A stretch of 64,000 bases of DNA from Haloarcula salinisoli (GCF_019599405.1 NZ_RKLQ01000006.1:1-64000); one strand, 5' to 3'; numbered from the stretch's first letter, positions 1 to 64,000 are shown. Program-made: numbers and translations. The notes: generated from the letters alone by a model not told the origin.

Positions 1-356
1 CCATACGCACCAGCCAGCGCGAACGGGCGGTGACGACGCTCCCACCGGTCTTCGAGTCAGTGGTGACCGAGACACCTGACTTGTTCGTCCAGGCAATCTA
101 TGACCTCAGCGTCCCCGAGATGGTCGTTGATCGGATCTGTTTGCTTGGGGATAGTGCGTTCGTTGCGCGCCCCCATACGGCAGCGGGAACCGCAAAGGCC
201 GTCGGGGACGCAGTCACCTTCGTCGAGACGGTCTCCCAACACGAGTCACTTGAGAGGGCACTCTCAGCGTGGAATCAAGCCCGGACAGCGTATGGCGCCC
301 AGCTCGTTTCCAGAGGCAAACGGATGGGTGAGGACCGACTGACTCTCGGTTCGTAG
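1..356 (+). CDS. FAD-dependent monooxygenase, C-terminal fragment (5' end outside window)
   Basis: The reading frame is open from the window edge to a TAG at 354-356, so only the last ~118 codons are visible. The segment reading RICLLGDSAFVARPHTAAG matches the GD(A/S)AF...P region of class A flavoprotein aromatic hydroxylases, the motif that contacts the FAD ribityl/phosphate. The short C-terminal helix region (SAWNQARTAYG) fits the same family. A GTG at 30 is in frame, but the protein clearly continues upstream, so I do not treat it as the start. The substrate cannot be judged without the N-terminal half; a hydroxylase of an aromatic or pyridine-type compound is the usual role. The next gene is an epoxide-hydrolase-like enzyme, which may hint at a catabolic context. 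Confidence 0.8.
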   Translation, partial: IRTSQRERAVTTLPPVFESVVTETPDLFVQAIYDLSVPEMVVDRICLLGDSAFVARPHTAAGTAKAVGDAVTFVETVSQHESLERALSAWNQARTAYGAQLVSRGKRMGEDRLTLGS

Positions 357-791
357 ATGGAGACACCACGTCCTCGGGTGTATCGGATTAGGACCGGCAA
401 TTCGGGTTCGGAGGCTGACGGCAAGCACGTGAGGACCGATCACGCCGGCAGGCCCGAGCGCAGCATCTGCTGACGACAGCGCACCTATTGTGCGCAAAGA
501 CGACGTGTTGGCCAGGGTGGTTGGTCGGTCCCTTGTCTACAGTGCAACACCAGTCTCATTGCCCAGTGTACGGGTCGATCTGGTAGTCGGGCGCCCGGTC
601 ACTGCGCCAGCAGTGCAGTTCCCCATCTATGAGTTTACGGAACATGGCGCATGGCTGATATCGCATCGTTGGAACTCCCGGGCCGTGGTGGTCCAGTGAA
701 GATCGACTTGCAGGATGGAATGACAGGTCGGTATCGGGCAAGGAATCAATAGCGGACACACTGTCATATTGAATCCCAGAGGGTGTAACTG
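357..791. other. Gene-poor gap with possible gene remnants
   Basis: No convincing complete gene in about 435 bases. A 33-residue frame at 651-752 begins MADIASLELPGRGGPV and then stops; it looks like the beginning of a real haloarchaeal protein that has lost its body, but I cannot assign a family. The other short frames have no family features. The promoter of the following hydrolase should lie in the last 50 bases. Confidence 0.4.
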
Positions 792-1685
792 ATGTCTGAA
801 ACGGATGCAAACGCTCCACTCCCAGATATTCCGTCCGCGGAACGGACCTTCCGGGAGGTGAACGATGTGACGCTCCATGTTGTGTCAGCAGGCGACCCTG
901 CTGATTCGGTCGTCGTGCTGCTTCACGGCTTCCCTGAATTCTGGTATGGGTGGGCGGGGTATATCGAGCGGTTCGTCCAGGCTGGATATCGCGTGCTCGT
1001 CCCCGACCAACGCGGCTACAATCGGAGTGAGAAACCGAATGGGATCGCTCCCTACCGTGTGTCGACCCTTGCCGAGGATATCGTCGCCCTGCTCACTACC
1101 GAAGCGTGTGACAGCGCCCATCTCATCGGCCATGATTGGGGTGGCACCGTTGCATGGCATGTCGCACTGCGTTCGCCGGACACTGTCGATCGACTCGGTA
1201 TCATCAACATGCCCCATCCGACCGTGTTCACCGAGGCGCTCCAGTCCAATCCCAGGCAACGGGAGAAAAGCCAGTATATATGTTCATTCCAACAGCCGAA
1301 TACGCCAGAGAAGCGGGCCAAACAGAACGAGTTCGACACGTGGGTGTCCGTTATGAATGGTCCGTCCAGGCCCGGAACGTTCAGCGAGACGGATTTCGAG
1401 CGGTATCGACAGGCGTGGGTAGAGCCTGGGGCGCCAGCTGCGATGCTCAACTGGTACCGAGCACTCGTCCAATACGACAATGAGCCACCACGGACACAGG
1501 TGGCGCCACCGACGTTGCTTCTCTGGGGTGAAAACGACCAGGCGCTCATCCCTGAACTGGCGCCAGAGAGCATAGAACACTGTACCCACGGCGACCTTGC
1601 ACAGTTTTCGGATGCGACCCACTGGATTCACCACGAGTATCCCGACCGTGTCAGCGAATTACTGCTGGAGCATATCGAGGGATAG
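792..1685 (+). CDS. Alpha/beta hydrolase, epoxide hydrolase-like
   Basis: A 297-residue alpha/beta hydrolase. HGFPEFW at residues 45-51 is the oxyanion-hole motif typical of epoxide hydrolases and haloalkane dehalogenases. GHDWGG at 113-118 is the nucleophile elbow with Asp115 as nucleophile. The WGENDQ segment near residue 250 should hold the acid of the charge relay and His277 (THWIHHE) is the catalytic base. An Asp rather than Ser nucleophile and the HGFPEFW motif favour an epoxide hydrolase; dehalogenase activity is the alternative. Length is normal. The ATG follows a short untranslated stretch and the gene stands alone between degraded regions. It acts in the cytoplasm; the substrate is unknown. 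Confidence 0.85.
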   Translation: MSETDANAPLPDIPSAERTFREVNDVTLHVVSAGDPADSVVVLLHGFPEFWYGWAGYIERFVQAGYRVLVPDQRGYNRSEKPNGIAPYRVSTLAEDIVALLTTEACDSAHLIGHDWGGTVAWHVALRSPDTVDRLGIINMPHPTVFTEALQSNPRQREKSQYICSFQQPNTPEKRAKQNEFDTWVSVMNGPSRPGTFSETDFERYRQAWVEPGAPAAMLNWYRALVQYDNEPPRTQVAPPTLLLWGENDQALIPELAPESIEHCTHGDLAQFSDATHWIHHEYPDRVSELLLEHIEG

Positions 1686-1751
1686 CATACTGGAACCAAC
1701 TGCAGGAGTTCGTGGCGTTGACGGCCCGCTTGGCTCGCCGCTTGCCGTCCT

Positions 1752-1910
1752 CCATTTGCTCGCTACTATGAGTCCTCAGACCGGTCCAAGCACAGACTGC
1801 AGAAGCTCCTCGATGACTGGCTCGTTGAGCGAAAGGAAGCAGGAAGTAGAGCAGTGGGCTGGTGGCGTGTACAGAACTATCCGTCTGCGAGCCTATTTTT
1901 CCCTTCCTGA
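1752..1910 (+). pseudogene. Remnant of a winged-helix DNA-binding protein
   Basis: The frame reads RPFARYYESSDRSKHRLQ, then KLLDDWLVERKEAGSRAV and GWWRV, ending at a TGA. This has the shape of a winged helix: a recognition helix (RSKHRLQKLLDDWLV) followed by a wing (ERKEAGSRAVGWW), as in many small haloarchaeal regulators. No start codon or N-terminal domain is attached, so I read it as a decayed fragment. Chance resemblance is possible. It lies inside an accessory region with a recombinase a few kb downstream. Confidence 0.35.
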
Positions 1911-2017
1911 GTAAGCAAGTACACCATGGCAGGGGCACCTACTTCGCGTTCTGCGACCCACAGGCGAGCTTTTATCAAGCACAAGGAGGCGAAACGAACG
2001 CGTCGCCCCGACCAACG

Positions 2018-2386
2018 ATGACCGAGACCAACCCCACCCACGAAGAGATGCATCACCCCTCAGGCCACTGGTACGACTGCACGGGCTTCCAGCGCGATCT
2101 CCTGTTGGGCATCGCGACCCACGACCGACTGGACCAGGCCCCCTGCGGCGCCAACCTCCACCGGTGGCTCGAAGGCCGCTATCCCCACGACGTCAACCGG
2201 TCCCGCGTGTACACCAACCTCGGTGACCTCTACGACGCCGGTATGGTCAAACGCCGCCCGATCAACGACCGCAAGACAGCCTACGAGCTCACTGAAGCCG
2301 GCCAGGAGTGTCTGGCCGCCCACGGCCGCCTCGTCGAGGAACTGGACCTCCCGGATATGATGCCCGCCACAGCTCGAGATCAATGA
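2018..2386 (+). CDS. PadR-like winged-helix transcriptional regulator
   Basis: 122 residues when started at the ATG at 2018; the frame is open further upstream, but that part has no typical composition. The core has the PadR pattern: QRDLLLGIA (helix 1), LHRWLEGRY, then NRSRVYTNLGDLYDAGMVKR as the helix-turn-helix, and a wing with RPINDRKTAYELTEAG. Haloarchaeal PadR-like proteins of about this size are usually stand-alone repressors or chromatin-like small regulators with few known ligands. No operon partner is evident: the upstream gene ends 330 bases away and about 1.1 kb of gene-poor DNA follows. Family call is firm, target unknown. Confidence 0.8.
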   Translation: MTETNPTHEEMHHPSGHWYDCTGFQRDLLLGIATHDRLDQAPCGANLHRWLEGRYPHDVNRSRVYTNLGDLYDAGMVKRRPINDRKTAYELTEAGQECLAAHGRLVEELDLPDMMPATARDQ

Positions 2387-2472
2387 GCCACTATCGAGTA
2401 TCACCAACTCGGCTGACCCGAGTGACGGTAGCCAAAAATGGGGACGGCAGATCACATGACAGTGCTGGCCAC

Positions 2473-2505
2473 CAGTGACCACCCGTGACCCGTGGGTGGC
2501 CACTG
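2473..2505. repeat. Imperfect 12-bp stem hairpin
   Basis: CAGTGACCACCC at 2473-2484 pairs with GGGTGGCCACTG at 2494-2505 across a 9-base loop, with one mismatch. It begins 87 bases after the stop of the PadR-like gene. It could be a transcription terminator or a recombination-related structure; no poly-T tract follows, so the terminator reading is weak. Confidence 0.6.
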
Positions 2506-2513
2506 TTCACTCG

Positions 2514-2532
2514 TATCGTCCGGCGGACGATA
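2514..2532. repeat. Perfect 8-bp stem hairpin
   Basis: TATCGTCC at 2514-2521 and GGACGATA at 2525-2532 form a perfect stem with a 3-base loop. It directly follows the 12-bp hairpin, giving two stem-loops in 60 bases. Confidence 0.6.
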
Positions 2533-2575
2533 GCGGATCGGTGTCGTGCCCCTGAGCCCCACCCAATCCGCATTA

Positions 2576-2597
2576 TATACAATGTGTGCATTGAATA
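2576..2597. promoter_or_regulatory. AT-rich inverted repeat, possible operator
   Basis: TATACAATG at 2576-2584 and CATTGAATA at 2589-2597 form an inverted repeat with one mismatch around TGTG, in a locally AT-rich island. This is the shape of a haloarchaeal operator overlapping a TATA element, but no credible gene starts directly downstream, so it may be a relic of element DNA. Confidence 0.35.
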
Positions 2598-2681
2598 TAA
2601 AGTTAATCAATTACGAATCAGCCTGAATAAAAACATCCCACTCCCCGACACCACACCGTGAGCCCGCGCCGTGGTCGGTGA

Positions 2682-2702
2682 CGCCCGGTTCGATTCCGGG
2701 CG
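2682..2702 (+). other. tRNA T-arm-like hairpin, possible tRNA 3' remnant or att site
   Basis: CGCCCGG and CCGGGCG form a 7-bp stem closing the loop TTCGATT, which matches the universal tRNA T-loop pattern (TTCRANY). The following bases (CGCAGGCCCTCC) could be the 3' acceptor strand. I cannot find the matching 5' half, D-arm or a clear anticodon arm upstream, so this is not a functional tRNA. Integrating elements of archaea commonly duplicate a tRNA 3' end as an attachment site, and a tyrosine recombinase gene lies 1.4 kb away. A chance hairpin is possible. Confidence 0.4.
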
Positions 2703-3532
2703 CAGGCCCTCCGCATGTCCAGCAATAGTGCCAACAGCAGCGAGCGTACGAATCGGGGCCGGCGGGACCCAGCCGGCCCACGAGGTGCCTCTGACAGTAA
2801 CTCGAGTGACAGCACTGGAGGTAGCCGGCACACTGAGATAGTCCTTCTGGCCGACAGGAACCCAGGACGCCGACAATCCGACCCACGAGTTACCACTGAG
2901 CGTGCTGTCACCAGGACTCGGCCACCGTCGTCGCCAGGCCCGGTGGCGCTGAAACAGGGCTCGGTCCCACCAGGGCGGTACCCCGTCGCAACGGCGCCCG
3001 GGGACCGGCGCCCCTTCCATACCACTCGACAGCGATGGAATACGTCTTGTGGTGGTTCCGACCTCGTGGTCCGCCAGCCACGTGGCTCGCGGCGTCGACG
3101 ACTGGCCGGCCGTGACCACCGACCGGCCGCAGACACACGGGACCTGGACCCGGACACTACAGGCAAGCATGACCCACGGCGGCGTCGGGTCCGTGTCCCA
3201 GATGGGCCCACCGACCCGCGGGAGATGACTGTTCTGGCAGCCGCCGGCGGTGGGGTGTCCCTGACTGGCCCATCGCCACGAGATTCCCGGGGGCTGGCGG
3301 GGTGGTCCCAGACAGGCCAGCCCGGCCGCTCGACTGACGGATAGGCTGTCACGAGCGAGAACGGCAGGTGGCCGGCCCTGACCAGAGGCCGGCCGCAGCG
3401 GCAGGCCCATAGGCGTGGGATTGTAGTAGGGTGGGGAGTGCTCTCCGGTCGGTCGCGAGCAGCGACTGGGCCTCGTTCGTTCGGCTGTAACCGGAGCGTA
3501 ATAAACTCTCGTCAGACGAACGGAGGTCGGAC

Positions 3533-3784
3533 ATGACCTGTCCGGGTACCGTGGTCCGCTGTGAGGCCCTTGATTGTCGGCCCGCCATGCTCGTCCTCGT
3601 GTGCGAGGGCGATCAGCTTCGGGCGGTGTTGGTGGCCGACCTCGCGAGTGAGACCATCCAGCGGCTGCGCTACGGCCACACCGACACCGTCGTCCAGGCC
3701 GTCGACGAGGCCGACGGTATCGACAGCCACCGGGTGCCCAGCGACGACGTCGCCCCGGCACCAGCCTTCGGAGGTGAGCGGTGA
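3533..3784 (+). CDS. Small hypothetical protein, first of a coupled pair
   Basis: 83 residues, with acidic composition that fits haloarchaeal coding DNA (VVQAVDEADGIDSHRVPSDDVAP). I recognise no family. Three cysteines near the N-terminus (residues 3, 10 and 15) and a Val/Leu-rich strand (MLVLVCEGDQLRAVLVADL) are the visible features. The stop overlaps the ATG of the next small ORF by one base (TGATG), which suggests translational coupling and supports both being real. Small coupled ORFs of this kind are frequent on haloarchaeal plasmids and integrated elements, and an integrase follows. Confidence 0.55.
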   Translation: MTCPGTVVRCEALDCRPAMLVLVCEGDQLRAVLVADLASETIQRLRYGHTDTVVQAVDEADGIDSHRVPSDDVAPAPAFGGER

Positions 3785-3954
3785 TGGACGTCGAGGAGTG
3801 GCGTCTGTGCTACAGCGTCGGTGGGCTCACCCACTACACCGCCTGGTGTTCGGACTACGACCGCATCGCGGCGCTGTACGAACAGTACCAGCGGGGCGCC
3901 TACGCGAGTGAGGTCCGCACCGAGTCCCGGGCGGTCTGCCATCAGTCGTCCTGA
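3784..3954 (+). CDS. Small hypothetical protein, second of a coupled pair
   Basis: 56 residues starting MDVEEWRLCYSVGGLTHY and ending SRAVCHQSS. The ATG overlaps the stop of the preceding gene by one base. Composition is rich in Tyr, Trp and Cys with many acidic residues. I recognise no family; the pattern resembles short basic-tailed proteins of haloarchaeal mobile elements, but this is only an impression. Function unknown; probably co-translated with its neighbour. Confidence 0.5.
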   Translation: MDVEEWRLCYSVGGLTHYTAWCSDYDRIAALYEQYQRGAYASEVRTESRAVCHQSS

Positions 3955-4133
3955 CCCGAGAGTCAGGACCGAAGCCACAGCCCTAATTACAATATCTTTG
4001 TGGTGACAGAGCGCTGGTAGCCTTCTGTGCCAGAGTGGTGGCCTCAGTCCTCTGACCATTAGCTGTGGTATCTACGGGGGTTACTGACTGTTGGTTGCAT
4101 CTCTCTGGAACCGAGGACAGGACCTTCTATGGA

Positions 4134-5399
4134 TTACCGCTGGACAGCGAACGCGTCAGCGAGTTTCTCCTGCATGAATTCGCGGCGGAGCTCCCGGCGC
4201 CGGTCTTCGGAGAGATAGTCGTCCCAGACCACAGTCGCCGAAGCGCTCCCCTGTTCTTCGGCAATCTCCTGAATCTGGTGTTCGACCAGCTCTTCGACCG
4301 TCGAGGAGTACCGGTCGTACCAGAACCGCCGGGCCATCTGGGGAACCGGTCGATGGCCATCGATAGTTTCGGGAAGGGCTGCCCGTTCGGCAAGGTCGTC
4401 GAACCAGTTACGGATGGTTCCACCGGTGCGGTGACCGCTCGACGAGCGCGGCGAGGGAAATAGGTACCCGCTCCAGTCTGGGTCGTGGTCGAACTGGGCT
4501 ATCCGTTCCACGACAGCGGCCTGGCCATAGATGAGCGCCACCGAGCCCGGGCCGTTCTTGCGACTCTCGAATTCGATGCGTGGTGCATCGTCGTCCAGAA
4601 CAATCTGGTCGGCATGGAGGGCCGCGACCTCGCCGGAGCGGAGTCCCCACCCACACAGCGCGACGACGAGTAGCTTCTCACGGGTGTCTCGGGCAGCTTC
4701 GAACAGAGATTCGACGTGTTCTGGACCCAGTGGCGGATTCGACGTCGTCCCGGCGTCGTCGCCGCTCCAGTTGTAGTCGAGCCCGTCAGTGGGATTCAGT
4801 GCAGCTTCACGCCGGCTCACCAGCGTCGTGTACCAATCAGAGACGGTAATGTAGATGCGCCTGAGCGTCTCGCGGGCAACCTCCTGGTCCAGCTCGTCGA
4901 AAGTAGCCCAGCAGGCGTCGACGGCTTCGTGAGCGGCTACCGTTGATTCTCTGGCGACCGGCGAAAGGAGGTCATCTGTATCGTTTACCGTCGCGTAGGT
5001 ACGCACGTATCGACCCAGCCGGCTCCGGTGTGCGTCGATGGTCGACTCACTCCAGGATTTGCGCTGTTGCTGTCGGTCAAGATAGCGTTCCAGTGCGTCG
5101 ATGGTGTCGGCATGGTCGATCCCCCAGTCGTAGCCCTGGACTTCGAGACCGAGATCCTGCTTGCAGAATTCCGTGACTGTGGTATCGTGGTGTTCTTGCA
5201 GTGTGTAGATAAAGCGGCGGAAGCCATTGTCGTTGAGCCATTCGTAGGTCGGCTGCTCTGTCTCGGGGTCGAGGTCATCGGCCCGCATAGCGGGGGCGAC
5301 GACATCCCGGTAAGCGTCGACGAGCCCATCGCGGTCCAGCAGGGTCCAGGCGGGTGAGTCCTGGCCGGCAACTGGATCTGAATCGGGCGATTTTGGCAT
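4134..5399 (-). CDS. Tyrosine recombinase / phage-type integrase
   Basis: 421 residues. The N-terminal half (about 95-200) fits a SAM-like core-binding domain. The C-terminal catalytic domain shows Arg254 in CGWGLRSGEVAAL (box I), a likely Lys281, the box II area around GHRPVPQMARRFWYDRY (349-364), and a likely nucleophile Tyr395 in VWDDYLSED. Box II lacks a clear HxLR and instead has MARR, as in a branch of haloarchaeal integrases. The enzyme would cut and rejoin DNA at an attachment site. It lies next to coupled small ORFs and a tRNA-like hairpin, so it probably mobilised, or once mobilised, a local element. The gene appears intact. Confidence 0.88.
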   Translation of the reverse strand: MPKSPDSDPVAGQDSPAWTLLDRDGLVDAYRDVVAPAMRADDLDPETEQPTYEWLNDNGFRRFIYTLQEHHDTTVTEFCKQDLGLEVQGYDWGIDHADTIDALERYLDRQQQRKSWSESTIDAHRSRLGRYVRTYATVNDTDDLLSPVARESTVAAHEAVDACWATFDELDQEVARETLRRIYITVSDWYTTLVSRREAALNPTDGLDYNWSGDDAGTTSNPPLGPEHVESLFEAARDTREKLLVVALCGWGLRSGEVAALHADQIVLDDDAPRIEFESRKNGPGSVALIYGQAAVVERIAQFDHDPDWSGYLFPSPRSSSGHRTGGTIRNWFDDLAERAALPETIDGHRPVPQMARRFWYDRYSSTVEELVEHQIQEIAEEQGSASATVVWDDYLSEDRRRELRREFMQEKLADAFAVQR

Positions 5400-5725
5400 A
5401 TACAGCGATACAGTAGAATATCATATATTTCTGTTGGAGTTCTTGACCGCAGTAGTCACCGCAACCAACAACAGAATATGCCCACTGTGCATTATTGTAA
5501 ATAAACTGTATGGCGCTATACAGATTTGGACTATCTGCTTCCATAACCTTGGCGACTACGCCGGATCTGGATTGTTCACGACGTGAGTGGGGACGTTGGT
5601 CAGGAGCGAGAACTTCGGTTTGTCCACGTCGAGGACAATCAGGTCCGCACACTCCCGGTTCGTGGCTCCCGATGTCCTCACCCACGAACCAACACTCAGA
5701 GACCCTAAATTTACCCGGCAGAGGG
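5400..5725. other. AT-rich gap upstream of integrase
   Basis: The first 120 bases are AT-rich and should contain the integrase promoter. CTGTAT at 5506-5511 and ATACAG at 5518-5523 form an inverted repeat around GGCGCT, a candidate operator or att-type site. The remainder holds a possible gene remnant on the minus strand, listed separately. Confidence 0.4.
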
Positions 5726-5729
5726 TCAT
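5556..5729 (-). pseudogene. Possible remnant ORF (57 residues)
   Basis: The minus-strand frame starting at the ATG at 5729 ends at 5556. Its C-terminal part (ECADLIVLDVDKPKF, then SLLTNVPTHVVNNPDPA) has acidic, hydrophobic-patterned sequence that looks coding rather than random. I cannot name a family with confidence. It overlaps the end of the downstream NAD(P)-binding gene by 4 bases. It may be a piece of an element gene left beside the integrase, or a real small protein. Confidence 0.25.
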
Positions 5730-6412
5730 CTGCCGGCTAATCGTTGGACTACGCCGGTGGCCTGGTCCCAGAGGAATGGGATGTCGATATCTCGCTCCGT
5801 GGTGAGCGACGGGGCCTCGTGTACGTACTGCTCGTTTTCGAGCACCCACAGGAGGAACTCGGCAACGTCGGCACGGGGGATGGGACCAGCGTTGACGTCG
5901 ACGTCTACACCGTGGACATACTCGCCGGTCCTCGGCTCATCTGTCAGACCACCCGGACGAACGATAGTCCAATCGAGCTCACTCTGCATGACCTGTTCCT
6001 CTTGCCGGGCCTTGTCTGCCATGAGGTCGGCGAGGACCGTTGCGTTCGCCAATCGGACGTACCACGGAACAGTGCACATACTCCCCCCGAGACCCATCGA
6101 CGTCAATACCACCAGACGCTCGACACAGTGGCGCTCCATGGCAGTCACGATATGTGCCGTCCCACGTGAGACGATATCGTCGGGATTGTTCTGGGTCCGA
6201 CCGAGGAGACAGCAGACAGCATCCACCCCCTCGACTGTCGCCGATACAGCTTCCGGATCGAGGACGTTGCCTTGGATGATAGTGATAGCACTCCCGGTCG
6301 AAAACGAGGCTGGTGACCGTGTGAGGGCGCGGATATCATGCCCTCGGTTGCCCGCCTGTGCAGTCAGTTCACGACCGGTGTCACCTGTTGCACCGAACAC
6401 TGCCAGTTCCAT
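5726..6412 (-). CDS. NAD(P)-binding Rossmann protein (atypical SDR, NAD(P)H-binding type)
   Basis: 228 residues. The N-terminus MELAVFGATGDTGRELTAQA carries the GxxGxxG dinucleotide motif (GATGDTG, residues 7-13) of atypical short-chain dehydrogenases. DWTIVRPGGLTDEP around residues 145-158 is the conserved IRPG motif of the NmrA/YbjT/BVR-B-like group. There is no classical YxxxK pair. Such proteins act as NAD(P)H-dependent reductases or redox-sensing regulators; the substrate cannot be inferred. The ATG at 6412 directly precedes the Rossmann motif. It is a single gene, transcribed toward the integrase region. Confidence 0.85.
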   Translation of the reverse strand: MELAVFGATGDTGRELTAQAGNRGHDIRALTRSPASFSTGSAITIIQGNVLDPEAVSATVEGVDAVCCLLGRTQNNPDDIVSRGTAHIVTAMERHCVERLVVLTSMGLGGSMCTVPWYVRLANATVLADLMADKARQEEQVMQSELDWTIVRPGGLTDEPRTGEYVHGVDVDVNAGPIPRADVAEFLLWVLENEQYVHEAPSLTTERDIDIPFLWDQATGVVQRLAGR

Positions 6413-6787
6413 GGCGCTATATCACTTGTTTGGAGACCACCGTTCACGTCGATTATCGTTACAATCGAAAGACCGGGCGACTGGCACCAGCGGGACGCAT
6501 ACGGGGAGGTGACCTGAAACGAGCGTGATCAGGGTTAGGAAATAAAAGTTGCTGCTGGTCTAGAGTATAGTTTCCCAAATCCCGTGGCGAGTGGGGTCAG
6601 ACAGATGCAGGCAATTGCACGGTAATGTGGCAATGAAAACTACTCGAATGAACCGAGACACGGTCTGCTTTCGAGCCGATACCAATGGCCCACCTCGTAG
6701 AGGGTCAGTCAGGTACATCACGCAACGTCGAACTGGATGGCACAAGAGAAGCGAATATTCAGGGTGCTATGGAACGGACTCGCTGGT
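6413..6787. other. Intergenic region without a convincing gene
   Basis: About 375 bases with short frames only and no family resemblance. The divergent promoters of the Rossmann protein and the small membrane protein should be here; an AT-richer patch lies around 6535-6580. Confidence 0.4.
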
Positions 6788-6910
6788 ATGAGCGACTCGG
6801 CCGCCGGTGGATCTCTACCCTGGTTTGTGAAAGTCATCATCGCTGTTGCACTCCTCGTCGTCGTTTTCATCGTCGGCATCGACCTGCTGACGTTCGCGGC
6901 GGCGTGGTAA
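6788..6910 (+). CDS. Small single-pass membrane protein (40 residues)
   Basis: MSDSAAGGSLPWF leads into a single hydrophobic helix (VKVIIAVALLVVVFIVGIDL) and a short tail ending in AAAW. The acidic, flexible N-terminus followed by one Lys and a 20-residue transmembrane segment is typical of tiny haloarchaeal membrane proteins. Its stop lies 46 bases before the DUF302 gene, so the two may be co-transcribed. Role unknown. It is confident as a coding frame because of its clean topology and codon bias. Confidence 0.6.
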   Translation: MSDSAAGGSLPWFVKVIIAVALLVVVFIVGIDLLTFAAAW

Positions 6911-6956
6911 CCGAACCCCGAAGTGTTTTGCACGTGAGGCACAATTTAATACACGA

Positions 6957-7397
6957 ATGTCGTTACCTATCGACCCACAGCAGTTCGACCCTGCGGATAT
7001 CGGGGAAGTCCAGGCGACCCTGGAGATGGACCACGAGGCGGCTATCGAGCACGTCCGAGAGGTGTTCACAGACGCCGGTTTCGGCGTCGCCACGGAGTTC
7101 TCGCCCTCGGAGATGCTCAACGAGAAGGTCGACGCCGGCCGGGACCCCTACTACGTACTGGGAGCGTGCAACCCGGCGATGGCGGACCGAGCGCTCGAGG
7201 CCTCGGACAAACGGATGGGCGGTCTGTTCCCGTGTAACGTCGTCATCTGGGAGGAGGAACCGGGTGTCCAGCGAGTCTACCACGTCAGCATCATGCGCAT
7301 CGCCCGGCTCGTCGGGATGGCACCGGACGACGAGGCGATGGCCGACATCATCGCCGACACCGGCGAGCTGGTAGAGGCGGCCTTCGAGAACCTCTGA
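6957..7397 (+). CDS. DUF302 family protein
   Basis: 146 residues matching the DUF302 fold: EVFTDAGFGVATEFSPSEMLNEKV, then PYYVLGACNPAMADRALE and a C-terminal LPCNVVIW-like strand (LFPCNVVIW). DUF302 proteins often occur beside sulfur-transfer and rhodanese genes, and this one opens the sulfur cluster. Two cysteines in conserved places (GACNP and FPCNV) could bind metal or persulfide, but no biochemical role is established. The stop is 2 bases before the methyltransferase ATG, so they form an operon. Confidence 0.85.
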   Translation: MSLPIDPQQFDPADIGEVQATLEMDHEAAIEHVREVFTDAGFGVATEFSPSEMLNEKVDAGRDPYYVLGACNPAMADRALEASDKRMGGLFPCNVVIWEEEPGVQRVYHVSIMRIARLVGMAPDDEAMADIIADTGELVEAAFENL

Positions 7398-7399
7398 CG

Positions 7400-7957
7400 A
7401 TGGGCCACCACACCTTCGACGCCGACCGAGCGGCGTCACTGGAAGCCCCCGAACGGCGCTACAGCGTTCTCTCCGCCGAGGAGCTGCGCTGGGCACTCGA
7501 CTGTGCAGCTGACGACACCGTCGTCGACCTCGGAAGCGGGACGGGGTTCTACACCGACGATGTCGCCCCGGACGCCGGCGAGGTGTACGCCGTCGACATC
7601 CAGACGGAGATGCACGAGTTCTACCGCGAGAAGGGCCTGCCGACGAACGTCGAACTCGTGACCGCGCCGGTTGACGATATGCCACTCGACACCAACAGCG
7701 CCGATAGGGCGTTCTCGACGATGACCTACCACGAGTTCGCGACGGCGGCGGCCATCGAGGAGATACGCCGCGTTCTCCGACCGGAAGGGCAGCTCGTCAT
7801 CGCCGACTGGGCAGCCGACGGGGAAGGCGACCGAGGGCCGCCCCTCACGGAGCGATACGCGCTCGAGGACGCGGTCGCGACGCTCGGCGAACACGGCTTC
7901 GACGTCGAGTTCGAGGCCGCTCGACCGGAGACGTTCCTGCTGATTGCCACGGCCTGA
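7400..7957 (+). CDS. Class I SAM-dependent methyltransferase
   Basis: 185 residues. The N-terminal part lacks a separate domain. DTVVDLGSGTGFYTDDVAPD is motif I (SAM-binding, GSGTG), with VYAVDIQTEM as the acidic loop of motif II and a Methyltransf_11-type core after it (LRPEGQLVIADW). It resembles the UbiE/COQ5-like group found beside DUF302 and metal/sulfur genes in haloarchaea. The substrate is unknown; methylation of a small thiol or a metalloid is one possibility from context. It is co-transcribed with DUF302. Confidence 0.85.
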   Translation: MGHHTFDADRAASLEAPERRYSVLSAEELRWALDCAADDTVVDLGSGTGFYTDDVAPDAGEVYAVDIQTEMHEFYREKGLPTNVELVTAPVDDMPLDTNSADRAFSTMTYHEFATAAAIEEIRRVLRPEGQLVIADWAADGEGDRGPPLTERYALEDAVATLGEHGFDVEFEAARPETFLLIATA

Positions 7958-8066
7958 GCTTCGGGTCGGGCAGCAGTGTATACACACTGACAATCGGTGG
8001 ACCAGACGAGCGCGTTCACAATGCGCAGGATTTCAGACCGGTGTGTGGAGGTTCGGAATCGGCCCC

Positions 8067-8639
8067 TCAGACCAGGAGCTGGATGTCGGATTCGGCCATG
8101 TGCTGGAGCGCCGTGGCCGCGCCGACGCCGACGGTGACGTCGTCGTAGAAATCGTCCTCGTCGTAGTCCATCAGGTCGATGGTCATCTGACAGGCCTGTA
8201 ACTCCACGCCCTGGTCCAGCGACAGGTCGATGAGCTCCTCGATACTAGCGGTCCCGTTCTCTTCGATGCGCTTTTCCATCATCCACGTCGCCATCCGGTC
8301 CATGCCGGGCAGTGCAGCTAGCGCGTTGGGCATCGGCATATTCGGGTTGCCGACGGCCGAGAGCTGGAGCGTTTCCGATTTCTCCTCGTGGAGGATGTCC
8401 AGCCCCCAGAAGGTGTGGAAGACGACCACGTCCCAGCCGAATGCCGCGGCCGTGCTGGCGAGGATGAGCGGGGGATAGGCCATATCGAACGTCCCCTGGG
8501 TGGCGACGATGGTCATCTTCTTCTGGTCGTCGTCGGCTTCCAGCTCGGCGACGCTCTTTTCGAGCTCTTCGATTCGAGCCTGGAGCTGAGCTTCGGTCAT
8601 GGACTCGTCGTCGCCGGTCGAGGGTGTATCCGTGCTCAT
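8067..8639 (-). CDS. DsrE2-like sulfur carrier protein (DsrE/DsrF/DrsH family)
   Basis: 190 residues starting at the ATG at 8639; upstream in-frame codons overlap tusA, so I use the internal start. Residues 14-36 form an acidic coiled-coil-like helix, followed by the DsrE fold (KKMTIVATQGTFDMAYPP, then WDVVVFHTFWGLDIL). The Cys in VELQACQMTIDLM is the likely persulfide-carrying residue. DsrE2-type proteins are often membrane-associated partners of TusA and rhodanese that pass sulfane sulfur. The gene starts 1 base after the tusA stop, which supports an operon and a joint sulfur relay. Confidence 0.88.
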   Translation of the reverse strand: MSTDTPSTGDDESMTEAQLQARIEELEKSVAELEADDDQKKMTIVATQGTFDMAYPPLILASTAAAFGWDVVVFHTFWGLDILHEEKSETLQLSAVGNPNMPMPNALAALPGMDRMATWMMEKRIEENGTASIEELIDLSLDQGVELQACQMTIDLMDYDEDDFYDDVTVGVGAATALQHMAESDIQLLV

Positions 8640-8640
8640 T

Positions 8641-8886
8641 TCAGGCGGTCTTCTCGACGTAGTGTTTGTACACGTCACCGTCTTCGACCTGTTCGAGCAG
8701 TTCGACGCCGCTGGTCCCCTCGGCCCAGCCGTCGATGTCGCTCATACTGCCGCTGTCGGTCGCGAGGACTTCGAGTACCGACCCCTCGGCGAGGTCGTCG
8801 ATCGCGTTCTTCGTCTTGACCACTGGCATGGGGCACGATTCGCCTTTCACGTCGAGCGTCTCCGCGATGTCGAATGTATCACTCAT
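8641..8886 (-). CDS. tusA: TusA-like sulfur carrier protein
   Basis: 81 residues when started at the ATG at 8886. The TusA signature CPMP is present with Cys18 (KGESCPMPVVKTK), the residue that carries a persulfide. The remaining strands (SVLEVLATDSGSMSDI) fit the small two-layer fold. In cells TusA hands sulfur from a rhodanese or persulfide to DsrE-type or biosynthetic acceptors. Here it is the first gene of a two-gene operon with the DsrE2-like protein, divergent from the persulfide dioxygenase, with shared ACAATATT-type sites between them. Whether its role is sulfur oxidation or tRNA thiolation cannot be decided from sequence. Confidence 0.88.
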   Translation of the reverse strand: MSDTFDIAETLDVKGESCPMPVVKTKNAIDDLAEGSVLEVLATDSGSMSDIDGWAEGTSGVELLEQVEDGDVYKHYVEKTA

Positions 8887-8924
8887 TGTTGGAAGGACTC
8901 CATGGGTTGTATTGGAGCTACTGC

Positions 8925-8964
8925 ACAATATTCAATGCCCGGTTAAAATATTGTCGATTATTGT
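8925..8964. promoter_or_regulatory. Candidate operator cluster upstream of tusA
   Basis: ACAATATT at 8925-8932 and AATATTGT at 8947-8954 are a perfect 8-bp inverted repeat with a 14-base spacer, followed by ATTATTGT at 8957-8964. They sit 39-78 bases upstream of the tusA ATG, in the divergent region toward the persulfide dioxygenase. The same core recurs at other promoters of the cluster. Confidence 0.45.
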
Positions 8965-9073
8965 ACTGGCTGCGAATTACTACCTGGAACGGAAGCACCC
9001 AATACATCCGTATACCGGCCTATACTACGTTTTTAGATATATAGCGTCGATGGTCGGGGTCATTTGGGTGTAC

Positions 9074-9116
9074 AGTATTGTGTAAAATAGGATATTCTAT
9101 ACAAAACCTTTTATGC
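9074..9116 (+). promoter_or_regulatory. Promoter region of the persulfide dioxygenase operon
   Basis: AGTATTGT at 9074-9081 matches the recurrent core of this cluster. CTTTTATGC around 9108-9116 is a plausible TATA element about 30 bases before the ATG at 9145, the usual spacing for haloarchaeal promoters with short leaders. ATAG-GATATT-CTAT forms a further small inverted repeat between them. Confidence 0.4.
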
Positions 9117-9144
9117 ATCAGCCCTGTAGGGGTGACTGTATCAG

Positions 9145-10338
9145 ATGAACGCTGAAGACTTCCCGACGCCCGACGCAGACGTCGAATCGGTCACGCCCGA
9201 ACGGCTGAAAGAGCGCATCGACGGTGGCGAGTCCGTCACAATCCTCGACGCACGAATGGGCTCGGACTACGAAGAGTGGCACATCGACGGCGAGAACGTC
9301 GAGTCCATCAACGTTCCGTACTTCCACTTCCTGGAGGAGGAACTGGACGAGGACGTTCTCGACGACGTCCCAGCGGACCGAGAAATCACGGTCGTCTGTG
9401 CGAAAGGCGGCGCCAGCGAGTTCGTCGCGGGCACACTCACGGAGCAGGGGTACGACGTCCACCACGTCGAAGACGGCATGAACGGCTGGGCCCGTATCTA
9501 CGAAACCGTCGAGGTCACCGAGTACGAGGGCTCGGGGACGCTCATGCAGTACCAGCGCCCCTCCTCGGGCTGTCTGGGCTATCTCGTCTACGACGACGAA
9601 GAGGCCGCCGTCATCGACCCGCTGCGTGCCTTCGCCGACCGCTATCTCGACGACGCCGAGGAGCTCGGTGTCGACATCGAGTACGCGCTCGACACGCACA
9701 TCCACGCCGACCACATCTCTGGGGTCCGCGAACTCGCCGAGGCGGGCGTCGAGGGCGTCATCCCCGCAGCCGCCGTCGACCGCGGGGTCACCTACGCCGA
9801 GGAACTCACCAACGCCGAGGACGGCGACGAGTTCCACGTCGGCGACGTGACCATAGAGACCGTCGCGACGCCAGGTCATACGACTGGGATGACCTCGTAT
9901 CTCGTCGACGAGAGTCTGCTCGCCACCGGTGACGGGCTGTTCGTCGAGAGCGTCGCCCGACCCGACCTCGAAGAGGGCGACGAGGGCGCACCTGACGCCG
10001 CCCGGCTGCTGTACGAGTCGCTGCAAGACCGCGTGCTCGCGCTGCCCGACGAGACGCTCGTCGGCGGCGCACACTTCAGCGACGCGGCCGAGCCGGCCCC
10101 GGACGGAACCTACACCGCGCCCATCGGCCAGCTCGTCGCGGAGATGGACGCGCTCACGATGGACGAAGACGATTTCGTCGAGACGATTCTGGCCGATATG
10201 CCGCCGCGGCCGGCCAACTACGAGGAGATAATCGCGACGAACCTCGGGCAGAACGCCGTCGACGACGAGGCGGCGTTCACGCTCGAGCTGGGCCCGAACA
10301 ACTGCGCCGCGAGCCAGGAATCGCTCGCGGGTGACTGA
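9145..10338 (+). CDS. Rhodanese-metallo-beta-lactamase fusion, persulfide dioxygenase-like
   Basis: 397 residues. Residues 15-115 form a rhodanese domain with catalytic Cys85 (VVCAKGGASEF). Residues 130-390 form a metallo-beta-lactamase fold with the metal ligands THIHADH (185-190), His245 in TPGHTTG and Asp263 in TGDGLF. This is the ETHE1/persulfide dioxygenase type, which oxidises glutathione- or protein-persulfide to sulfite; the fused rhodanese would supply or exchange sulfane sulfur. The order here is rhodanese first, unlike many bacterial fusions. The gene heads an operon with two YeeE/YedE genes and a permease (6 bases to the next ATG). The thiol co-substrate in haloarchaea (gamma-glutamylcysteine is common) is inferred. 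Confidence 0.88.
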   Translation: MNAEDFPTPDADVESVTPERLKERIDGGESVTILDARMGSDYEEWHIDGENVESINVPYFHFLEEELDEDVLDDVPADREITVVCAKGGASEFVAGTLTEQGYDVHHVEDGMNGWARIYETVEVTEYEGSGTLMQYQRPSSGCLGYLVYDDEEAAVIDPLRAFADRYLDDAEELGVDIEYALDTHIHADHISGVRELAEAGVEGVIPAAAVDRGVTYAEELTNAEDGDEFHVGDVTIETVATPGHTTGMTSYLVDESLLATGDGLFVESVARPDLEEGDEGAPDAARLLYESLQDRVLALPDETLVGGAHFSDAAEPAPDGTYTAPIGQLVAEMDALTMDEDDFVETILADMPPRPANYEEIIATNLGQNAVDDEAAFTLELGPNNCAASQESLAGD

Positions 10339-10344
10339 GCGGCG

Positions 10345-10836
10345 ATGGTAACGGACCCAGTCGTGCTGCAGGTGGCCGCCGAGCTGTTCCCGAACGGAAT
10401 CTCCCGGTACGCAGTTGGCGGGCTGCTCGTGGGCCTCGGAGCGGCCGTCATCTACGTCGGCACCGGCATCAGCGCCGGGGCGAGCACGTTCCTCGAGTCG
10501 ACGCTGTCGTACGTCTCCGGCCAGTCGCGCTTCCAGCAGTACGTCGCTTCGCGGGACTGGCGGATCGTGTTCACGCTCGGCATCGTCCTCGGCGCGGCGG
10601 TGTACGCCGTCGTCTATCAGGGCGGCGCGTGGACGACCGACGTCGCCTGGTGGCGGCTGCTCGTAGGCGGCGTCCTGGTGGGTATCGGGACCCGCGTCGG
10701 GAAGGGCTGTACGTCGGGCCACGGCGTCTGTGGCGTCGGCTCGGCGTCGAAGACGTCCATCGCGGGCGTGCTAGCGTTTCTCGTTACCGCCATCGTGACG
10801 GCACAGATAGTCGCCGCGCTGGGGGTGACGCCGTGA
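10345..10836 (+). CDS. YeeE/YedE-type sulfur transport protein, first half
   Basis: 163 residues with four to five hydrophobic helices. GKGCTSGHGVCGVGSAS near residues 118-134 is the conserved cysteine motif of the YeeE/YedE (TsuA-like) family. Known members take up thiosulfate through cysteine relay in the membrane. The gene encodes half of the usual transporter; the second half follows with a 1-base overlap (TGATG), a split arrangement common in sulfur-handling prokaryotes. It probably imports or exchanges a reduced sulfur species used by TusA and the persulfide dioxygenase. The exact substrate is inferred. Confidence 0.85.
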   Translation: MVTDPVVLQVAAELFPNGISRYAVGGLLVGLGAAVIYVGTGISAGASTFLESTLSYVSGQSRFQQYVASRDWRIVFTLGIVLGAAVYAVVYQGGAWTTDVAWWRLLVGGVLVGIGTRVGKGCTSGHGVCGVGSASKTSIAGVLAFLVTAIVTAQIVAALGVTP

Positions 10837-11306
10837 TGGCGGACCAATCGACAGACCGCCACCCGCTTTTCATCCCGCTCGTGCTGCTGGGCGGACTGAT
10901 ATTCGGGTTCGGACTCGCCTACAGCCACATGGCCCGTCCGGAGGTCGTGCTGAACTTCCTCCAGTTCGAGGACTTCGGCCTGCTGTTCGTGATGTTCGGC
11001 GGCGCGGCGGTAACGGGAGTCAGCTTCTTGCTCGCGCCGCGCGTGCTCGACCGAGCGCCCCTGACCGGCGACCGCTTCGAGCGCCGCCTGAAGTCCTTCG
11101 ACCGGAACGTACTGGTCGGCGGCGGGATATTCGGCGTCGGCTGGGGGCTCTCCGGCATCTGTCCCGGAGCCGCTTACGCCAGCCTCGGTATCGGCAACGT
11201 GGCCATCCTCTGGGCGCTCGGGGGGATGTTCCTCGGCGCGTACCTGCAAGGCTGGTGGCGGAGCCAAACGAGCAGGGCCGACCCTGCCCCCGCGGGGGCG
11301 GACTGA
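10836..11306 (+). CDS. YeeE/YedE-type sulfur transport protein, second half (DUF6691-like)
   Basis: 156 residues starting at the ATG that overlaps the previous stop by one base; the longer frame upstream is in the wrong composition. About four transmembrane helices are visible. GLSGICPGAAYASLG near residue 110 is the conserved Cys motif of the second half-protein. Together with the preceding gene it should form one transport unit with two symmetrical cysteine centres. The C-terminus (SRADPAPAGAD) is a soluble tail. Co-transcribed with the permease that follows 27 bases later. Confidence 0.85.
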   Translation: MADQSTDRHPLFIPLVLLGGLIFGFGLAYSHMARPEVVLNFLQFEDFGLLFVMFGGAAVTGVSFLLAPRVLDRAPLTGDRFERRLKSFDRNVLVGGGIFGVGWGLSGICPGAAYASLGIGNVAILWALGGMFLGAYLQGWWRSQTSRADPAPAGAD

Positions 11307-11333
11307 CACCCGGTTTTCACTTCCTTACAACCA

Positions 11334-12515
11334 ATGGAACTCGCACTCGTCGCACTGTTCCTGATCGCCGGGCTCGCGAGTCTGTTCATGTCGTGGGTCA
11401 TCGGTGCCGGCTCCAGCGGCGCGACCCCCTTCGCGCCCGCCGTCGGCGCCAACGCCATCTCGACGATGCGTGCGGCCTTCGTCGTCGGTATCTTCGGACT
11501 CGCTGGTGCGGTGACCCAGGGCGCGAACGTCTCGGAGGCCGTCGGACGCGGGCTCGTCGGCGGTGTCAGTCTCCCCGCGGCGGGTGTCATCGTCGCCCTG
11601 TTCGTCGGTGCCGGGCTCATGGCCGTCGGTATCTACACCGGCTACCCCATCGCGACTGCCTTTACCGTCACCGGCGCGGTCATCGGCGTCGGGATGGCCA
11701 CTGGGGGGACCCCGTTGTGGGCCAAGTACCAGCAGATAGGTACCGTGTGGCTCCTGACCCCCGTCGTGGGCGGTGGCATCGCCTACGGCATCGCGAGCGT
11801 GTTGCCGCGAGCGGACGTCCCCGAACGGGCGACCATCCCGGCGCTTGCAGCACTCGTCGGCGTCGTGCTCGCAAACGTCGACTTTGCCTTCCTCGGCCCG
11901 GGTGGCAAGCCAGGGTCGGTTACGGCCCTCGGAGAGCGGCTGCTCGGCGTCGACGGGGTCGCGGCGACAGCGGCCCTCTCGGGCGGTGTCGCACTGGCCG
12001 TCGCCGCCGCGGTCTACTGGGACGTCCGTCGCGACGAGGCGGGCGGCCTCAGACGCGTCCTGCTGGCGCTTGGCTCGCTCGTGGCGTTTTCGGCCGGCGG
12101 GAGCCAGGTCGGACTGGCCGTCGGGCCGCTGCTCCCGCTGCTCGAGGACGTGGGGATGCGCTCACCGGCTGTCGTCCTCCTGGGCGGCGGTGTCGGTATC
12201 CTCGTTGGCTCCTGGACCGGCGCACCCCGGATGATAAAATCGCTCTCCCAGGACTACTCGTCGCTGGGGCCGAGACGGTCCATCGCCGCCCTGGTTCCGA
12301 GTTTCCTCATCGCCCAGCTCGCCGTCTTGCTGGGCGTGCCGGTCTCGTTCAACGAGATCGTGGTCAGCGCCATCATCGGGAGCGGTGCCGCGGTCGGCGG
12401 CAGCGAGGCCGTCGACCCGCGGAAGATAACTGTCACCGTCGGTGCCTGGGTCGGCTCTTTCGCTCTCTCATTTGCCCTCGGATTCGGGTCGATGACCGCT
12501 ATCGGTTCGTTCTAA
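11334..12515 (+). CDS. PiT-family (inorganic phosphate/sulfate-type) permease
   Basis: 393 residues, about 10-11 transmembrane helices. The signature GANAIST-like motif (VGANAISTM, residues 38-46) and the inverted-repeat layout fit the PiT/PHO4 family; a second family repeat lies in the C-terminal half (VVSAIIGSGAAVGG). Most members move phosphate with Na+ or H+, but CysP-type members move sulfate or thiosulfate. The position in a sulfur operon favours a sulfur oxyanion, which I infer rather than see. The stop is 9 bases from the convergent UspA gene. Confidence 0.85.
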   Translation: MELALVALFLIAGLASLFMSWVIGAGSSGATPFAPAVGANAISTMRAAFVVGIFGLAGAVTQGANVSEAVGRGLVGGVSLPAAGVIVALFVGAGLMAVGIYTGYPIATAFTVTGAVIGVGMATGGTPLWAKYQQIGTVWLLTPVVGGGIAYGIASVLPRADVPERATIPALAALVGVVLANVDFAFLGPGGKPGSVTALGERLLGVDGVAATAALSGGVALAVAAAVYWDVRRDEAGGLRRVLLALGSLVAFSAGGSQVGLAVGPLLPLLEDVGMRSPAVVLLGGGVGILVGSWTGAPRMIKSLSQDYSSLGPRRSIAALVPSFLIAQLAVLLGVPVSFNEIVVSAIIGSGAAVGGSEAVDPRKITVTVGAWVGSFALSFALGFGSMTAIGSF

Positions 12516-12524
12516 GCTTCGATT

Positions 12525-13367
12525 TCAGGCGGTTCGGGACGGCGGGACGAGGTAGACGTTCCCGCTCGCGCGGGCCACGATATCCTCGGAGACGCTGCCG
12601 AGCAACAGCCGCCGCATCCGACTTCGGCCCCGGGAGCCGACGAGGATCATCGTCGGCGTCACCCTCTCCTCGACGGCCAGAATCTCCTCGCCGGGGTCAC
12701 CCTGTCGGACCTCGACGGTCGTGTCGATGTCCCACGTGGCGAGCGTCGAGGCGAGCGCATCCAGCCGGTCGCTCGGGTCCCCGTCGGTCGCGCCCGAGTC
12801 TTTGGGCGATTCGACGTGGACGAGCGTCGCTTCTTGCGTGGCGTGGCGCAGATACGAGAACGCGTCGAAGGCGCGCTCGGCGTTCGCGGAGAAGTCGGTC
12901 GCGTAGAGTATCTGCTGGAAGAGGTGTTCTCTGAGCACGTCAGGGTCCGCAGTCTCGCGTTCGACACGGTTGACCAGGAGCGGGACGACTGTCGTCCGCG
13001 CGAGGTTCCGGGCCGTCGACCCGATGACGCGGTTCTCCAGCGGGCTCTGGCCGCGGGAGCCGATAATCGTCATATCTGCCTTCTCGGCCTCGGCGATACC
13101 GTTGATACGCCGGTGGGGCATCCCCCGAACGACGTTCGTGTCGGTCTCGAACCCCGCGTCCGCCATCACGTTCTGATAGCGACCCAGCGCCTGCTCGCGC
13201 CGCTTGCTGAAGTTCATCCCCGGCATCCCGGCGTGGACGTTCGACGGGATGACCGTGACCAGGTGAATGGTCTCGACGCCGATTCGCCCGAGACACTCCA
13301 GACACGTCTCCGACGCTATCGCCGCTTCACTGGCCGCCGAGAGGTCTGTCGCATAGATGGCCCTCAT
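12525..13367 (-). CDS. Universal stress protein, two tandem UspA domains
   Basis: 280 residues from the ATG at 13367; a GTG at 13388 is less likely. The first UspA domain starts MRAIYATDLSAASEAA and ends in IIGSRGQSPLENRVIGS; the second ends in ILVGSRGRSRMRRLLLGS. Both C-terminal strings match the ATP-binding GxxGxxG-S(V/T)-type loop of UspA. Tandem UspA proteins bind ATP or AMP and modulate stress responses. The promoter region contains an AATATTGT-ACAATACT inverted repeat like other genes of this cluster, suggesting shared control. Function in sulfur metabolism is unproven. Confidence 0.88.
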   Translation of the reverse strand: MRAIYATDLSAASEAAIASETCLECLGRIGVETIHLVTVIPSNVHAGMPGMNFSKRREQALGRYQNVMADAGFETDTNVVRGMPHRRINGIAEAEKADMTIIGSRGQSPLENRVIGSTARNLARTTVVPLLVNRVERETADPDVLREHLFQQILYATDFSANAERAFDAFSYLRHATQEATLVHVESPKDSGATDGDPSDRLDALASTLATWDIDTTVEVRQGDPGEEILAVEERVTPTMILVGSRGRSRMRRLLLGSVSEDIVARASGNVYLVPPSRTA

Positions 13368-13392
13368 AGGCGTGGGTACGTGGTCCACAGTT

Positions 13393-13417
13393 AATATTGT
13401 TTGTAATAGACAATACT
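13393..13417. promoter_or_regulatory. Candidate operator upstream of the tandem UspA gene
   Basis: AATATTGT at 13393-13400 and ACAATACT at 13410-13417 form an inverted repeat (7 of 8 pairs) with a 9-base spacer, 26 bases upstream of the UspA ATG. It is the clearest dyad of the recurring core in the cluster. Confidence 0.5.
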
Positions 13418-13608
13418 ACCTGGCCCAAAACTCGACCACAACTCGTGTGCTCCCTGGACCGGTGACCGCAAGTCCCGTGAGGACCGCGAGAGCGCGCCTG
13501 AGTTTATTCCGCCCTACCGTGGCGGTTCTAATCACTGTGGCCCGACACCCGATATCCAGATAACCTATGCGGATATCTCGGTGAGTTAGCGGTCGGATTC
13601 TCTGCAGT

Positions 13609-13616
13609 AATATTGT
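13609..13616 (+). promoter_or_regulatory. Candidate operator half-site upstream of the TauE operon
   Basis: AATATTGT recurs here, about 100 bases before the small membrane protein gene that precedes TauE/SafE. No good dyad partner is visible, so this is a single half-site; the inference rests on recurrence at neighbouring promoters. Confidence 0.35.
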
Positions 13617-13716
13617 GCTCCTCTCCCAAAACCGTTATCAGTACCCTCCGGATAGAATGACACGAGTGGAAAAGTATGATATTTGCACAACAGAACAATT
13701 CTGGAAGGACATACCG

Positions 13717-13878
13717 ATGGTAGACCTGGCGGGGGTCACAGCCGGCGGCGCGGGCAGCGTCGACGCAGCCGTGCTCATCGGGGCCGTGCTGCTCGAGGCG
13801 GTCCTCCTCTACGTCGGCTACGGTGCGGTCGAACAGGTGTTCGGACATCGTGTGGTCGACCGGCTCAAGGGAGAGTGA
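13717..13878 (+). CDS. Small membrane protein preceding TauE (DUF7512-like)
   Basis: 53 residues from the ATG at 13717, preceded by GGAAGGAC as a plausible ribosome binding site. It has one hydrophobic helix (AAVLIGAVLLEAVLLYVGYG) and a short polar tail ending RLKGE. Tiny proteins of this form commonly sit immediately upstream of TauE/SafE genes in haloarchaea; I recall a DUF7512 family, which I assign tentatively. The stop lies 3 bases before the exporter ATG, so the two are probably co-translated. A role as a small accessory subunit is inference. Confidence 0.7.
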   Translation: MVDLAGVTAGGAGSVDAAVLIGAVLLEAVLLYVGYGAVEQVFGHRVVDRLKGE

Positions 13879-13881
13879 GGG

Positions 13882-14907
13882 ATGGAGATACTGGGGCTCG
13901 GTCTGTGGATGGTCCTCCTGTTCGTCGGGTTCGGGCTGCTCATCGGCGTCCTGTTTGGTTTCTTCGGGATGGGCGGCTCCTTCCTGGTGACGCCGGCGCT
14001 GCTGGTGATGGGGTATCCAACCAGGGTCGCCGTGGGGAGCGGGCTCGCCTTCGTGTTCGGGACCTCCGTCATCGCGACGCTGAAACACCGCGACATGGGC
14101 CAGGTCGACTACAAACTCGGGGTTTTGATGATCGCCGGGACGACCGCCGGCATCGAGGCCGGCAAGGAGATCGTCATCCATCTGGAGTCGCTCGGGCTGG
14201 CCGGGAGCATCATCAGTGTCACCTACGTCTTCCTGCTGGGTGGCATCGGGGCATTCGTTACCTACGAAGCCGTTAGAGGCGACGGTGGTGGCGGCGTCGA
14301 CCACGACCAGGCGGATGCCGAGGTGGACGCCGACGACATCCCGGAGATAGCGAAGAAGATACAGTCCTATCGCGTCCCCCCGATGATGTCGCTTCGTGGT
14401 GGCGTCAGCGTCTCGCTGTGGCTGATACTGGCCGTCGCCTTCGTCACCGGGCTGCTCTCGGGCTTTCTCGGCGTCGGCGGCGGGTTCATCCGCATGCCCG
14501 CACTGTTCTACCTCATCGGCGTCCCAGTCCCCATCGCTGTCGGGACCGACCTCTTCGAGATTGTCTTCTCGGGCGGCCTGGGGAGTTTCCTCTATGCGAT
14601 GGATGGCGGGGTCGACATCTCCATCGTGGTGCCGCTGCTGGCGGGGAGTGCCTTCGGAGCCCGCATCGGCTCGGCCGCGACCAGCATCGTCGACGAGGAC
14701 GATATCAAGGTGTACTTCGGACTGATGTTGCTGGGCGGCGCGCTCGCCGTCGCGGTCCGTGAGATAGGCACCGTCACCGGCATCGATGCCCTCAACACGG
14801 TCAGTCTGGTGCTCATCCTCGGCTCTGCGCTCGTGGTCAGCGGGGCCGTCGTCTACAGCAGCGTCACCGCCCTCCGCGAGGAGTCACAGTCGTCCGCACC
14901 GGCCTGA
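13882..14907 (+). CDS. TauE/SafE family sulfite exporter-type membrane protein
   Basis: 341 residues with about eight transmembrane helices in two halves. The repeat signatures GFFGMGGSFLVTPAL (about residues 30-44) and GFLGVGGGFIRMPALF (about 194-209) are the duplicated glycine motifs of TauE/SafE. A soluble acidic loop (DHDQADAEVDADDIPE) joins the halves. Family members export sulfite, sulfoacetate or related anions. In this cluster export of sulfite made by the persulfide dioxygenase is a reasonable inference. The adjacent regulator is in the same direction 73 bases downstream. Confidence 0.88.
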   Translation: MEILGLGLWMVLLFVGFGLLIGVLFGFFGMGGSFLVTPALLVMGYPTRVAVGSGLAFVFGTSVIATLKHRDMGQVDYKLGVLMIAGTTAGIEAGKEIVIHLESLGLAGSIISVTYVFLLGGIGAFVTYEAVRGDGGGGVDHDQADAEVDADDIPEIAKKIQSYRVPPMMSLRGGVSVSLWLILAVAFVTGLLSGFLGVGGGFIRMPALFYLIGVPVPIAVGTDLFEIVFSGGLGSFLYAMDGGVDISIVVPLLAGSAFGARIGSAATSIVDEDDIKVYFGLMLLGGALAVAVREIGTVTGIDALNTVSLVLILGSALVVSGAVVYSSVTALREESQSSAPA

Positions 14908-14912
14908 GGCGA

Positions 14913-14934
14913 GTTCGCACACAATTGTGCGAAC
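14913..14934. promoter_or_regulatory. Palindromic operator upstream of the winged-helix regulator
   Basis: GTTCGCAC at 14913-14920 and GTGCGAAC at 14927-14934 are a perfect inverted repeat, and the central CACAATTGTG at 14920-14929 is itself a perfect palindrome. It starts 5 bases after the TauE stop and 47 bases before the regulator ATG, a position suited to autoregulation. It shares the ACAAT/ATTGT core with other sites of the cluster. Confidence 0.55.
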
Positions 14935-14980
14935 TACACACAAATCTTTTACACGCACAACTCCTCTCTTCGTCCAAGCA

Positions 14981-15385
14981 ATGCCGGACTCGATGACCGA
15001 ACAGCTACAACAGGATATGGAGTGTGAGGGGCTGCTGGAATGTTTCCACGGGCTCAAACAGCTCGACAAGGAGTGTTTTCAGGCGCTTGTCAACGCCGAG
15101 GACCCGCTCACTGTCGACGAGATAGCCGAGACCGTCGACCGCGAGCGCTCGACCGCCTATCGGTCGGTCCAGCGCCTGCTCCAGACGGGGTTCATCCAGA
15201 AAGAGCAGATAAACTACGACCAGGGCGGCTACTACCACGTCTACCGGCCGACGGACCCCTCGAAGATAGCCAGTGAGATGCAGCGGATGCTCAACGACTG
15301 GTACGCCAAGATGGGCCAGCTCATCGGGGAGTTCGAACAGAAATACGAGAACGAGGCCGAGTCACCGCCGCAAGCCGGGAGCTAG
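14981..15385 (+). CDS. Winged-helix (TrmB/ArsR-like) regulator with N-terminal cysteines
   Basis: 134 residues from the ATG at 14981; a longer upstream frame overlaps the palindrome and is unlikely. ALVNAEDPLTVDEIAETVDR and the recognition helix ERSTAYRSVQRLLQTGFI make a clear winged helix with a wing at NYDQGGYYHVY. Cys15, Cys21 and Cys32 sit in the helix ahead of it (MECEGLLECF...KECF). Regulators of persulfide genes such as SqrR and BigR (ArsR family) sense sulfane sulfur through paired cysteines, so a thiol-sensing role is attractive but unproven. A C-terminal helix could dimerise. Likely controls this cluster. Confidence 0.75.
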   Translation: MPDSMTEQLQQDMECEGLLECFHGLKQLDKECFQALVNAEDPLTVDEIAETVDRERSTAYRSVQRLLQTGFIQKEQINYDQGGYYHVYRPTDPSKIASEMQRMLNDWYAKMGQLIGEFEQKYENEAESPPQAGS

Positions 15386-15434
15386 AACGACGGTTTTGCG
15401 ACAGTGGACGGTGATGCGGGACTCTTTCGAGATA

Positions 15435-15448
15435 GTATTGTATATTGT
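15435..15448 (+). promoter_or_regulatory. Tandem GTATTGT-ATATTGT site upstream of thioredoxin
   Basis: GTATTGT (15435-15441) and ATATTGT (15442-15448) are directly adjacent, 42 bases before the thioredoxin ATG. The arrangement is a direct repeat rather than a dyad. It matches the core seen at the other promoters of this cluster. Confidence 0.4.
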
Positions 15449-15489
15449 CCCCACAACTCTTAACCACTCCTGGCCCCTACCTTACAGTG

Positions 15490-15846
15490 ATGACAACTGA
15501 TACTGCAGCCGACACAGACATAGAACCGAGCGACGAGCCAGTGGCCGTATCGGGCCCCGAGCAGCTCGACGACCTCCTCGCGTCCCACGACGTGGTACTC
15601 GTCGACTTCTACGCCGACTGGTGTGGCCCGTGCAAGATGCTAGAGCCCGTCGTCGAACGGCTGGCCGCGGAGACCGACGCAATCGTCGCGAAGGTCGACG
15701 TCGACGCGAACCAGCAACTCGCCAGCGACTACGGTGTTCGCGGCGTGCCGACGCTCGTCCTCTTTGCCGACGGCACGCAGGTCGAGGAGGTCGTCGGCGT
15801 CCAGCCCGAAGACCAGCTGCGCTCGCTCGTGGCGTCACACACGTAG
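15490..15846 (+). CDS. Thioredoxin
   Basis: 118 residues from the ATG at 15490. DFYADWCGPCKMLEP contains the WCGPC redox centre (Cys45 and Cys48), and GVRGVPTLVLF supplies the cis-proline. A ~30-residue acidic N-terminal extension precedes the fold, as in many haloarchaeal thioredoxins. It would reduce protein disulfides or persulfides, and in this cluster could release sulfur from TusA, the rhodanese or the regulator. Its usual reductase is absent here; directly after the stop is only a fragment resembling thioredoxin reductase. Confidence 0.9.
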   Translation: MTTDTAADTDIEPSDEPVAVSGPEQLDDLLASHDVVLVDFYADWCGPCKMLEPVVERLAAETDAIVAKVDVDANQQLASDYGVRGVPTLVLFADGTQVEEVVGVQPEDQLRSLVASHT

Positions 15847-15966
15847 ATAAGCGATACACGATATCTCGTCATCACCGGGGCCGGTGTCGCCGGACTTTCA
15901 GTGGGGTCGCGGTCGGATAGTCGTGAGCGCGGCGCTGGAAGCAGGCAACGAACACACCGCGAATAG
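15847..15966 (+). pseudogene. Decayed start of a thioredoxin reductase-like gene
   Basis: Immediately after the thioredoxin stop the frame reads SDTRYLVITGAGVAGLS (15850-15900), which is the N-terminal FAD-binding GxGxxG strand of thioredoxin reductase or a close flavoprotein. The first codon is ATA, not ATG, and after the Ser the sequence loses all resemblance and stops at 15964. The simplest reading is a trxA-trxB pair in which the reductase gene lost nearly all its body by deletion. Only 17 residues match, so another FAD/NAD oxidoreductase is possible. Confidence 0.6.
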
Positions 15967-16022
15967 CGGCGGACAAAGCGGCAGTGACCGACGCCAGCGC
16001 CGTGCATAAAGGCAGTGGGAGG

Positions 16023-16529
16023 CTACTGTTCCGGCGTGCGCACGGTGAGCACCGGGATGTCGGCGGTCCGAACCACCTTCTCGGTAACGCTCCCGAGGAG
16101 GTAGCGGTCCACGCCGGTCCGCCCGTGGGTCCCCATCACGATGAGGTCCGCGCTCTCCTCGTCGGCGTAGTCGAGGATGCGCTCGTAGGGAGCGCCACTC
16201 AGGACCGCCGTCTCGACTGGCACCTCGTCACCGACCGCGTCGGCGACCTCGGAGACGACGGCTTCGCCGTGCTCGGCGATGAATCCCATCCGCTCGGAGT
16301 CTTCGTTGGTCATTCCGGACGACTGCGTCTCGTCGTGGTCCCCGACCATGTCAGACTGTTCGACGTCGTCGTGTTCCTCGTGAATCAGCCCCGACGGTCC
16401 GAGGTCATCCTGGGCCACGAACAGCACGTGCAACGTGGCGTCGTACTGCCGAGCGTGGTCGACGGCGTGGTCCAGGGCCGCGTCTGCGGCCTCGCTGCCA
16501 TCTGTTGGGAACAGGATGCTCTCGTACAT
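16023..16529 (-). CDS. Universal stress protein with acidic insertion
   Basis: 168 residues from the ATG at 16529. MYESILFPTDGSEAAD is the UspA N-terminus, and DLIVMGTHGRTGVDRYLLGS with VTEKVVRTADIPVLTVR gives the ATP-binding loop and last strand. Between the second strand and the next helix there is an extra, very acidic segment of about 35 residues (roughly 41-75, EEHDDVEQSDMVGDHDET) rich in Asp, Glu and His. UspA proteins bind nucleotides in stress. The insertion is longer than in most archaeal members and might bind metal, which is speculation. Confidence 0.88.
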   Translation of the reverse strand: MYESILFPTDGSEAADAALDHAVDHARQYDATLHVLFVAQDDLGPSGLIHEEHDDVEQSDMVGDHDETQSSGMTNEDSERMGFIAEHGEAVVSEVADAVGDEVPVETAVLSGAPYERILDYADEESADLIVMGTHGRTGVDRYLLGSVTEKVVRTADIPVLTVRTPEQ

Positions 16530-16853
16530 GGGCCTCCAACGTGTATCTTGGACTGCCGGACTGTTAAAAATGTAGGCCGAGTAACTATACCTGTAACTAG
16601 TTACTATCGAGGTGGCTTCGACAGCCCCGACCAGTAGCGAACAGTCAGCCGACGAGACGGTCACGGTGACCTGGTCGAGCCGCGGGGAGTCGCGTCTCAG
16701 TATCACTCCCGCGTATGCCGTTCTGGACTGCGACGAATGCGACGGCGACACCCTCGGTCCCGAGGGAAGTCCTGGACGTTCGGCTACCCAGCCCTGCCAT
16801 ATCCGCCCCGCAGCGGCCGGGCGGTAAAATGGAGTTCCACAGCGCGTGTTGGG
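16530..16853. other. Intergenic region with GTAACTAGTTAC palindrome
   Basis: About 324 bases between the UspA gene and the partition locus. GTAACTAGTTAC at 16593-16604 is a perfect 12-base palindrome, with an extra GTAACTA at 16581-16587. It could be an operator for the divergent genes. The rest carries only a doubtful small ORF. Confidence 0.5.
16612..16827 (+). CDS. Doubtful small ORF (71 residues, GTG start)
   Basis: A GTG preceded by GAGG opens a frame starting VASTAPTSSEQSADETVTVTW; the middle contains a DCDECDGD segment, which could be metal-binding. The C-terminal third (GSPGRSATQPCHIRPAAAGR) is proline/arginine-rich and not haloarchaeal in style, so the frame may be broken or spurious. 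No family recognised. Confidence 0.25.
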   Translation: MASTAPTSSEQSADETVTVTWSSRGESRLSITPAYAVLDCDECDGDTLGPEGSPGRSATQPCHIRPAAAGR

Positions 16854-17330
16854 TTAGCCGAGCGAGTCGAACCCTTCCTCGCGCATCAGCTCTGCGACCC
16901 GTTCGGGGTGGCGAAACGCGGCAAGCAGCGCGAACTCCCGAGCGTCGGTCTTCGAGACGTCGTTGGCATCAAGTTCCGCGGCCAGCTCGTGTCGGAACGC
17001 CGCCTCCCCGTCAGCGACCTTATCACGGACGTGAATCTCGAGGCGGGTGTCCCGCTCGTCGCCGACGTTGCTCCGCCGGACGAAGTACGGATAGCGCTCC
17101 CGGCCACCGGGTTCCGATTTGCCTGCCGGTCCGTCGCTGGGGACGTCCGGGTCGTGGTCGGCTGGGGACTGGTCAGACGCTGTGGCCGGGGAACTGTCAG
17201 CCCCCTCCGGCGACCGCTCGTCGCGCTCGGGCGAGCTGGTGGTCTGCCCTGAACTTTCAGCCTGTGATTCGTCGGTCGAGTCATCCTCGTCGAAGTCGAG
17301 GTTTCCGGAGCCGGACTTGAAGTTCGTCAC
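16854..17330 (-). CDS. Acidic partner protein of ParA (candidate centromere-binding protein)
   Basis: 158 residues from a GTG start. The first ~75 residues are disordered and acidic (Ser, Glu, Asp, Pro), followed by a globular region from YPYFVRRSNVGDERDTRL to MREEGFDSLG with helices. I do not recognise a known ParB or ribbon-helix-helix fold, but the position is diagnostic: its GTGA start overlaps the parA stop by 4 bases, as in partition operons. It would be the adaptor between ParA and the iteron array 5' of parA. DNA binding is inferred, not seen. Confidence 0.6.
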   Translation of the reverse strand: MTNFKSGSGNLDFDEDDSTDESQAESSGQTTSSPERDERSPEGADSSPATASDQSPADHDPDVPSDGPAGKSEPGGRERYPYFVRRSNVGDERDTRLEIHVRDKVADGEAAFRHELAAELDANDVSKTDAREFALLAAFRHPERVAELMREEGFDSLG

Positions 17331-18316
17331 GCCGTCGTCACCTCCTGCTCCTCGCTGAGGTCGAACTGTCGGCGCTCGTCGTCTCTGACGTCGATATCGA
17401 GAACCGGCTCGACCTCTGCGTCGAACGTCTCCGTGGCGAGGAAGTACGCGAGTTCGTACAGTTTCCGCAGCGTCTCGATTTCACGGTCACGGACGCGACG
17501 CTGGCCTGGTTCGCTGACCATCTCGCCGTCGCGCTCGAAGGTCTTCCAGCGCTCCTCTACCACCTTGAACGCGGAGCCGCGAGCCTCCCACATCGCGTCC
17601 ATGAGGCTCTCGCGGTCGCCGATGCTGACCGGCGTCGCGAACTCTGGAGTCGACTCGAACTGGTCGCGGTACTGCTGGTGAGCGTTGGTCTGGCCCACGC
17701 CCGAGGGGACGACACAGGCGAGGCCGACCTCGATATCTAGTTGGGTCTCCATATTGCCGACGAGTTCGCCCAGGCCGTCCAGACTCAGATTGCCCTTCCC
17801 GGCCGGTTTGACCGGCGCGACCAGGGTGCGAAGTGCGAAGATAGCGTTGTACAGCAGATCCTCCGCGCGGGCGTTCGGGTCGATGAGTATAGCGTCATAC
17901 TGTTTATGGAGTTCCTCCCGCTCCCACAGCAGGTCATAGAGGAGCTCGAACCGTGGATACTCCTCGCGGCTCATGTTCTGCATCCCCGTCTCGTAGGATA
18001 TCTTCTGTTCCAGATTCGAGGTGAAATCGCCCAGCATATCGTGGCTCGGGATGATGTCGACGCCCTCGGCGGTCGTCTCGATGAGCTCCTCGAAGGGACC
18101 GTCGGGCATATCCAGGACGTGCTTGACGAGGTTGTCCGCGTCCGGGTCGCTCCGGCTGGCCCCAGCGTCGAAGAGGCTAGTCAGGTTCCCTTCCTGTGGG
18201 TCCAGGTCGATGACGAGCGTCCGGAGCCCCATCCGCTGTAAGGCCACCGCGAGGTTGGCTGTCATCGTCGTCTTGTAGGTCCCGCCAGATTCCGAGTACA
18301 CGACGGCCGTTATCAT
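17327..18316 (-). CDS. parA: ParA-like partition ATPase
   Basis: 329 residues. The deviant Walker A (SESGGTYKTT, residues 8-17) has the SGGxxKTT arrangement of ParA rather than a plain P-loop, and LRTLVIDLDPQEGNL is the Walker B-like A' motif. KQYDAILIDPNAR is the following Walker B strand. ParA ATPases position plasmid or chromosome copies by cycling on the nucleoid with a centromere-bound partner. Such a pair is typical of haloarchaeal plasmids and megaplasmids. The 5' side is filled by a tandem 13-bp repeat array, the expected centromere and operator. Confidence 0.9.
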   Translation of the reverse strand: MITAVVYSESGGTYKTTMTANLAVALQRMGLRTLVIDLDPQEGNLTSLFDAGASRSDPDADNLVKHVLDMPDGPFEELIETTAEGVDIIPSHDMLGDFTSNLEQKISYETGMQNMSREEYPRFELLYDLLWEREELHKQYDAILIDPNARAEDLLYNAIFALRTLVAPVKPAGKGNLSLDGLGELVGNMETQLDIEVGLACVVPSGVGQTNAHQQYRDQFESTPEFATPVSIGDRESLMDAMWEARGSAFKVVEERWKTFERDGEMVSEPGQRRVRDREIETLRKLYELAYFLATETFDAEVEPVLDIDVRDDERRQFDLSEEQEVTTA

Positions 18317-18335
18317 AGTGGGGTCTGTTGTGTGC

Positions 18336-18635
18336 CTGTTTCATAAATCTGTGTCAGACATTTGTACCAGTCATCTGTAATTGCTGTCTGTAACAGTTGT
18401 CTGGTATAACTGTATGTAACGAACTCTGTACGGTGGTTTCAATTGATGTTGCAGACTCTGGTGCCGCACTCTGTTACAGACACACATTACAGAATACTGT
18501 TATAGACATTTATCACAGACATCTGTTACAATATACTGCTACAGCCACCTATGACAGAAACCAGTGATGCTTGCCTGTCACAGACGGCTGGGACAGCTTT
18601 CCGGGCCGACAGGAACAGATGACTGTGACAGCTCC
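18336..18635. repeat. 13-bp iteron array, candidate parS centromere
   Basis: About twenty imperfect copies of a 13-bp unit with consensus CTGTTACAGACAT lie head to tail directly upstream of parA. In-phase runs are 18336-18426 (7 units, e.g. CTGTAACAGTTGT at 18388) and 18445-18613 (13 units, e.g. CTGTTACAGACAC at 18471 and CTGTCACAGACGG at 18575), with a phase shift between them and a final unit CTGTGACAGCTCC at 18623-18635. The core CTGTNACAG is itself near-palindromic. Iteron centromeres that also act as operators are typical of plasmid par loci. Repeat structure is directly visible; function is inferred. Confidence 0.75.
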
Positions 18636-18717
18636 GAGACGGCGAGTGGCGGCTGGACTCCGAGTCGTGGATAGGGGCCGCTAGCTCGGAAGGGGACACG
18701 ACCAGCGAGCAGTAGTG

Positions 18718-21318
18718 CTACTCCCGGACCAGCACTGCCACGCCGAGATACAGCGGCAACACGCCGACTGCGAGTGCCACCAGATAGCCCCAGTCGACGA
18801 GTCCGAGCGGCACGGTTCCGAAGTAGTCGTTGAGCGGTGTGTACAGAACCGCGAGTTGCAACGCGAGCGAACCGGCGACGGCGATGGCCAGCCAGACGTT
18901 CGACAGCGCTGGCGTCTCGCGCAGCCAGCGGATAACGTAGAGCTTCTCGAACTCCAGGACGACGAAGGCCGTAAACACCATCGTCGTCACGTACGGCGTG
19001 ACCGACGCCGCGCCGTCGAGCGTGACGAACAACAGGCCGAGAATAGCCACCGTGGACGCGGTCCCGGCGCCGCCGATGAGCCCCAGCATCCCGGGGTCGA
19101 CGATACCGCGGTCGGGGTCCCGGGGTGGGCGCTCCATCACGTCGCCACTCTGGGGGTCGGCGCCAAGGGCCAGTGCGGGCAAGCCGTCGGTCAGGAGGTT
19201 TATCCAGAGCAACTGGACCGCGGGGAGGACGAGATACCCCAGCAGCGAGGCGACGAAGACGATAGCCACCTCGGCGACGTTCGCACTGAGGAGATAGGCG
19301 ACGAACTTCCAGACGTTGTCGAAGATGGCCCGGCCCCGTTCGACAGCCCGCTCGATGGTCGCGTAGTCGTCGTCGAGCAGGACGATGTCGCTGGCCTGTT
19401 TGGCCACGTCGGTGCCCCGAACCCCCATCGCGACCCCGATGTCCGCGTTCTTCAGCGCGGGCGCGTCGTTGACGCCGTCACCGGTCATCGCGACGATGTG
19501 ACCACCAGACTGCAACGCCTGGAGGATACGGACCTTCTGTGCGGGAGAGGTGCGAGCGAAGACGTCGACTGACTCGACGCGCTCGCGGAGCTGGGCGTCG
19601 GTGAGTGACTCGACATCGCTGCCGGTCGCTACCTCCCCACCGAGTCCCAGCGTCTCGCCGATAGCAGCGGCGGTGCGAGCGTTATCGCCGGTCACCATCT
19701 TCACGTCGATGCCGGCCCGCTGGGTCGCTTCGACCGCCGCAGCCACCTCCTCGCGTGGCGGGTCGAGCATCCCCACCAGCCCGACGAACGTCAGTCCGTC
19801 GCTGATGTCGACCGGGTCCCCGACGGCGTCGCGCTCGACGATACCACACTCGCCGACGGCAATCGCGAGCACACGCAACGCGTCGTCGGCGAAGGCGTCG
19901 ACTCGCTCGTGGATTCGCTCGGCGGCCACGTCGGTCAACGGCTGTGGCCCGTCGGCGGTGAGCACCTGCGAGGACTTTTCGACGACCACTGCCGGAGCGC
20001 CCTTGACGAACACCGCGTCGTCGTGGACGGTCCCCATCCACTTGCGTTCGGAGGAGAACGGAATCTCACCGGTTCGAGGGCGCTGTTCACGGAGGGTAGC
20101 GACGTCGATACCACGCTGCTCGGCCGCCAGCAGGATGGCCTGCTCGGTGGGGTCACCCGACTCGGCGGTGGCGTCGTTGCAGAGGGCCCCCGCCCGGAGC
20201 AGCCGGTCGATACGTTCGGCGTCGGGGCGCTCGAGCGATGCGCCGGGCGAGACGACACTGTCGTTGACCCAGCAGCGCGTGACCGACATTCGCCCCTCGG
20301 TCAGGGTACCGGTCTTGTCCGTACAGATTGTGTCGACAGCGCCCAGGGCTTCGACGGCGGGGAGCCGACGGACGAGTGCGTCCTCGTCGGCCATTCGCCT
20401 GACACCCAGCGCCAGCGTCAGCGTGACTACCGCTGGCAGTCCTTCAGGGACAGCCGCGACAGCGAGCGAGATAGCCGTCAGCGCAGACTGGACCGGGTCC
20501 GTCCCGCGGGCCAAGAGCAGCGGGACGACAAGCGCCGCGAGGACGATGACGCCCAGGCCCAACAGCCGCCCCAGCCGGTCCAGCTCGGCCTGGAGCGGTG
20601 TATCTGTCTCGGCCGTTCCTGCGAGTTCGCCCGCGATAGCGCCGACCTCGGTGTCCATCCCAGTCGCGGTGACGATAGCGACGCCGGACCCGCGGGTGAC
20701 GTTCGTCCCCCGGTACACCATCGATGCTCGCTCCGCGAGCGGCGTGTCCGCCGGGACCGCTGGCACCGACTTCGAGACCGGCACGCTCTCGCCGGTGAGA
20801 GCAGCCTCGTCGACTTCCAGGGAGCTGGTCTCGACGAGCCGGCAATCCGCTGGAACGACGTCCCCACCGGAGAGTTCGACGACGTCCCCGGGGACCAGCT
20901 CTGTGGCCGCCACGTCGACGGTATCACCGTCGCGACGCACGCTCGCCGTCGGCGCCGCCAGTTCCCTGAGCGCGGCCAGGCTCTCTTCGGCCCGGTAGTC
21001 CTGGACGAACCCGAACAGGCCGTTGGCGAGGACGATGACGGCGATGAGCACCGCGTCCACCGCGTGACCGGCCCACAGCGAGAGGGCGGCCGCGGCTACC
21101 AGCACCCAGATGAGCACGCTGTCGAACTGTGCCAGGAAGATATCGACGGCGCTTCGACCCCTGCCTCGTTCGACCTCGTTCGGGCCATAGGCGTCGAAGC
21201 GGTCGGCCGCCTCGGCATCGGAGAGTCCATCGGGGCTGGTGTCGGCAGCCGCGAGAACCGCCTCGGCGGCCTTGCTGTGGGGTTGTTCTGTGGTCCGGGA
21301 CGCCTGTTCCGTGGTCAT
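18718..21318 (-). CDS. P-type cation-transporting ATPase (Ca2+-type, PMA1/PMR1-like)
   Basis: 866 residues from the ATG at 21318. The phosphorylation motif DKTGTLTEG gives Asp334, with LTGES at about 175-179 (dephosphorylation loop) and PEGLPAVV in the fourth helix, where Ca2+ pumps of the PMR1/PacL group have PEGLP. MVTGDN and TGDGVNDAPALK are the hinge and domain P motifs. Eight to ten membrane helices are visible. It should pump Ca2+ or a related divalent ion out of the cell; Na+ or Mn2+ cannot be excluded. It ends close to the iteron array but is not part of the partition unit. Confidence 0.92.
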   Translation of the reverse strand: MTTEQASRTTEQPHSKAAEAVLAAADTSPDGLSDAEAADRFDAYGPNEVERGRGRSAVDIFLAQFDSVLIWVLVAAAALSLWAGHAVDAVLIAVIVLANGLFGFVQDYRAEESLAALRELAAPTASVRRDGDTVDVAATELVPGDVVELSGGDVVPADCRLVETSSLEVDEAALTGESVPVSKSVPAVPADTPLAERASMVYRGTNVTRGSGVAIVTATGMDTEVGAIAGELAGTAETDTPLQAELDRLGRLLGLGVIVLAALVVPLLLARGTDPVQSALTAISLAVAAVPEGLPAVVTLTLALGVRRMADEDALVRRLPAVEALGAVDTICTDKTGTLTEGRMSVTRCWVNDSVVSPGASLERPDAERIDRLLRAGALCNDATAESGDPTEQAILLAAEQRGIDVATLREQRPRTGEIPFSSERKWMGTVHDDAVFVKGAPAVVVEKSSQVLTADGPQPLTDVAAERIHERVDAFADDALRVLAIAVGECGIVERDAVGDPVDISDGLTFVGLVGMLDPPREEVAAAVEATQRAGIDVKMVTGDNARTAAAIGETLGLGGEVATGSDVESLTDAQLRERVESVDVFARTSPAQKVRILQALQSGGHIVAMTGDGVNDAPALKNADIGVAMGVRGTDVAKQASDIVLLDDDYATIERAVERGRAIFDNVWKFVAYLLSANVAEVAIVFVASLLGYLVLPAVQLLWINLLTDGLPALALGADPQSGDVMERPPRDPDRGIVDPGMLGLIGGAGTASTVAILGLLFVTLDGAASVTPYVTTMVFTAFVVLEFEKLYVIRWLRETPALSNVWLAIAVAGSLALQLAVLYTPLNDYFGTVPLGLVDWGYLVALAVGVLPLYLGVAVLVRE

Positions 21319-21390
21319 CGGCACAGAGTGGGGTCGCTCCTGGGTGGCCCTCGGCTACGGTTTTGTGTCTGGCATACTACACGTTCGGGT

Positions 21391-21681
21391 ATGGCACCCG
21401 TCAAGCGCCTCGTCGTCGACATCCTGAAGCCACACGACCCTCCGCTGGCCGAGTTCACAACCCATATCGCCGACGTCGGGAGCGTCGACGGCGTCACCGC
21501 CTCGCTCATCGAACTCGACAGGGAGGTCCAGAACGTGAAACTCACCGTCGCCGGCGATGACATCGACGTCGACGCCACAGAGGCCGAGGTCGAGGCCCTC
21601 GGGGGCACCGTCCACTCCGTCGACCAGGTGTCCTGTGGGGAGCGGGTCGTCGAGGACCGCCCGGTCCCACAGGACCGCTGA
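21391..21681 (+). CDS. DUF211 family protein
   Basis: 96 residues from the ATG at 21391. KRLVVDILKPHDPPLAEF and the strand-helix pattern that ends in VEALGGTVHSVDQVSCGE match the archaeal DUF211 family, small ferredoxin-like-fold proteins of unknown function, often annotated as possible ACT-like regulators. It starts 72 bases after the divergent cation ATPase gene. The 6-base gap to the next gene suggests co-transcription with the VIT1/CCC1-like protein. Confidence 0.85.
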   Translation: MAPVKRLVVDILKPHDPPLAEFTTHIADVGSVDGVTASLIELDREVQNVKLTVAGDDIDVDATEAEVEALGGTVHSVDQVSCGERVVEDRPVPQDR

Positions 21682-21687
21682 GAACCC

Positions 21688-22269
21688 GTGCCCTCTATTC
21701 GCGACACAGCGGTGCGGCTCCTTGGCGACGAGGACGTGCGGTCGATATCGCGCCGGTACTTCGTCTCCAATGGGTTCGACGGGACGCTGACCTGCATCGG
21801 CGTCGTCGTCGGGGCCGTCCTTTCCGGGGTGCCCGACGGGGTCACGGTCGTCAAGATCGGTCTGGGGGCGGCGGTCGGGCTCGGGACCTCCGCCGTCTGG
21901 AGCGTCTGGGAGATAGAGCGCGCCGAGACGAGAGCCGAGATTCTCCGCATCGAACAGGCGATGCTCGTCGACCTCGACGACACACGGGTCCAGCGGGACA
22001 GACAGGGCGAACGGCTCGTCCACGCGACGATGAGCGGCCTGGGGCCACTCATCGGCATCCTCGTCCCACTCTCGCCGTTCGTCCTCGAAGGGACTGTCTT
22101 CTCGATGGTCGAGGCGGCCCTCCTCGCGGTCGGGCTGGGTATCGCCATCCTCGGCGTCTTCGGCGCGTACATGGGGTCGATATCCGGCCAGCGATGGTAC
22201 GTGGCGGCGGCCCGCATGGCGCTGGCCGGATTGGTCGTCGCCGTCATCAACGTCTTTCTCCCGGGGTAG
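21688..22269 (+). CDS. VIT1/CCC1 family transporter-like membrane protein
   Basis: 193 residues from a GTG start, the only in-frame start before the family region. YFVSNGFDGTLTCIGVVVG is the hallmark first-helix motif (FVxNxFDG) of the CCC1/VIT1 family of iron and manganese transporters, followed by about four helices with a basic-acidic cytosolic segment (WEIERAETRAEILRIEQ) in the place of the metal-binding loop. It is short for the family. It probably moves or buffers Fe2+/Mn2+, but some haloarchaeal relatives have no tested role. Confidence 0.75.
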   Translation: MPSIRDTAVRLLGDEDVRSISRRYFVSNGFDGTLTCIGVVVGAVLSGVPDGVTVVKIGLGAAVGLGTSAVWSVWEIERAETRAEILRIEQAMLVDLDDTRVQRDRQGERLVHATMSGLGPLIGILVPLSPFVLEGTVFSMVEAALLAVGLGIAILGVFGAYMGSISGQRWYVAAARMALAGLVVAVINVFLPG

Positions 22270-22281
22270 CTGTGCCCACGC

Positions 22282-22713
22282 TCAGGACTGAACGCGCCCG
22301 GTCAATTCGTCCGGAACCAGCCGATAGAACTGGAAGTCGACTTCGCGGGTGGGGTGGTCGAAGATACCGATAAGCGGAATCTCGACTCTGTGTAACCCCT
22401 CGAGGGTCTCGGTCCCGATACCCTCGCGCTCGACGTCTTCGAGGTGGCCCTCCGCGACGACACTGTGCCAGTGGTCGTCCGTGCGGTCGAACGTGACAAA
22501 GGAGACGGCTCTGTCGGGGAGCGAGCCCTTCGAGTGGGACTGGCCGACGGCCAGCCGGAAGTAGAAGGTCGCCTCTGCGCTGTCGTAGCCGTACGAAACG
22601 GGGACGGTATGGGGCGGCCCCCCGTCGGTGGACAGCGAGAGCACACCCGTCCCACCCCGACCGAGGAACTCGTCTCGTTCCTCGTCTCCCATCGCGACAC
22701 TCGTTTCTGACAT
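22282..22713 (-). CDS. Pyridoxamine 5'-phosphate oxidase-like FMN-binding protein
   Basis: 143 residues from the ATG at 22713. The split-barrel pattern is clear: MGDEERDEFLGRGGTGVLSLS, HTVPVSYGYDSAEATFYFR and SFVTFDRTDDHWHSVV. These proteins bind FMN or F420 and act as reductases or detoxification enzymes. The family fits the DUF2470/pyridox_oxidase group of haloarchaea, which occurs in many copies per genome. Convergent with the preceding transporter. Substrate unknown. Confidence 0.82.
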   Translation of the reverse strand: MSETSVAMGDEERDEFLGRGGTGVLSLSTDGGPPHTVPVSYGYDSAEATFYFRLAVGQSHSKGSLPDRAVSFVTFDRTDDHWHSVVAEGHLEDVEREGIGTETLEGLHRVEIPLIGIFDHPTREVDFQFYRLVPDELTGRVQS

Positions 22714-22816
22714 AGTTAGTACGTTGACAGGAGCGGACATAAGCCCACTGGACCGTTCGTCGTGACACCGGTGCTAAACGAAACCGATGTAACGGTCGAC
22801 ACGGACTAGTCTGGTG

Positions 22817-23101
22817 ATGTCTGACCCTGAAACCGAGCGCTCGGTCATCCGCGCGGGCCGTGACTTCGAACAGGCGTACCGACTCGACGCGAGCGAGGCC
22901 GGCGAGTTCCTCATCGCCATCGGCGAACAGCTCCGGGACGGCGACGAACTCACCATCGTCGAGGACGAGTGGGAGCTCCCCTTCGCCTTCGGGGAGCCGG
23001 TCGAGCTCGAGATAGATTTCGAGGGGATGGGCGAACCGTCCCTCGAACTCGAGGTCGAACTGCCGGGCCGTACCGACGAACAGGCCCCTGGTGTCGAGTA
23101 G
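22817..23101 (+). CDS. Amphi-Trp domain protein
   Basis: 94 residues from the ATG at 22817. RAGRDFEQAYRLDASEAGEF and the alternating acidic strands (ELTIVEDEWELPFAF, VELEIDFEGMGEP) match the haloarchaeal amphi-Trp domain, a small beta-rich unit with a conserved Trp. It is common in haloarchaea and its role is unknown; it recurs as the N-terminal domain of the YegP-like protein at about 32.8 kb. Stand-alone, divergent from the PNPOx-like gene. Confidence 0.8.
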   Translation: MSDPETERSVIRAGRDFEQAYRLDASEAGEFLIAIGEQLRDGDELTIVEDEWELPFAFGEPVELEIDFEGMGEPSLELEVELPGRTDEQAPGVE

Positions 23102-23125
23102 GACCTGACGACCCAAACGCGGGAC

Positions 23126-23722
23126 TCAGAGCTGCCGACCGATAGCCCGTCTAAGCCACTCGTAGCTGTCCCGTACGACGGGCATCCCGTCGTAGACCCA
23201 CAGCGCAATCGCGAGCGCCCACAGCGAGAGAAAGAGCACCAGTCCCCGTGACAGGTCACCCGACAGGACGGCCGCTGCGATGTCCGTCACGTAGGGGACC
23301 ACGTTGCTCATGACTTTCCGAACGAAACTCTCCCCTTGGGACCCGCCACCGTCAGTGAGTGGCCAGAGAAGCGTCCCTATCTGGAGCTCCCCGGTAGCGA
23401 GATACGTCGGGAGGATATCCCCTGGGAGGTGCAGCAGGTAGCCGGCAGCGAACGCCACCCCGAGCCGTGGGCGTCCCCGACGGACGGCGACGACGACGGC
23501 GGCGACAGAGAGTGGGACCGCGATGAAAATCGAATGTCCCAGCGTCCGGCCGCCCTGGAGCACGCCGAACTGCCAGGCCAGTGGTTTGTCGATGAGGTCA
23601 GGGAGGAGGGCCCCGACCGCGACCAGTGCCGTCTCGCGGGTCGTGGGAGCGGTCCGCGAGAACCCGTGTGAAGCGAGCGAGAACCCGATGTAGGCGACGA
23701 TTGCGTGTGTCCATGGCATCAT
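23126..23722 (-). CDS. Membrane-bound metal-dependent hydrolase (YdjM-like)
   Basis: 198 residues with about five hydrophobic helices. MPWTHAIVAYIGFSLASHGF contains the first conserved His, followed by VGALLPDLIDKPL (Asp pair), LGHSIFIAVPL (His) and YLLHLPGDILP (His-Pro-Asp). This His/Asp set is the signature of the YdjM/LexA-regulated inner-membrane hydrolase family. The physiological substrate is unknown. The two leading Met codons leave a small start ambiguity. It precedes the polysaccharide cluster but is probably independent. Confidence 0.85.
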   Translation of the reverse strand: MMPWTHAIVAYIGFSLASHGFSRTAPTTRETALVAVGALLPDLIDKPLAWQFGVLQGGRTLGHSIFIAVPLSVAAVVVAVRRGRPRLGVAFAAGYLLHLPGDILPTYLATGELQIGTLLWPLTDGGGSQGESFVRKVMSNVVPYVTDIAAAVLSGDLSRGLVLFLSLWALAIALWVYDGMPVVRDSYEWLRRAIGRQL

Positions 23723-23906
23723 GACGGTGGTATCCCATCTGGGACAGGGAACCGGACTAGTTTCTCAAGCGACAAGTAGCTTCGCGAGGGGCCCCTCGAT
23801 GGCACACAGCGAGTGCGCTGTCGAATGGGGGTGGTCGTCACCGTCCGTGGCAGCGGGCCGCCGCCCGAAGCGAGCGGCGGCGTCGCCCTCCCGGTCGCGG
23901 TAGCGC

Positions 23907-24989
23907 TCATTGCTCATCCAGGAGCGACTCGTAGATATCGATGAGGCGCTCCCCCATCCGTTCCAGACTCACTTCCTCGACGTGCTCGCGCCCGTCGGAA
24001 CGGGCCCCCGTCTCCAGCACAGACACGACCGCGTCGACCAGCTCGGCGTCGGTCGAACAGACGTGTGAATTCGTCACCGGCCCCAATCTCGTGCGCGCGT
24101 CGCCGACGTCGGTGGAGACGACCGGGAGGTTACAGGCCATCGCTTCCTTGACCGTGTTGGGTGAGCCCTCGCGCAGCGAGGGAACCAGGAGCAGGTCCGC
24201 GGCGTTGTAGTACACCGGCATCTCGTCGAAATCCGCGTCGTCGACGGTCTGTAACCGTACTGTCTCGTCGACGGATTCGTTCGCTTTCTCCACAGTCCGC
24301 ACCGCCACCGAGTGGCGTTTTTTCTCGTTGGATTCGTGATACGGAAAGATGACGTGGCGTTCGTTCGAATCCCATCCCACAGCCTCCCTCGCTTCGGCCC
24401 GGTCCATCGGCCGGAACAGCGACATGTCGACACCGCTCGGGAGTATCGAGGCCTCACACGGCAACGCCTCGGCCATCTCCTGGCTGCGGACGATGACGTG
24501 GTCGCTCTGGGTCGCACAGAGCTTGGTCAGTCTGGGTTGGAGCCCCGCTATCCGGTCCCCGAGCACGTCATCGCCCCAGAAAGTCATCACGACCGGGCGC
24601 TGGGGCTGGGCCAGCCCCAGTGGGGCGACCACCCCGGAGTTGATATGTATCAGGTCGTACTCCTCGAGCAACGACGATTTGAGTATCTGTGGGTACAGCA
24701 TCGACCCCCGAATCGCGTAGTAGATCGGATTGTGGCCGGCGATACTGCTCAACAGTTCCCCGTGGATTCTGTCGCCGCCGTGGATGTGCCCACCGTCACG
24801 GAAATCACCGGTGTAGACCGCGTCACAGTCGATGCCCAGTTCGGTGAGGATATCCACCTGATTGAGGAAAAACTCCATCCCGGAGCTGGACACCTGCAGG
24901 ACTTTCAACCCCGAGTTACCGTCGCTACGGGCGTCTCCCCCCTGTCGACGGAGCGGGGTCCGCTCGCTGTCCAGCAGCCGTGCTAGCAT
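23907..24989 (-). CDS. Glycosyltransferase family 4 (first copy)
   Basis: 360 residues from the ATG at 24989. After a short N-terminus, VLQVSSSGMEFFLNQVDILTE begins the first Rossmann half. The GT4 signatures are SLREGSPNTVKEAMACNLPVV (nucleotide-sugar binding EX7E-like region) and PSGVDMSLFRP. It should transfer a sugar from a nucleotide donor to a lipid or glycan acceptor at the cytoplasmic face. It resembles the other GT4 copy at 35.4-36.4 kb closely, on the same strand, about 11 kb away. Both face outward from the cluster. Confidence 0.88.
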   Translation of the reverse strand: MLARLLDSERTPLRRQGGDARSDGNSGLKVLQVSSSGMEFFLNQVDILTELGIDCDAVYTGDFRDGGHIHGGDRIHGELLSSIAGHNPIYYAIRGSMLYPQILKSSLLEEYDLIHINSGVVAPLGLAQPQRPVVMTFWGDDVLGDRIAGLQPRLTKLCATQSDHVIVRSQEMAEALPCEASILPSGVDMSLFRPMDRAEAREAVGWDSNERHVIFPYHESNEKKRHSVAVRTVEKANESVDETVRLQTVDDADFDEMPVYYNAADLLLVPSLREGSPNTVKEAMACNLPVVSTDVGDARTRLGPVTNSHVCSTDAELVDAVVSVLETGARSDGREHVEEVSLERMGERLIDIYESLLDEQ

Positions 24990-25541
24990 AGGCTGTTCCA
25001 GGCGTCCGTCGACGCTGTTGCTGTTTTCATAGCCAGTATCGTACCTACGGTGGGATGGTAATGGATGGTCAGATGATAAGTATCGATAGCTTTGCCGGGG
25101 ATAATCCGTGTATAACTGCCGTCAATGGGCCGCTGGCTCGGGACTGAGGTGGTTCGCGGCCGTGTTCGTCGCTACCCCCAGCCGTGTGATTCCGGCGAGG
25201 AGCGAGACGTGGATAGAGTCGGCTTCGCGAGTCGATAGCCGGGCCCGCTGGCGATGGCTGGCAAAGGCGTTGGGGTGTGACTGTGAGTTCGGTTCGGCCG
25301 CCGAGGAGTGGGTTTCGACAGCCCACCGGTCATATGTTGGCCATTCTTAATATCTCGAGCGCAGTAGCACGCGCCGTCGAATGAGAGTTGTCACCGAGAT
25401 AGCTAGTCCGAACGGATGTCGTATCGCTCGGGCCCGGTACCACACGTGGGCAGGAGGGCCAGCGGGCGCCACAGCCGACCATCGAGATACCCCATCGACC
25501 CAGTTACCGACGACGGACCAATTCGCGGTCGCCAGCGCACG
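24990..25541. other. Intergenic region, no convincing gene
   Basis: About 550 bases. Small frames on both strands translate to Arg/Ser-rich sequence without family features. The stretch probably contains the promoters of the divergent GT4 and deacetylase genes; an AT-richer patch (TTCTTAATATC) lies at about 25345-25357. Confidence 0.4.
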
Positions 25542-26357
25542 ATGACGATTGCCGGCGGACGCCAGGCGTGTATCACGCTGGATCTCGAAAACAACTGGGA
25601 GCTCGAGGGGCCGAAGCTGAAATACGCGACGTTCGAGCATCTCGACGAGTACATCGAGCTCCTCGAATCGCTCGACCTGCCACTTTCCGTCTTCGTGGTC
25701 GGCCAGACCGTCGAAGAGCGACCGGACGCCATCGAACAGTTGCGTGAGCGACTCGACGTCGAGTTCCATCTGCACTCGTACTCCCATGACCTCTCGGGGA
25801 CGGCGAGCCTCGAAGACGAGGTGCGAAAAGGGAAACGAGCGTTCGAATCTTACTTCGGCCGCTCACCGCAGGGGTACCGGTCGACCCAGGGGCGAATCGA
25901 CCGGGCCGGCCTCCGGACGCTCGAATCGGAGGGGTTTCTGTTCGATTCGAGCGTCTTTCCGACGTACCGTCCCGGGGTGTACAACAACCTCGACGCCCCC
26001 ATCGAACCGTACCGACCGCCCGAGGCCCAGTCGCTGTTCGAGATTCCGGTCGGCGTCGTTCCGGGGCTCCGGATTCCGCTCTCGCAGGGGTATATCAAGG
26101 CGATGGAGGGGCCGTTGCTCGCCGCGCTGCGTCACGTCCCGTTAAAGGACGTGGTCGTGTTCAACACGCATCTCCAGGATTTCTTCCACACACGTGCCCA
26201 CGACCAGCTCGACCAGCCAAAGCGGTTCTTCTACGAGCGGAATATCGAGAACGCCGAGCGGGTGTTCCGGCGGGTCGTCGAGACACTGCGCCGTGACGGG
26301 TTCTCCTTTATGAAAATGACGGACGTCTACGAGCGCTGTACAGACGGCAAGGACTGA
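25542..26357 (+). CDS. Polysaccharide deacetylase family protein
   Basis: 271 residues from the ATG at 25542; the longer frame upstream is out of style. CITLDLENNWEL holds the first Asp pair (TLDxE type), VEFHLHSYSHDLSG the His-x3-His metal pair and QGYRSTQGRIDRAGL the Arg/Ser motif of the NodB fold. It is shorter than full NodB enzymes, like the PEP-CTERM/XrtA-linked deacetylases. Expected activity is removal of N- or O-acetyl groups from a glycan. The mutation of the usual TFDDG motif to LDLENN leaves catalytic competence open. First gene of a + strand cluster with two FemAB-like genes. Confidence 0.82.
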   Translation: MTIAGGRQACITLDLENNWELEGPKLKYATFEHLDEYIELLESLDLPLSVFVVGQTVEERPDAIEQLRERLDVEFHLHSYSHDLSGTASLEDEVRKGKRAFESYFGRSPQGYRSTQGRIDRAGLRTLESEGFLFDSSVFPTYRPGVYNNLDAPIEPYRPPEAQSLFEIPVGVVPGLRIPLSQGYIKAMEGPLLAALRHVPLKDVVVFNTHLQDFFHTRAHDQLDQPKRFFYERNIENAERVFRRVVETLRRDGFSFMKMTDVYERCTDGKD

Positions 26358-26704
26358 GGGAACAGCCGGTCGGTATCGGTGGGACCGATCTAACGAGCAG
26401 TGGTCACCAGAGGCGGGGCGACTGGAGACACGTCCTGTACAGCTAGCCCATTGCCATCGTGAGCGGAGTCGCCGAGGCGGGAGGTGACCAATGTTATGGA
26501 CGATGAAATGAACTGGACAGAATTCGAGATGGAGATAATTTCTGTATACTAACTACCCGAACTCGCGTTGAGTCGAACCAATATGTCACCCGGCTTGTCG
26601 TCGGACCCGTGCCACAGACAACGGCAGGTACCGGCCCTGCGAGCGGAGAGAGAACCGACTGGTCGCATCTGGACAGGCGCTGTGTCACAGCGGGACGAAC
26701 GGAG
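26358..26704. other. Intergenic region between deacetylase and FemAB-like genes
   Basis: About 350 bases with an AT-rich patch at 26495-26590 that may hold a promoter. The upstream in-frame extension of the following gene (GTG at 26609) is possible but its translation is not typical. Confidence 0.4.
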
Positions 26705-27790
26705 ATGACGATGTTGGACGCCCCACAGGCTACCGAGCGATACACGGTCGGGACCTGTACCGACAGCGACGAGTGGAATCAGTTCGTGGAACACAACGAC
26801 GGTCCGGCGTACAACCACTGGGCCTGGAGCGACGCGGTCGCCTCGTATGGACATCCCAGATGGCACCTCGTTGCTCGTGACAACGAGACGGACGAGATTG
26901 CGGCCGCGCTTCCGATATACCACGTCGAGAGTCGGCTGTTCGGTTCGAAGCTGCTGTCACCGGCCTTCGCCGAGCGGGGCGGGATAGTCATAGACGAGAC
27001 CGCTCAGGCAGAGACCGCGAAACGACTCATCCTGGAGCAGACCAAACGGATGGCGGCGGAACTGGACGCCGAGTACGTCAGCCTGCGGGGCGCACAGGCC
27101 ACCGACGCAGCTGATTTCAGCGTCAAGAACAGGTACGTCACCTTCCAGGTGTCGACCGACCAGGGGTCGGACGCGGTCTGGGACGACATACGGGACAGTC
27201 GACAGCGCCAGATACGGCAGGCCGACGACAACGACGCGTTGCAGTTCAAAGTCGCCGACTCGCTGGCGGACCTCGAGACGTACTATCAGCTCTATCTCGA
27301 GACGATGCATCGTCACGGGAGTCCCGCCCACTCCTTCGAGTTCTTCAGGACGCTCTGGGACCAGCTCCACGAGCCGGGGCATCTCCGTCTAAGCCTGATA
27401 CTGCACGAGGGCTCGCCGATAAACGGGATGATAGACCTCTCGCTCGGGTCGACCGTCTATCAGTGGGGCGTCGTGAACGAGTACGAACATCGCGACCTGA
27501 ACGGCGGGAGCCTCCTGCTGTGGAAATCGCTCGAACGCGCCGCCGAGGACGGGTTCGACACCTACGAGTTCGGTCGGACCCGGGAAGGGTCGGGGGTCTA
27601 TCTGTTCAAGAAGAGTTTCGGGGGGACGAAGACCTGGTACGACGACGTTCACTACTTCCCGAACGGTGAGGTGGCGCTGCCCGACCCGGAGGCCGAAAAG
27701 TACGAGCGGGCAAAGGAGATCTGGAAACGACTGCCGCTGTCGGTCACTCGCATCGTGGGACCGCAGGTGCGCAAACAGCTGGGGATCTGA
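26705..27790 (+). CDS. FemAB-like GNAT-fold acyltransferase, first copy
   Basis: 361 residues with the start set at the ATG at 26705 (another ATG follows at 26711). PAYNHWAWSDAVASYGHPRW and ALPIYHVESRLFGSKLLSPAFAER are the N-terminal GNAT half; the second half has EYEHRDLNGGSLLLWKSLE and YEFGRTREGSGVYLFKKSFG, the motif of FemAB proteins linked to exosortase/PEP-CTERM exopolysaccharide clusters. FemAB enzymes move aminoacyl groups onto peptidoglycan in bacteria, which archaea lack, so here the acceptor is probably a glycan or lipid carrier. 5 bases separate it from the second copy. Confidence 0.82.
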   Translation: MTMLDAPQATERYTVGTCTDSDEWNQFVEHNDGPAYNHWAWSDAVASYGHPRWHLVARDNETDEIAAALPIYHVESRLFGSKLLSPAFAERGGIVIDETAQAETAKRLILEQTKRMAAELDAEYVSLRGAQATDAADFSVKNRYVTFQVSTDQGSDAVWDDIRDSRQRQIRQADDNDALQFKVADSLADLETYYQLYLETMHRHGSPAHSFEFFRTLWDQLHEPGHLRLSLILHEGSPINGMIDLSLGSTVYQWGVVNEYEHRDLNGGSLLLWKSLERAAEDGFDTYEFGRTREGSGVYLFKKSFGGTKTWYDDVHYFPNGEVALPDPEAEKYERAKEIWKRLPLSVTRIVGPQVRKQLGI

Positions 27791-27795
27791 CTCCC

Positions 27796-28842
27796 ATGGA
27801 GATCCAGCACCTGTCGCTCGAGGAGTGGGAGGAGCTGCTTCCCAGCTCGGGGGTCGGCCCGTTCCACCAGCCGGAGGTACTTACGCTGATGGACGAGTAC
27901 GAAGACGGCGACCTGCAGTTGCTCGGCGGGTTTCGCGGACAGCAACCGGTCGGCCTCTTCCCCGTGTTCGTCCGCACCAGGTATCCGCTGCGGTTCGTCG
28001 TGTCACCACCGCCAGGGCTGAGCATCCCCTGGCTCGGCCCTGTGTTGATGCCCACGAGCCCGAAACAGCGAAAACGGGAGCAGCTCAACAAGCGGTTCAC
28101 CGAGGAAGCGCTCAAGGCGGTGGATGCGGGGGGCCTCCGCACGCTGTTTGGCTTCGTCGGCTCTCCGAAATACGGCGACCCGCGCCCGTATCTCTGGAAC
28201 GACAAGAACGTGGACCCGCGGTTCAACTACGCGCTCGAACTGGGGGACCGGGAGCGCGAGTCGGTCCTGAAGTCGTTCAGTCGCGACCTGCGCCAGGAGA
28301 TTCGCAAGCGCGAGGAGCTCGATATCTCCATCACTGTCGAAGGTCCGGCTGCTGCCGAGCGAATCTGTGGAGAGCTAAAAGAGCGCCACGCCGCACAGGG
28401 GCTGACCTATCCGACGCCGCGGGCGTTCACACGTGAGGTTGTCACGCGGCTCGAAGACCGGACGAGGGTGTACGTCGCCCGCGGCCCCGACGGTGAGTTC
28501 CTCAGCGGGGTCACCCTTCTGTTTTCCAACGGGGACGCGATGTTCTGGCAGGGCGGTATGAAAGCGAGCTACGGGGGTATCAGCGTCAATAGCCTCCTCC
28601 ACTGGGAGATAATCACGGATATCCTCGAGAGCCCGGAGCTCGACAGCGTCGAGCGGTACCACCTCGGAAACGCCCTCAATCGCCGTATCTCCCGTTACAA
28701 GAGCAAGTTCAACGGCGAGCCTGTGGTCAACTACGAGGTCAAATCGAACCTGATGGTGGTGGCCAGAAAGGCACACACAGCCCGACAGGAGCTGGCTGGG
28801 AACGGGCTCCCCGATATCCGGGACTGGTCGTTATCAACGTAG
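27796..28842 (+). CDS. FemAB-like GNAT-fold acyltransferase, second copy
   Basis: 348 residues. GVGPFHQPEVLTLMDEYEDG and PVFVRTRYPLRFVVSPPPGLS begin the first GNAT half; SRDLRQEIRKREELDISIT and WQGGMKASYGGISVNSLLHW are the central and second-half motifs; YHLGNALNRRISRYKSKFNG corresponds to the FGR...KKSFG segment of the other copy. The two copies are clearly divergent in sequence, so they may act on different donors or acceptors. Same likely role as the first copy, in glycan modification; substrate is inferred only. Confidence 0.82.
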   Translation: MEIQHLSLEEWEELLPSSGVGPFHQPEVLTLMDEYEDGDLQLLGGFRGQQPVGLFPVFVRTRYPLRFVVSPPPGLSIPWLGPVLMPTSPKQRKREQLNKRFTEEALKAVDAGGLRTLFGFVGSPKYGDPRPYLWNDKNVDPRFNYALELGDRERESVLKSFSRDLRQEIRKREELDISITVEGPAAAERICGELKERHAAQGLTYPTPRAFTREVVTRLEDRTRVYVARGPDGEFLSGVTLLFSNGDAMFWQGGMKASYGGISVNSLLHWEIITDILESPELDSVERYHLGNALNRRISRYKSKFNGEPVVNYEVKSNLMVVARKAHTARQELAGNGLPDIRDWSLST

Positions 28843-29545
28843 TATCTATTTACTCCACCGCCACAGGCGATAACGACAATATACGACAGCCCACTCACGC
28901 CTCGACGGTCGACAGTCGAGGAGTACAGGAGTCTATCACTATGCATTTGGGACTGAACGGGGCAGTAGACTGGACCGGTACTCCCCGCTGGCAAAGATAC
29001 GGGCCGCCAGTCGCTGTGGCCGCTGTGTCACCATCGAACACCCCCTGGACCGACAGAGTCGACGAACACGTGGCCGGACTCGCGTACCGGATTGGGCCGT
29101 GCTATGGTCGGAAGCTCCAGTCGTTCCTTGCAGCCGACGTATTCAATTGGCTAGTCCCTGCCACGGGAGTGCAAACGACCCGGAGAAAGTCCGACGTAGA
29201 ACGCCAACGCCGTGGCGCTTCGAGGGTAAGTACCGCTAAACTACCAGATAAGTTATCCAGTTGTAGTTACTGTATGGAGAGAGGATATATCTCGAAACAC
29301 CTAGCCATCTCAACCGGATTCAGGGCCGCACTGCAGCGTCGATGGACGAGTCACCAGCTACCCCCGAATCCCACCGAATATATGCCTAACGAACCATCGA
29401 CCTAGCCGCCTGATTCACGACGGCTATGTAAGTTGTATTAAATTTTTAATAATATGGTTACGAGCGGCGGGAAGACACTATAATTGCACTATTTGTTGCA
29501 AAGCTATCTATAACTATTCATATCCCACTGGGGGTATTCGACACG
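28843..29545. other. Intergenic region, 700 bases, no convincing gene
   Basis: A 154-residue frame (28941-29405) has basic, Ser/Arg-rich composition unlike neighbouring genes and no family features, so I do not call it. A small hairpin with stem CCTCGAC at 28900-28906 and GTCGAGG at 28915-28921 follows the FemAB gene and could help termination. A strong AT-rich zone (29415-29530) should be the promoter of the sugar dehydrogenase operon. Confidence 0.45.
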
Positions 29546-30919
29546 ATGGCCCATCTTAGCATCGTTGGAATGGGATACGTCGGTCTGCCCCTCGCGCTGG
29601 CTTTCGATGCCGAGGGCCACGACGTAGTCGGGTTTGACACTGACGCCCGGAAGGTAGCGCGCTTCCGGCGCGGCGAGGACCCGACAAGTGAGGTCGGTTC
29701 GGACGCCATCGACCGAAGCGATATCACCTTCACCACCAGCGAAAGCGAAATCGAATCGAGTGATTACTACGTTATCACCGTTCCGACCCCCATCGACGAG
29801 TCGGGGGCACCGGACCTGGCGTTCATCGAGGCCGCCGGTGAGACGGTGGGTGCCACCCTCTCCGACGGTTCGACAGTCGTCCTGGAGTCGACAGTGTATC
29901 CGGGTGCGACACGGGAGGTCCTCCTGCCGGTGCTGGAGGAGAAATCCGGAAAAACTGCCGGCACGGAGTTCTATCTGGGCTACTCCCCGGAGCGTCTCGT
30001 GCCCGGCAACGCAGCGAAGGGGCTATCGGATATCGTCAAGATAGTCAGCGGGCACGACGAGGTCGCCCTGGAACGGCTCCGTGCGCTCTACGGCGACGTC
30101 GTCGATGCGGGACTCCACCCTGCCCCGTCGATGGAAGTCGCAGAAGCAGCGAAGTGCCTCGAGAACACCCAGCGCGACTTGAACATCGCGCTGATGAACG
30201 AGTTCGCGTTCGGTTGCCGGCAACTCGACCATCCGATAGACGCTCGCGACGTAATCGACGCCGCCTCGACGAAGTGGAACTTCCACGAGTACCACCCCGG
30301 AACAGTCGGAGGCCACTGTATCCCGGTCGACCCGAACTATCTCATCTGGCAGTTCGAGCAGCACGGCTTCGACTCCGAGCTTATCCGGACTGCCCGGTCT
30401 GTAAACGACGAGTTCGCGACCCAGATGGCCACGGCCGCTATCGAGGCCCTCGGCGAGCGAGCGCAGACGCTAAATCGCGAGTACGAGACTATCAACGCCG
30501 ATGGGGGGCAAGTACCGGACGGGAGCGGTCCAACCGCGGTGACAGTGCCACAGTTCCCGGACGACGGGCCACGACTGCTCGTCCTCGGATTCGCCTACAA
30601 ACCAGGCACCACGGATGTTCGCTCACCAGTTCTCAGGGACGCTATCGAACAGTTACAGGAAGTCGTCGAGGTCGTGGGTGTCGACCCACATATCTCGAAC
30701 GAAGCGGTTCGGAACGATTTTGATGTCCCTGTCCAGGAGAGCCTCTCAGTCGACGATTTCGATGGGTTACTGCTGTCCACGCCACACGACGCCTTCAGGT
30801 CGCTGGACCTCGGGGCGATTCGTGACAGGATGAACGAGCTCCCGGTGCTTGTCGACGTGACCGGGACCTACGACAGCGACGAGGCAGCCGAACACGGCTT
30901 CATCTACCGGGGCATCTGA
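29546..30919 (+). CDS. Nucleotide-sugar dehydrogenase (UDP-glucose/UDP-ManNAc dehydrogenase type)
   Basis: 457 residues. SIVGMGYVGLPLALAF is the NAD-binding GxGxxG, with the second-domain motif CLENTQRDLNIALMNEF and catalytic Cys258 in GGHCIPVDPNYL. LLVLGFAYKPGTTDVRSP marks the third domain. Compared with the family there is an extra loop at about residues 305-340 (NREYETINADGGQVPDG). The enzyme oxidises the sugar C6 alcohol to a carboxylate with NAD, supplying an acidic sugar for surface glycan, as haloarchaeal N-glycans and EPS contain uronic acids. TGATG overlap with the next gene. Confidence 0.9.
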   Translation: MAHLSIVGMGYVGLPLALAFDAEGHDVVGFDTDARKVARFRRGEDPTSEVGSDAIDRSDITFTTSESEIESSDYYVITVPTPIDESGAPDLAFIEAAGETVGATLSDGSTVVLESTVYPGATREVLLPVLEEKSGKTAGTEFYLGYSPERLVPGNAAKGLSDIVKIVSGHDEVALERLRALYGDVVDAGLHPAPSMEVAEAAKCLENTQRDLNIALMNEFAFGCRQLDHPIDARDVIDAASTKWNFHEYHPGTVGGHCIPVDPNYLIWQFEQHGFDSELIRTARSVNDEFATQMATAAIEALGERAQTLNREYETINADGGQVPDGSGPTAVTVPQFPDDGPRLLVLGFAYKPGTTDVRSPVLRDAIEQLQEVVEVVGVDPHISNEAVRNDFDVPVQESLSVDDFDGLLLSTPHDAFRSLDLGAIRDRMNELPVLVDVTGTYDSDEAAEHGFIYRGI

Positions 30920-32121
30920 TGTACGAGGGCAAAACTGTCGGTGTGGTCATCCCGGCGTACAACGAAGAAGAGTTCATCGAGGCTGTCATCCGGGGGGTTC
31001 CCGAGTACGTCGACCGGATATACGCTGTCGACGACGCCTCGACCGACGCGACGTGGACGGAGATTCTGGCAGCACCGACGGCCGAGGACGGTCCAGGTCC
31101 GCGGTACGAACAGACTGACGGGGGCACTGATCGCGGGACGACCGGCAACGGGCTCACACCTACCCGGAGCAGTGACCGAACCGACCCGGACCAGCCCGAC
31201 GGGACGGCCGACCTACAGGAGAGCTGGAGCGTCGAGTCGATGGCCGACAGCGAGACGCCAGTCCACAGGGCACTCGCCGAGCGAACCCAGGAGCTCCGGC
31301 GCCAGGGGCGAGTGGTCGCTATCCAGCACCGCTCGAATCAGGGCGCGGGCGGCGCAATCAAGACCGGCTACCTCGCGGCGCTCGTCGACGGCGTCGACGC
31401 CGTCGCGACTATCGACGGTGACGGACAGATGGACCCCGGCGTCCTCTCGGACCTCCTCGACCCGATTGTCGACGACGACATCGACTACACGAAGGGGAAT
31501 CGGCTCTTGCACCGCGAGTACCGGAGCGAGATGCCGACACTCAGGCTCGTCGGTAACTTTATCCTGACCTTCCTGACGAAGATAGCGAGCGGGTACTGGC
31601 GTGTGATGGACCCACAGAACGGCTACACCGTCATCTCACGACAGGCCCTCGAAGCGGTCAGCGTGAGAGAGATGTACGAGGACTACGGCTACTGCAACGA
31701 GTTGCTCATCAAACTCAACGTCGCCGACACTCGTATCGCCGACGTGCCGACCGACGTGGAGTACTCGGACGAAGAGAGTCATATCCAGTACTCCTCGTAC
31801 ATTCCCCGGGTGTCGATGCTGTTGTTGCGGGGGTTCCTCTGGCGATTGAAGACCAAGTATCTCATCCTGGACTTTCACCCGCTGGTCTTCTTCTATTTCC
31901 TCGGTGCTGCCAGCAGTGGCGTCGGCGTTCTCAGTGGCCTCTACACCGTCTGGCAAAGCCTCGCCACGGGGTCGAGCTACCTCCTCGACGAGATAGTGTC
32001 ACCCGTACTACTGGTGACCGGGCTGACCTTTCTCCTGGTCGCGATGGTCCTCGACAGGGCCGAAAACGACGCGCTGGTTCGGCCCCAGCAACTCGGTGCG
32101 AACAGCGCGCGAATGGAGTGA
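30919..32121 (+). CDS. Glycosyltransferase family 2 with two C-terminal membrane helices
   Basis: 400 residues, overlapping the previous gene by one base (TGATG). VVIPAYNEEEFIEAVIRG opens the GT2 fold; ATIDGDGQMDPG (about 163-174) contains the DxD-like metal and nucleotide motif, and RVMDPQNGYTVISRQALE follows. Residues about 52-108 are an extra acidic low-complexity insert not usual in the family. Two hydrophobic helices at the end (PLVFFYFLGAASSGVG and the one near LLVTGLTFLLVAM) anchor it in the membrane. Like dolichol-phosphate sugar synthases, it may load a sugar on a lipid carrier. Confidence 0.88.
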   Translation: MYEGKTVGVVIPAYNEEEFIEAVIRGVPEYVDRIYAVDDASTDATWTEILAAPTAEDGPGPRYEQTDGGTDRGTTGNGLTPTRSSDRTDPDQPDGTADLQESWSVESMADSETPVHRALAERTQELRRQGRVVAIQHRSNQGAGGAIKTGYLAALVDGVDAVATIDGDGQMDPGVLSDLLDPIVDDDIDYTKGNRLLHREYRSEMPTLRLVGNFILTFLTKIASGYWRVMDPQNGYTVISRQALEAVSVREMYEDYGYCNELLIKLNVADTRIADVPTDVEYSDEESHIQYSSYIPRVSMLLLRGFLWRLKTKYLILDFHPLVFFYFLGAASSGVGVLSGLYTVWQSLATGSSYLLDEIVSPVLLVTGLTFLLVAMVLDRAENDALVRPQQLGANSARME

Positions 32122-32250
32122 CTCCGGGGAATCCGCCACCGATGACAGTTCTCGACCGAGGTGACGAGACCTGGCACGAATCCCCAGCCAGGTCCCGAGT
32201 CGTCACTCGCAACGGCGGTGGGTCATGCTGGCCGAGACGGTGTCGGGAAC

Positions 32251-32892
32251 TTATCTGATGTCTGCGCCACGGACGTTCGTCTTGACACTCCGGAGCCCCT
32301 GTTTGGCTTTCTGCTTCGAGGAGTAGCCTTGCCCGCTGTCAGCGATTATCTCGCCGTTGTCGTGACGGAGTCGCCAGCGCCACTTCGCACCGCTGTCAGC
32401 GAACAGCTCGAAGGTACCCTTACTGGCGCCTTCGTCTTCCTCGGGCTGATCGTCTTTCGACGTGTCGAGGACGTGCGCGCCGGGGGCGTTCTTTCGGACG
32501 CTTTCGAGGCCCTGTTTGGCCTTCTGTTTCGAAGCGTACCCCTGACTGCTGTCGGCGATTATGTTGCCGTTATCGTGAACCAGACGCCAGCGCCACTCCT
32601 CGGCGTTGTCCTCGTAGAGGTCGAACGTCGCCTTGCTCGCGTTGGCGTCCGTGTCGATAATCCCCTCGTCGGCCGGCCACTCGACGTCGATTTCGAGGCT
32701 CACCATCTCGCCCTCCTGTTCGAGTTCGACCTCGAACTCCGGGTCGGCCGGCATCTCGACGGTCACTGTCTGTTCCTCGTCGGCCGGGACCGGCTCACCG
32801 CGGCTGAGTCTGCGGGCCAGTCGGCGGAAGTACGTCGCGAGGCCGCGACGGCTTCGTGTCTCCTCGGATTCGTATATAGTCTCTTCTGACAT
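32251..32892 (-). CDS. YegP-like (DUF1508) double-domain protein with N-terminal amphi-Trp-like domain
   Basis: 213 residues from the ATG at 32892. An N-terminal amphi-Trp-like stretch (EQTVTVEMPADPEFEVELEQ, EMVSLEIDVEWP) precedes two DUF1508 units: ATFDLYEDNAEEWRWRLVHD with SSQGYASKQKAKQGLESV, and GTFELFADSGAKWRWRLRHD with SGQGYSSKQKAKQGLRSV. DUF1508/YegP proteins are small folds with an exposed Trp motif and unknown function. Such fusions are seen in haloarchaea. The gene is inside the glycan cluster on the opposite strand and may be unrelated. Confidence 0.8.
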   Translation of the reverse strand: MSEETIYESEETRSRRGLATYFRRLARRLSRGEPVPADEEQTVTVEMPADPEFEVELEQEGEMVSLEIDVEWPADEGIIDTDANASKATFDLYEDNAEEWRWRLVHDNGNIIADSSQGYASKQKAKQGLESVRKNAPGAHVLDTSKDDQPEEDEGASKGTFELFADSGAKWRWRLRHDNGEIIADSGQGYSSKQKAKQGLRSVKTNVRGADIR

Positions 32893-33022
32893 ACAGAGTG
32901 GTAAACAGATGGCAAGCATAAAGTCCTACCCCAGGGCCCACGACTGTTTCGGGCAGATATCAGAGGCGATGACGCTCACCCACCGACGGTGTCGTATCGA
33001 AGGCGCAATGAGTGCAGTCCAG

Positions 33023-33841
33023 TCACCGTGTTGCTCTGATGAAGTAGATGTCAGCTCGGTAGTTCGTCGGACCCTGCAACTCCTCGATAGTAAACCCCGC
33101 CTCAACCAGACGAGTCTCGACATCATCAGCCGTATAGCCGTACCGCTGGCACTTGGACGTGTGAACCTCCAGGTAGACGACATCCACATCTGGAAGGGTC
33201 TCCCAGAGTCCGGTGAGTACCTGAAGCTCCACACCTTGCACGTCGATTTTCAGCACTGTCGGCGGTGATACTCCCTCCTGGACGAGGTCGTCTCCGCGTC
33301 GCGTTTCGACTGTTACGTCTGTGTCCGCTTCAGTTAGATAATGATGACCGGCACCGAACTCCCTGAATTCACTCGCTAACGAGGCGTTGCCAGAGTGGTC
33401 AGACAGGGCGTAGGGTGAAATCTGCCACCGTTCGTTTGCGGCGTTGTCCAGGAGGTTCTCCCTGAGCCGACGGCGGTTCATGGGTTCCGGCTCGAACCCG
33501 ACGACCTGCCCCGTCGTCAACCGACGGGCGATAAGACAGCTGTACGTCCCGACGCAGGCGCCGACGTCCCAGACAACCTCGTCACCGTCGAGGTCCTCAA
33601 GCAGAGCAGCGAGAACGTGGCGTTCACCACCCAGCTGTGTCGAACGAACGAGTTCCGACCGCGTCGACACAGCGAACGTCGCGCTCGTGTCTCGTACCTG
33701 GACCTGTCGGTACTCACTAGTAGTAGACAGGCGCCACCTCCAGAATAGTCGACGCCACTTCCAGAGCGTTCGGAGAGTGGCCGACAGCAGAGGCGACCGG
33801 TCGATTACCTGCGAGCCGGCGTCGACAAGTTTACGTCGCAT
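33023..33841 (-). CDS. FkbM family methyltransferase
   Basis: 272 residues from the ATG at 33841 (a GTG at 33877 is less likely). DEVVWDVGACVGTYSCLIAR is SAM motif I, with VVGFEPEPMNRRRLRENLLD, and PTVLKIDVQGVELQVLTGL is the FkbM IDVxGxE motif. These enzymes methylate hydroxyls of sugars or similar acceptors. Placed in a glycan gene cluster, O-methylation of a saccharide is likely. The C-terminal EVHTSKCQRYGY and INLRA-like end are usual for the family. Confidence 0.88.
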   Translation of the reverse strand: MRRKLVDAGSQVIDRSPLLSATLRTLWKWRRLFWRWRLSTTSEYRQVQVRDTSATFAVSTRSELVRSTQLGGERHVLAALLEDLDGDEVVWDVGACVGTYSCLIARRLTTGQVVGFEPEPMNRRRLRENLLDNAANERWQISPYALSDHSGNASLASEFREFGAGHHYLTEADTDVTVETRRGDDLVQEGVSPPTVLKIDVQGVELQVLTGLWETLPDVDVVYLEVHTSKCQRYGYTADDVETRLVEAGFTIEELQGPTNYRADIYFIRATR

Positions 33842-34030
33842 TGTAGCAGTTATGCCTTTCACGTCAGTCCACACCAAGACAGGAGTGTGTCTCGACCAGT
33901 TTTGTTACGGAGACGTTTCCACGAACGCGTCCACGCTCGGCCACATAATTTTGAAATATTCGATGTTTAGGGGTGGTCAATCTCGATAACTTATTGGTAA
34001 CTTTGCTCCCATGTTGTCCACTGGTTCAGC

Positions 34031-35239
34031 ATGAGCGTCTCAAGCGCGCCCAGGGAAGCTATCGTCGTTCCGGGGGCAAATTCGGGGTCCGCGCTGGAAT
34101 GTATTCGGTCACTCGGCTCGCGTGGCATCCACACAATCGTCGCGGCCGAAGACCCGGCAATCGCACTGACCGCATCGCGACACTGTGGGGAGGTTGTCGA
34201 GGTACCGCCACCTCGGGACGATTATCTCGGATACAAAGATGCCCTCGTGTCGCTCGCGTCACGACCGGAGGTCAGGACCATTATCCCAACGCGTGAAGAT
34301 GACATCTACGTTCTCTCGAAGTACAGAAACGAGTTCCGCCAGTATATCGCAACGCCATGGCCACAGTTCGACACGTTAGAAACGGTCCACGACGGATATC
34401 GGTTAGCAGAGTTCGTCTCCGATCTCGATATCCCGGTGCCGGAAACGCAGCTGTACGACGAGGTTGCCGATTGGAGTCAAGAGCGTATCATCAAGGCCCG
34501 GTATTCGGTTCTCACCGACGACCACGTCGACTCACTCGAGGCCGGCCGCCTCCATCCGGACCTCGGTCAAATGCACGTCTCTCCGGACACCGGCCCGGAC
34601 CGGGACGAAGTCCGCCGTAGAATGAAGGGACACCTCCCAGTTGTACAGGAGTACATCCCCATCCGGTTCGAGTACTCGTTTCGCGCCCTCTACGACCAGG
34701 GTGAACCACTCGCGACGAGTGTCCGGCGCCAGACACGAGGGATGTCCTACGCAGGGGGGACGAGCGTCTATCGGGAACTCGTTGACGACCCGACGCTCGA
34801 AGCGTTCGGTCGCAGAATACTAGACGCACTCGATTGGCACGGCCTCGCGACTGTCCAGTTCATCGAGAGCGCCGAGACGGGCGAGTATATGTTCGGTGAG
34901 ATCAATCCACGGACCTGGACGTCCATCCCCTGTGACGTGCGTGCTGGTGCCGATTATCCGTACTTCTACTGGTTGTTGGCCGGCGACAGAGCAGACGTTA
35001 TCGACCCGTCCTACGAGAGTGGATATGCGACGCACCTCCTCTTCGGGGAGTTGCTGTATCTCAAGAGCGTCCTGTTCGACGAGTACCCGAACGCCTCCCG
35101 CCCGGCCTTCCACACCGCACTCTGGTCGGTCCTTTCGTCGCTCTACCACCATCCGAACTTCGACTTCCTGACTGTCGACGACCCGATGCCGTTCTTCCAG
35201 GGGGTGCGACATTCCATCAAAGACGCACTAGCCCAGTGA
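34031..35239 (+). CDS. ATP-grasp ligase-like protein
   Basis: 402 residues. AIVVPGANSGSALECIRSLGS is the preATP-grasp nucleotide-like domain start, RIIKARYSVLTDDHVDS and PVVQEYIPIRFEYSFRALYD belong to the ATP-grasp fold, and YMFGEINPRTWTSI is the metal-binding ENPR-like motif near residue 295. Members such as carbamoyl-phosphate-synthase-like ATP-grasp proteins join a carboxylate to an amine or hydroxyl. In a glycan cluster this could amidate a uronic acid or attach an amino acid, which is inference. Alone between divergent genes. Confidence 0.8.
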   Translation: MSVSSAPREAIVVPGANSGSALECIRSLGSRGIHTIVAAEDPAIALTASRHCGEVVEVPPPRDDYLGYKDALVSLASRPEVRTIIPTREDDIYVLSKYRNEFRQYIATPWPQFDTLETVHDGYRLAEFVSDLDIPVPETQLYDEVADWSQERIIKARYSVLTDDHVDSLEAGRLHPDLGQMHVSPDTGPDRDEVRRRMKGHLPVVQEYIPIRFEYSFRALYDQGEPLATSVRRQTRGMSYAGGTSVYRELVDDPTLEAFGRRILDALDWHGLATVQFIESAETGEYMFGEINPRTWTSIPCDVRAGADYPYFYWLLAGDRADVIDPSYESGYATHLLFGELLYLKSVLFDEYPNASRPAFHTALWSVLSSLYHHPNFDFLTVDDPMPFFQGVRHSIKDALAQ

Positions 35240-35372
35240 GAATTCCGCGCCTGGTTCGCAGTCGTCGGAGTCGTCACGACTGTCTCTGGAACCCCCAGCG
35301 GATTGGGTCGCGATACGTCGGTTTCGGGTGTCGGAGAATCTATACGTTCGGCCAGAGTCGCCAGTGGCCCGT

Positions 35373-36371
35373 CTATCGCCTACTGACTCCGGCCGTCTCC
35401 TCGAGCAACGATTCGTAGATGTCCAGGATACGTTCGCCCATCCGTTCTAATCGGACGCCCTCTACGTACTCTCTGCCGTCAGACCGCTCGCCCGAATCGA
35501 GCACCGAGCGGATGGCTTCGGCCAGCTGTGAGTCGTCTGAACACACGTGCGAATTAGACACTGGTCCCAGGCGCTCACGCACGTCACCGACGTCGGTGGA
35601 GACGACTGGCAGGTTACAGGCCATGGCTTCTTTGACCGTGTTCGGCGAGCCCTCACGCAGAGACGGGAGGAGCAAGACGTCCGCTGCGTTGTAATAGAGG
35701 GGCATCTCGTCGTGGTCAGCGTCGTAGACCTGTTGTAGCCGGACCGTCTCATCGAAGGACCTGTTCACTGTCTCGACAGTCCGTTTCGCGAGGGGGTATC
35801 GCTTTTTCTCGCGCTGTGGTGGATACGGAAAGAGCACGTGGCGGGCAGTGGTGTCCCAGCCGACCGCGTCTCTCGCCTCAGTGCTGTCGATAGGTCTGAA
35901 TTTCGATACATCGACACCACTCGGGATGATCGTTGCGTCACACGGGAGTGCGTCTTTCATCTCCTGACTTCTGACGATGACGCGGTCGCTCTGTTCGGCA
36001 CAGAATTTCGTAATTGCCGGTTGATATCCGCCCAGTCTGTCACCCAGCAAGTCGTCGCCCCAGAGGGTGAGTACCACCGGTCGCTGCGGTTGCAGTAAGC
36101 CCAGCGGTGCTACCAGCCCCGAGTTGACGTGGATGATATCGTACTCCGCCGTCAACGAGGAGCGCAGTACCTTCGAATACAACGAAGAGCCCCGAATCGC
36201 GTAGTACAGCGGGTTGTGTCCGGATATCACTCGTAACAGGCTTTCGTCGCGATGGGTCCCACGCATATCGTGGGAGTATCGAACGTCGCACTGGATGCCC
36301 AAATCCCGGATGATTCGCACTTGCTCGTGGAAAAACTCCATCCCCGAGCCCGTTATTTGCAACACTTTCAT
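35373..36371 (-). CDS. Glycosyltransferase family 4 (second copy)
   Basis: 332 residues from the ATG at 36371, where MKVLQITGSGMEFFHEQV begins the fold; a longer frame is open upstream. Signature segments TIIPSGVDVSKFRPIDST, SLREGSPNTVKEAMACNLPV and SNSHVCSDDSQLAEAI match the first copy at 23.9-25.0 kb almost word for word, so the two are recent paralogs on the same strand, bracketing the cluster. Donor and acceptor are unknown. The identity may have allowed recombination across the cluster. Confidence 0.88.
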   Translation of the reverse strand: MKVLQITGSGMEFFHEQVRIIRDLGIQCDVRYSHDMRGTHRDESLLRVISGHNPLYYAIRGSSLYSKVLRSSLTAEYDIIHVNSGLVAPLGLLQPQRPVVLTLWGDDLLGDRLGGYQPAITKFCAEQSDRVIVRSQEMKDALPCDATIIPSGVDVSKFRPIDSTEARDAVGWDTTARHVLFPYPPQREKKRYPLAKRTVETVNRSFDETVRLQQVYDADHDEMPLYYNAADVLLLPSLREGSPNTVKEAMACNLPVVSTDVGDVRERLGPVSNSHVCSDDSQLAEAIRSVLDSGERSDGREYVEGVRLERMGERILDIYESLLEETAGVSRR

Positions 36372-36711
36372 GCTTCTGGATTTATGTGTGACTCCGGCAT
36401 AGTCGGTCGGCGGGGTTGTCCCGTGGTGCCTGCAACGAGGGAGTGCCCAGAGACCTGGAGACGCCTCGGACCGTGCTGTCACCGACTGTCGCTGTGTGGG
36501 TCATCATCTCCGTGGATAGTATATCTGTCAAGTGCAATTATATAGTAATGAATCTACATATTAGTCGTTTCTCGCCTATACCCGTATGAGCCAGCGCATA
36601 CTTATTATCGAACTTCCCGTCCGATGGTCACACAACACGAGTACCACCAACCGCCTGCAGAACCAGGCCACACCCTTTACTTGTCCAGCCACCCAAGCGG
36701 TAGAAGAGTAG
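36372..36711. other. Intergenic region with AT-rich promoters
   Basis: About 340 bases. AT-rich patch at 36520-36560 (TTATATAGTAATG) is a probable promoter. Small frames present are poor and I call none. The GT4 gene upstream frame extends here but looks untypical. Confidence 0.4.
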
Positions 36712-37131
36712 ATGAACCCCACAGCGCCCACGTCGGCGAAGCCGGGTGACGAGCCGCCAGTCCCCTGTGATGCCTGCCGGAGTGCGCTCGCGTCGGTGTC
36801 ACGGGACAGCGTCGCCTTCCTCCTGCTGGACCAGTTCACTCTCCCGGTTGTCGGCTGCAAGGACCACCTAGAGCAGTTCCGGACCATCTGTGGCTTCACG
36901 ACGGACGGTCGGGCGGAACTGCTGACCCACCAGCCGGCCGGCGGCATCACCTGTCCCGCCTGTCGCCGCTCGTCACACGCGGCCGGCCACGCGATGGTAC
37001 CGGTCGAGGGCGGCGCCGCGGTGTTGCTTGGCTGTCCTGACCACCAGTCGGAAATCGCCAGCCGGTACCAGGCCGGTCAGCGAACCCGACGACAGTTGAC
37101 CGACGACTTCGACTCCTTTCGCTCGGTCTGA
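36712..37131 (+). CDS. Hypothetical protein with CxxC-type zinc motifs
   Basis: 139 residues. PVPCDACRSALA and GGITCPACRRSSHAAGH are two CxxC pairs that, with nearby His residues (KDHLEQF, CPDHQSE), could bind zinc. LLDQFTLPVVGCKDHLEQF is a hydrophobic strand-helix region. This family is widespread in haloarchaea without known function, sometimes near HtpX; the assignment is from its motif layout only. Convergent with the small membrane gene that follows by 5 bases. Confidence 0.7.
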   Translation: MNPTAPTSAKPGDEPPVPCDACRSALASVSRDSVAFLLLDQFTLPVVGCKDHLEQFRTICGFTTDGRAELLTHQPAGGITCPACRRSSHAAGHAMVPVEGGAAVLLGCPDHQSEIASRYQAGQRTRRQLTDDFDSFRSV

Positions 37132-37136
37132 CGGCC

Positions 37137-37364
37137 TCAGAGAGCGATGACCGCGGCCACGCCGAGACAGACGACGCCGAGCCCCCGCGTCGCCCAGACC
37201 CACCACTCGGAGACGGGGGCGTCGCTGCCGTATTCACCACGACGACGGCGCTGGCCCGTGCCACTTAGTACTGACAGTTTGAGCGCCGCGCGGGGTGCCA
37301 CAAGCAGGAAGACCCCCAACAGGACGCCCAGTCCGACCGCGAGCCACTGTCGAACGTCGACCAT
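37137..37364 (-). CDS. Small two-helix membrane protein, partner of htpX
   Basis: 75 residues with two hydrophobic helices (WLAVGLGVLLGVFLLVAPRAAL and VWATRGLGVVCLGVAAVIAL) separated by a charged loop RRRRGEYGSD. Its ATG (37362-37364) is directly next to the htpX stop (37365-37367), so the two genes form an operon. Small membrane proteins commonly accompany membrane proteases. Function unknown. Confidence 0.7.
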   Translation of the reverse strand: MVDVRQWLAVGLGVLLGVFLLVAPRAALKLSVLSGTGQRRRRGEYGSDAPVSEWWVWATRGLGVVCLGVAAVIAL

Positions 37365-38195
37365 CTACGAGCGGAGCCGCTCGATGCGTTTCTCCGTCGG
37401 CGGATGGGTCGAAACTATCTTCGAGAGGAAGCTGTCCGAATCCCCGAAGATACAGAGCGCGCTCACCTGACTGTCAACGGCGGACTCACGAGACCGCTGG
37501 TGCCCGCCGGATATCTTCTCTAAGGCGCGGGCGAGCGGGTCGCCACCGCCGATGGCCTCCTTGGCGTCGGCGTCGGCGACGTACTCCCGGTACCGCGAGA
37601 TGGCGAGCACGAACAGCATCACGAAGAACTGGACGATGTTCCCGACGATGATGGCCAGGAAGAAGTCGGCGATGTCGTTGTCACCGGTGGCGAAGACGAC
37701 CATCTGGGCGGCGATACCGACGATGGAGGCGATGCCCTGGCCGATGACCATCGTGACCACGTCGCGGTTGGCGATGTGGGCCAGTTCGTGTGCGAGGACG
37801 CCCTCGAGTTCGTCGTCGTCGAGGAGCGCCATCAGTTCCGTGGAGACGACGACGACACCGGCGCCCTTGCGACCGACGGCGAAGGCGTTCGGCACGCCCA
37901 TCCGGGCCACTTTCAGTTTCGGCTTCTCGATGCCCATATCACGGGAGAGCTGGCGCACCTGCTGATGAATCTGGGGGTACTGGTCCTCAGAGAGGTCCTC
38001 GGCCCCCACGCTTCGCAGCGCCGCCCACTTGCCGACCTTGTACTGAAACCCAACCAGCAGCACACTTCCAGCGATTGCTATCGGCCAGATAGACGTACCG
38101 TACGCGACCATCGCGAACGCGACGACCACGAGGTAGAACCCTGCGAGGATGGCGCCGACGACTGCCATCCGTATCTTCAGGCCAATGTGTTTCAT
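37365..38195 (-). CDS. htpX: HtpX-type membrane metalloprotease (M48)
   Basis: 276 residues from the ATG at 38195. The zinc motif HELAH is at residues 136-140 (GVLAHELAHIANRD), with the conserved EXXXD partner near YREYVADADAKEA. N-terminal helices (MAVVGAILAGFYLVVVAFAMV) and a second pair in the middle anchor it in the membrane. It removes misfolded or damaged membrane proteins. The gene order with a small membrane ORF is usual for haloarchaea. Length is normal. Confidence 0.92.
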   Translation of the reverse strand: MKHIGLKIRMAVVGAILAGFYLVVVAFAMVAYGTSIWPIAIAGSVLLVGFQYKVGKWAALRSVGAEDLSEDQYPQIHQQVRQLSRDMGIEKPKLKVARMGVPNAFAVGRKGAGVVVVSTELMALLDDDELEGVLAHELAHIANRDVVTMVIGQGIASIVGIAAQMVVFATGDNDIADFFLAIIVGNIVQFFVMLFVLAISRYREYVADADAKEAIGGGDPLARALEKISGGHQRSRESAVDSQVSALCIFGDSDSFLSKIVSTHPPTEKRIERLRS

Positions 38196-38338
38196 ATGGG
38201 GAGTAGTTGGAAACTGAGACATATAAACCCGTTCGAACAGGATGAACTGAAACCTTGGCCCAGCGACCGCTCCGGGCGTACGCGACTGTGAGGACGTCTA
38301 CGGGCCGGCAGCACCGCCCGCTGGACGTGAGTGGCGTC

Positions 38339-38833
38339 TCAGTCGTCGGCAGTCGGAACGGTCTCGGGTGCAGGTTCCTCGTCGCCGACAGCGTCCATAC
38401 CGACGGTGTCCGCGTAGTAGACGGCGAGGGTGGCGGCCGCTGAGAGTGACAGGGACTGGGCAATGGCCGTCTCACTGTCCGGACCCTCACCGGGGTGGTG
38501 GCCGACACCGAGCCCTTCGGAGCGCAGCTCCCGGTGTGTGAGCGACGTGAGACGCCGTTCTCGACACGCGGCTGTGAGGATACCGGGCTCGGGATAGGTG
38601 GTGGTGACCGTGTAGCCGTGGAAGACCCGGTCCGCCGAGATAATGGCCCGGACCGCTATCTCGTGGGTCGCCCCGTCACCGCCGGCCGTCAGCACGAGTT
38701 CCGGGAGCGAATCGAATCGGTGCGTGACCTCCGGCAGCGTGGGATACGTAATCTCTAGGTCCCACGCGGAGGGGATGTTACCGATGACGTCGAGGAGAAT
38801 GCGCTGGTCGGTGGTTGGTGTATTGTCTGTCAT
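38339..38833 (-). CDS. Hypothetical haloarchaeal protein
   Basis: 164 residues from the ATG at 38833. Sequence includes TTDQRILLDVIGNIPSAWDLE, strands FHGYTVTTTYPEPGILTAAC and a C-terminal helix LSLSAAATLAVYYADTV. I recognise no named family. Composition is haloarchaeal, so it is a real gene. It lies alone between HtpX and a DUF2391 membrane protein. Confidence 0.55.
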   Translation of the reverse strand: MTDNTPTTDQRILLDVIGNIPSAWDLEITYPTLPEVTHRFDSLPELVLTAGGDGATHEIAVRAIISADRVFHGYTVTTTYPEPGILTAACRERRLTSLTHRELRSEGLGVGHHPGEGPDSETAIAQSLSLSAAATLAVYYADTVGMDAVGDEEPAPETVPTADD

Positions 38834-39051
38834 AAGGACAGCAGCCTGAGGCTCTGTACCGGTCAAAGAGTGACCGGTGAATCTAAACATTTCGAAGTCC
38901 GCGCAGAGACGACACATCCGTCCCACCGTCGGCCCTCGGCGGCGTCGGCTATTCGCGCCACCTCGTCGGACATCCGTGAGCCGACCCTGCTACCCGTGAC
39001 CTGGCGGCCCCCGCCCCAACTGGTATTGGCCAGACCCGTCAGTACGGACGT

Positions 39052-39474
39052 ATGAAGCAACGTCAGAAACACAAGCTCGCGGACACCGCCCAGCAGATAG
39101 TGGGGGGGTTTCTGCTCGCCGGGCCGTTCGTCGTCACGCAAGAAGTCTGGCTGCTCGCACAGAACATGACGATGTTCCACAGCGTCTTCCTCGTCGGGGC
39201 CATCATGGCCATCGGCTACGGCGGCCTCTACGGCGCCGACAACGACCGTGACCCCAGGACGGAGGCCGCCTTTTTCGGTATACCGGTCCGATTTATCTCG
39301 GTGATGTTCGTCGCCTTCGGCTCCGTGGGTACACTGGCCTTTGCCATCACGGCCCCGGACCTGTTCCTCGAAGAGCTCCCCCCACGGACGACGTTACTGG
39401 TGACCTTCCGGGCACTCAGCGTGGCCGCGGTCTTCTCCGTCGTCGGTGCGGTGACGACGGACAGCCTGTTCTAG
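39052..39474 (+). CDS. DUF2391 family membrane protein
   Basis: 140 residues with four hydrophobic helices. ADTAQQIVGGFLLAGPFVVTQEVW and a second helix HSVFLVGAIMAIGYGGLYG match the DUF2391/TIGR02587 type of integral membrane proteins. Function is unknown. Its stop overlaps the stop region of the convergent TFB-like gene by 4 bases, so transcripts overlap tail to tail. Confidence 0.82.
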   Translation: MKQRQKHKLADTAQQIVGGFLLAGPFVVTQEVWLLAQNMTMFHSVFLVGAIMAIGYGGLYGADNDRDPRTEAAFFGIPVRFISVMFVAFGSVGTLAFAITAPDLFLEELPPRTTLLVTFRALSVAAVFSVVGAVTTDSLF

Positions 39475-41333
39475 TCGCCCCGAAGTACGTCGAGAGTCTG
39501 GTCGTCGACGTACTGGCCCTCGCGGCCCGCGGTGTAGGCCTTGGCGATAGCGATCGCGCGGCCGGTCTCGGAGTCGCCGAGGGTGGGGGTCAGCTCGGAC
39601 TGCAGTAGCTCCGTCGTCCAGGCGCAATCCTCGTATTCGATGTCACCGCGGACGAGCGCCATACAGAGCGAGACGACGATGCCATGCATCGCCGACGTGA
39701 CGTATTCGGTCTCGGCGCCGGCGACGGCCGCCAGCCGGTCGACCTCCACCTGCGTCTGCCCGATGGTCGCGGCGAACAACACCGCGCCCGCGCCCAGTTC
39801 CGCGGCGGTGAACTCATCGACGTCACCGTCGAAGCGATCCAGCGAGCGGAGGCTCTCAGAGAGGACAGCCTCCGAGAGCCCCAGCTCCGCCACCACGTCC
39901 TCGACGATGTCCTCGGGGTCGCGCCGCGGGATATCCGCGTCGACGGCCTCGTCGAGAGTGTCGAGCCACTGTGCGATGACGCGTGGTTCGAACGAGCGCA
40001 GCCCCGCCACCTCGACGATGTCGGCGTCCCCGCCGCTCATCCGTGCAGCGGCGACCACCGTCGTGGCCGCGAGCTCGGCTGCGTCCTCCACGTCAGCGCC
40101 TTCGACGGCGTCACTGACCATCCCGCGAGCGAGCAGTCGGGTCGAGGAGCCGATATCCAGTTCCTCCACCAGGGCGTCGATTTCAGTCTCGACAGCGTCG
40201 ACGGTCAGCGCGGCCTCGTTCTCGTCGGCGCCGGCCGGAATCCAGACGTCGACGGAGCCGGCGCGCTTGCGCTGGACAGCGCCGTCATCGGCCAGCGCTT
40301 TCAGTGCGCCCTCGGCGGCCGCTTCGCTCGTGTCGTGGGTCTCTGCCACGTTCGTCGTCGTCGGGAGTTCGTCGGGGTAGACGGACTGGACGGTCTCCAG
40401 GACGGCCTCCCCGTCGGCAGTCGTCGTGGACGAACTCGACGAGCCGGACGAACCGGCCGAACCCGACGAACTCGACGAACCCGACGAACTCGACGAACCC
40501 GACGAACCGGCCGAACCCGACGAACCGGACGAACCCGACGAACCGGACGAACCCGACGAACTCGACGAGCCGGACGACCCCGACGAACCCGACGCGCTTT
40601 CGTCACTGCCGGCGCCGTCGGCTGCGGTCGCCGCCTCCTCGTCTGCCGAGTCGGTCTGGCTCTCGTCGCTGGGCTGGTCCGGTGCCTGCGAGGCCGGCAC
40701 CACCCGATAGCGGTCGTTCCCCAGCCGGTCGTCGAGCAGCTCCTGGAGGTCCTGACAGCGGTTCCGGACGGACACTTCGCTCGTGCCGGAGACCTTGCCG
40801 AGGGCACTCTGTTCGTAGTTGTCGTCCAGCCCGTTGACGAGCGCGGCAAGGGAGAGGACCCCACCGGCCGTCGCCGCGGGCGAGGGGCCGCCGGAGACGA
40901 CGGTCGGGTCGAGCGCGAACGCGTCCTGCAGGAGTCGGTGCGCGACCGTCACGAGCTCCTCTGGCATATCGACGGACTCGCCGAAGCGCTGGACCAGGGT
41001 GTTCGGGTGTGGTGGTACCTCGGCGATGTCGAAGTAGTCGGAGACGGCCTCGAGTTGCTGGCTGGTGATATTGATGTCGGCGTCCGGCGCGTCGAGTGCG
41101 CCCGACCAGGCGCTCGCGATGTCTTCGTCCCGGACCGGGAGCCCGTCCTCCCGGGCGGAGAGTGCAAGCGCCGCGGCCGCGGTGTTATCGAGTCGGTCCT
41201 CGTTGACATCGGGCTCGTTGCGGAGCTGGTCCAGCCGGACCAGTGTGATCTGCATCGTGTTGTTGGGTATTTGCAATTTCTCACAGACCGTCACGAGCCG
41301 ATTCTGCACTGAATTATCTGAGGTACTCGCCAT
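39471..41333 (-). CDS. TFB-like protein with two pairs of cyclin-like regions and a Ser/Gly linker
   Basis: 620 residues. Residues about 10-200 form two cyclin folds as in archaeal transcription factor B; FALDPTVVSGGPSPAATAGGVLS and VSVRNRCQDLQELL resemble the second TFB cyclin. No N-terminal zinc ribbon or B-reader is seen. Residues 248-303 are a Ser/Gly-rich linker (GSSGSSGS repeats). A winged-helix-like part (ETHDTSEAAAEGALKALADD) and a second alpha-helical, cyclin-like region (about 370-600) follow. It probably binds DNA or core promoters as an atypical initiation factor or regulator. Cyclin assignment of the second half is tentative. Confidence 0.72.
   Translation of the reverse strand: MASTSDNSVQNRLVTVCEKLQIPNNTMQITLVRLDQLRNEPDVNEDRLDNTAAAALALSAREDGLPVRDEDIASAWSGALDAPDADINITSQQLEAVSDYFDIAEVPPHPNTLVQRFGESVDMPEELVTVAHRLLQDAFALDPTVVSGGPSPAATAGGVLSLAALVNGLDDNYEQSALGKVSGTSEVSVRNRCQDLQELLDDRLGNDRYRVVPASQAPDQPSDESQTDSADEEAATAADGAGSDESASGSSGSSGSSSSSGSSGSSGSSGSSGSAGSSGSSSSSGSSSSSGSAGSSGSSSSSTTTADGEAVLETVQSVYPDELPTTTNVAETHDTSEAAAEGALKALADDGAVQRKRAGSVDVWIPAGADENEAALTVDAVETEIDALVEELDIGSSTRLLARGMVSDAVEGADVEDAAELAATTVVAAARMSGGDADIVEVAGLRSFEPRVIAQWLDTLDEAVDADIPRRDPEDIVEDVVAELGLSEAVLSESLRSLDRFDGDVDEFTAAELGAGAVLFAATIGQTQVEVDRLAAVAGAETEYVTSAMHGIVVSLCMALVRGDIEYEDCAWTTELLQSELTPTLGDSETGRAIAIAKAYTAGREGQYVDDQTLDVLRGD
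40425..40592. repeat. Ser/Gly linker minisatellite in TFB-like gene
   Basis: About 170 bases encoding residues 248-303 are built from GAACCCGAC, GAACTCGAC, GAACCGGCC type 9-15 base units on the plus strand. The repeat is in-frame, so length variation would only change linker length. Such tracts are prone to slippage. Confidence 0.7.
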
Positions 41334-41394
41334 TATACCTCGTTGTGCCCTTCATGGTGTTAAGTTTTGCATACTGCTAGCGAACGCGTCTCAC

Positions 41395-42087
41395 TCACCA
41401 GTCGATGGGGCGACGGTCACGGAAGAACCCGCCGCTGGGGGCGTCTGGGCGAAAGCGGGCCAGCCAGACCGGTGTGTCGGCGCCCTGTTCGGGCGTCCGC
41501 GGGGCCGAACCGTCGGTCATGTCCGTCTGGACGTAGCCGGGACAGACCGAGTTAGCGAGCAGGTCCGGGTACTCACCGTCTAGATACCGTGTCAGCCCGT
41601 TCAAGCCCGTCTTGGAGATTCGGTAGGCCGGCATCTCACCGGACTGGGGCTCGGTGATGGCGCCCAGCCCCGAGGCGACGTTGACCACGCGGCCGCCCGG
41701 CCGGTCGAGCAACAGTGGCAGGGCGTGTTTGGTCAACACGACCGGTCCACGGAGGTTCGTCGCGAACGTGCGGTCGATGACCTCGGTCGGCATCGCATGC
41801 AGTGGCTCACGGGAGTCCATCACGCCCGCGTTGTTGACGAGCACGTCCAGCCGGCCGGCCTCGGTCTCGATGCGGTCGACTGCGGCGCGTATCTCGCTGT
41901 CTTCGAGAACGTCCAGTTCGACCGCGCGACGGTCGTCGTCGGTCACGTCTGCCGTGTCACGAGCGCCGGCGTACACTGTCGTTCCGTGGTCGACCAGCCC
42001 GTCGGCGATGCGCTTGCCGATGCCCCTCGTGGCGCCGGTGACCAGCGCGATCTGTCCGTCGAGACTCTCGTACAGTGGCACGTCCAT
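41395..42087 (-). CDS. Short-chain dehydrogenase/reductase
   Basis: 230 residues. LVTGATRGIGKRIADGLVDHG is the TGxxxGIG coenzyme motif, LDVLVNNAGVMDSRE the NNAG motif, and YRISKTGLNGLTRYL the YxxxK catalytic pair. The conserved Ser is in VVNVASGLGA. It oxidises or reduces an alcohol/ketone with NAD(P). Ending FRPDAPSGGFFRDRRPIDW is usual for haloarchaeal SDRs. Substrate unknown. Confidence 0.9.
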   Translation of the reverse strand: MDVPLYESLDGQIALVTGATRGIGKRIADGLVDHGTTVYAGARDTADVTDDDRRAVELDVLEDSEIRAAVDRIETEAGRLDVLVNNAGVMDSREPLHAMPTEVIDRTFATNLRGPVVLTKHALPLLLDRPGGRVVNVASGLGAITEPQSGEMPAYRISKTGLNGLTRYLDGEYPDLLANSVCPGYVQTDMTDGSAPRTPEQGADTPVWLARFRPDAPSGGFFRDRRPIDW

Positions 42088-42129
42088 GCCGCTACGCAGG
42101 GACCCGGCGTGGAAAACGGCTCGCCCGGA

Positions 42130-42468
42130 TTAGACCGATATCGGGTCGGCGATACTCGACAGTGTCGCCATCGTCAGCCGGGGCGGCCCGTCGCGCTCGG
42201 CCGGACCGAGTGTTGACCCCCCGGCGTGGAATGTGCGCCTGTAGTCCTGCCATTCCCCGAACCGGGCCGTCGGGTCGAGGATGTCTCGCTCGCTGAACCC
42301 GGTGGGTTCGTCCACGACCACGACCGTGTCGGCCCCCGGTGTATCACCGATGTGTTCGAGCCGCAACCGGTCGCCGTACCGGTGACCGTATCGTTCAGTC
42401 ACGTTGAGGACATCACCGGCCGCAAAGCCCGCCACCGCCTCTGTGACTCTGTACCCGTTGGGTTGCAT
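42130..42468 (-). CDS. Hypothetical protein
   Basis: 112 residues. AVAGFAAGDVLNVTERYGHR, VVVVDEPTGFSERDILDPT and a C-terminal LTMATLSSIADPISV. I do not recognise the family. The composition and codon use fit a real haloarchaeal gene. It lies 42 bases upstream of an SDR on the same strand and may be co-transcribed. Confidence 0.5.
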   Translation of the reverse strand: MQPNGYRVTEAVAGFAAGDVLNVTERYGHRYGDRLRLEHIGDTPGADTVVVVDEPTGFSERDILDPTARFGEWQDYRRTFHAGGSTLGPAERDGPPRLTMATLSSIADPISV

Positions 42469-42584
42469 ACTGTGGGCAGCGGTAGACGCTTCGGTCGGAA
42501 AAACGTATTCGGGAGCTAATATTTGTGCAATATCACGAACGTCCGTCCGGGTCGACGGCGCCAGACGGGAGCGGGGCGGGCCAC

Positions 42585-43535
42585 TCAGACCTGCTCGAAC
42601 CCCTGCAGGGCGACCACGATACTCTCGTCGGCGGGGTCGGTCCGGACGCTGTAGGTCGTCGGGTGCCGCTGGTCGTGGGGGTACACCGACGGCTGGGGTA
42701 CCTCGAAGCGTTCGGTGCCCGCGAACTCACGCAGGTACTCGCGGGTGAGCATCGGCTCGAGAAACGCCAGTTCGGGGTCGCCGTCGACGCCGACGAAGCC
42801 CTGGATGAGCGTGTTCGTGAACGCCGCGGGGTTCCCGGGAAGTTCCGGCGCGTCCGCCGGGGCCAGATGTTCGCCCATGTCGGTGATGTATCGCTCGGCA
42901 GCGGTCTCCGGCGGGGACCGGTTGTAGCCGGTCGGAATTTGCTCGTCGGGGATTCCGTCGTACGGAGCGCAATCGGGCCCCACGATGGCGTCGACGGTGT
43001 CGGTCCCGAGCATATGGAAGTGGACGTCGAAATGGGGCTTCGCCCAGGCCCCACCGCCGCCGGGGTGGCCGTCTGGGTTCCAGTTCAGGCCGAGGAAGGT
43101 AACCGGGGTCGCCTCGGCGTCCGGGAACGGGACGAAGAACTGGAGTGATTCGCGACGATGGATTTCTCGTGCCTGGCCGGTCGGCGCGTACTTGTCGTCG
43201 TAGGTCGGGTCGTCGCTGGTCCGGTCCGCGGCCAGTTCGTAGCCAGTCGGCAGTGACCCGGTCACCACCTCGCGGTCGAACTCGACGCCGTGGTACTTCG
43301 GGACCCCGGCTGGCGTCGCCGTCGAGAACGGGGTGACCTCGCCGTCCCCGAGTGTGACCGCCTCCCCGTAGGTCGTGATACCCTCGGGCGGGAAGCCCTC
43401 GCCGTCGTCGCCCGACGCCCCGACGGCGACGGAACCGCCACCACAGAGCGTCCCGGCCCCAGCGGCCCGCAGTAGCTGGCGCCGGCTCAGTTTCGGCTGT
43501 CGATGCGTCCCCGTGGGTAGACTCCGCTCGAACAT
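42585..43535 (-). CDS. Tat-exported TTHB210-like (DUF5602-type) protein
   Basis: 316 residues from the ATG at 43535. KLSRRQLLRAAGAGTL is a twin-arginine signal followed by an Ala/Gly-rich hydrophobic stretch, so the protein is exported folded. KPHFDVHFHMLGTDTV is the His-rich core typical of the TTHB210/DUF5602 group. Function is unknown; the His cluster suggests metal binding. The gene is alone and the preceding AT-rich region at 43600-43740 contains its promoter. Confidence 0.7.
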   Translation of the reverse strand: MFERSLPTGTHRQPKLSRRQLLRAAGAGTLCGGGSVAVGASGDDGEGFPPEGITTYGEAVTLGDGEVTPFSTATPAGVPKYHGVEFDREVVTGSLPTGYELAADRTSDDPTYDDKYAPTGQAREIHRRESLQFFVPFPDAEATPVTFLGLNWNPDGHPGGGGAWAKPHFDVHFHMLGTDTVDAIVGPDCAPYDGIPDEQIPTGYNRSPPETAAERYITDMGEHLAPADAPELPGNPAAFTNTLIQGFVGVDGDPELAFLEPMLTREYLREFAGTERFEVPQPSVYPHDQRHPTTYSVRTDPADESIVVALQGFEQV

Positions 43536-43776
43536 ATGGCGCTCCCTGTATCCCCGACGGTCGCACGACACGCCGCGGGTGTATTTGACATCTCCAGTCG
43601 AAAGTGTAATAAATTTGTGGGGATACAGCTTCTAAAACGATGAATTTGTGGGAGTATCTCTGAATGTATATGGCCGGCGGTCGAACGGACAACCGGCCCA
43701 GCACGCTGTGACCGGCGATTTGTTCAAGCTGTAACTACCCTAATATTCTTACAGGCACGCCTGTGTATGAGGGTGC

Positions 43777-45225
43777 ATGGATAGTCCGATCCGGGTGCTC
43801 CACGTAGACGACGACCCGGACTTCAGAGAGCTGACCGCGGAGCTCCTCGAACGGGAGAACGACCGCTTCACCGTGTCGACTGCGCCGGGACCCGAGGCGG
43901 GTCGAGAGCGGCTGGAGTCGGCGGAGTTCGACTGTGTCGTCTCCGACTTCGATATGCCCGGCGAGTCGGGCATCGCGTTCCTCGAGACCGTCCGTGCTGA
44001 CTACCCCGACCTGCCCTTTATACTGTTTACCGGAAAGGGGAGCGAGGAGGTGGCCAGCGACGCGATATCGGCCGGCGTGACGGATTACCTGCAGAAGGCC
44101 ATCGGCTCCGAACAGTACGAACTGCTGGCCAATCGCATCGCCACGGCAGTCGACCAGTACCGCACCGCCCGCGAGCTGGAACGCCAGAACGACCTCTTCG
44201 AGAAGGCCGAGAGCATCGGCAACGTCGGCGCCTGGGAGTACGACATCGTCACGGACACCTCGTACGTCTCCGACGAGGTGTTGCGCATCCACGGGCTGGA
44301 CACCGACGAGCATCTCACGCCCGAGGAGACCATCGAGTATTTCCACCCGGACGACCGCGACGAAATCCGAACGGCGTTTCGGGGGGCCATCGATGACGGC
44401 CGCGCCTACGACCTGGAGCTTCGGATGCGGGACGCCGACGGAACACAGCACTGGGTTCGGACGCGAGGAGAGCCACAGTCGGAGGACGGCGACATCGTCC
44501 GTGTCCGGGGTATCCTCCAGGACATCACCGAGCAAAAGCGGCGCGAAAAGAAGCTCGAACGACAGAACGCCAGGTTAGAGGAGTTCGCCCACGTCGTCTC
44601 CCACGATATCCGCAACCCACTGCAGGTCGCGAGCGGGAAACTCGAGATTGCCAGACAGACCGACGACCCCGAGGCGTTCACGCAGGCCGAAGAGGCGCTC
44701 GCCCGCATCGAGACCATCATCGAGAACATTTTGACACTCGCGCGCCACGGTCGGACGGTCGACGAGACCGAACCGGTCCAGTTGCAGGAGGTCGCCCAGG
44801 AAGCGTGGGAGACCGTCGAGACAGAGGGGCTCAACCTGTCGTTCGACACCGAGGTCGAGCTGGCGGCAGACAGCGACCGACTCCGACAGCTCCTGGAGAA
44901 TCTGTTCGCCAACACTGTCGAACACGGTGACGGCGCACACACCATCAGAATCGGCGAGATTCAGCCGCTGTATACGGCGACACGCACCAGCGGGGACACA
45001 ACCACGGGGTTCTACGTCGCCGACGACGGCGGCGGTATCCCCGAAGACATCCGCGACGAGGTGTTCGACTCGGGCTTTACGACCGCGGCAGAGAGCACCG
45101 GGTTCGGGCTGGCTATCGTCGCACAGATAGCCGAGGCCCACGGCTGGGACGTGACCGTCACCGACAGCTACGACGGCGGCGCCAGATTCGAATTCACGGA
45201 GCAGCCGGCCGGTGGGGCCGACTGA
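43777..45225 (+). CDS. Hybrid sensor kinase: receiver-PAS-histidine kinase
   Basis: 482 residues, soluble. Residues 1-125 are a receiver domain with acidic pocket DDDPDF and phosphoacceptor Asp57 (VVSDFDMPGE). About 140-260 is a PAS domain (ESIGNVGAWEYDIVTDTSYVS). The kinase core has H-box His276 (FAHVVSHDIRNPLQ), N-box LLENLFANTVEHG, G1 VADDGGGIPEDI and G2 ESTGFGLAIVAQI, all intact. Receiver-first kinases of this form are common in haloarchaea; output is through phosphotransfer to or from other proteins. The signal is unknown. Confidence 0.9.
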   Translation: MDSPIRVLHVDDDPDFRELTAELLERENDRFTVSTAPGPEAGRERLESAEFDCVVSDFDMPGESGIAFLETVRADYPDLPFILFTGKGSEEVASDAISAGVTDYLQKAIGSEQYELLANRIATAVDQYRTARELERQNDLFEKAESIGNVGAWEYDIVTDTSYVSDEVLRIHGLDTDEHLTPEETIEYFHPDDRDEIRTAFRGAIDDGRAYDLELRMRDADGTQHWVRTRGEPQSEDGDIVRVRGILQDITEQKRREKKLERQNARLEEFAHVVSHDIRNPLQVASGKLEIARQTDDPEAFTQAEEALARIETIIENILTLARHGRTVDETEPVQLQEVAQEAWETVETEGLNLSFDTEVELAADSDRLRQLLENLFANTVEHGDGAHTIRIGEIQPLYTATRTSGDTTTGFYVADDGGGIPEDIRDEVFDSGFTTAAESTGFGLAIVAQIAEAHGWDVTVTDSYDGGARFEFTEQPAGGAD

Positions 45226-45521
45226 GACCAGCGCGGCGGTTGCCACTCGTCGGGACGTTCCGTGGGACCAAACCGCCACTAACCGTGGAGTACTGGAGTA
45301 CAACCCGACGAGCGGCTGACAGCGGGGACCGAGCGCGGCTCCAAGCGTTCCCGTCGAATCGTCGTATCAAAACCGCTCCTGTCAGGTCCCCATCACCTGA
45401 TTTTACTGGCCGGCCATGTACCGCTCAGCCTCGATTCCAGCCCGAAATCAGACGGACTACTTTCCAGAGCCCCCCTTTCGAGCGAAGATTCTTGTTGTTC
45501 GTTTGAGAAGAATCGCTCAGC

Positions 45522-46181
45522 ATGGCTACCATCGTAATCGGGTCAGTGCCGACAGAAGAACTCGCACTGGCTCACACGTTCGAGGAACTTCCCGACGTGA
45601 CCTTCGAGAGCGAGCGGATTATCCTGAGCGGTGACGATGCGGTGATGCCGTTGCTGTGGGCCCGTAACGCCACCCGCGAACCGCTCGAAGCGGCCATCGA
45701 CGAGGACCCGACGGTGAACAACGTCAACCTGCTGGCCGACTTCGGTGACGAGTTGCTCTACCGGATGGACTGGATAGACCAGGTGCAGCTCCTCTTGCAT
45801 ATGCTGACAAACTCCGAAGCGACGATACTGGACGCTCACGGCCGACGCGAGGGGTGGCGAGTCCGGGTGATGTTCCCGGACCGGTCACACCTCTCCGAGA
45901 CCCACGAGTTCTGCAAGGCCCACGGGATGGAATTCACCATCGAGTCCATCCGACAGATGGACGGCCAGCCCTCGGGCCGTTTCGGCCTCACCGAGGACCA
46001 GTATCTGGCGCTCATCACGGCCGTCGAAGAGGGGTACTACGACGTACCCCAGCAGCGGACGCTGGAGGAGCTGGCGGAGGAATTCGAGATATCACACCAG
46101 GCGCTCTCCGAACGGCTCCGACGGGGGACCGAATCACTCGTGGAGGACACGTTACTGGTGGGGACACCATCGGACGGTTAG
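45522..46181 (+). CDS. HTH_10 (Bat-like) transcriptional regulator
   Basis: 219 residues. The N-terminal 150 residues (SVPTEELALAHTFEELPDV, LLADFGDELLYRMDW) are the Bat-type coupled domain, and QRTLEELAEEFEISHQALSE RLRRG is the HTH_10 recognition part. Such proteins regulate phototrophy or other genes in haloarchaea and often pair with sensor kinases. It follows a hybrid kinase by about 300 bases. Target unknown. Confidence 0.85.
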   Translation: MATIVIGSVPTEELALAHTFEELPDVTFESERIILSGDDAVMPLLWARNATREPLEAAIDEDPTVNNVNLLADFGDELLYRMDWIDQVQLLLHMLTNSEATILDAHGRREGWRVRVMFPDRSHLSETHEFCKAHGMEFTIESIRQMDGQPSGRFGLTEDQYLALITAVEEGYYDVPQQRTLEELAEEFEISHQALSERLRRGTESLVEDTLLVGTPSDG

Positions 46182-46375
46182 TTGAACCGCCTGAGAAGCC
46201 GGACGAGCACGGAAGCGACCACACCGACGCCGCTAACGCGGGTCGAGAGTGCCGCCGCCCCGAGCAGGAGGGCGGCCGCCCAGTGCTCGCCACGGCGCAG
46301 GGCCATGGCAGCGTCGACGAGTGTGGAGATGATAGCGATGTTCCCGAGCGACGACCCCTTTGTCTGTGTTGGCAT
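46178..46375 (-). CDS. Small membrane protein
   Basis: 65 residues from the ATG at 46375. SLGNIAIISTLVDAAMAL is followed by a second hydrophobic stretch (WAAALLLGAAALSTRVSGVGVV). Overlaps the convergent HTH_10 gene by 4 bases. No known family; composition is consistent with a real gene. Confidence 0.5.
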   Translation of the reverse strand: MPTQTKGSSLGNIAIISTLVDAAMALRRGEHWAAALLLGAAALSTRVSGVGVVASVLVRLLRRFN

Positions 46376-46471
46376 CGTAGCCACAGGTATGCCAACGACG
46401 TGTGAGAACGCTCCCCCTGTGTCTGCGGGGTGTATTTAACAGCCGAGAGCGCCGGCTGGCCGACACCGCTC

Positions 46472-46669
46472 TCAGGCCTGGGCCGTGTAGCCGGCGTCTT
46501 CGACGGCGGTCACGAGGGCGTCCTCGTCGGCGTCGCCGTCGACTGTCGCGGATTCCCCCTCGCGGTCTACACTGACCTCCGTGACGCCATCGACGTCACT
46601 CAGTGCGTCCGCGACGCTCTGTTCACAGTGCTCACAGCTCATCCCCTCGACGGTCAGTGTCGTCGTCAT
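46472..46669 (-). CDS. copZ: CopZ-like copper chaperone (HMA domain)
   Basis: 65 residues from the ATG at 46669. VEGMSCEHCEQSVADALSDV is the heavy-metal-associated motif with Cys12 and Cys15 as the metal pair. It delivers Cu(I) to a copper ATPase or regulator. The divergent neighbour is an AsnC/TRASH regulator, which is a common archaeal copper-control pairing. The copper pump itself is not in this window. Confidence 0.9.
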   Translation of the reverse strand: MTTTLTVEGMSCEHCEQSVADALSDVDGVTEVSVDREGESATVDGDADEDALVTAVEDAGYTAQA

Positions 46670-46801
46670 ACACTCGTCTGTTGGGACGCCAGCGTTAAGC
46701 CGATTTCTCCTTCTATTTCCGCGGTAGGTGGCGACGTTCGCTTTCGGATTCAAAGATATATCGGCCGTACGCTTTTACCGCTTCACCGACTGGGGAGACG
46801 T

Positions 46802-47395
46802 ATGCGCGACCTCGACGAGACGGACATGGAGATTCTGCAGCTGCTGCTTTCCAACGCCCGACGGCCCTACAGCGAAATCGCGGAGACGGTCGGCCTGTCG
46901 GCGCCGGCCGTCTCCGACCGCGTTGCGCGACTGGAGGAGGCCGGCGTCATCAACCGGTTCACGCTCGACGTCGACCGGTCCCAGCTCCGGTCTGGGATTC
47001 CGGTGCTGGTCACCATCGAGCCAGGTACCGACGACCCGGCGGCGCTGCGCACGTCGCTGCTGGAGACCGACGCGGTCGAGCACGTGTTCACGACCGCCGA
47101 GGCCGACCTCGTGGTGTTCGCCCGCGTCCCCGACAACGACATCGCCGGGTGGCTCGCGGATGCGGTGGATATGGACAACGTCGCCGACTTCGAGGTGGAA
47201 CTGCTGGCGACCGCCGCGTGGTCGCCCGACCTGGGCGGAACGGAGTTTGCGCTCTCCTGTGCCCAGTGTGGCAACACGGTCGACAGCGAGGGGACCGCAG
47301 CGCGCATCGACGACTCGCTCTACCAGTTCTGCTGTCCCTCCTGTGAGGCCCGCTTCGAGGAGAAGTACGCGGAGTTACAGGAAGGAGCGGACTGA
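46802..47395 (+). CDS. AsnC/Lrp-type regulator with C-terminal TRASH domain
   Basis: 197 residues from the ATG at 46802; the longer frame upstream overlaps copZ and its control region. DMEILQLLLSNARRPYSEIAETV and SDRVARLEEAGVI form the winged helix. A central ACT-like part follows, then a TRASH zinc/copper-binding part: LSCAQCGNTV, FCCPSCEARFEEKY. Archaeal regulators of this form (CopR-like) control copper-export genes. The divergent promoter shared with copZ is between the two genes. High confidence in family, metal inferred. Confidence 0.88.
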   Translation: MRDLDETDMEILQLLLSNARRPYSEIAETVGLSAPAVSDRVARLEEAGVINRFTLDVDRSQLRSGIPVLVTIEPGTDDPAALRTSLLETDAVEHVFTTAEADLVVFARVPDNDIAGWLADAVDMDNVADFEVELLATAAWSPDLGGTEFALSCAQCGNTVDSEGTAARIDDSLYQFCCPSCEARFEEKYAELQEGAD

Positions 47396-47398
47396 GAC

Positions 47399-47830
47399 TC
47401 AGGGCCGGAACGGATTCGTCGGCGTGTCGAGACGTGTGACCGGCTCCGCGGCATCGAAATCATCGTCGAAGGCGTAGAGGAATTCGAGGTCAGCTGTCTC
47501 GATGTAGCCCACGATAGCCGCATCGACGAACGAGAACGGCGCGTGCTGTCTGAAGCGTGCCTTCGCCGTTGCGAGCCCGCTGTTAGTGAGTCTGTCGACG
47601 TGGAACCGGCTGTTCTCCTCGACGCGTGCGAGGAAATCCACCGCGGCTTCGTGGCCCACATGTGTCGTGAGACCGTTTATTGTCTCTGCCAAGACATAGT
47701 CCAGAACGACCAGTTCCGGGAGCGAGCCATCGTCAGCGGCCCTGAGAATCTCCAGTCCCCTGTCGTGGTCGCTATCACGCCGATAGAGTGCGGCAAACAG
47801 GACACTCGAATCGACCAGCGCTCGGGGCAT
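47399..47830 (-). CDS. vapC: PIN-domain toxin (VapC-like)
   Basis: 143 residues. ALVDSSVLFAALYRRDSDH gives the first PIN Asp, LVVLDYVLAETINGL the conserved Glu and FVDAAIVGYIETAD the later Asp. The fold is that of VapC ribonucleases, which cut tRNA or rRNA when free of antitoxin. Its ATG directly abuts the antitoxin stop (TAG-ATG). Convergent to the AsnC/TRASH gene. Confidence 0.85.
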   Translation of the reverse strand: MPRALVDSSVLFAALYRRDSDHDRGLEILRAADDGSLPELVVLDYVLAETINGLTTHVGHEAAVDFLARVEENSRFHVDRLTNSGLATAKARFRQHAPFSFVDAAIVGYIETADLEFLYAFDDDFDAAEPVTRLDTPTNPFRP

Positions 47831-48082
47831 CTACTCGACGTCGACGCCCCACGCGTCGTGCTCCTCGGCAGCGTTCGTCTCCCTCTCGCCGTCGTAGCCG
47901 TCGAAATCGGCGAACGTTCCCCGGCGTTGCTGGACGATTTCGACGCGGAGGCTACCGTCGTCGGCCAGCGACCACCTGAGCTGGTCCCCATCATCGATAT
48001 CCAGTTCCCGGCGAATACGGGCGGGGATATTGGCCTGGTTTCCAGAAACCGTGCTTTCCGCACGGATATCGTCGCTGCTCAT
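47831..48082 (-). CDS. vapB: AbrB/SpoVT-type antitoxin (VapB-like)
   Basis: 83 residues from the ATG at 48082. ESTVSGNQANIPARIRRELDID and GDQLRWSLADDGSLRVEIV are the swapped-hairpin AbrB fold. It should bind its own promoter and neutralise the PIN toxin. The acidic C-terminal part (FDGYDGERETNAAEEHDAW) is where it would wrap the toxin. The upstream region 48083-48130 is the expected operator. Confidence 0.82.
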   Translation of the reverse strand: MSSDDIRAESTVSGNQANIPARIRRELDIDDGDQLRWSLADDGSLRVEIVQQRRGTFADFDGYDGERETNAAEEHDAWGVDVE

Positions 48083-48211
48083 ACGGGATACTCTGTCCGT
48101 ATGCCTGAAAAAGCTAGTGTGATAGCACACTTGGGCGGATAGTAGAGCCACCGAGCCCGGTAACATCGGTGTCAGCGCGTATTAAAGTGCGAGGAAGGCC
48201 TAGAGGGTGAT

Positions 48212-49195
48212 ATGACAGTCTCCACACCCGGTATCCATCACGTGACCTGTATCGCGGGCGACCCGCAGCGAAACATCGACTTCTGGGTCGAGACGCTGGG
48301 ACTCCGGCTCGTCAAGCGGTCGGTCAACCAGGACGACCCAGGCACCTACCACTTCTTCTTCGCCGACGCGGAGGGGACCCCCGGGACGAGCATGACCTTC
48401 TTCCCCTGGGAGGGGATGCGCCAGGGGAAGGTCGGCTCGGGACAGGTCGCGCGCACGGCCTTCCGCGTCCCAGAGGGCAGCCTCGACTACTGGGAGGACC
48501 GCTTCGACGAGTACGGCGTCGACTACGAGGACCGCGTCGAGCGCTTCGGCGAGACCGTCCTCCCCTTCTCGGACCCGGACGGCTTGCCGGTCGAACTGGT
48601 CGCGGTGGAACTTCCCGAGGACGAGCCGACGGTCCCGTGGACGGAGTTCGTCCCCGAGGAGTACGCCATTCGGGGATTCCACTCGGTGACGCTGTGGCTG
48701 GCCGACGCACAGCGGACCGAGGAGCTACTGGGAGAGATGGGGCTCGAAGAGGTCGGCACGGAGGAAGCCGAGGGTGACACGCCCGGTGACGAACGGACCC
48801 GCTTTGCCGCGAGCGGGCCGGTCGGGACGTACATCGACGTGCTCCCGACGATCCAGGGCGGTCGCCAGGGCCACGGCGTGGTCCACCACGTCGCCTTCCA
48901 GACGCCGACCGACGAGGAACAGATGGCGATGCGGGACGTGATACAATCGGACGGGCTGCGCCCGACACAGCAGATAGACCGCCACTGGTTCCGCTCGGTG
49001 TACGTCCGGGAACACGGCGGCGTCCTCTTCGAGCTGGCCACGAGCGGCCCGGGCTACACGAGCGACGAACCCCTCGGCGAACTCGGCGAACGGCTCGTCC
49101 TCCCCGGCGAGTTCGAGAACCGTCGCGAAGAGATCGAGGCGCAACTGACCGAGATTACGGTCCCGCGTTCCGAGTCGGCCGAGGCCGACGACTGA
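48212..49195 (+). CDS. Ring-cleaving-type VOC dioxygenase (glyoxalase fold)
   Basis: 327 residues. Two VOC modules: GIHHVTCIAGDPQRNIDFW (first metal His) with LPFSDPDGLPVELVAVELP, and AIRGFHSVTLWLADAQRTEEL with VYVREHGGVLFELATSGPGY (metal Glu). The His-His-Glu set and the ring-cleaving dioxygenase layout match the family. It would open aromatic rings such as catechol-like substrates or hydroquinones with Fe(II). Substrate unknown. Confidence 0.85.
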   Translation: MTVSTPGIHHVTCIAGDPQRNIDFWVETLGLRLVKRSVNQDDPGTYHFFFADAEGTPGTSMTFFPWEGMRQGKVGSGQVARTAFRVPEGSLDYWEDRFDEYGVDYEDRVERFGETVLPFSDPDGLPVELVAVELPEDEPTVPWTEFVPEEYAIRGFHSVTLWLADAQRTEELLGEMGLEEVGTEEAEGDTPGDERTRFAASGPVGTYIDVLPTIQGGRQGHGVVHHVAFQTPTDEEQMAMRDVIQSDGLRPTQQIDRHWFRSVYVREHGGVLFELATSGPGYTSDEPLGELGERLVLPGEFENRREEIEAQLTEITVPRSESAEADD

Positions 49196-49277
49196 TACCG
49201 ACTGCTATAGCGATTTACCGCTCCGACCGCACGACGAAGGGTAACGTCGGTGGGCTGAGACCACATCTCCGACGCCG

Positions 49278-49529
49278 TCAGCCGCCCGGGCGATACCCCC
49301 GGCTCAGGAGGATACAGACGACGTTCAGGACGACCAGCAACGGGAGCCGGACCGCGGCCGACGTGGCGAGGTCGGTCACGAGCCCGGCGACGATGACGAG
49401 CGGGAGGACGATCGTACCCCAGAACGCCGAGGCGCGGAGCAGTTCGGCGATGTAACTCCCGCACGCGACGAGACCGGTGACAAACCGCCGGAGCGCCCCC
49501 GCTCCCAGCGTGTCCAGTCCCAGGCCCAT
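49278..49529 (-). CDS. Small membrane protein
   Basis: 83 residues from the ATG at 49529. TVLPLVIVAGLVTDLATSAAV and the next segment LPLLVVLNVVCILLSRGYRP form two helices, after an N-terminal helix (TGLVACGSYIAELLRAS). No named family. Plausible real gene. Confidence 0.5.
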   Translation of the reverse strand: MGLGLDTLGAGALRRFVTGLVACGSYIAELLRASAFWGTIVLPLVIVAGLVTDLATSAAVRLPLLVVLNVVCILLSRGYRPGG

Positions 49530-49603
49530 ACAGTGGGACGCGGGGCCGTGGGACAATAGTAATCGGTCTATAACGGGTCGCGTGGCGCCAAGTTACGCCG
49601 CGG

Positions 49604-50044
49604 TCACCGCACGGTGGCCTCGCCGACGGTCTCGGCGAATGCGACAGTTTCCTTGACGTCGGTTATCTCCACCTCGACTCTGTCGCCGGGTTTCGTGCCC
49701 GGAACGATGACGATGAACCCGCGCTCGACCTTGGCGATGCCGTCGCCCTGGTCGCCCAGCGTGTCGATGGAGACCGTGCGGACTTCGCCTTCCTCGACAG
49801 GTGGCCCCTGTTCGTGGGACGGGGCGGGGTCAGCCCGTGAGACGGAGGAGGGGGCCTCCTGGGCCGGGACTGTCTCCGTCTGTTCGTCCTCCTCGGCGGC
49901 CAGGAGCGCGACGCGGTATGACGTGCCCGTCTCGATGGAGCCGTTTTCGACGAGTTCAGGCGGGATAGCGACGGTGTAGCGGTCGCCCTCGTCTTCGACC
50001 GACGTCTCGAATAACAACCGAAGTGAATCAGATATTTCTGTCAT
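49604..50044 (-). CDS. TRAM domain protein
   Basis: 146 residues. VRTVSIDTLGDQGDGIAKVERG and PGTKPGDRVEVEITDVKETVAF form the TRAM beta-barrel, a nucleic-acid-binding fold. An acidic N-terminal half (TYRVALLAAEEDEQTETV, PSHEQGPPVEEG) precedes it. Archaeal TRAM proteins act as RNA chaperones. The gene is transcribed divergently from a sensor kinase. Confident domain, target RNA unknown. Confidence 0.85.
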   Translation of the reverse strand: MTEISDSLRLLFETSVEDEGDRYTVAIPPELVENGSIETGTSYRVALLAAEEDEQTETVPAQEAPSSVSRADPAPSHEQGPPVEEGEVRTVSIDTLGDQGDGIAKVERGFIVIVPGTKPGDRVEVEITDVKETVAFAETVGEATVR

Positions 50045-50217
50045 TGCCTCGTCTACGAACCCCAGGGCTAAATCCTACCGGAATCGTCCTGTATAATTCG
50101 ACTGGCCGTCACGTTCGGTTCGGGAACGCTCCGGACCCCGGTCTCTGGCCGGTCCCGATGTCAGCCGACGGCAAGGAACCCCGTGGTGTTTTTTCCGCGC
50201 GCTGTCTTGTCCGTGGT

Positions 50218-51939
50218 ATGGTCAGCTCACTACCACTGTGGCTCTGGTACGTGAGCATCCAGGTCGTCTCGGCGGCCCTCCTCGCCGCCACCGGATATCT
50301 CGTTTGCTCACAGCCCGAAGCACACCACCAGCGGGAGTTCGTGGCCTACGTCGCCGTCCAGGCGGTCTGGCTGCTGGTCGCAACCACGAAGTTCCTCGTC
50401 GGGCCGCCCGAACTCAAGTACGCCCTGAGCCTGCTGACCGACCTGCTGGCCCTGGGTGCCATCACGTCCATCGCTTACTTCGCGACGGTGTATACGAACC
50501 GCTCGCTCTCGCTCCGGCGTCCACAGAACGCGCTCTTCGTGGGGTGGCTGGTCGTCGCTGTCGGGAGCATCCTCACAGAGCCGCTGTTCGGGTTCCAGTA
50601 TGCCTCGGTTACCTACCACCAGGAGCCCATCGCGTATCTGGCTGTCACGCCCGGGCCAGCCTACCTGCTGGGTTCGGGGATGGCCGTCGCGGTTGTGCTG
50701 GTCAGTCTCGTCTACCTCACCAGGCTGTTCATCAGTTCGACCCACAGGCCGACCAGTTCGGTGCTGTTGCTGGTCGCCGCAGCGGTCGCCTCGTTCCTGC
50801 CTAATCTGGTGTCGACGCTCAATATCGTTCCGCTGCTGCCGGGCTATGATTACACGGTTTTCGGAATCGTCCCGTTGACCGTCATCCTGGGGTACACGGT
50901 CTTTTTCAGGGGCGAGCTCGATCTGGCTCCGATGGCCCGGGCCGAAATCGTCGACGATATCGACGACGTGTTGCTCGGGCTGGACGACGCGGGACGAGTC
51001 GTCGATTACAACGCCGCCGCCGGGCCCCTCCTCCCCGAGGACGTAGCCACTCCCGTCGGGACGGCGCTGTCGGAGCTGTTACCCGGTCTGGCCGCCGAGG
51101 TGCCCCTCCCGGAGGCCGGCGAGGACGACGTCTCGGCCACCTACACGACGGTCGTCGATGGCCGTCGAACCCATTACGCCGTGTCGGTATCGTCAATCGT
51201 CGAGCGTGGTACCGTCGCCGGCTACACGGTGGTCCTCCGGGACGTCACCGCGGTCGAACGGTCGAAGCGGGAGCTGCAACGCCAGAACGACCAGCTAGAG
51301 CAGTTCGCAAGTACCGTGGCTCACGACCTCCGGAACCCGCTCCAGGTCGCAGACGGCGCTGGAACCTTACTCCACGAGCAGCTCCAGGCCGCCGACGCGC
51401 CGGAGGCAGCCACCGCGGCTGACCACATCGACCGGGTGACCGGCGCGGTCGCCCGGATGGACGATAGACTGGACGAACTACAGACCCTCGCGAAACACGC
51501 CCAATCCGTGACCGAGACCGAGTCGGTGGAGTTCGGGGCGGCTGTCCGGGGGGCCTGGGACGAGGTCGACACCACGGATATGACCCTCGATGTCAGGTCT
51601 GGCGGGACTATCCAGGCCGAGCGTGGGCGGCTGGCCAGCGTCCTCGAACAGCTCGTCCGCCACAGCCGCGAGCGAGCAGCGGCCCGCGTCGAGGTCACAC
51701 TCACCGAGTCCGGGTTTACGTATCGGGACGACGGCCGACAGATTCCTGCGACAGAGCACACCGAACTGTTCGATTCCGACACGACCACCACCGCACAGGG
51801 TGTCGGGCTCGGGCTGGAAATCGTGCGGACACAGGTCGAGTCCCAGGGATGGTCGATATCCATAGAGCAAGCCGATGAGCGGACCGCATTCGTCGTCACC
51901 GGTGCCGAGACGACGGTAAAGACGGAGCCACGAGCATGA
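50218..51939 (+). CDS. 7TM sensor histidine kinase with degenerate ATP-binding domain
   Basis: 573 residues from the ATG at 50218; an upstream in-frame ATG-like start is less likely. Residues 1-230 form the seven-helix histidine-kinase N-terminal domain (WYVSIQVVSAALLAATGYLV at the start). A PAS-like middle part follows (VLLGLDDAGRVVDYNAAAGP). The H-box His369 is intact (VAHDLRNPLQ). The ATPase part lacks key residues: the N-box region is LEQLVRHSRERA instead of the Asn-rich form, and G1 is DDGRQIP instead of DGGGIP. The protein may dimerise but bind ATP poorly. Next gene overlaps by 4 bases. Confidence 0.85.
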   Translation: MVSSLPLWLWYVSIQVVSAALLAATGYLVCSQPEAHHQREFVAYVAVQAVWLLVATTKFLVGPPELKYALSLLTDLLALGAITSIAYFATVYTNRSLSLRRPQNALFVGWLVVAVGSILTEPLFGFQYASVTYHQEPIAYLAVTPGPAYLLGSGMAVAVVLVSLVYLTRLFISSTHRPTSSVLLLVAAAVASFLPNLVSTLNIVPLLPGYDYTVFGIVPLTVILGYTVFFRGELDLAPMARAEIVDDIDDVLLGLDDAGRVVDYNAAAGPLLPEDVATPVGTALSELLPGLAAEVPLPEAGEDDVSATYTTVVDGRRTHYAVSVSSIVERGTVAGYTVVLRDVTAVERSKRELQRQNDQLEQFASTVAHDLRNPLQVADGAGTLLHEQLQAADAPEAATAADHIDRVTGAVARMDDRLDELQTLAKHAQSVTETESVEFGAAVRGAWDEVDTTDMTLDVRSGGTIQAERGRLASVLEQLVRHSRERAAARVEVTLTESGFTYRDDGRQIPATEHTELFDSDTTTTAQGVGLGLEIVRTQVESQGWSISIEQADERTAFVVTGAETTVKTEPRA

Positions 51940-53768
51940 ACGGCTCGCCCCTTTCCCAGCCGGAGTACCATCCCATCATGGCGGCGTATGTCGGCCTCCT
52001 GGTCGCGACTATCGTCGTCCTCGCCCTGCTGAACGTGTGGGTCGTTCGTGGCCGGTCGACGTCTCGTATCCGGGCCGTCCTGCCGCTCCACACCGCCGCG
52101 ATGGTGTGGGCGGGCGTCGCCGCCCTCGAACTGCTCGTCGTCGACCCCACACTGGGCCGCTGGCTGGTGTATCTACGCACCGCCTGCTCCTATCTGACTG
52201 TGGTGCTTTTCGTCTACTTCGGGACGGTGTACAGCGGCCGCTCGACCTCGCTCAGACGACCGTTCAACGCCCTGTTCCTCGGTGGGATGGGTATCGGGTT
52301 CCTGGGGCTGGTGACCGACCCGTGGCTCGGGTTGCACTTCGACCCCCTGGTGCGTGCCACAGAGCCGTTCCCGTACTACCGCACTGGCTTCAGCCCCCTG
52401 TGGCAGTTCAGTTTCGTCTTATCGTACGTCGGAATCGCGATGTCGCTGTACTACCTGACGGAGCTGCTGGTCACCTCACAGCACCGGTCGCGCCGACCGC
52501 TGGTCGCCTACAGCCTCGGCATCCTGCTCGGACTCGTGCCCGGCGCAGTCACGTTCGTCGCCGAGGTACCGACACTGCCCGGGTACGACCACACCGTCCT
52601 CGGGCTCAGTATGGTCAGCGTGGGCACGTTCGTCGGTGCGTGGCTCGGGATGGTCGAAATCGCGCCCATCTCACGGGACCGGCTGCTCGAGACCTCCGGA
52701 GACGGGCTCGTTGTCTGTGACGACACCGGGACAGTCGTCGACCACAACGAGGAGGCCAGGACGTTTTTCACTGGCGAGAGAGCGCCCGTCGGGTCGCCGC
52801 TCGCGACGGTCGCACCCGCGCTGGCAGCGGCCCTCGACGATAGCGACGGGAGCGGGACTGCCTGGGACGACTCGGCCTCGGATACCGAGTTCACCCGGGA
52901 CGGGCGGTGGTACTCGGTGGTCATCTCGCCCGTGACCGACGGTGGGGCGGTCTCGGGGTCGGCACTGCTGGTACGGGACGTGACCGAACGCGTCGAGAAC
53001 CGGCGGGAGCTGCGGCGTCAGAACGAGCAACTCGACGAGTTCGCCAGCAGTGTCTCCCATCACCTTCGCAACCCGCTCCAGGTCGCCGCCGGGCAGACCG
53101 AACTGGCCCAGGACCGCCTCGGTGAGTCGCCGCCGGAGGATGTGGACATCGGCCGACTCGACGACCTCGATGGCGCACTCGACAGGATGGCAGCTATCAT
53201 CACGGACCTGCGGACACTCGCCGAACAGGGCAAGTCGGTCGAATCCACCGACTCCGTCCCGTTCGACGCGACGGTCCGGACCGCCTGGGCCCACGTCGAC
53301 ACCGGGAGCGCGACGCTGGCAATCGAGCGCGATGGGACGATAGCGGCCGAACAGAGCCGACTGCTCAGCATCCTGGAGAACCTCATCCAGAACAGTGTCG
53401 AGCACGGTTCGACGAGCAATCGGACCGAGTCCGATGACGCCGTCGAAGGCCATGGCCCCGATGCACGGGACGACCGGGACACAGCGGACACGGCCCTCAG
53501 CATCACGGTTCGTCTCACCGACGAGGGCTTCGTCTTCGAGGACGACGGGTGCGGTATCGACGCCGACCTCGACCGGCTGTTCGACTACGGCTACACCACC
53601 AGCAGCCAGGGGACCGGACTGGGGCTGTGCATCGTCCAGACGATGGTCCAGTCCCACGGCTGGTCGATACGGGTCGACCCCGACCACGACGGAGCCCGCT
53701 TCGTCGTCAGCGACGCGGTCACGAGCGTCGGGCCAGCAGAGGCTTCGGTGGCCTGGAATAAGCAGTGA
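51936..53768 (+). CDS. 7TM sensor histidine kinase, intact catalytic domain
   Basis: 610 residues, overlapping the previous kinase by 4 bases (ATGA). The seven-helix sensor domain starts MAAYVGLLVATIVVLALLNV. PAS-like part (LLETSGDGLVVCDDTGTVVDHN). H-box His375 in SVSHHLRNPLQ, N-box ILENLIQNSVEHG, G1 FEDDGCGIDADL and G2 SSQGTGLGLCIVQT are all standard. A paralog of the preceding kinase. The two could form a heterodimer in which this one supplies ATPase activity. Confidence 0.9.
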   Translation: MNGSPLSQPEYHPIMAAYVGLLVATIVVLALLNVWVVRGRSTSRIRAVLPLHTAAMVWAGVAALELLVVDPTLGRWLVYLRTACSYLTVVLFVYFGTVYSGRSTSLRRPFNALFLGGMGIGFLGLVTDPWLGLHFDPLVRATEPFPYYRTGFSPLWQFSFVLSYVGIAMSLYYLTELLVTSQHRSRRPLVAYSLGILLGLVPGAVTFVAEVPTLPGYDHTVLGLSMVSVGTFVGAWLGMVEIAPISRDRLLETSGDGLVVCDDTGTVVDHNEEARTFFTGERAPVGSPLATVAPALAAALDDSDGSGTAWDDSASDTEFTRDGRWYSVVISPVTDGGAVSGSALLVRDVTERVENRRELRRQNEQLDEFASSVSHHLRNPLQVAAGQTELAQDRLGESPPEDVDIGRLDDLDGALDRMAAIITDLRTLAEQGKSVESTDSVPFDATVRTAWAHVDTGSATLAIERDGTIAAEQSRLLSILENLIQNSVEHGSTSNRTESDDAVEGHGPDARDDRDTADTALSITVRLTDEGFVFEDDGCGIDADLDRLFDYGYTTSSQGTGLGLCIVQTMVQSHGWSIRVDPDHDGARFVVSDAVTSVGPAEASVAWNKQ

Positions 53769-53800
53769 ACAACATTATTGGAGCCGGGCCGCCGTCTGTC

Positions 53801-54406
53801 ATGAGCCTGCTCACCGTCCTCCCGCTGGCGGTCGTCATGGTCGCGGGTCCGCAGTTTCTCAGCGCCATCTTCCTCGCGACGAGCGACCAGTGGCGGCGCA
53901 ACTCGGCGGCCTACGTCACTGGCGCGGCCCTCGCTATCAGCCTCGTCGTGGCGGCAGCGTACTTCCTCGCGACCGGGACGCGGTCGGCCGGGGCCTCGAA
54001 CACGTCGCTTACCTGGGTGGTCCTCGTCGTGCTCCTCGTCGTGGCTGTCAACGTCTACCGTACCCGAGAGACCGCCGAACCACCCGCGTGGATGGGGAAG
54101 TTGACCGGGGCGAACCCACGGTTCTCCTTCCGGCTTGGCTTCCTGCTGTTGGGGTTCTTTCCCACGGACCTTCTCACGTCTATCGCCGTCGGCACGAGCC
54201 TCTCCAGTGAGGGCGCACCGCTGGTCGACGCGGCAGGCTTTCTGTTCGTGACACTCGGTCTACTCGCGCTCCCCTCACTGACGGTGCTGGCGCTGGGCGA
54301 GCGCGCCGAGCGGTTCCTCCCGAAAGCGCGAGACTGGATGACCGACAACGCGTGGGTGGTCAACGAGTTCGTCATCGGTATCTTCATCGTCCTCACGCTG
54401 ACGTGA
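53801..54406 (+). CDS. GAP/Sap-type membrane protein (sulfolipid-addressing-like)
   Basis: 201 residues from the ATG at 53801; a GTG at 53765 overlaps the kinase stop and is an alternative start. LLTVLPLAVVMVAGPQFLSAIFLA opens the first helix; five to six helices in total, with ASNTSLTWVVLVVLLVVAVNV and FRLGFLLLGFFPTDLLTSIAV. It fits the GAP/Sap family of small exporters of uncertain function. Follows the kinase pair directly, so it may be the output or a transporter linked to the sensors. Confidence 0.7.
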   Translation: MSLLTVLPLAVVMVAGPQFLSAIFLATSDQWRRNSAAYVTGAALAISLVVAAAYFLATGTRSAGASNTSLTWVVLVVLLVVAVNVYRTRETAEPPAWMGKLTGANPRFSFRLGFLLLGFFPTDLLTSIAVGTSLSSEGAPLVDAAGFLFVTLGLLALPSLTVLALGERAERFLPKARDWMTDNAWVVNEFVIGIFIVLTLT

Positions 54407-55168
54407 CTACTGCGCGGTGTACCCCCCGTCGACGACGAGGTTGTGGCCGGTGACGTACGACGACTCGTCGCTGGCGAGGAAGAGTGCGGCGTCGGCCACG
54501 TCGCCGGGCTGGCCGTCCCGGCGAAGCGGTATCCCTTCCTCCATCGTCCCAGCAATCACCTCGTCTTCCGTCGTCATCGCCGTCTCGATTACCCCGGGGT
54601 TGATAGCGTTGACACGGATGCCGTCGGGCCCGAGTTCGAGCGCGAGTTCCCGTGTGAGGTTCGTGATACCGCCCTTCGAGGCGCAGTAGGTCGACGCGCC
54701 AGGGTAGCCCACGAGCCCCGCGACCGAGGAGAGGTTGACGATGCTGCCACCGCCATCGTCGCGCATTACGTCAGCAGCGAGTTTGCTCCCGAAGTACACC
54801 CCCTTCAGGTTGATATCCATGAGCCAGTCGTAGTCCGCCTCGTCGACCGTCTCGATTGGCGCACTGGCCGTGAACACGCCCGCGTTGTTGACCATCACGT
54901 CGAGCCCCCCGAACACGTCGGTCGCAGTCGCCACGGCAACTTCTATGTCCCCGACGACGGAGACGTCAGTCTCGACAAACGCGGCTCGCTGGTCGGTCTC
55001 TGTCTCGATACGCTCGTGGGTCGGGTCACCGCCCTCGCGGGGGTCCTCGCGGATGTCCGCGACGACGATGTCCGCGCCCGCCTCCGCGAACCGCAACGCG
55101 ATTGCCCGGCCGATGCCGGACGACGCCCCCGTTATCAGTGCCGTTCGGTCGCCCAATCTGTCAGTCAT
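54407..55168 (-). CDS. Short-chain dehydrogenase/reductase (3-oxoacyl/glucose dehydrogenase type)
   Basis: 253 residues. ALITGASSGIGRAIALRFAEAG is the coenzyme motif, VMVNNAGVFTASAPIE the NNAG motif, and SSVAGLVGYPGASTYCASKGG holds Ser and Tyr-x3-Lys. NAINPGVIETAMTTEDEVIAG and VDGGYTAQ are the family end. The usual length. Convergent with the GAP-type gene; the two stops are adjacent. NAD(P)-dependent; substrate unknown. Confidence 0.9.
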   Translation of the reverse strand: MTDRLGDRTALITGASSGIGRAIALRFAEAGADIVVADIREDPREGGDPTHERIETETDQRAAFVETDVSVVGDIEVAVATATDVFGGLDVMVNNAGVFTASAPIETVDEADYDWLMDINLKGVYFGSKLAADVMRDDGGGSIVNLSSVAGLVGYPGASTYCASKGGITNLTRELALELGPDGIRVNAINPGVIETAMTTEDEVIAGTMEEGIPLRRDGQPGDVADAALFLASDESSYVTGHNLVVDGGYTAQ

Positions 55169-55389
55169 GTGACTTCACGTCGGGCGGTACCAGTCGGGGT
55201 GGCAAAACAGTTAGCGATGGTGAGGCCTTGTAATTCAGGTACGTACCACCACGGAGCGTCCGTACCACACCGTAGAATCGCCAGGTTTCCGATTGAGAGT
55301 GGTTCACGCACCATTGGTTCCAGTATTTTGTTCGGCTAAATATCAATAATATAAAATGTCTTTGGTGGTACAACTCTCCGTCCACCCGC

Positions 55390-58041
55390 ATGGTCGATTT
55401 GACTCGACGGAATCTGCTTGCATCGTCGGTGGCAGCGGCACTGGGGGCCAGCGCGGTCGGGCTGGCCAGCGGTGACGAAGTCCCTGAGAGCGACACGCCG
55501 GGCGCGCCCAGCGTCCAGGGGTCACTGAAACGGTTCCTGACGACCGCCTACGGGGCCGAGGTGACGGGCCCGTTCGTCTTCGAGGATGGCGGGCTGCTGT
55601 ACAGCCTCCAGCACCCCAGCGAGGAGAACCCCGAGCCCTACGGTCGGGCGTCGGTCGGCTACTTCAGCGGCTTCCAGTTCGAGTTCGACGGGAGCAACGA
55701 CGATTTCACCGAAGTGGGCATCCCGGACACAGAGGAGAAACAGCGGGAGGTTCGCTCCGAGAGCGGCGACTACGAGACACTGTTCCAGGGCCGCGAGCCC
55801 ATCGGCGACGGGAGCGAGCGCCTCGGCGTCGTCCAGACGCCCGACGGAACCGATATCACCATGGACAACTTCGCCGGAACCCAGTACGGCGGCCCGGCCA
55901 CCAACCCGGACTGCAACCAGTTCGTCCCGACGAACGACGCGGGGACGGAGGGGTACCTGTTCACCAACTGGGAGAACAGCCCCGGCAACGTCACGCGGGT
56001 GTTCATCAGCCAGGACGGGGCGGGCGAGTGGCACGCCGACCTCGACGACGCGATGAACCTCGCGAACACCGACTCCCTGCGGGAGCTGGGCGGGACCCGA
56101 ATCAACTGCTACGGCGACCTGAGCCCGTGGGGGACGATGATATCCTCCGAGGAGAACTATGCCCACGCACGCGTCTCGCTGACGGCGACAGTCAGCGATA
56201 TCGTGGAGGCAGAGAGCGGGAAGGGTCTCATCGGTGGCTGCCAGTTCTGGAACCGACCGAACCCGACCGAGATTCAGAGCGCCGCCGAGGAGTACTTCGA
56301 CGACGCCGGGTTCATCCAGGGGTACTGGGCGCTCGACGGCGTCGAGTTCCTCGCCTACTACCTCGGCGCAGACCGGGTCGATCAGGCCGACGACAACGGG
56401 ACCAACACGACGAACCCCATCGGCGACGTCTACCCGAACCCCTACCGGTACGGCTACCACGTCGACTTCCGCGACCCGGCGGCCGACGAGCCCGAAGCGG
56501 TCAAATACTACGTGATGGGGCGGGCCTCGTGGGAGGCGCCGGACATCCAGGGCGACGAGCAGACCGTCTACGGCTGTTCCGACGGCGACAGCAAGGGTAT
56601 CTACAAGTTCGTCGCCGACGAGCCCATCCCGAGCTACGACGACACCGACGACATCGCGGGCACGCTGTACGCACCCAAGATAACGAACGATGCGGCCAAC
56701 GCCTCGGAGGCCGGCGAGCGAAACTCCCCGGCCCAGACACCGCTGGAAGTCGAGTGGCTGGAACTCGGCCACGCCACGAACGGCGAGATAGAATCGTGGA
56801 TTGCCGAGTACGACGATATCACCCAGGAAGACTATCTCGATACCCACGCCGAGACCGACTGGACCGAAGACCTCGCAACGGCCCTCGAAGAGGCCGACAG
56901 GGCGGTCATAGCGAACGGTAACCAGAACTACGTCACGAACGAGGAGATAGTCGAGTGGGCCCGGCAGTACGAGGCCGACGGCCCCGACAGCGTCGACGAG
57001 GAGCTCCGCCGCGTTCCCTTCATCGAGACCCGCGCCGCCGCGAAGGAGATCGGCGCCTCCGTCGAGTTCAACAAGGCCGAAGGCGTCGACTCTGTCGACG
57101 ACTCCGAGCCCGGCGACTTCGTCTACTTCGGCATCTCTGAGTTCAACGACGACCTTGCGAACGACGAGGGCGACATCCAGCTGGACCGCGTCGACGGCGG
57201 CGTCGTCTACCGCGCGGAGCTCGAACGGGACTACAACGTCTCGACGCTCGAACCGGTCATCACCGGGCCGGACTTCACCGACAGCCCCGCCGACGCCGAC
57301 GACGCCCTGCGCAACATCGACAACGTCTACACGATGCGTGACGGCCGCGTCATCTGCTGTGAGGACGGCTTTGGCGGCCCCGCCCGCTCGTACCCCAACG
57401 ACGGGCTCTACGTCTTCCAGCCCGACGTGCTGGTCGACGTCGACGCCGTCGCAGTCGGCAACGGCGCGACGGGGACCGCGGCGCTCTCGGCCTCCGCGCT
57501 CCCGTCGGGCTTTTCGGGTGCCCGCATCACCGTCTCGGTGAGTGACCCCGACGTGGCAACGATAACCGGGGTGTCGTTCCCTGAGGCACTCGGGCTCACC
57601 GAAGCAACCGTCAGCGACGACGGCGACAGCGCGACCATCCGCGTCACGGACACCGAGGACGAAATTGGCGCAGGTGGCCTCGACGTCATCCTCGCGACAC
57701 TGACAGTGCGTGGCGATGGCACCGGAACGACGGATATCACCGTCGAGGTCGACCAGATGGACGACGACGCCGGCTCGGCGATAGACGCCGAGGCCCGCGA
57801 GGGCGTGCTGGTCACCGGCCCGCCGCCGGTCGATGGCGACGCCACCCCCACTGACCCCGACGACGACGGGCGCTACGAGGACCTCAACGGCAACGGGCGA
57901 CTGGACTACGCGGACATCCAGCTCCTGTTCGAGAACTTCGACCGCGACAGCGTCCGCCTGAACAAGACCGCCTACGACTTCAACGAGAACGGTCGGCTGG
58001 ACTTCGACGACGTCGTCGACCTCTACGAGGACGTCAACTGA
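55390..58041 (+). CDS. Tat-exported PhoX-like phosphatase with cohesin-like and dockerin modules
   Basis: 883 residues. The signal has the twin-arginine motif TRRNLLASSVAAALGAS. Residues about 30-670 are a PhoX-like (DUF839) beta-propeller: LSPWGTMISSEENYAHARV is the metal-site segment, and GTEGYLFTNWENSPGNVTRV belongs to the same fold. Residues about 679-815 are cohesin-like beta strands. Two Ca2+-binding repeats follow: DLNGNGRLDYADIQLLFENF (from 831) and DFNENGRLDFDDVVDLYEDV (from 863), a type I dockerin. It probably cleaves phosphate esters outside the cell. A cohesin-like gene follows 56 bases later. Confidence 0.85.
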   Translation: MVDLTRRNLLASSVAAALGASAVGLASGDEVPESDTPGAPSVQGSLKRFLTTAYGAEVTGPFVFEDGGLLYSLQHPSEENPEPYGRASVGYFSGFQFEFDGSNDDFTEVGIPDTEEKQREVRSESGDYETLFQGREPIGDGSERLGVVQTPDGTDITMDNFAGTQYGGPATNPDCNQFVPTNDAGTEGYLFTNWENSPGNVTRVFISQDGAGEWHADLDDAMNLANTDSLRELGGTRINCYGDLSPWGTMISSEENYAHARVSLTATVSDIVEAESGKGLIGGCQFWNRPNPTEIQSAAEEYFDDAGFIQGYWALDGVEFLAYYLGADRVDQADDNGTNTTNPIGDVYPNPYRYGYHVDFRDPAADEPEAVKYYVMGRASWEAPDIQGDEQTVYGCSDGDSKGIYKFVADEPIPSYDDTDDIAGTLYAPKITNDAANASEAGERNSPAQTPLEVEWLELGHATNGEIESWIAEYDDITQEDYLDTHAETDWTEDLATALEEADRAVIANGNQNYVTNEEIVEWARQYEADGPDSVDEELRRVPFIETRAAAKEIGASVEFNKAEGVDSVDDSEPGDFVYFGISEFNDDLANDEGDIQLDRVDGGVVYRAELERDYNVSTLEPVITGPDFTDSPADADDALRNIDNVYTMRDGRVICCEDGFGGPARSYPNDGLYVFQPDVLVDVDAVAVGNGATGTAALSASALPSGFSGARITVSVSDPDVATITGVSFPEALGLTEATVSDDGDSATIRVTDTEDEIGAGGLDVILATLTVRGDGTGTTDITVEVDQMDDDAGSAIDAEAREGVLVTGPPPVDGDATPTDPDDDGRYEDLNGNGRLDYADIQLLFENFDRDSVRLNKTAYDFNENGRLDFDDVVDLYEDVN

Positions 58042-58097
58042 GAGGGCCACAGACAGTTGGACCGGCGTCTGAACATCACTATTTGTTCCAACCCCAC

Positions 58098-58763
58098 ATG
58101 ACACATCGACAGCCGATACCGACCCTCACAGCCGTGCTCGTCGCCGTTGTGGTTCTCGCGGCAGTGTCGGGCGCCGGCGCTGCGGCACAGACCGACGACC
58201 CCGGAGTCAGAGTCACCGACGGGACGACGACTTCCGGCGGAAACACTACAGTCGGCGTGGTACTCACGTCGGCCCCGAACGGCCTCTCGGGCTACTATCT
58301 CGACCTCACGGTACAGTCGCCAGAGGGGGCTCGCGTGGTCAACGCCAGCTACCCCGACCAGTTCGGACTGACAACGGCACCGGCGTACAGCGAGGACGGC
58401 ACCACCGTCACAGTCGAAGCGGCCGACGTGAACGACGTCGTCGAGCCCGGTGCGGCCGACATACAGCTCGCGACGGTCGAGATAGCCGGCGGGACCCCCG
58501 GCGACCTGGCGGTTGGCGTCGAGCCGCGGCAGTTCGACGACGACGATGGAGAGTCGTTCCAGCCCGCCCAGGTGAGCGACGAGACCCCGACGACCGAACC
58601 AGATACGCCGACCACCAGCACTGGTCCCGAGCCCACCGACGGACAGGGAGCCGCGAACGGCTCGGCGACGGCCTCCGGCGGAAGCGGCCCGCTCTCACCG
58701 GCGCTGGTCGTGGGCGCGGTCGCCCTGCTGGTCGGTGTCTGGTTTCGGCGGAGCGAGGCGTAG
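58098..58763 (+). CDS. Membrane-anchored cohesin-like surface protein
   Basis: 221 residues from the ATG at 58098. A Sec signal (LTAVLVAVVVLAAVSGAGAA) precedes a cohesin-like beta module (GVRVTDGTTTSGGNTTVGVV, SGYYLDLTVQSPEGARVVNA, ADIQLATVEIAGGTP). A Thr/Pro/Ser-rich linker (TPTTEPDTPTTSTGPEP) follows, then a C-terminal helix LVVGAVALLVGVWFRRSEA that anchors it to the membrane. The layout fits a surface scaffold able to hold a dockerin partner, such as the phosphatase encoded just upstream. Pairing is inferred. Confidence 0.72.
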   Translation: MTHRQPIPTLTAVLVAVVVLAAVSGAGAAAQTDDPGVRVTDGTTTSGGNTTVGVVLTSAPNGLSGYYLDLTVQSPEGARVVNASYPDQFGLTTAPAYSEDGTTVTVEAADVNDVVEPGAADIQLATVEIAGGTPGDLAVGVEPRQFDDDDGESFQPAQVSDETPTTEPDTPTTSTGPEPTDGQGAANGSATASGGSGPLSPALVVGAVALLVGVWFRRSEA

Positions 58764-58789
58764 CACACAGACCGACCCACACGCAGACA

Positions 58790-59218
58790 ATGTCACGAAG
58801 CCACCACCAGACTGACGGCACAGACGGCACCGAATCGATGTATCGAACGCACATCCTCGACGTGCGAATCGTCGAGGCGAGCGGCTCCGACGGCGAGACA
58901 GTCTACCGGTTCGAGGCTCCCCACCACCGGGGTATCGAGTTCGAGGACCCCGACAGCGCGTCGCTGTACGCCGACGTCTACTTCGACGTCAACGGGTTTC
59001 AGGAGGACGGTACTGGCCATCGGGGTGTCCCGCCGAAAATCATCCAGGCCGGCCGGGACACACTGGTCGCGTACTTCATGACCCAGCCCGACATCGACGA
59101 GAACTGGGTGGCGTCGTACTACGGGGAGAAACCGGAGAAGGTGACCCGGTACGTCACCCGGGTGCGCAAGCGCGCGAGGAGGATACGTGAGGGCGTCAGA
59201 GAACGGGGCCACGAGTAG
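58790..59218 (+). CDS. Hypothetical haloarchaeal protein
   Basis: 142 residues. HILDVRIVEASGSDGETVYRF, PHHRGIEFEDPDSASLYADV and KPEKVTRYVTRVRKRARRIRE are the visible parts; a flexible Asp/Thr-rich N-terminus precedes them. The C-terminus is basic and may bind nucleic acid. An internal ATG at 58838 could be the real start. No family recognised; convergent with the next small gene. Confidence 0.55.
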   Translation: MSRSHHQTDGTDGTESMYRTHILDVRIVEASGSDGETVYRFEAPHHRGIEFEDPDSASLYADVYFDVNGFQEDGTGHRGVPPKIIQAGRDTLVAYFMTQPDIDENWVASYYGEKPEKVTRYVTRVRKRARRIREGVRERGHE

Positions 59219-59221
59219 CCG

Positions 59222-59503
59222 CTAACTCGACTCCACGAGCGCGGCAGCGACGGCTTCGAGTTGCGCTTTGCGGAAGGCGGTCTGTGTCTGCTCGGGGTCG
59301 TCGGTCTCCAGTTCGCCGATAGCCGAAAGGATGCCGGCCCGCATCTGGGGTTTCGACGGGAACCTGTCCGTGTGGATATCGTAGCCCACGGCCCCACAGA
59401 TTGCGGCCAGGGACTCCTTGGTGAACGCCGTCGACTCGGGGCGCTCGAACCGGCCGACCGCGGTCCTGATTTCGTTTCGTAGTTCGTCGACAGTCGGTGA
59501 CAT
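59222..59503 (-). CDS. Small hypothetical protein
   Basis: 93 residues, all-helical by look (TVDELRNEIRTAVGRFERPES, FRKAQLEAVAAALVESS). Haloarchaeal composition. No family recognised. It lies 3 bases from the stop of the convergent neighbour, so the pair ends tail to tail. Function unknown. Confidence 0.5.
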   Translation of the reverse strand: MSPTVDELRNEIRTAVGRFERPESTAFTKESLAAICGAVGYDIHTDRFPSKPQMRAGILSAIGELETDDPEQTQTAFRKAQLEAVAAALVESS

Positions 59504-59742
59504 GCGTTGACGACCGTCTGGGTCAGTGGTGTGGCTTGTGGTTTCCTCTCGCGGGGCGTCCCCTGGAGGTCAGGGCAGTATGGTCGCCCAACTGACCTGT
59601 AACGAGAGGTTTCACGCCGTCCCACGTGGTCGATAGGGGCAAATTCCGGGACACCTCTAGACTCACTAACCAGAAATATCTCATGTGAGAAGCGAGTGGT
59701 CACCGCAAGGCCCAAGACACTCCTAATCGCAGAGATACATAT

Positions 59743-61743
59743 ATGCATCACCCTGGACCGCCACGGTTCGTGGCCGCCGGTGACGAGATAGAACTCGCAC
59801 CGCGTGACCCCGACCCATCGGCGACCTACAGGTGGCAGCTCGTACAGACTCCCGAGGACTCCGACGCGACCGTCGGCGACGAGCCCGTCGAGCAGCTGGT
59901 CCCGGACGTGCCGGGCACCTACGTCGCCGAGCTCACTGCGCCCGACGGCCGGCACCGCCTCACCGTGCGGGCGTTCCCCAGCGCGCTCTCCCCTGCCGGT
60001 GTTGGGGGGGCCTCGGGCTCCGGGTTCTCCGGTCGCCGGAGCGGACAGGTCAGTGGCGGCGTCTCCGGTGGCGTCAGCGGCGGCCGGAGCGGCTCGGGCA
60101 GCTACGGCGAACTCGCCACGCGCGAGAAAGGCGAGGGCGGCCGCCCACGCCTGACGCTGACGCCGGTCGTCGAGGGCGACGACGCCGTCGTCGAGGCCGA
60201 CCCCCAGCCCCACCCGAACGCGACGGAGACGGCCGACGACCTGGCGGTCGAGTTCCTGGTAGACGACCGCGACGACGTCGACCCGAGCGCCGTGACAGTC
60301 GGCGACCGCGAACTGCGGGTACCACTTTCGGCCGTCGGCGACCGACTGCGCGTCCACGCGGTCGCAATCGGCGAGGACGGGTACAGTGTCGCAGATGCCG
60401 CGGAGTTCGAGCGAGACGAAGAAGAGCTCGCGACCGACGGCGGCACCGCCGTCCAGACGGGCCAGACCGTCACCACGAACCAGCCATACCACCCGCCCGA
60501 GTGGGCCGAGGAGTCGGTCATCTACGAGATTTACATCCGCACCTTCGGCGGCGAGGAGGGCGAGGCGTTCGACGCTATCGTCGACCGCCTCGACTACATC
60601 GACTCTCTCGGGGTGGACACCATCTGGCTCACGCCGGTGCTCCAGAACGACCACGCGCCCCACGGCTACAACATCGTGGACTTCCTCTCAATCGCGGACG
60701 ACCTGGGCACGCGAGAGGACTACGAGCGGTTCATCGACGCGGCCCACGAGCGGGGCATCAACGTCCTGTTCGACCTGGTCTGTAACCACTCCGCGCGCAC
60801 CCACCCGCACTTCCAGGCCGCCGTCAACGACAAGGAAAGCGAGTATCGGGAGTGGTACGAGTGGCGCGGCGACACCGAGCCCGAGACGTACTTCGAGTGG
60901 GAGCATATCGCGAACTTCAACTTCTCGCACCTGCCGGTGCGCCGATACCTGCTGGACGCCGTCGAGAAGTGGCAGCCACTGGTCGATGGCTTCCGCTGTG
61001 ACATGGCGTGGGCGGTCCCGAACAACTTCTGGCGGGAGATCCACGACAGCTGCAACGACGCCGACGACGACTTCCTGCTGCTGGACGAGACCATCCCGTA
61101 CATCGCGGACTTCCAGGCCGGCCTGTTCGACATGCACTTCGACTCGACGCTGTACTTCTCCTTGCGCCAGGTCGGGGGCGGCCAGGACGCCGAACTGGTC
61201 CTCGACGCCATCGACGAGCGTACCGAGGCCGGCTTCCCGGACCACGCCTCGTTCATGGTGTACGCCGAGAACCACGACGAGACGCGTTACATCGTGGACT
61301 ACGGCAAGGAAGCGGCCGAGGCGGCCGCGGCCGCGACGTTCACGCTGCCCGGCGCACCGATGGTCTACGCCGGCCAGGAGTTCGGCCAGCGAGGCCGTCG
61401 CGACGACCTGGCGTGGGACCACGCCGACGACGAGATGCGCGAGTTCTTCAGTTCGCTCGCCGACGTGCGCAAACAGACCCCGGCGCTGTCGGCCGACGGG
61501 GAGCTCTACCGCGTCGACTACGCGGTCGAGGAGGGCTGGGACGACCGCGTCGTCGCCTACGCCCGTGCGACCGAGGAAGAAGCCGCCGTCGTCGTGCTGA
61601 ACTTCGGCGAGGAGCCGGCGACGGTGGCGGTCCCCGAGGAGGCGTCCAACCACGACATCGTCGCCGACGAGGACGTCGGTGCCGATGGGGCGGCCGTCAC
61701 GGTCGACAGTGCCGTCGTGCTGCCGGCAGACAGCCTCGTATAG
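59743..61743 (+). CDS. Alpha-amylase family (GH13) glycoside hydrolase
   Basis: 666 residues. Residues 1-240 form beta-rich N-terminal regions with a Gly/Ser/Arg linker at about 90-125 (SGQVSGGVSGGVSGGRSG). The catalytic barrel starts about 255 (WAEESVIYEIYIRTFGGEE). Asp420 in VDGFRCDMAW is the nucleophile, Glu449 in LLLDETI the acid/base and Asp512 in YAENHDET the transition-state residue. The C-terminal beta domain follows. No signal peptide is seen, so it likely works inside on malto-oligosaccharides. A glucoamylase gene follows on the same strand. Confidence 0.9.
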   Translation: MHHPGPPRFVAAGDEIELAPRDPDPSATYRWQLVQTPEDSDATVGDEPVEQLVPDVPGTYVAELTAPDGRHRLTVRAFPSALSPAGVGGASGSGFSGRRSGQVSGGVSGGVSGGRSGSGSYGELATREKGEGGRPRLTLTPVVEGDDAVVEADPQPHPNATETADDLAVEFLVDDRDDVDPSAVTVGDRELRVPLSAVGDRLRVHAVAIGEDGYSVADAAEFERDEEELATDGGTAVQTGQTVTTNQPYHPPEWAEESVIYEIYIRTFGGEEGEAFDAIVDRLDYIDSLGVDTIWLTPVLQNDHAPHGYNIVDFLSIADDLGTREDYERFIDAAHERGINVLFDLVCNHSARTHPHFQAAVNDKESEYREWYEWRGDTEPETYFEWEHIANFNFSHLPVRRYLLDAVEKWQPLVDGFRCDMAWAVPNNFWREIHDSCNDADDDFLLLDETIPYIADFQAGLFDMHFDSTLYFSLRQVGGGQDAELVLDAIDERTEAGFPDHASFMVYAENHDETRYIVDYGKEAAEAAAAATFTLPGAPMVYAGQEFGQRGRRDDLAWDHADDEMREFFSSLADVRKQTPALSADGELYRVDYAVEEGWDDRVVAYARATEEEAAVVVLNFGEEPATVAVPEEASNHDIVADEDVGADGAAVTVDSAVVLPADSLV

Positions 61744-61870
61744 TGACCGAATCGCGACGCGAGTAAGCGATTGGGACGGGGTGTTCAGACCCCTGCCCCC
61801 GCCAGCAGATCGGGCTGCAGCATTGTACGAAATCGCAGGGATTTATTGAGAGCGTTGTCTTGTGGTAGCT

Positions 61871-64000
61871 ATGCGACTTACGACAGCGCTCAACGAGTAC
61901 AAAAAAGCTCGTGGTGAGCGCTTCCCCGAGGAGAGCAAGACGGTCGGCGGCTCGTTCTCGGGGCATGGGGACCGCCTGGTACATATCGGGGAGCACGGTT
62001 CGTTGCGGGATTACTCCGATTCGCTATCCGGACTGTATGGTATCGACCGCTCGCAGCTGGGCATCCAGATCGGCGACGAGACACGCTGGTTCAGCGACCT
62101 GGACACTATCAGGCAACACTACTACCGAGACACCCGCCTGGTGGAGACCGAGTACGACGCTGGCAGTTTCACCGTCCACCAGTACGACCTGACACTCGGG
62201 CGCGCCCACGCGACACACGTTGAAGTGCGCGGGACCGTCCCGCAGGGCGCGAAACTCGTCGCCTTCGCGACGATGGCACCGGAGGGGAAAGACACCGGTG
62301 TCGGCGCGCTCATCCACGAGGACGGCGGCCCCGATAACTCGCGTGTGCTGGAGGTCTACCACCGCCAGGAACACGACTACATCACCGCTTCGACGGGACT
62401 GGACGAGGTCCACGGGCAGCGGCCCGAGCGACTGGGCGAGATACTCGACGACGACCCCATCTACTTCCCGCGCCGACGGGGGACCGAACGGCGTGACCAG
62501 ACCCGCCTGACCGGTGACTTCGTCGTGACGGCCCCACTGGAAGCGGTCGGACGCTCCAACAGCACGACGCTTATCACACAGCTGTCGGACCACACGGAGG
62601 TCGACCGCCAGCAGGCGATGGCCGACGTGAGCATCTGTGCACAGTCACATTCGACGGCGTCGGACCTGCGGGAGTCGGCCCGCGAGCGGACCCGCATCGA
62701 GGTGCCCGACTCGCTGCCCCGCGCCGACAGCCTCCGGACGGACCTTCGGGTGATGGACCTGCTGTCGTCGCCGTCGGGCGGGCACATCGCCGCCCCCGAG
62801 TTCGACCCGTTCTACGAGAACTCCGGCGGGTACGGATTCGTCTGGTTCCGTGACGACGCCTCGGTCTCGCGACACCTGCTGGAGGCAAGCGACCGGCTCG
62901 ATATCGAGACCGACGACATCCTCGAAGAGAGCGCGCAGTTCCTCTGTGAGCGCCAGCTCGCCGACGGCACCTGGCCCCACCGCGTGTGGGCCACTGACGG
63001 GTCGCTCGCGCCCGGATGGGCGAACGCGAACGTCGAGCACAACGACGAGTCGCCGGAGTATCAGGGGGACCAGACCGCGACGGTGACGGCGTTCCTCGCG
63101 AACCTGCTCAGCACCCGGCACGGTCGGCTGAGCGACTCGCTAACCGTCCAGATTCGGGACACCATCGTCGAAGCGGTCGACGCGCTCACTCGCGACGTGG
63201 CCGACAACGGGCTGCCCTCCGAGTGTCAGAACGTCTGGGAGGACTCCGTCGGGCAGTTCGCCCACACGGCAGCGGCCTACATCGAGGCCTTCGCGGCGGT
63301 CGCGCAGGCCCCCATGACCAACCAGATCAAAGAGCGCAGCCTCCACGGCGCCGACCGCGTCATGGACGGGCTGGAGGAGCTCTGGGACGAGGAGATGGGC
63401 GTGTACGTGATGCGCCTGACCGACGGCGACGTCGACCACCGAATCGACGCCGCGGCGCTGAAGCTCACGGACGCCTTCCGCGCGTACGACGCCGTCGAGG
63501 ACACCGAACTGACTGACGAGCACGTCCAGCGGCTCGCCAACCACGTCAGCACGACGCTCGACACCCTGTTCCGGAACCCGCCCCATAGCCAGCTGGCGGG
63601 GCTCATCCGCTACGAGGGCGACCGCTGGCGGATGCAAGAGCAGGACGGCGAGAAGATATGGTCGGTGACGACCGGTATCGGAGCGGTTTCGGCCGCCCAG
63701 GTCGGCGTCATGCTGAACGAGCGCGGCGAGAACGGCGACGCCTACCTCAACCGGAGCAGCGACCTCTACGAACTCATCGCCGACGACGGTCCGATGGCGA
63801 CCGACGCGGGCTATCTGGCCGAGCAGGCCTTCGACTCGGGCGAGCTCGACAGCGCGACGCCGCTTGGCTGGTCACACGCCATCCGGCTCCACGCGACCGC
63901 CCTGCTCGACGACCTCAACTCCCTGCCGACCACCTCCTCCACGACAGAGGCACCCGACGAGATGCCGACCTGGACGACCGGGGAGAAGTTCGGCATCGGC
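61871..64000 (+). CDS. Glucoamylase (GH15) family protein, 3' end outside window
   Basis: At least 710 residues, open to the last base, so the stop is outside the window. The start is the ATG at 61871 after TGTGGTAGCT. The N-terminal part is a beta-sandwich (MRLTTALNEYKKARGERF). The (alpha/alpha)6 barrel starts around GYGFVWFRDDASVSRHLLE; the acid Glu457 is in SECQNVWEDSVGQF. It removes glucose from the non-reducing end of starch, glycogen or maltodextrins. It lies 127 bases after the GH13 gene, so they act together on stored or external starch. Confidence 0.88.
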   Translation, partial: MRLTTALNEYKKARGERFPEESKTVGGSFSGHGDRLVHIGEHGSLRDYSDSLSGLYGIDRSQLGIQIGDETRWFSDLDTIRQHYYRDTRLVETEYDAGSFTVHQYDLTLGRAHATHVEVRGTVPQGAKLVAFATMAPEGKDTGVGALIHEDGGPDNSRVLEVYHRQEHDYITASTGLDEVHGQRPERLGEILDDDPIYFPRRRGTERRDQTRLTGDFVVTAPLEAVGRSNSTTLITQLSDHTEVDRQQAMADVSICAQSHSTASDLRESARERTRIEVPDSLPRADSLRTDLRVMDLLSSPSGGHIAAPEFDPFYENSGGYGFVWFRDDASVSRHLLEASDRLDIETDDILEESAQFLCERQLADGTWPHRVWATDGSLAPGWANANVEHNDESPEYQGDQTATVTAFLANLLSTRHGRLSDSLTVQIRDTIVEAVDALTRDVADNGLPSECQNVWEDSVGQFAHTAAAYIEAFAAVAQAPMTNQIKERSLHGADRVMDGLEELWDEEMGVYVMRLTDGDVDHRIDAAALKLTDAFRAYDAVEDTELTDEHVQRLANHVSTTLDTLFRNPPHSQLAGLIRYEGDRWRMQEQDGEKIWSVTTGIGAVSAAQVGVMLNERGENGDAYLNRSSDLYELIADDGPMATDAGYLAEQAFDSGELDSATPLGWSHAIRLHATALLDDLNSLPTTSSTTEAPDEMPTWTTGEKFGIG

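Follow-up and report, generated by a model that had tools for sequence, protein, structure and literature searches.

Does a haloarchaeal phosphatase that ends in a dockerin find its partner in the product of the next gene? The question is raised by a locus of Haloarcula salinisoli, in the 64,000-nucleotide stretch of DNA analysed here (the window), for which a first-pass annotation had described a PhoX-like enzyme ending in a cohesin-like module and a dockerin with two repeats, followed by a gene for a membrane-anchored cohesin-like protein, and had suggested that the two might form a surface assembly resembling a small cellulosome. Our analysis bears out the domains of both products and the extent of the two genes, 55390-58763 (Table 1), and predicts from sequence that the pair probably constitutes a two-gene surface-display cassette, in which the dockerin would tether PhoX to the membrane by binding the anchored cohesin.

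Table 1. Features of the phoX-Coh-Doc locus, in window coordinates
Feature	Position	Strand	Basis
phoX-Coh-Doc gene	55390..58041	+	ORF, 883 aa; PF05787, E = 1.5e-19
Tat-type signal peptide, MVDLTRRNLLASSVAAALGASAVGLASG	55390..55473	+	twin-arginine motif in sequence; hydrophobic aa 9-26
PhoX catalytic domain, about aa 41-663	55510..57378	+	PF05787; alignment with PDB 3zwu/4amf
Internal cohesin module of PhoX (predicted fold), aa 682-811	57433..57822	+	AlphaFold model against solved cohesins, best E 4.0e-10
Dockerin, aa 816-883	57835..58038	+	Ca-loops aa 831-842 (57880-57915) and aa 863-874 (57976-58011)
Anchored cohesin gene	58098..58763	+	ORF, 221 aa; kept 3' of PhoX-Coh-Doc in 46/48 genomes
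Sec-type signal peptide, about aa 1-30	58098..58187	+	hydrophobic aa 7-24, mean 2.47
Cohesin module of anchored protein (predicted fold), about aa 37-158	58206..58571	+	AlphaFold; PDB matches; hhalign
Thr/Pro/Asp-rich linker of anchored protein	58572..58691	+	sequence reading
C-terminal membrane anchor (TM aa 199-216, then RRSEA)	58692..58760	+	hydropathy 2.24

Read from the N to the C terminus, the first gene product consists of a Tat-type signal, a PhoX catalytic domain, a cohesin-like module and a pair of EF-hands. The signal reads MVDLTRRNLLASS, with a TRRNLL motif whose arginines R6 and R7 are kept in at least 97% of 47 aligned PhoX sequences. PF05787 covers residues 221-663 (E = 1.5e-19; 71 bits against a Pfam cut-off of 24), and in combining a score above this cut-off with a Tat-type signal the protein qualifies as a PhoX. 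Cys240 and Glu255 align to chain positions 179 and 194 of PDB 3zwu, the two positions of the Fe/Ca ligand set that were compared; a thiolate ligand of the iron has been reported for PhoX, and for PhoX and PhoD alike export by Tat has been discussed as a means of loading iron beforehand (PMC4223295). Full-length orthologues are 57-83% identical, and the closest homologues of the window genes are found in Haloarcula and other Halobacteria. The protein resembles the PhoX alkaline phosphatase (PF05787; PDB 3zwu) in its catalytic domain, its Tat-type signal and its conserved Cys and Glu positions, but differs from it in the added cohesin-dockerin tail and in having a partner gene.

The partner gene follows phoX after a gap of 56 bp, most likely starting at the ATG at 58098 rather than at an upstream TTG at 58083. 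As first proposed, its product reads as a membrane-anchored cohesin-like protein, with a signal segment, a module of predicted cohesin fold, and a transmembrane segment followed by two arginines; a matching C-terminal segment was found in its orthologues. The PGF-CTERM motif gave no match at the C terminus of the window protein and weak matches, under the cut-off, in some orthologues. Pfam and NCBIfam searches with the whole protein returned no match, and nanobodies returned by a PDB sequence search had E values of 1 or more and were set aside as chance. One public record annotates the partner as a hypothetical protein, so that the system is easily missed.

Both cohesin-like modules have the cohesin fold according to their AlphaFold models, in which the internal core has a pLDDT of mostly 86-95 and the anchored module a pLDDT of 83 and a pTM of 0.79. 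Foldseek comparison of these models returned almost exclusively solved cohesins of types I, II and III, with the Archaeoglobus fulgidus cohesin 2xdh among the best structural matches of the anchored module. The two modules are 35% identical to each other (E = 5e-16). The Pfam cohesin model PF00963 detected neither of them; among homologues it matched four of 21 internal modules (best 5.4e-6) and, weakly, five of 21 anchored proteins (best 0.0034), and the anchored protein of another genome (G019) gave a Cohesin match of 1.5e-4 in the genome search. When aligned haloarchaeal cohesins, most of them recognised by Pfam, served as reference, hhalign gave 88.7% (E = 2.6e-6). The cohesin profile, searched against PDB sequences, returned sliding clamps at chance level, which were discounted, and one weak cohesin match; the corresponding search with a profile of cohesin plus dockerin gave no match.

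The dockerin of the window PhoX is supported as real by its sequence and by its relatives. Its two repeats carry the Ca-binding loops DLNGNGRLDYAD at residue 831 and DFNENGRLDFDD at residue 863. PF00404 (Dockerin_1) scores the window region below its curated cut-off (E = 0.0047; 17.5 bits against 22.9), and EF-hand models score about as well, but the same model matches 19 of 21 homologous tails (best 3.7e-10). Profile comparison (hhalign) of the tails with haloarchaeal dockerins, for the most part Pfam-positive, gave 98.5% (E = 1.6e-15), the Clostridium thermocellum CelS dockerin is among the best PDB sequence matches of the window dockerin, and other haloarchaeal cohesin-dockerin pairs do pass the curated Pfam cut-offs. 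The first-pass label of a type I dockerin rests on this dockerin similarity; the cohesin matches spread over three types. Structure prediction, which had been proposed as a check, matched both cohesin-like modules to solved cohesins and left the dockerin at low confidence: the AlphaFold model of cohesin plus dockerin contains no confident dockerin (pLDDT about 44-62 by block), and docking within the chain is therefore not claimed.

Weak Pfam scores, and the term enigmatic vestige once applied to the A. fulgidus copies in the title of reference 167 of PMC9012536, could suggest that the domains are vestiges of an older cohesin-dockerin system whose interaction has been lost. Such a history is very improbable: the dockerin is conserved as well as the catalytic domain (mean identity 69% for each), with 21 of 68 columns invariant across 43 cassettes, and thus is not decaying, and the anchored cohesin has been kept in nearly every genome that has PhoX-Coh-Doc.

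This retention was measured in an order-wide search of 243 genomes, with counts taken from the strongest full-length matches, among which PhoX-Coh-Doc occurs in 48 genomes and has an adjoining anchored cohesin in 46 of them (in one of the 46, G218, as a short cohesin frame without visible anchor). Among 47 distinct PhoX sequences, a count that excludes fragments and the contig-edge genes L017 and L042, the anchored cohesin gene lies directly 3' of all 26 that bear a dockerin and of none of the 21 that do not. On the PhoX tree the dockerin is gained or lost at least four times, and dockerin and anchored cohesin change jointly in four of four independent pairs, too few for significance (sign test, p = 0.125). 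Conservation of the pair across haloarchaeal families is far beyond chance. Since dockerin and anchored cohesin lie side by side, a single deletion or transfer could affect the two at once, so their co-occurrence supports one functional unit and is no proof of binding.

The two exceptions, L200 (G085) and L201 (G070), belong to one genus and keep PhoX-Coh-Doc without an anchored cohesin gene, which counts against tethering, though their first dockerin loop has drifted to EVDDED from the usual RLDY.D (NGDSEVDDED / NGDGEVDDED) and in L200 has also lost a glycine. In L200 the gene after PhoX encodes a 148-aa homologue of the gene downstream of the window cassette, which at 58790-59218 encodes a 142-aa protein of unknown family. 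Tail-less PhoX relatives mostly have short or low-complexity C-terminal tails. In one (L026) the tail is replaced by an anchor resembling PGF-CTERM, which scores slightly below the cut-off, and in another (L058) the PhoX frame is broken and PGF-CTERM scores over the cut-off after the fragments; in a few relatives, it seems, PhoX is anchored directly at its C terminus, and such ends, judged by their motif, may be the functional equivalent of cohesin-dockerin tethering.

Similar pairs occur around other enzymes. Each of the three dockerin genes found in the source genome (G000) adjoins a cohesin gene. The second of them (C1, L067:4757-6663) encodes a 408-aa Tat-type metallophosphoesterase with a terminal dockerin, directly followed by a gene for a 226-aa anchored cohesin; it resembles the window pair in its phosphoesterase-like cargo and in this arrangement, but has no detected internal cohesin, a cohesin of another group and a different enzyme family. 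The third (C7, L068:2538-8412) encodes a VWA/TSP3 protein of 1645 aa, whose dockerin lies close to the N terminus (aa 110-161), and is divergent from the gene of a 285-aa anchored cohesin-like protein. Elsewhere, metallophosphoesterase-dockerin genes adjoin anchored cohesins in L106 and L107, and subtilases with internal cohesin and dockerin are followed by a small anchored cohesin in L115, L118, L132, L133, L136 and L137; the latter differ from the window pair in their S8 protease cargo with CarboxypepD_reg (CARDB in some) and in their cohesins, which fall in another tree group and are often recognised by Pfam. By eye, a GH3-like enzyme of the same genus (G014, L215:3598-6751) has an apparent half dockerin and an adjoining gene for an anchored cohesin, whose C terminus is PGF-CTERM-like. 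Far from being rare, as had been supposed, such pairs of a dockerin protein with an anchored cohesin are common among haloarchaea; their cargo is often a subtilase, and in other cases a metallophosphoesterase or PhoX.

The weak and ambiguous domain scores of the window dockerin, and the description of the dockerin of haloarchaeal hydrolases as a substrate-binding aid (PMC10963439; PMC13260240), might instead indicate that the EF-hands bind Ca to stabilise the protein, or form a substrate-binding tail, and have nothing to do with the cohesin-like protein encoded beside them. This we consider improbable, as it leaves unexplained the co-occurrence of dockerin and anchored cohesin (26/26 against 0/21), the adjacency in the source genome (3/3) and the cohesin fold predicted for the neighbour.

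From the domains, their folds and order, their conservation and their co-occurrence, which the analysis shows, we infer binding, choice of partner, surface location and a role in phosphate scavenging, as follows. PhoX would fold in the cytoplasm, take up Fe and Ca and leave by the Tat route, as its signal and family suggest. The small partner protein would be exported by means of its own signal peptide, stay in the membrane by way of its C-terminal helix and display its cohesin on a flexible linker rich in Thr and Pro. This anchored cohesin would be bound in a Ca-dependent manner by the dockerin that ends PhoX, so that the phosphatase would stay at the cell surface and free phosphate from organic phosphates in the immediate vicinity of the cell. 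Another PhoX, or a second phosphatase with a like tail, may dock to the internal cohesin of PhoX as a further binding site.

Comparative genomics thus favours a surface-tethered phosphatase as the best reading of the surface assembly first suggested; the comparison with a small cellulosome was too strong. As in the clostridial cellulosome, the enzyme bears a dockerin and a surface protein bears a cohesin. The window system differs in having a phosphatase as cargo, one cohesin per anchor, and neither a multi-cohesin scaffoldin nor a carbohydrate-binding module at the locus. All cohesin proteins found in the source genome have a single cohesin, so that it has no multi-cohesin scaffoldin; none of the three dockerin proteins found there is a polysaccharide-degrading enzyme, and a search of these three for carbohydrate-binding modules gave no match.

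Preference of the dockerin for the anchored cohesin is suggested, on sequence grounds, by the dockerin proteins that adjoin an anchored cohesin and have no detected internal one (L067, L106, L107 and L142), which points to the anchored cohesin as partner of the dockerin, and by the PhoX of Haloarcula pellucida (L040), which keeps its internal cohesin but has no dockerin and no anchored cohesin beside it. The dockerin might alternatively bind mainly the internal cohesin, either its own or that of another PhoX-type molecule, to give closed forms or chains and leave the anchored cohesin no role beyond capping or anchoring the first unit. Internal cohesin and dockerin share one chain in every PhoX cassette, and tandem PhoX-Coh-Doc genes do occur, with a single cohesin gene downstream (L212, L213). 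In a mirror-tree comparison dockerin divergence is also coupled most tightly to the internal cohesin (partial r 0.81, against 0.68 for the anchored cohesin), but such coupling is expected anyway within one gene, and neither candidate partner can be singled out from the correlations. Within the PhoX family the internal cohesins group apart from the anchored ones, which suggests distinct roles; with this separation, the pairs without a detected internal cohesin and the joint absence in H. pellucida, we regard predominant binding to the internal cohesin as possible but rather unlikely.

The cohesin-dockerin tail of PhoX is also found on PhoD phosphatases (G008, G009, G018, G021, G216 and G227) and, in G216, on a 5'-nucleotidase. 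PhoX and PhoD are both tailed in G008, G009, G018 and G021, and in G216 PhoX, PhoD and 5'-nucleotidase all have a tail of identical type (L204:3467-6097, L202:4014-6215 and L190). An anchored cohesin gene adjoins only phoX in G216, and none adjoins the PhoD-Coh-Doc and 5'-nucleotidase-Coh-Doc genes. The internal cohesins of the tailed phosphatases constitute one tree group (95* support), apart from the anchored cohesins of PhoX cassettes. A speculative extension is that these unrelated phosphatases acquired one tail and assemble on, and chain from, the anchored cohesin encoded beside phoX, as a 'phosphatasome'; its probability is rather low. The genome of G227, an assembly in about 170 contigs, has PhoD-Coh-Doc and yielded no other cohesin of the PhoX-cassette type, which, allowing for fragmentation, counts against obligatory sharing.

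Binding between archaeal cohesins and dockerins is described as verified (PMC9012536), an A. fulgidus pair serves as a tool for display (PMC9705933), and a dockerin-bearing subtilase of Halobacterium was noted in 2008 (PMC2605481). The domains and the principle of the pair are therefore already known. In A. fulgidus the genes are neighbours, one encoding a cohesin and a dockerin and the next a cohesin. These noncellulosomal proteins share the archaeal cohesin fold (2xdh) with the window modules, and differ in that the cargo here is PhoX, the second protein is predicted to be anchored at its C terminus and the cassette is kept across haloarchaeal families. Our literature search, in a limited collection, found no paper that joins haloarchaea, cohesin and dockerin in the sense of pairing; within the limits of that literature the phosphatase cargo, the conservation of the cassette and the tail common to three phosphatase families look new. 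The cassette suggests a concrete and testable role for archaeal cohesins and dockerins, the anchoring of exported enzymes in trans through a partner whose gene lies beside their own. Dockerins on haloarchaeal hydrolases may accordingly be surface tethers rather than the substrate-binding elements of recent papers, and the conserved pairs are a source of many candidate binding modules for high salt.

Up to five cohesins have been described in ANME archaea (PMC9012536); in L109:6566-10339 (G111:C1) an anchored, scaffoldin-like protein of 1258 aa has eight cohesins (Pfam, 3.2e-49), with several subtilase-Coh-Doc genes around it (see also L143). In the window, two overlapping tandem ORFs at 50023-53768, with the motifs HDLRNPLQV and HHLRNPLQV, look like membrane sensor histidine kinases. 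About 88 bp 5' of the PhoX start, at 55301-55310, lies GGTTCACGCA, and a similar GTTCACA is found at the same distance in L002; the GTTCAC motif is not general among orthologues and was dropped as a phosphate box, and the window site is possibly a regulatory site.
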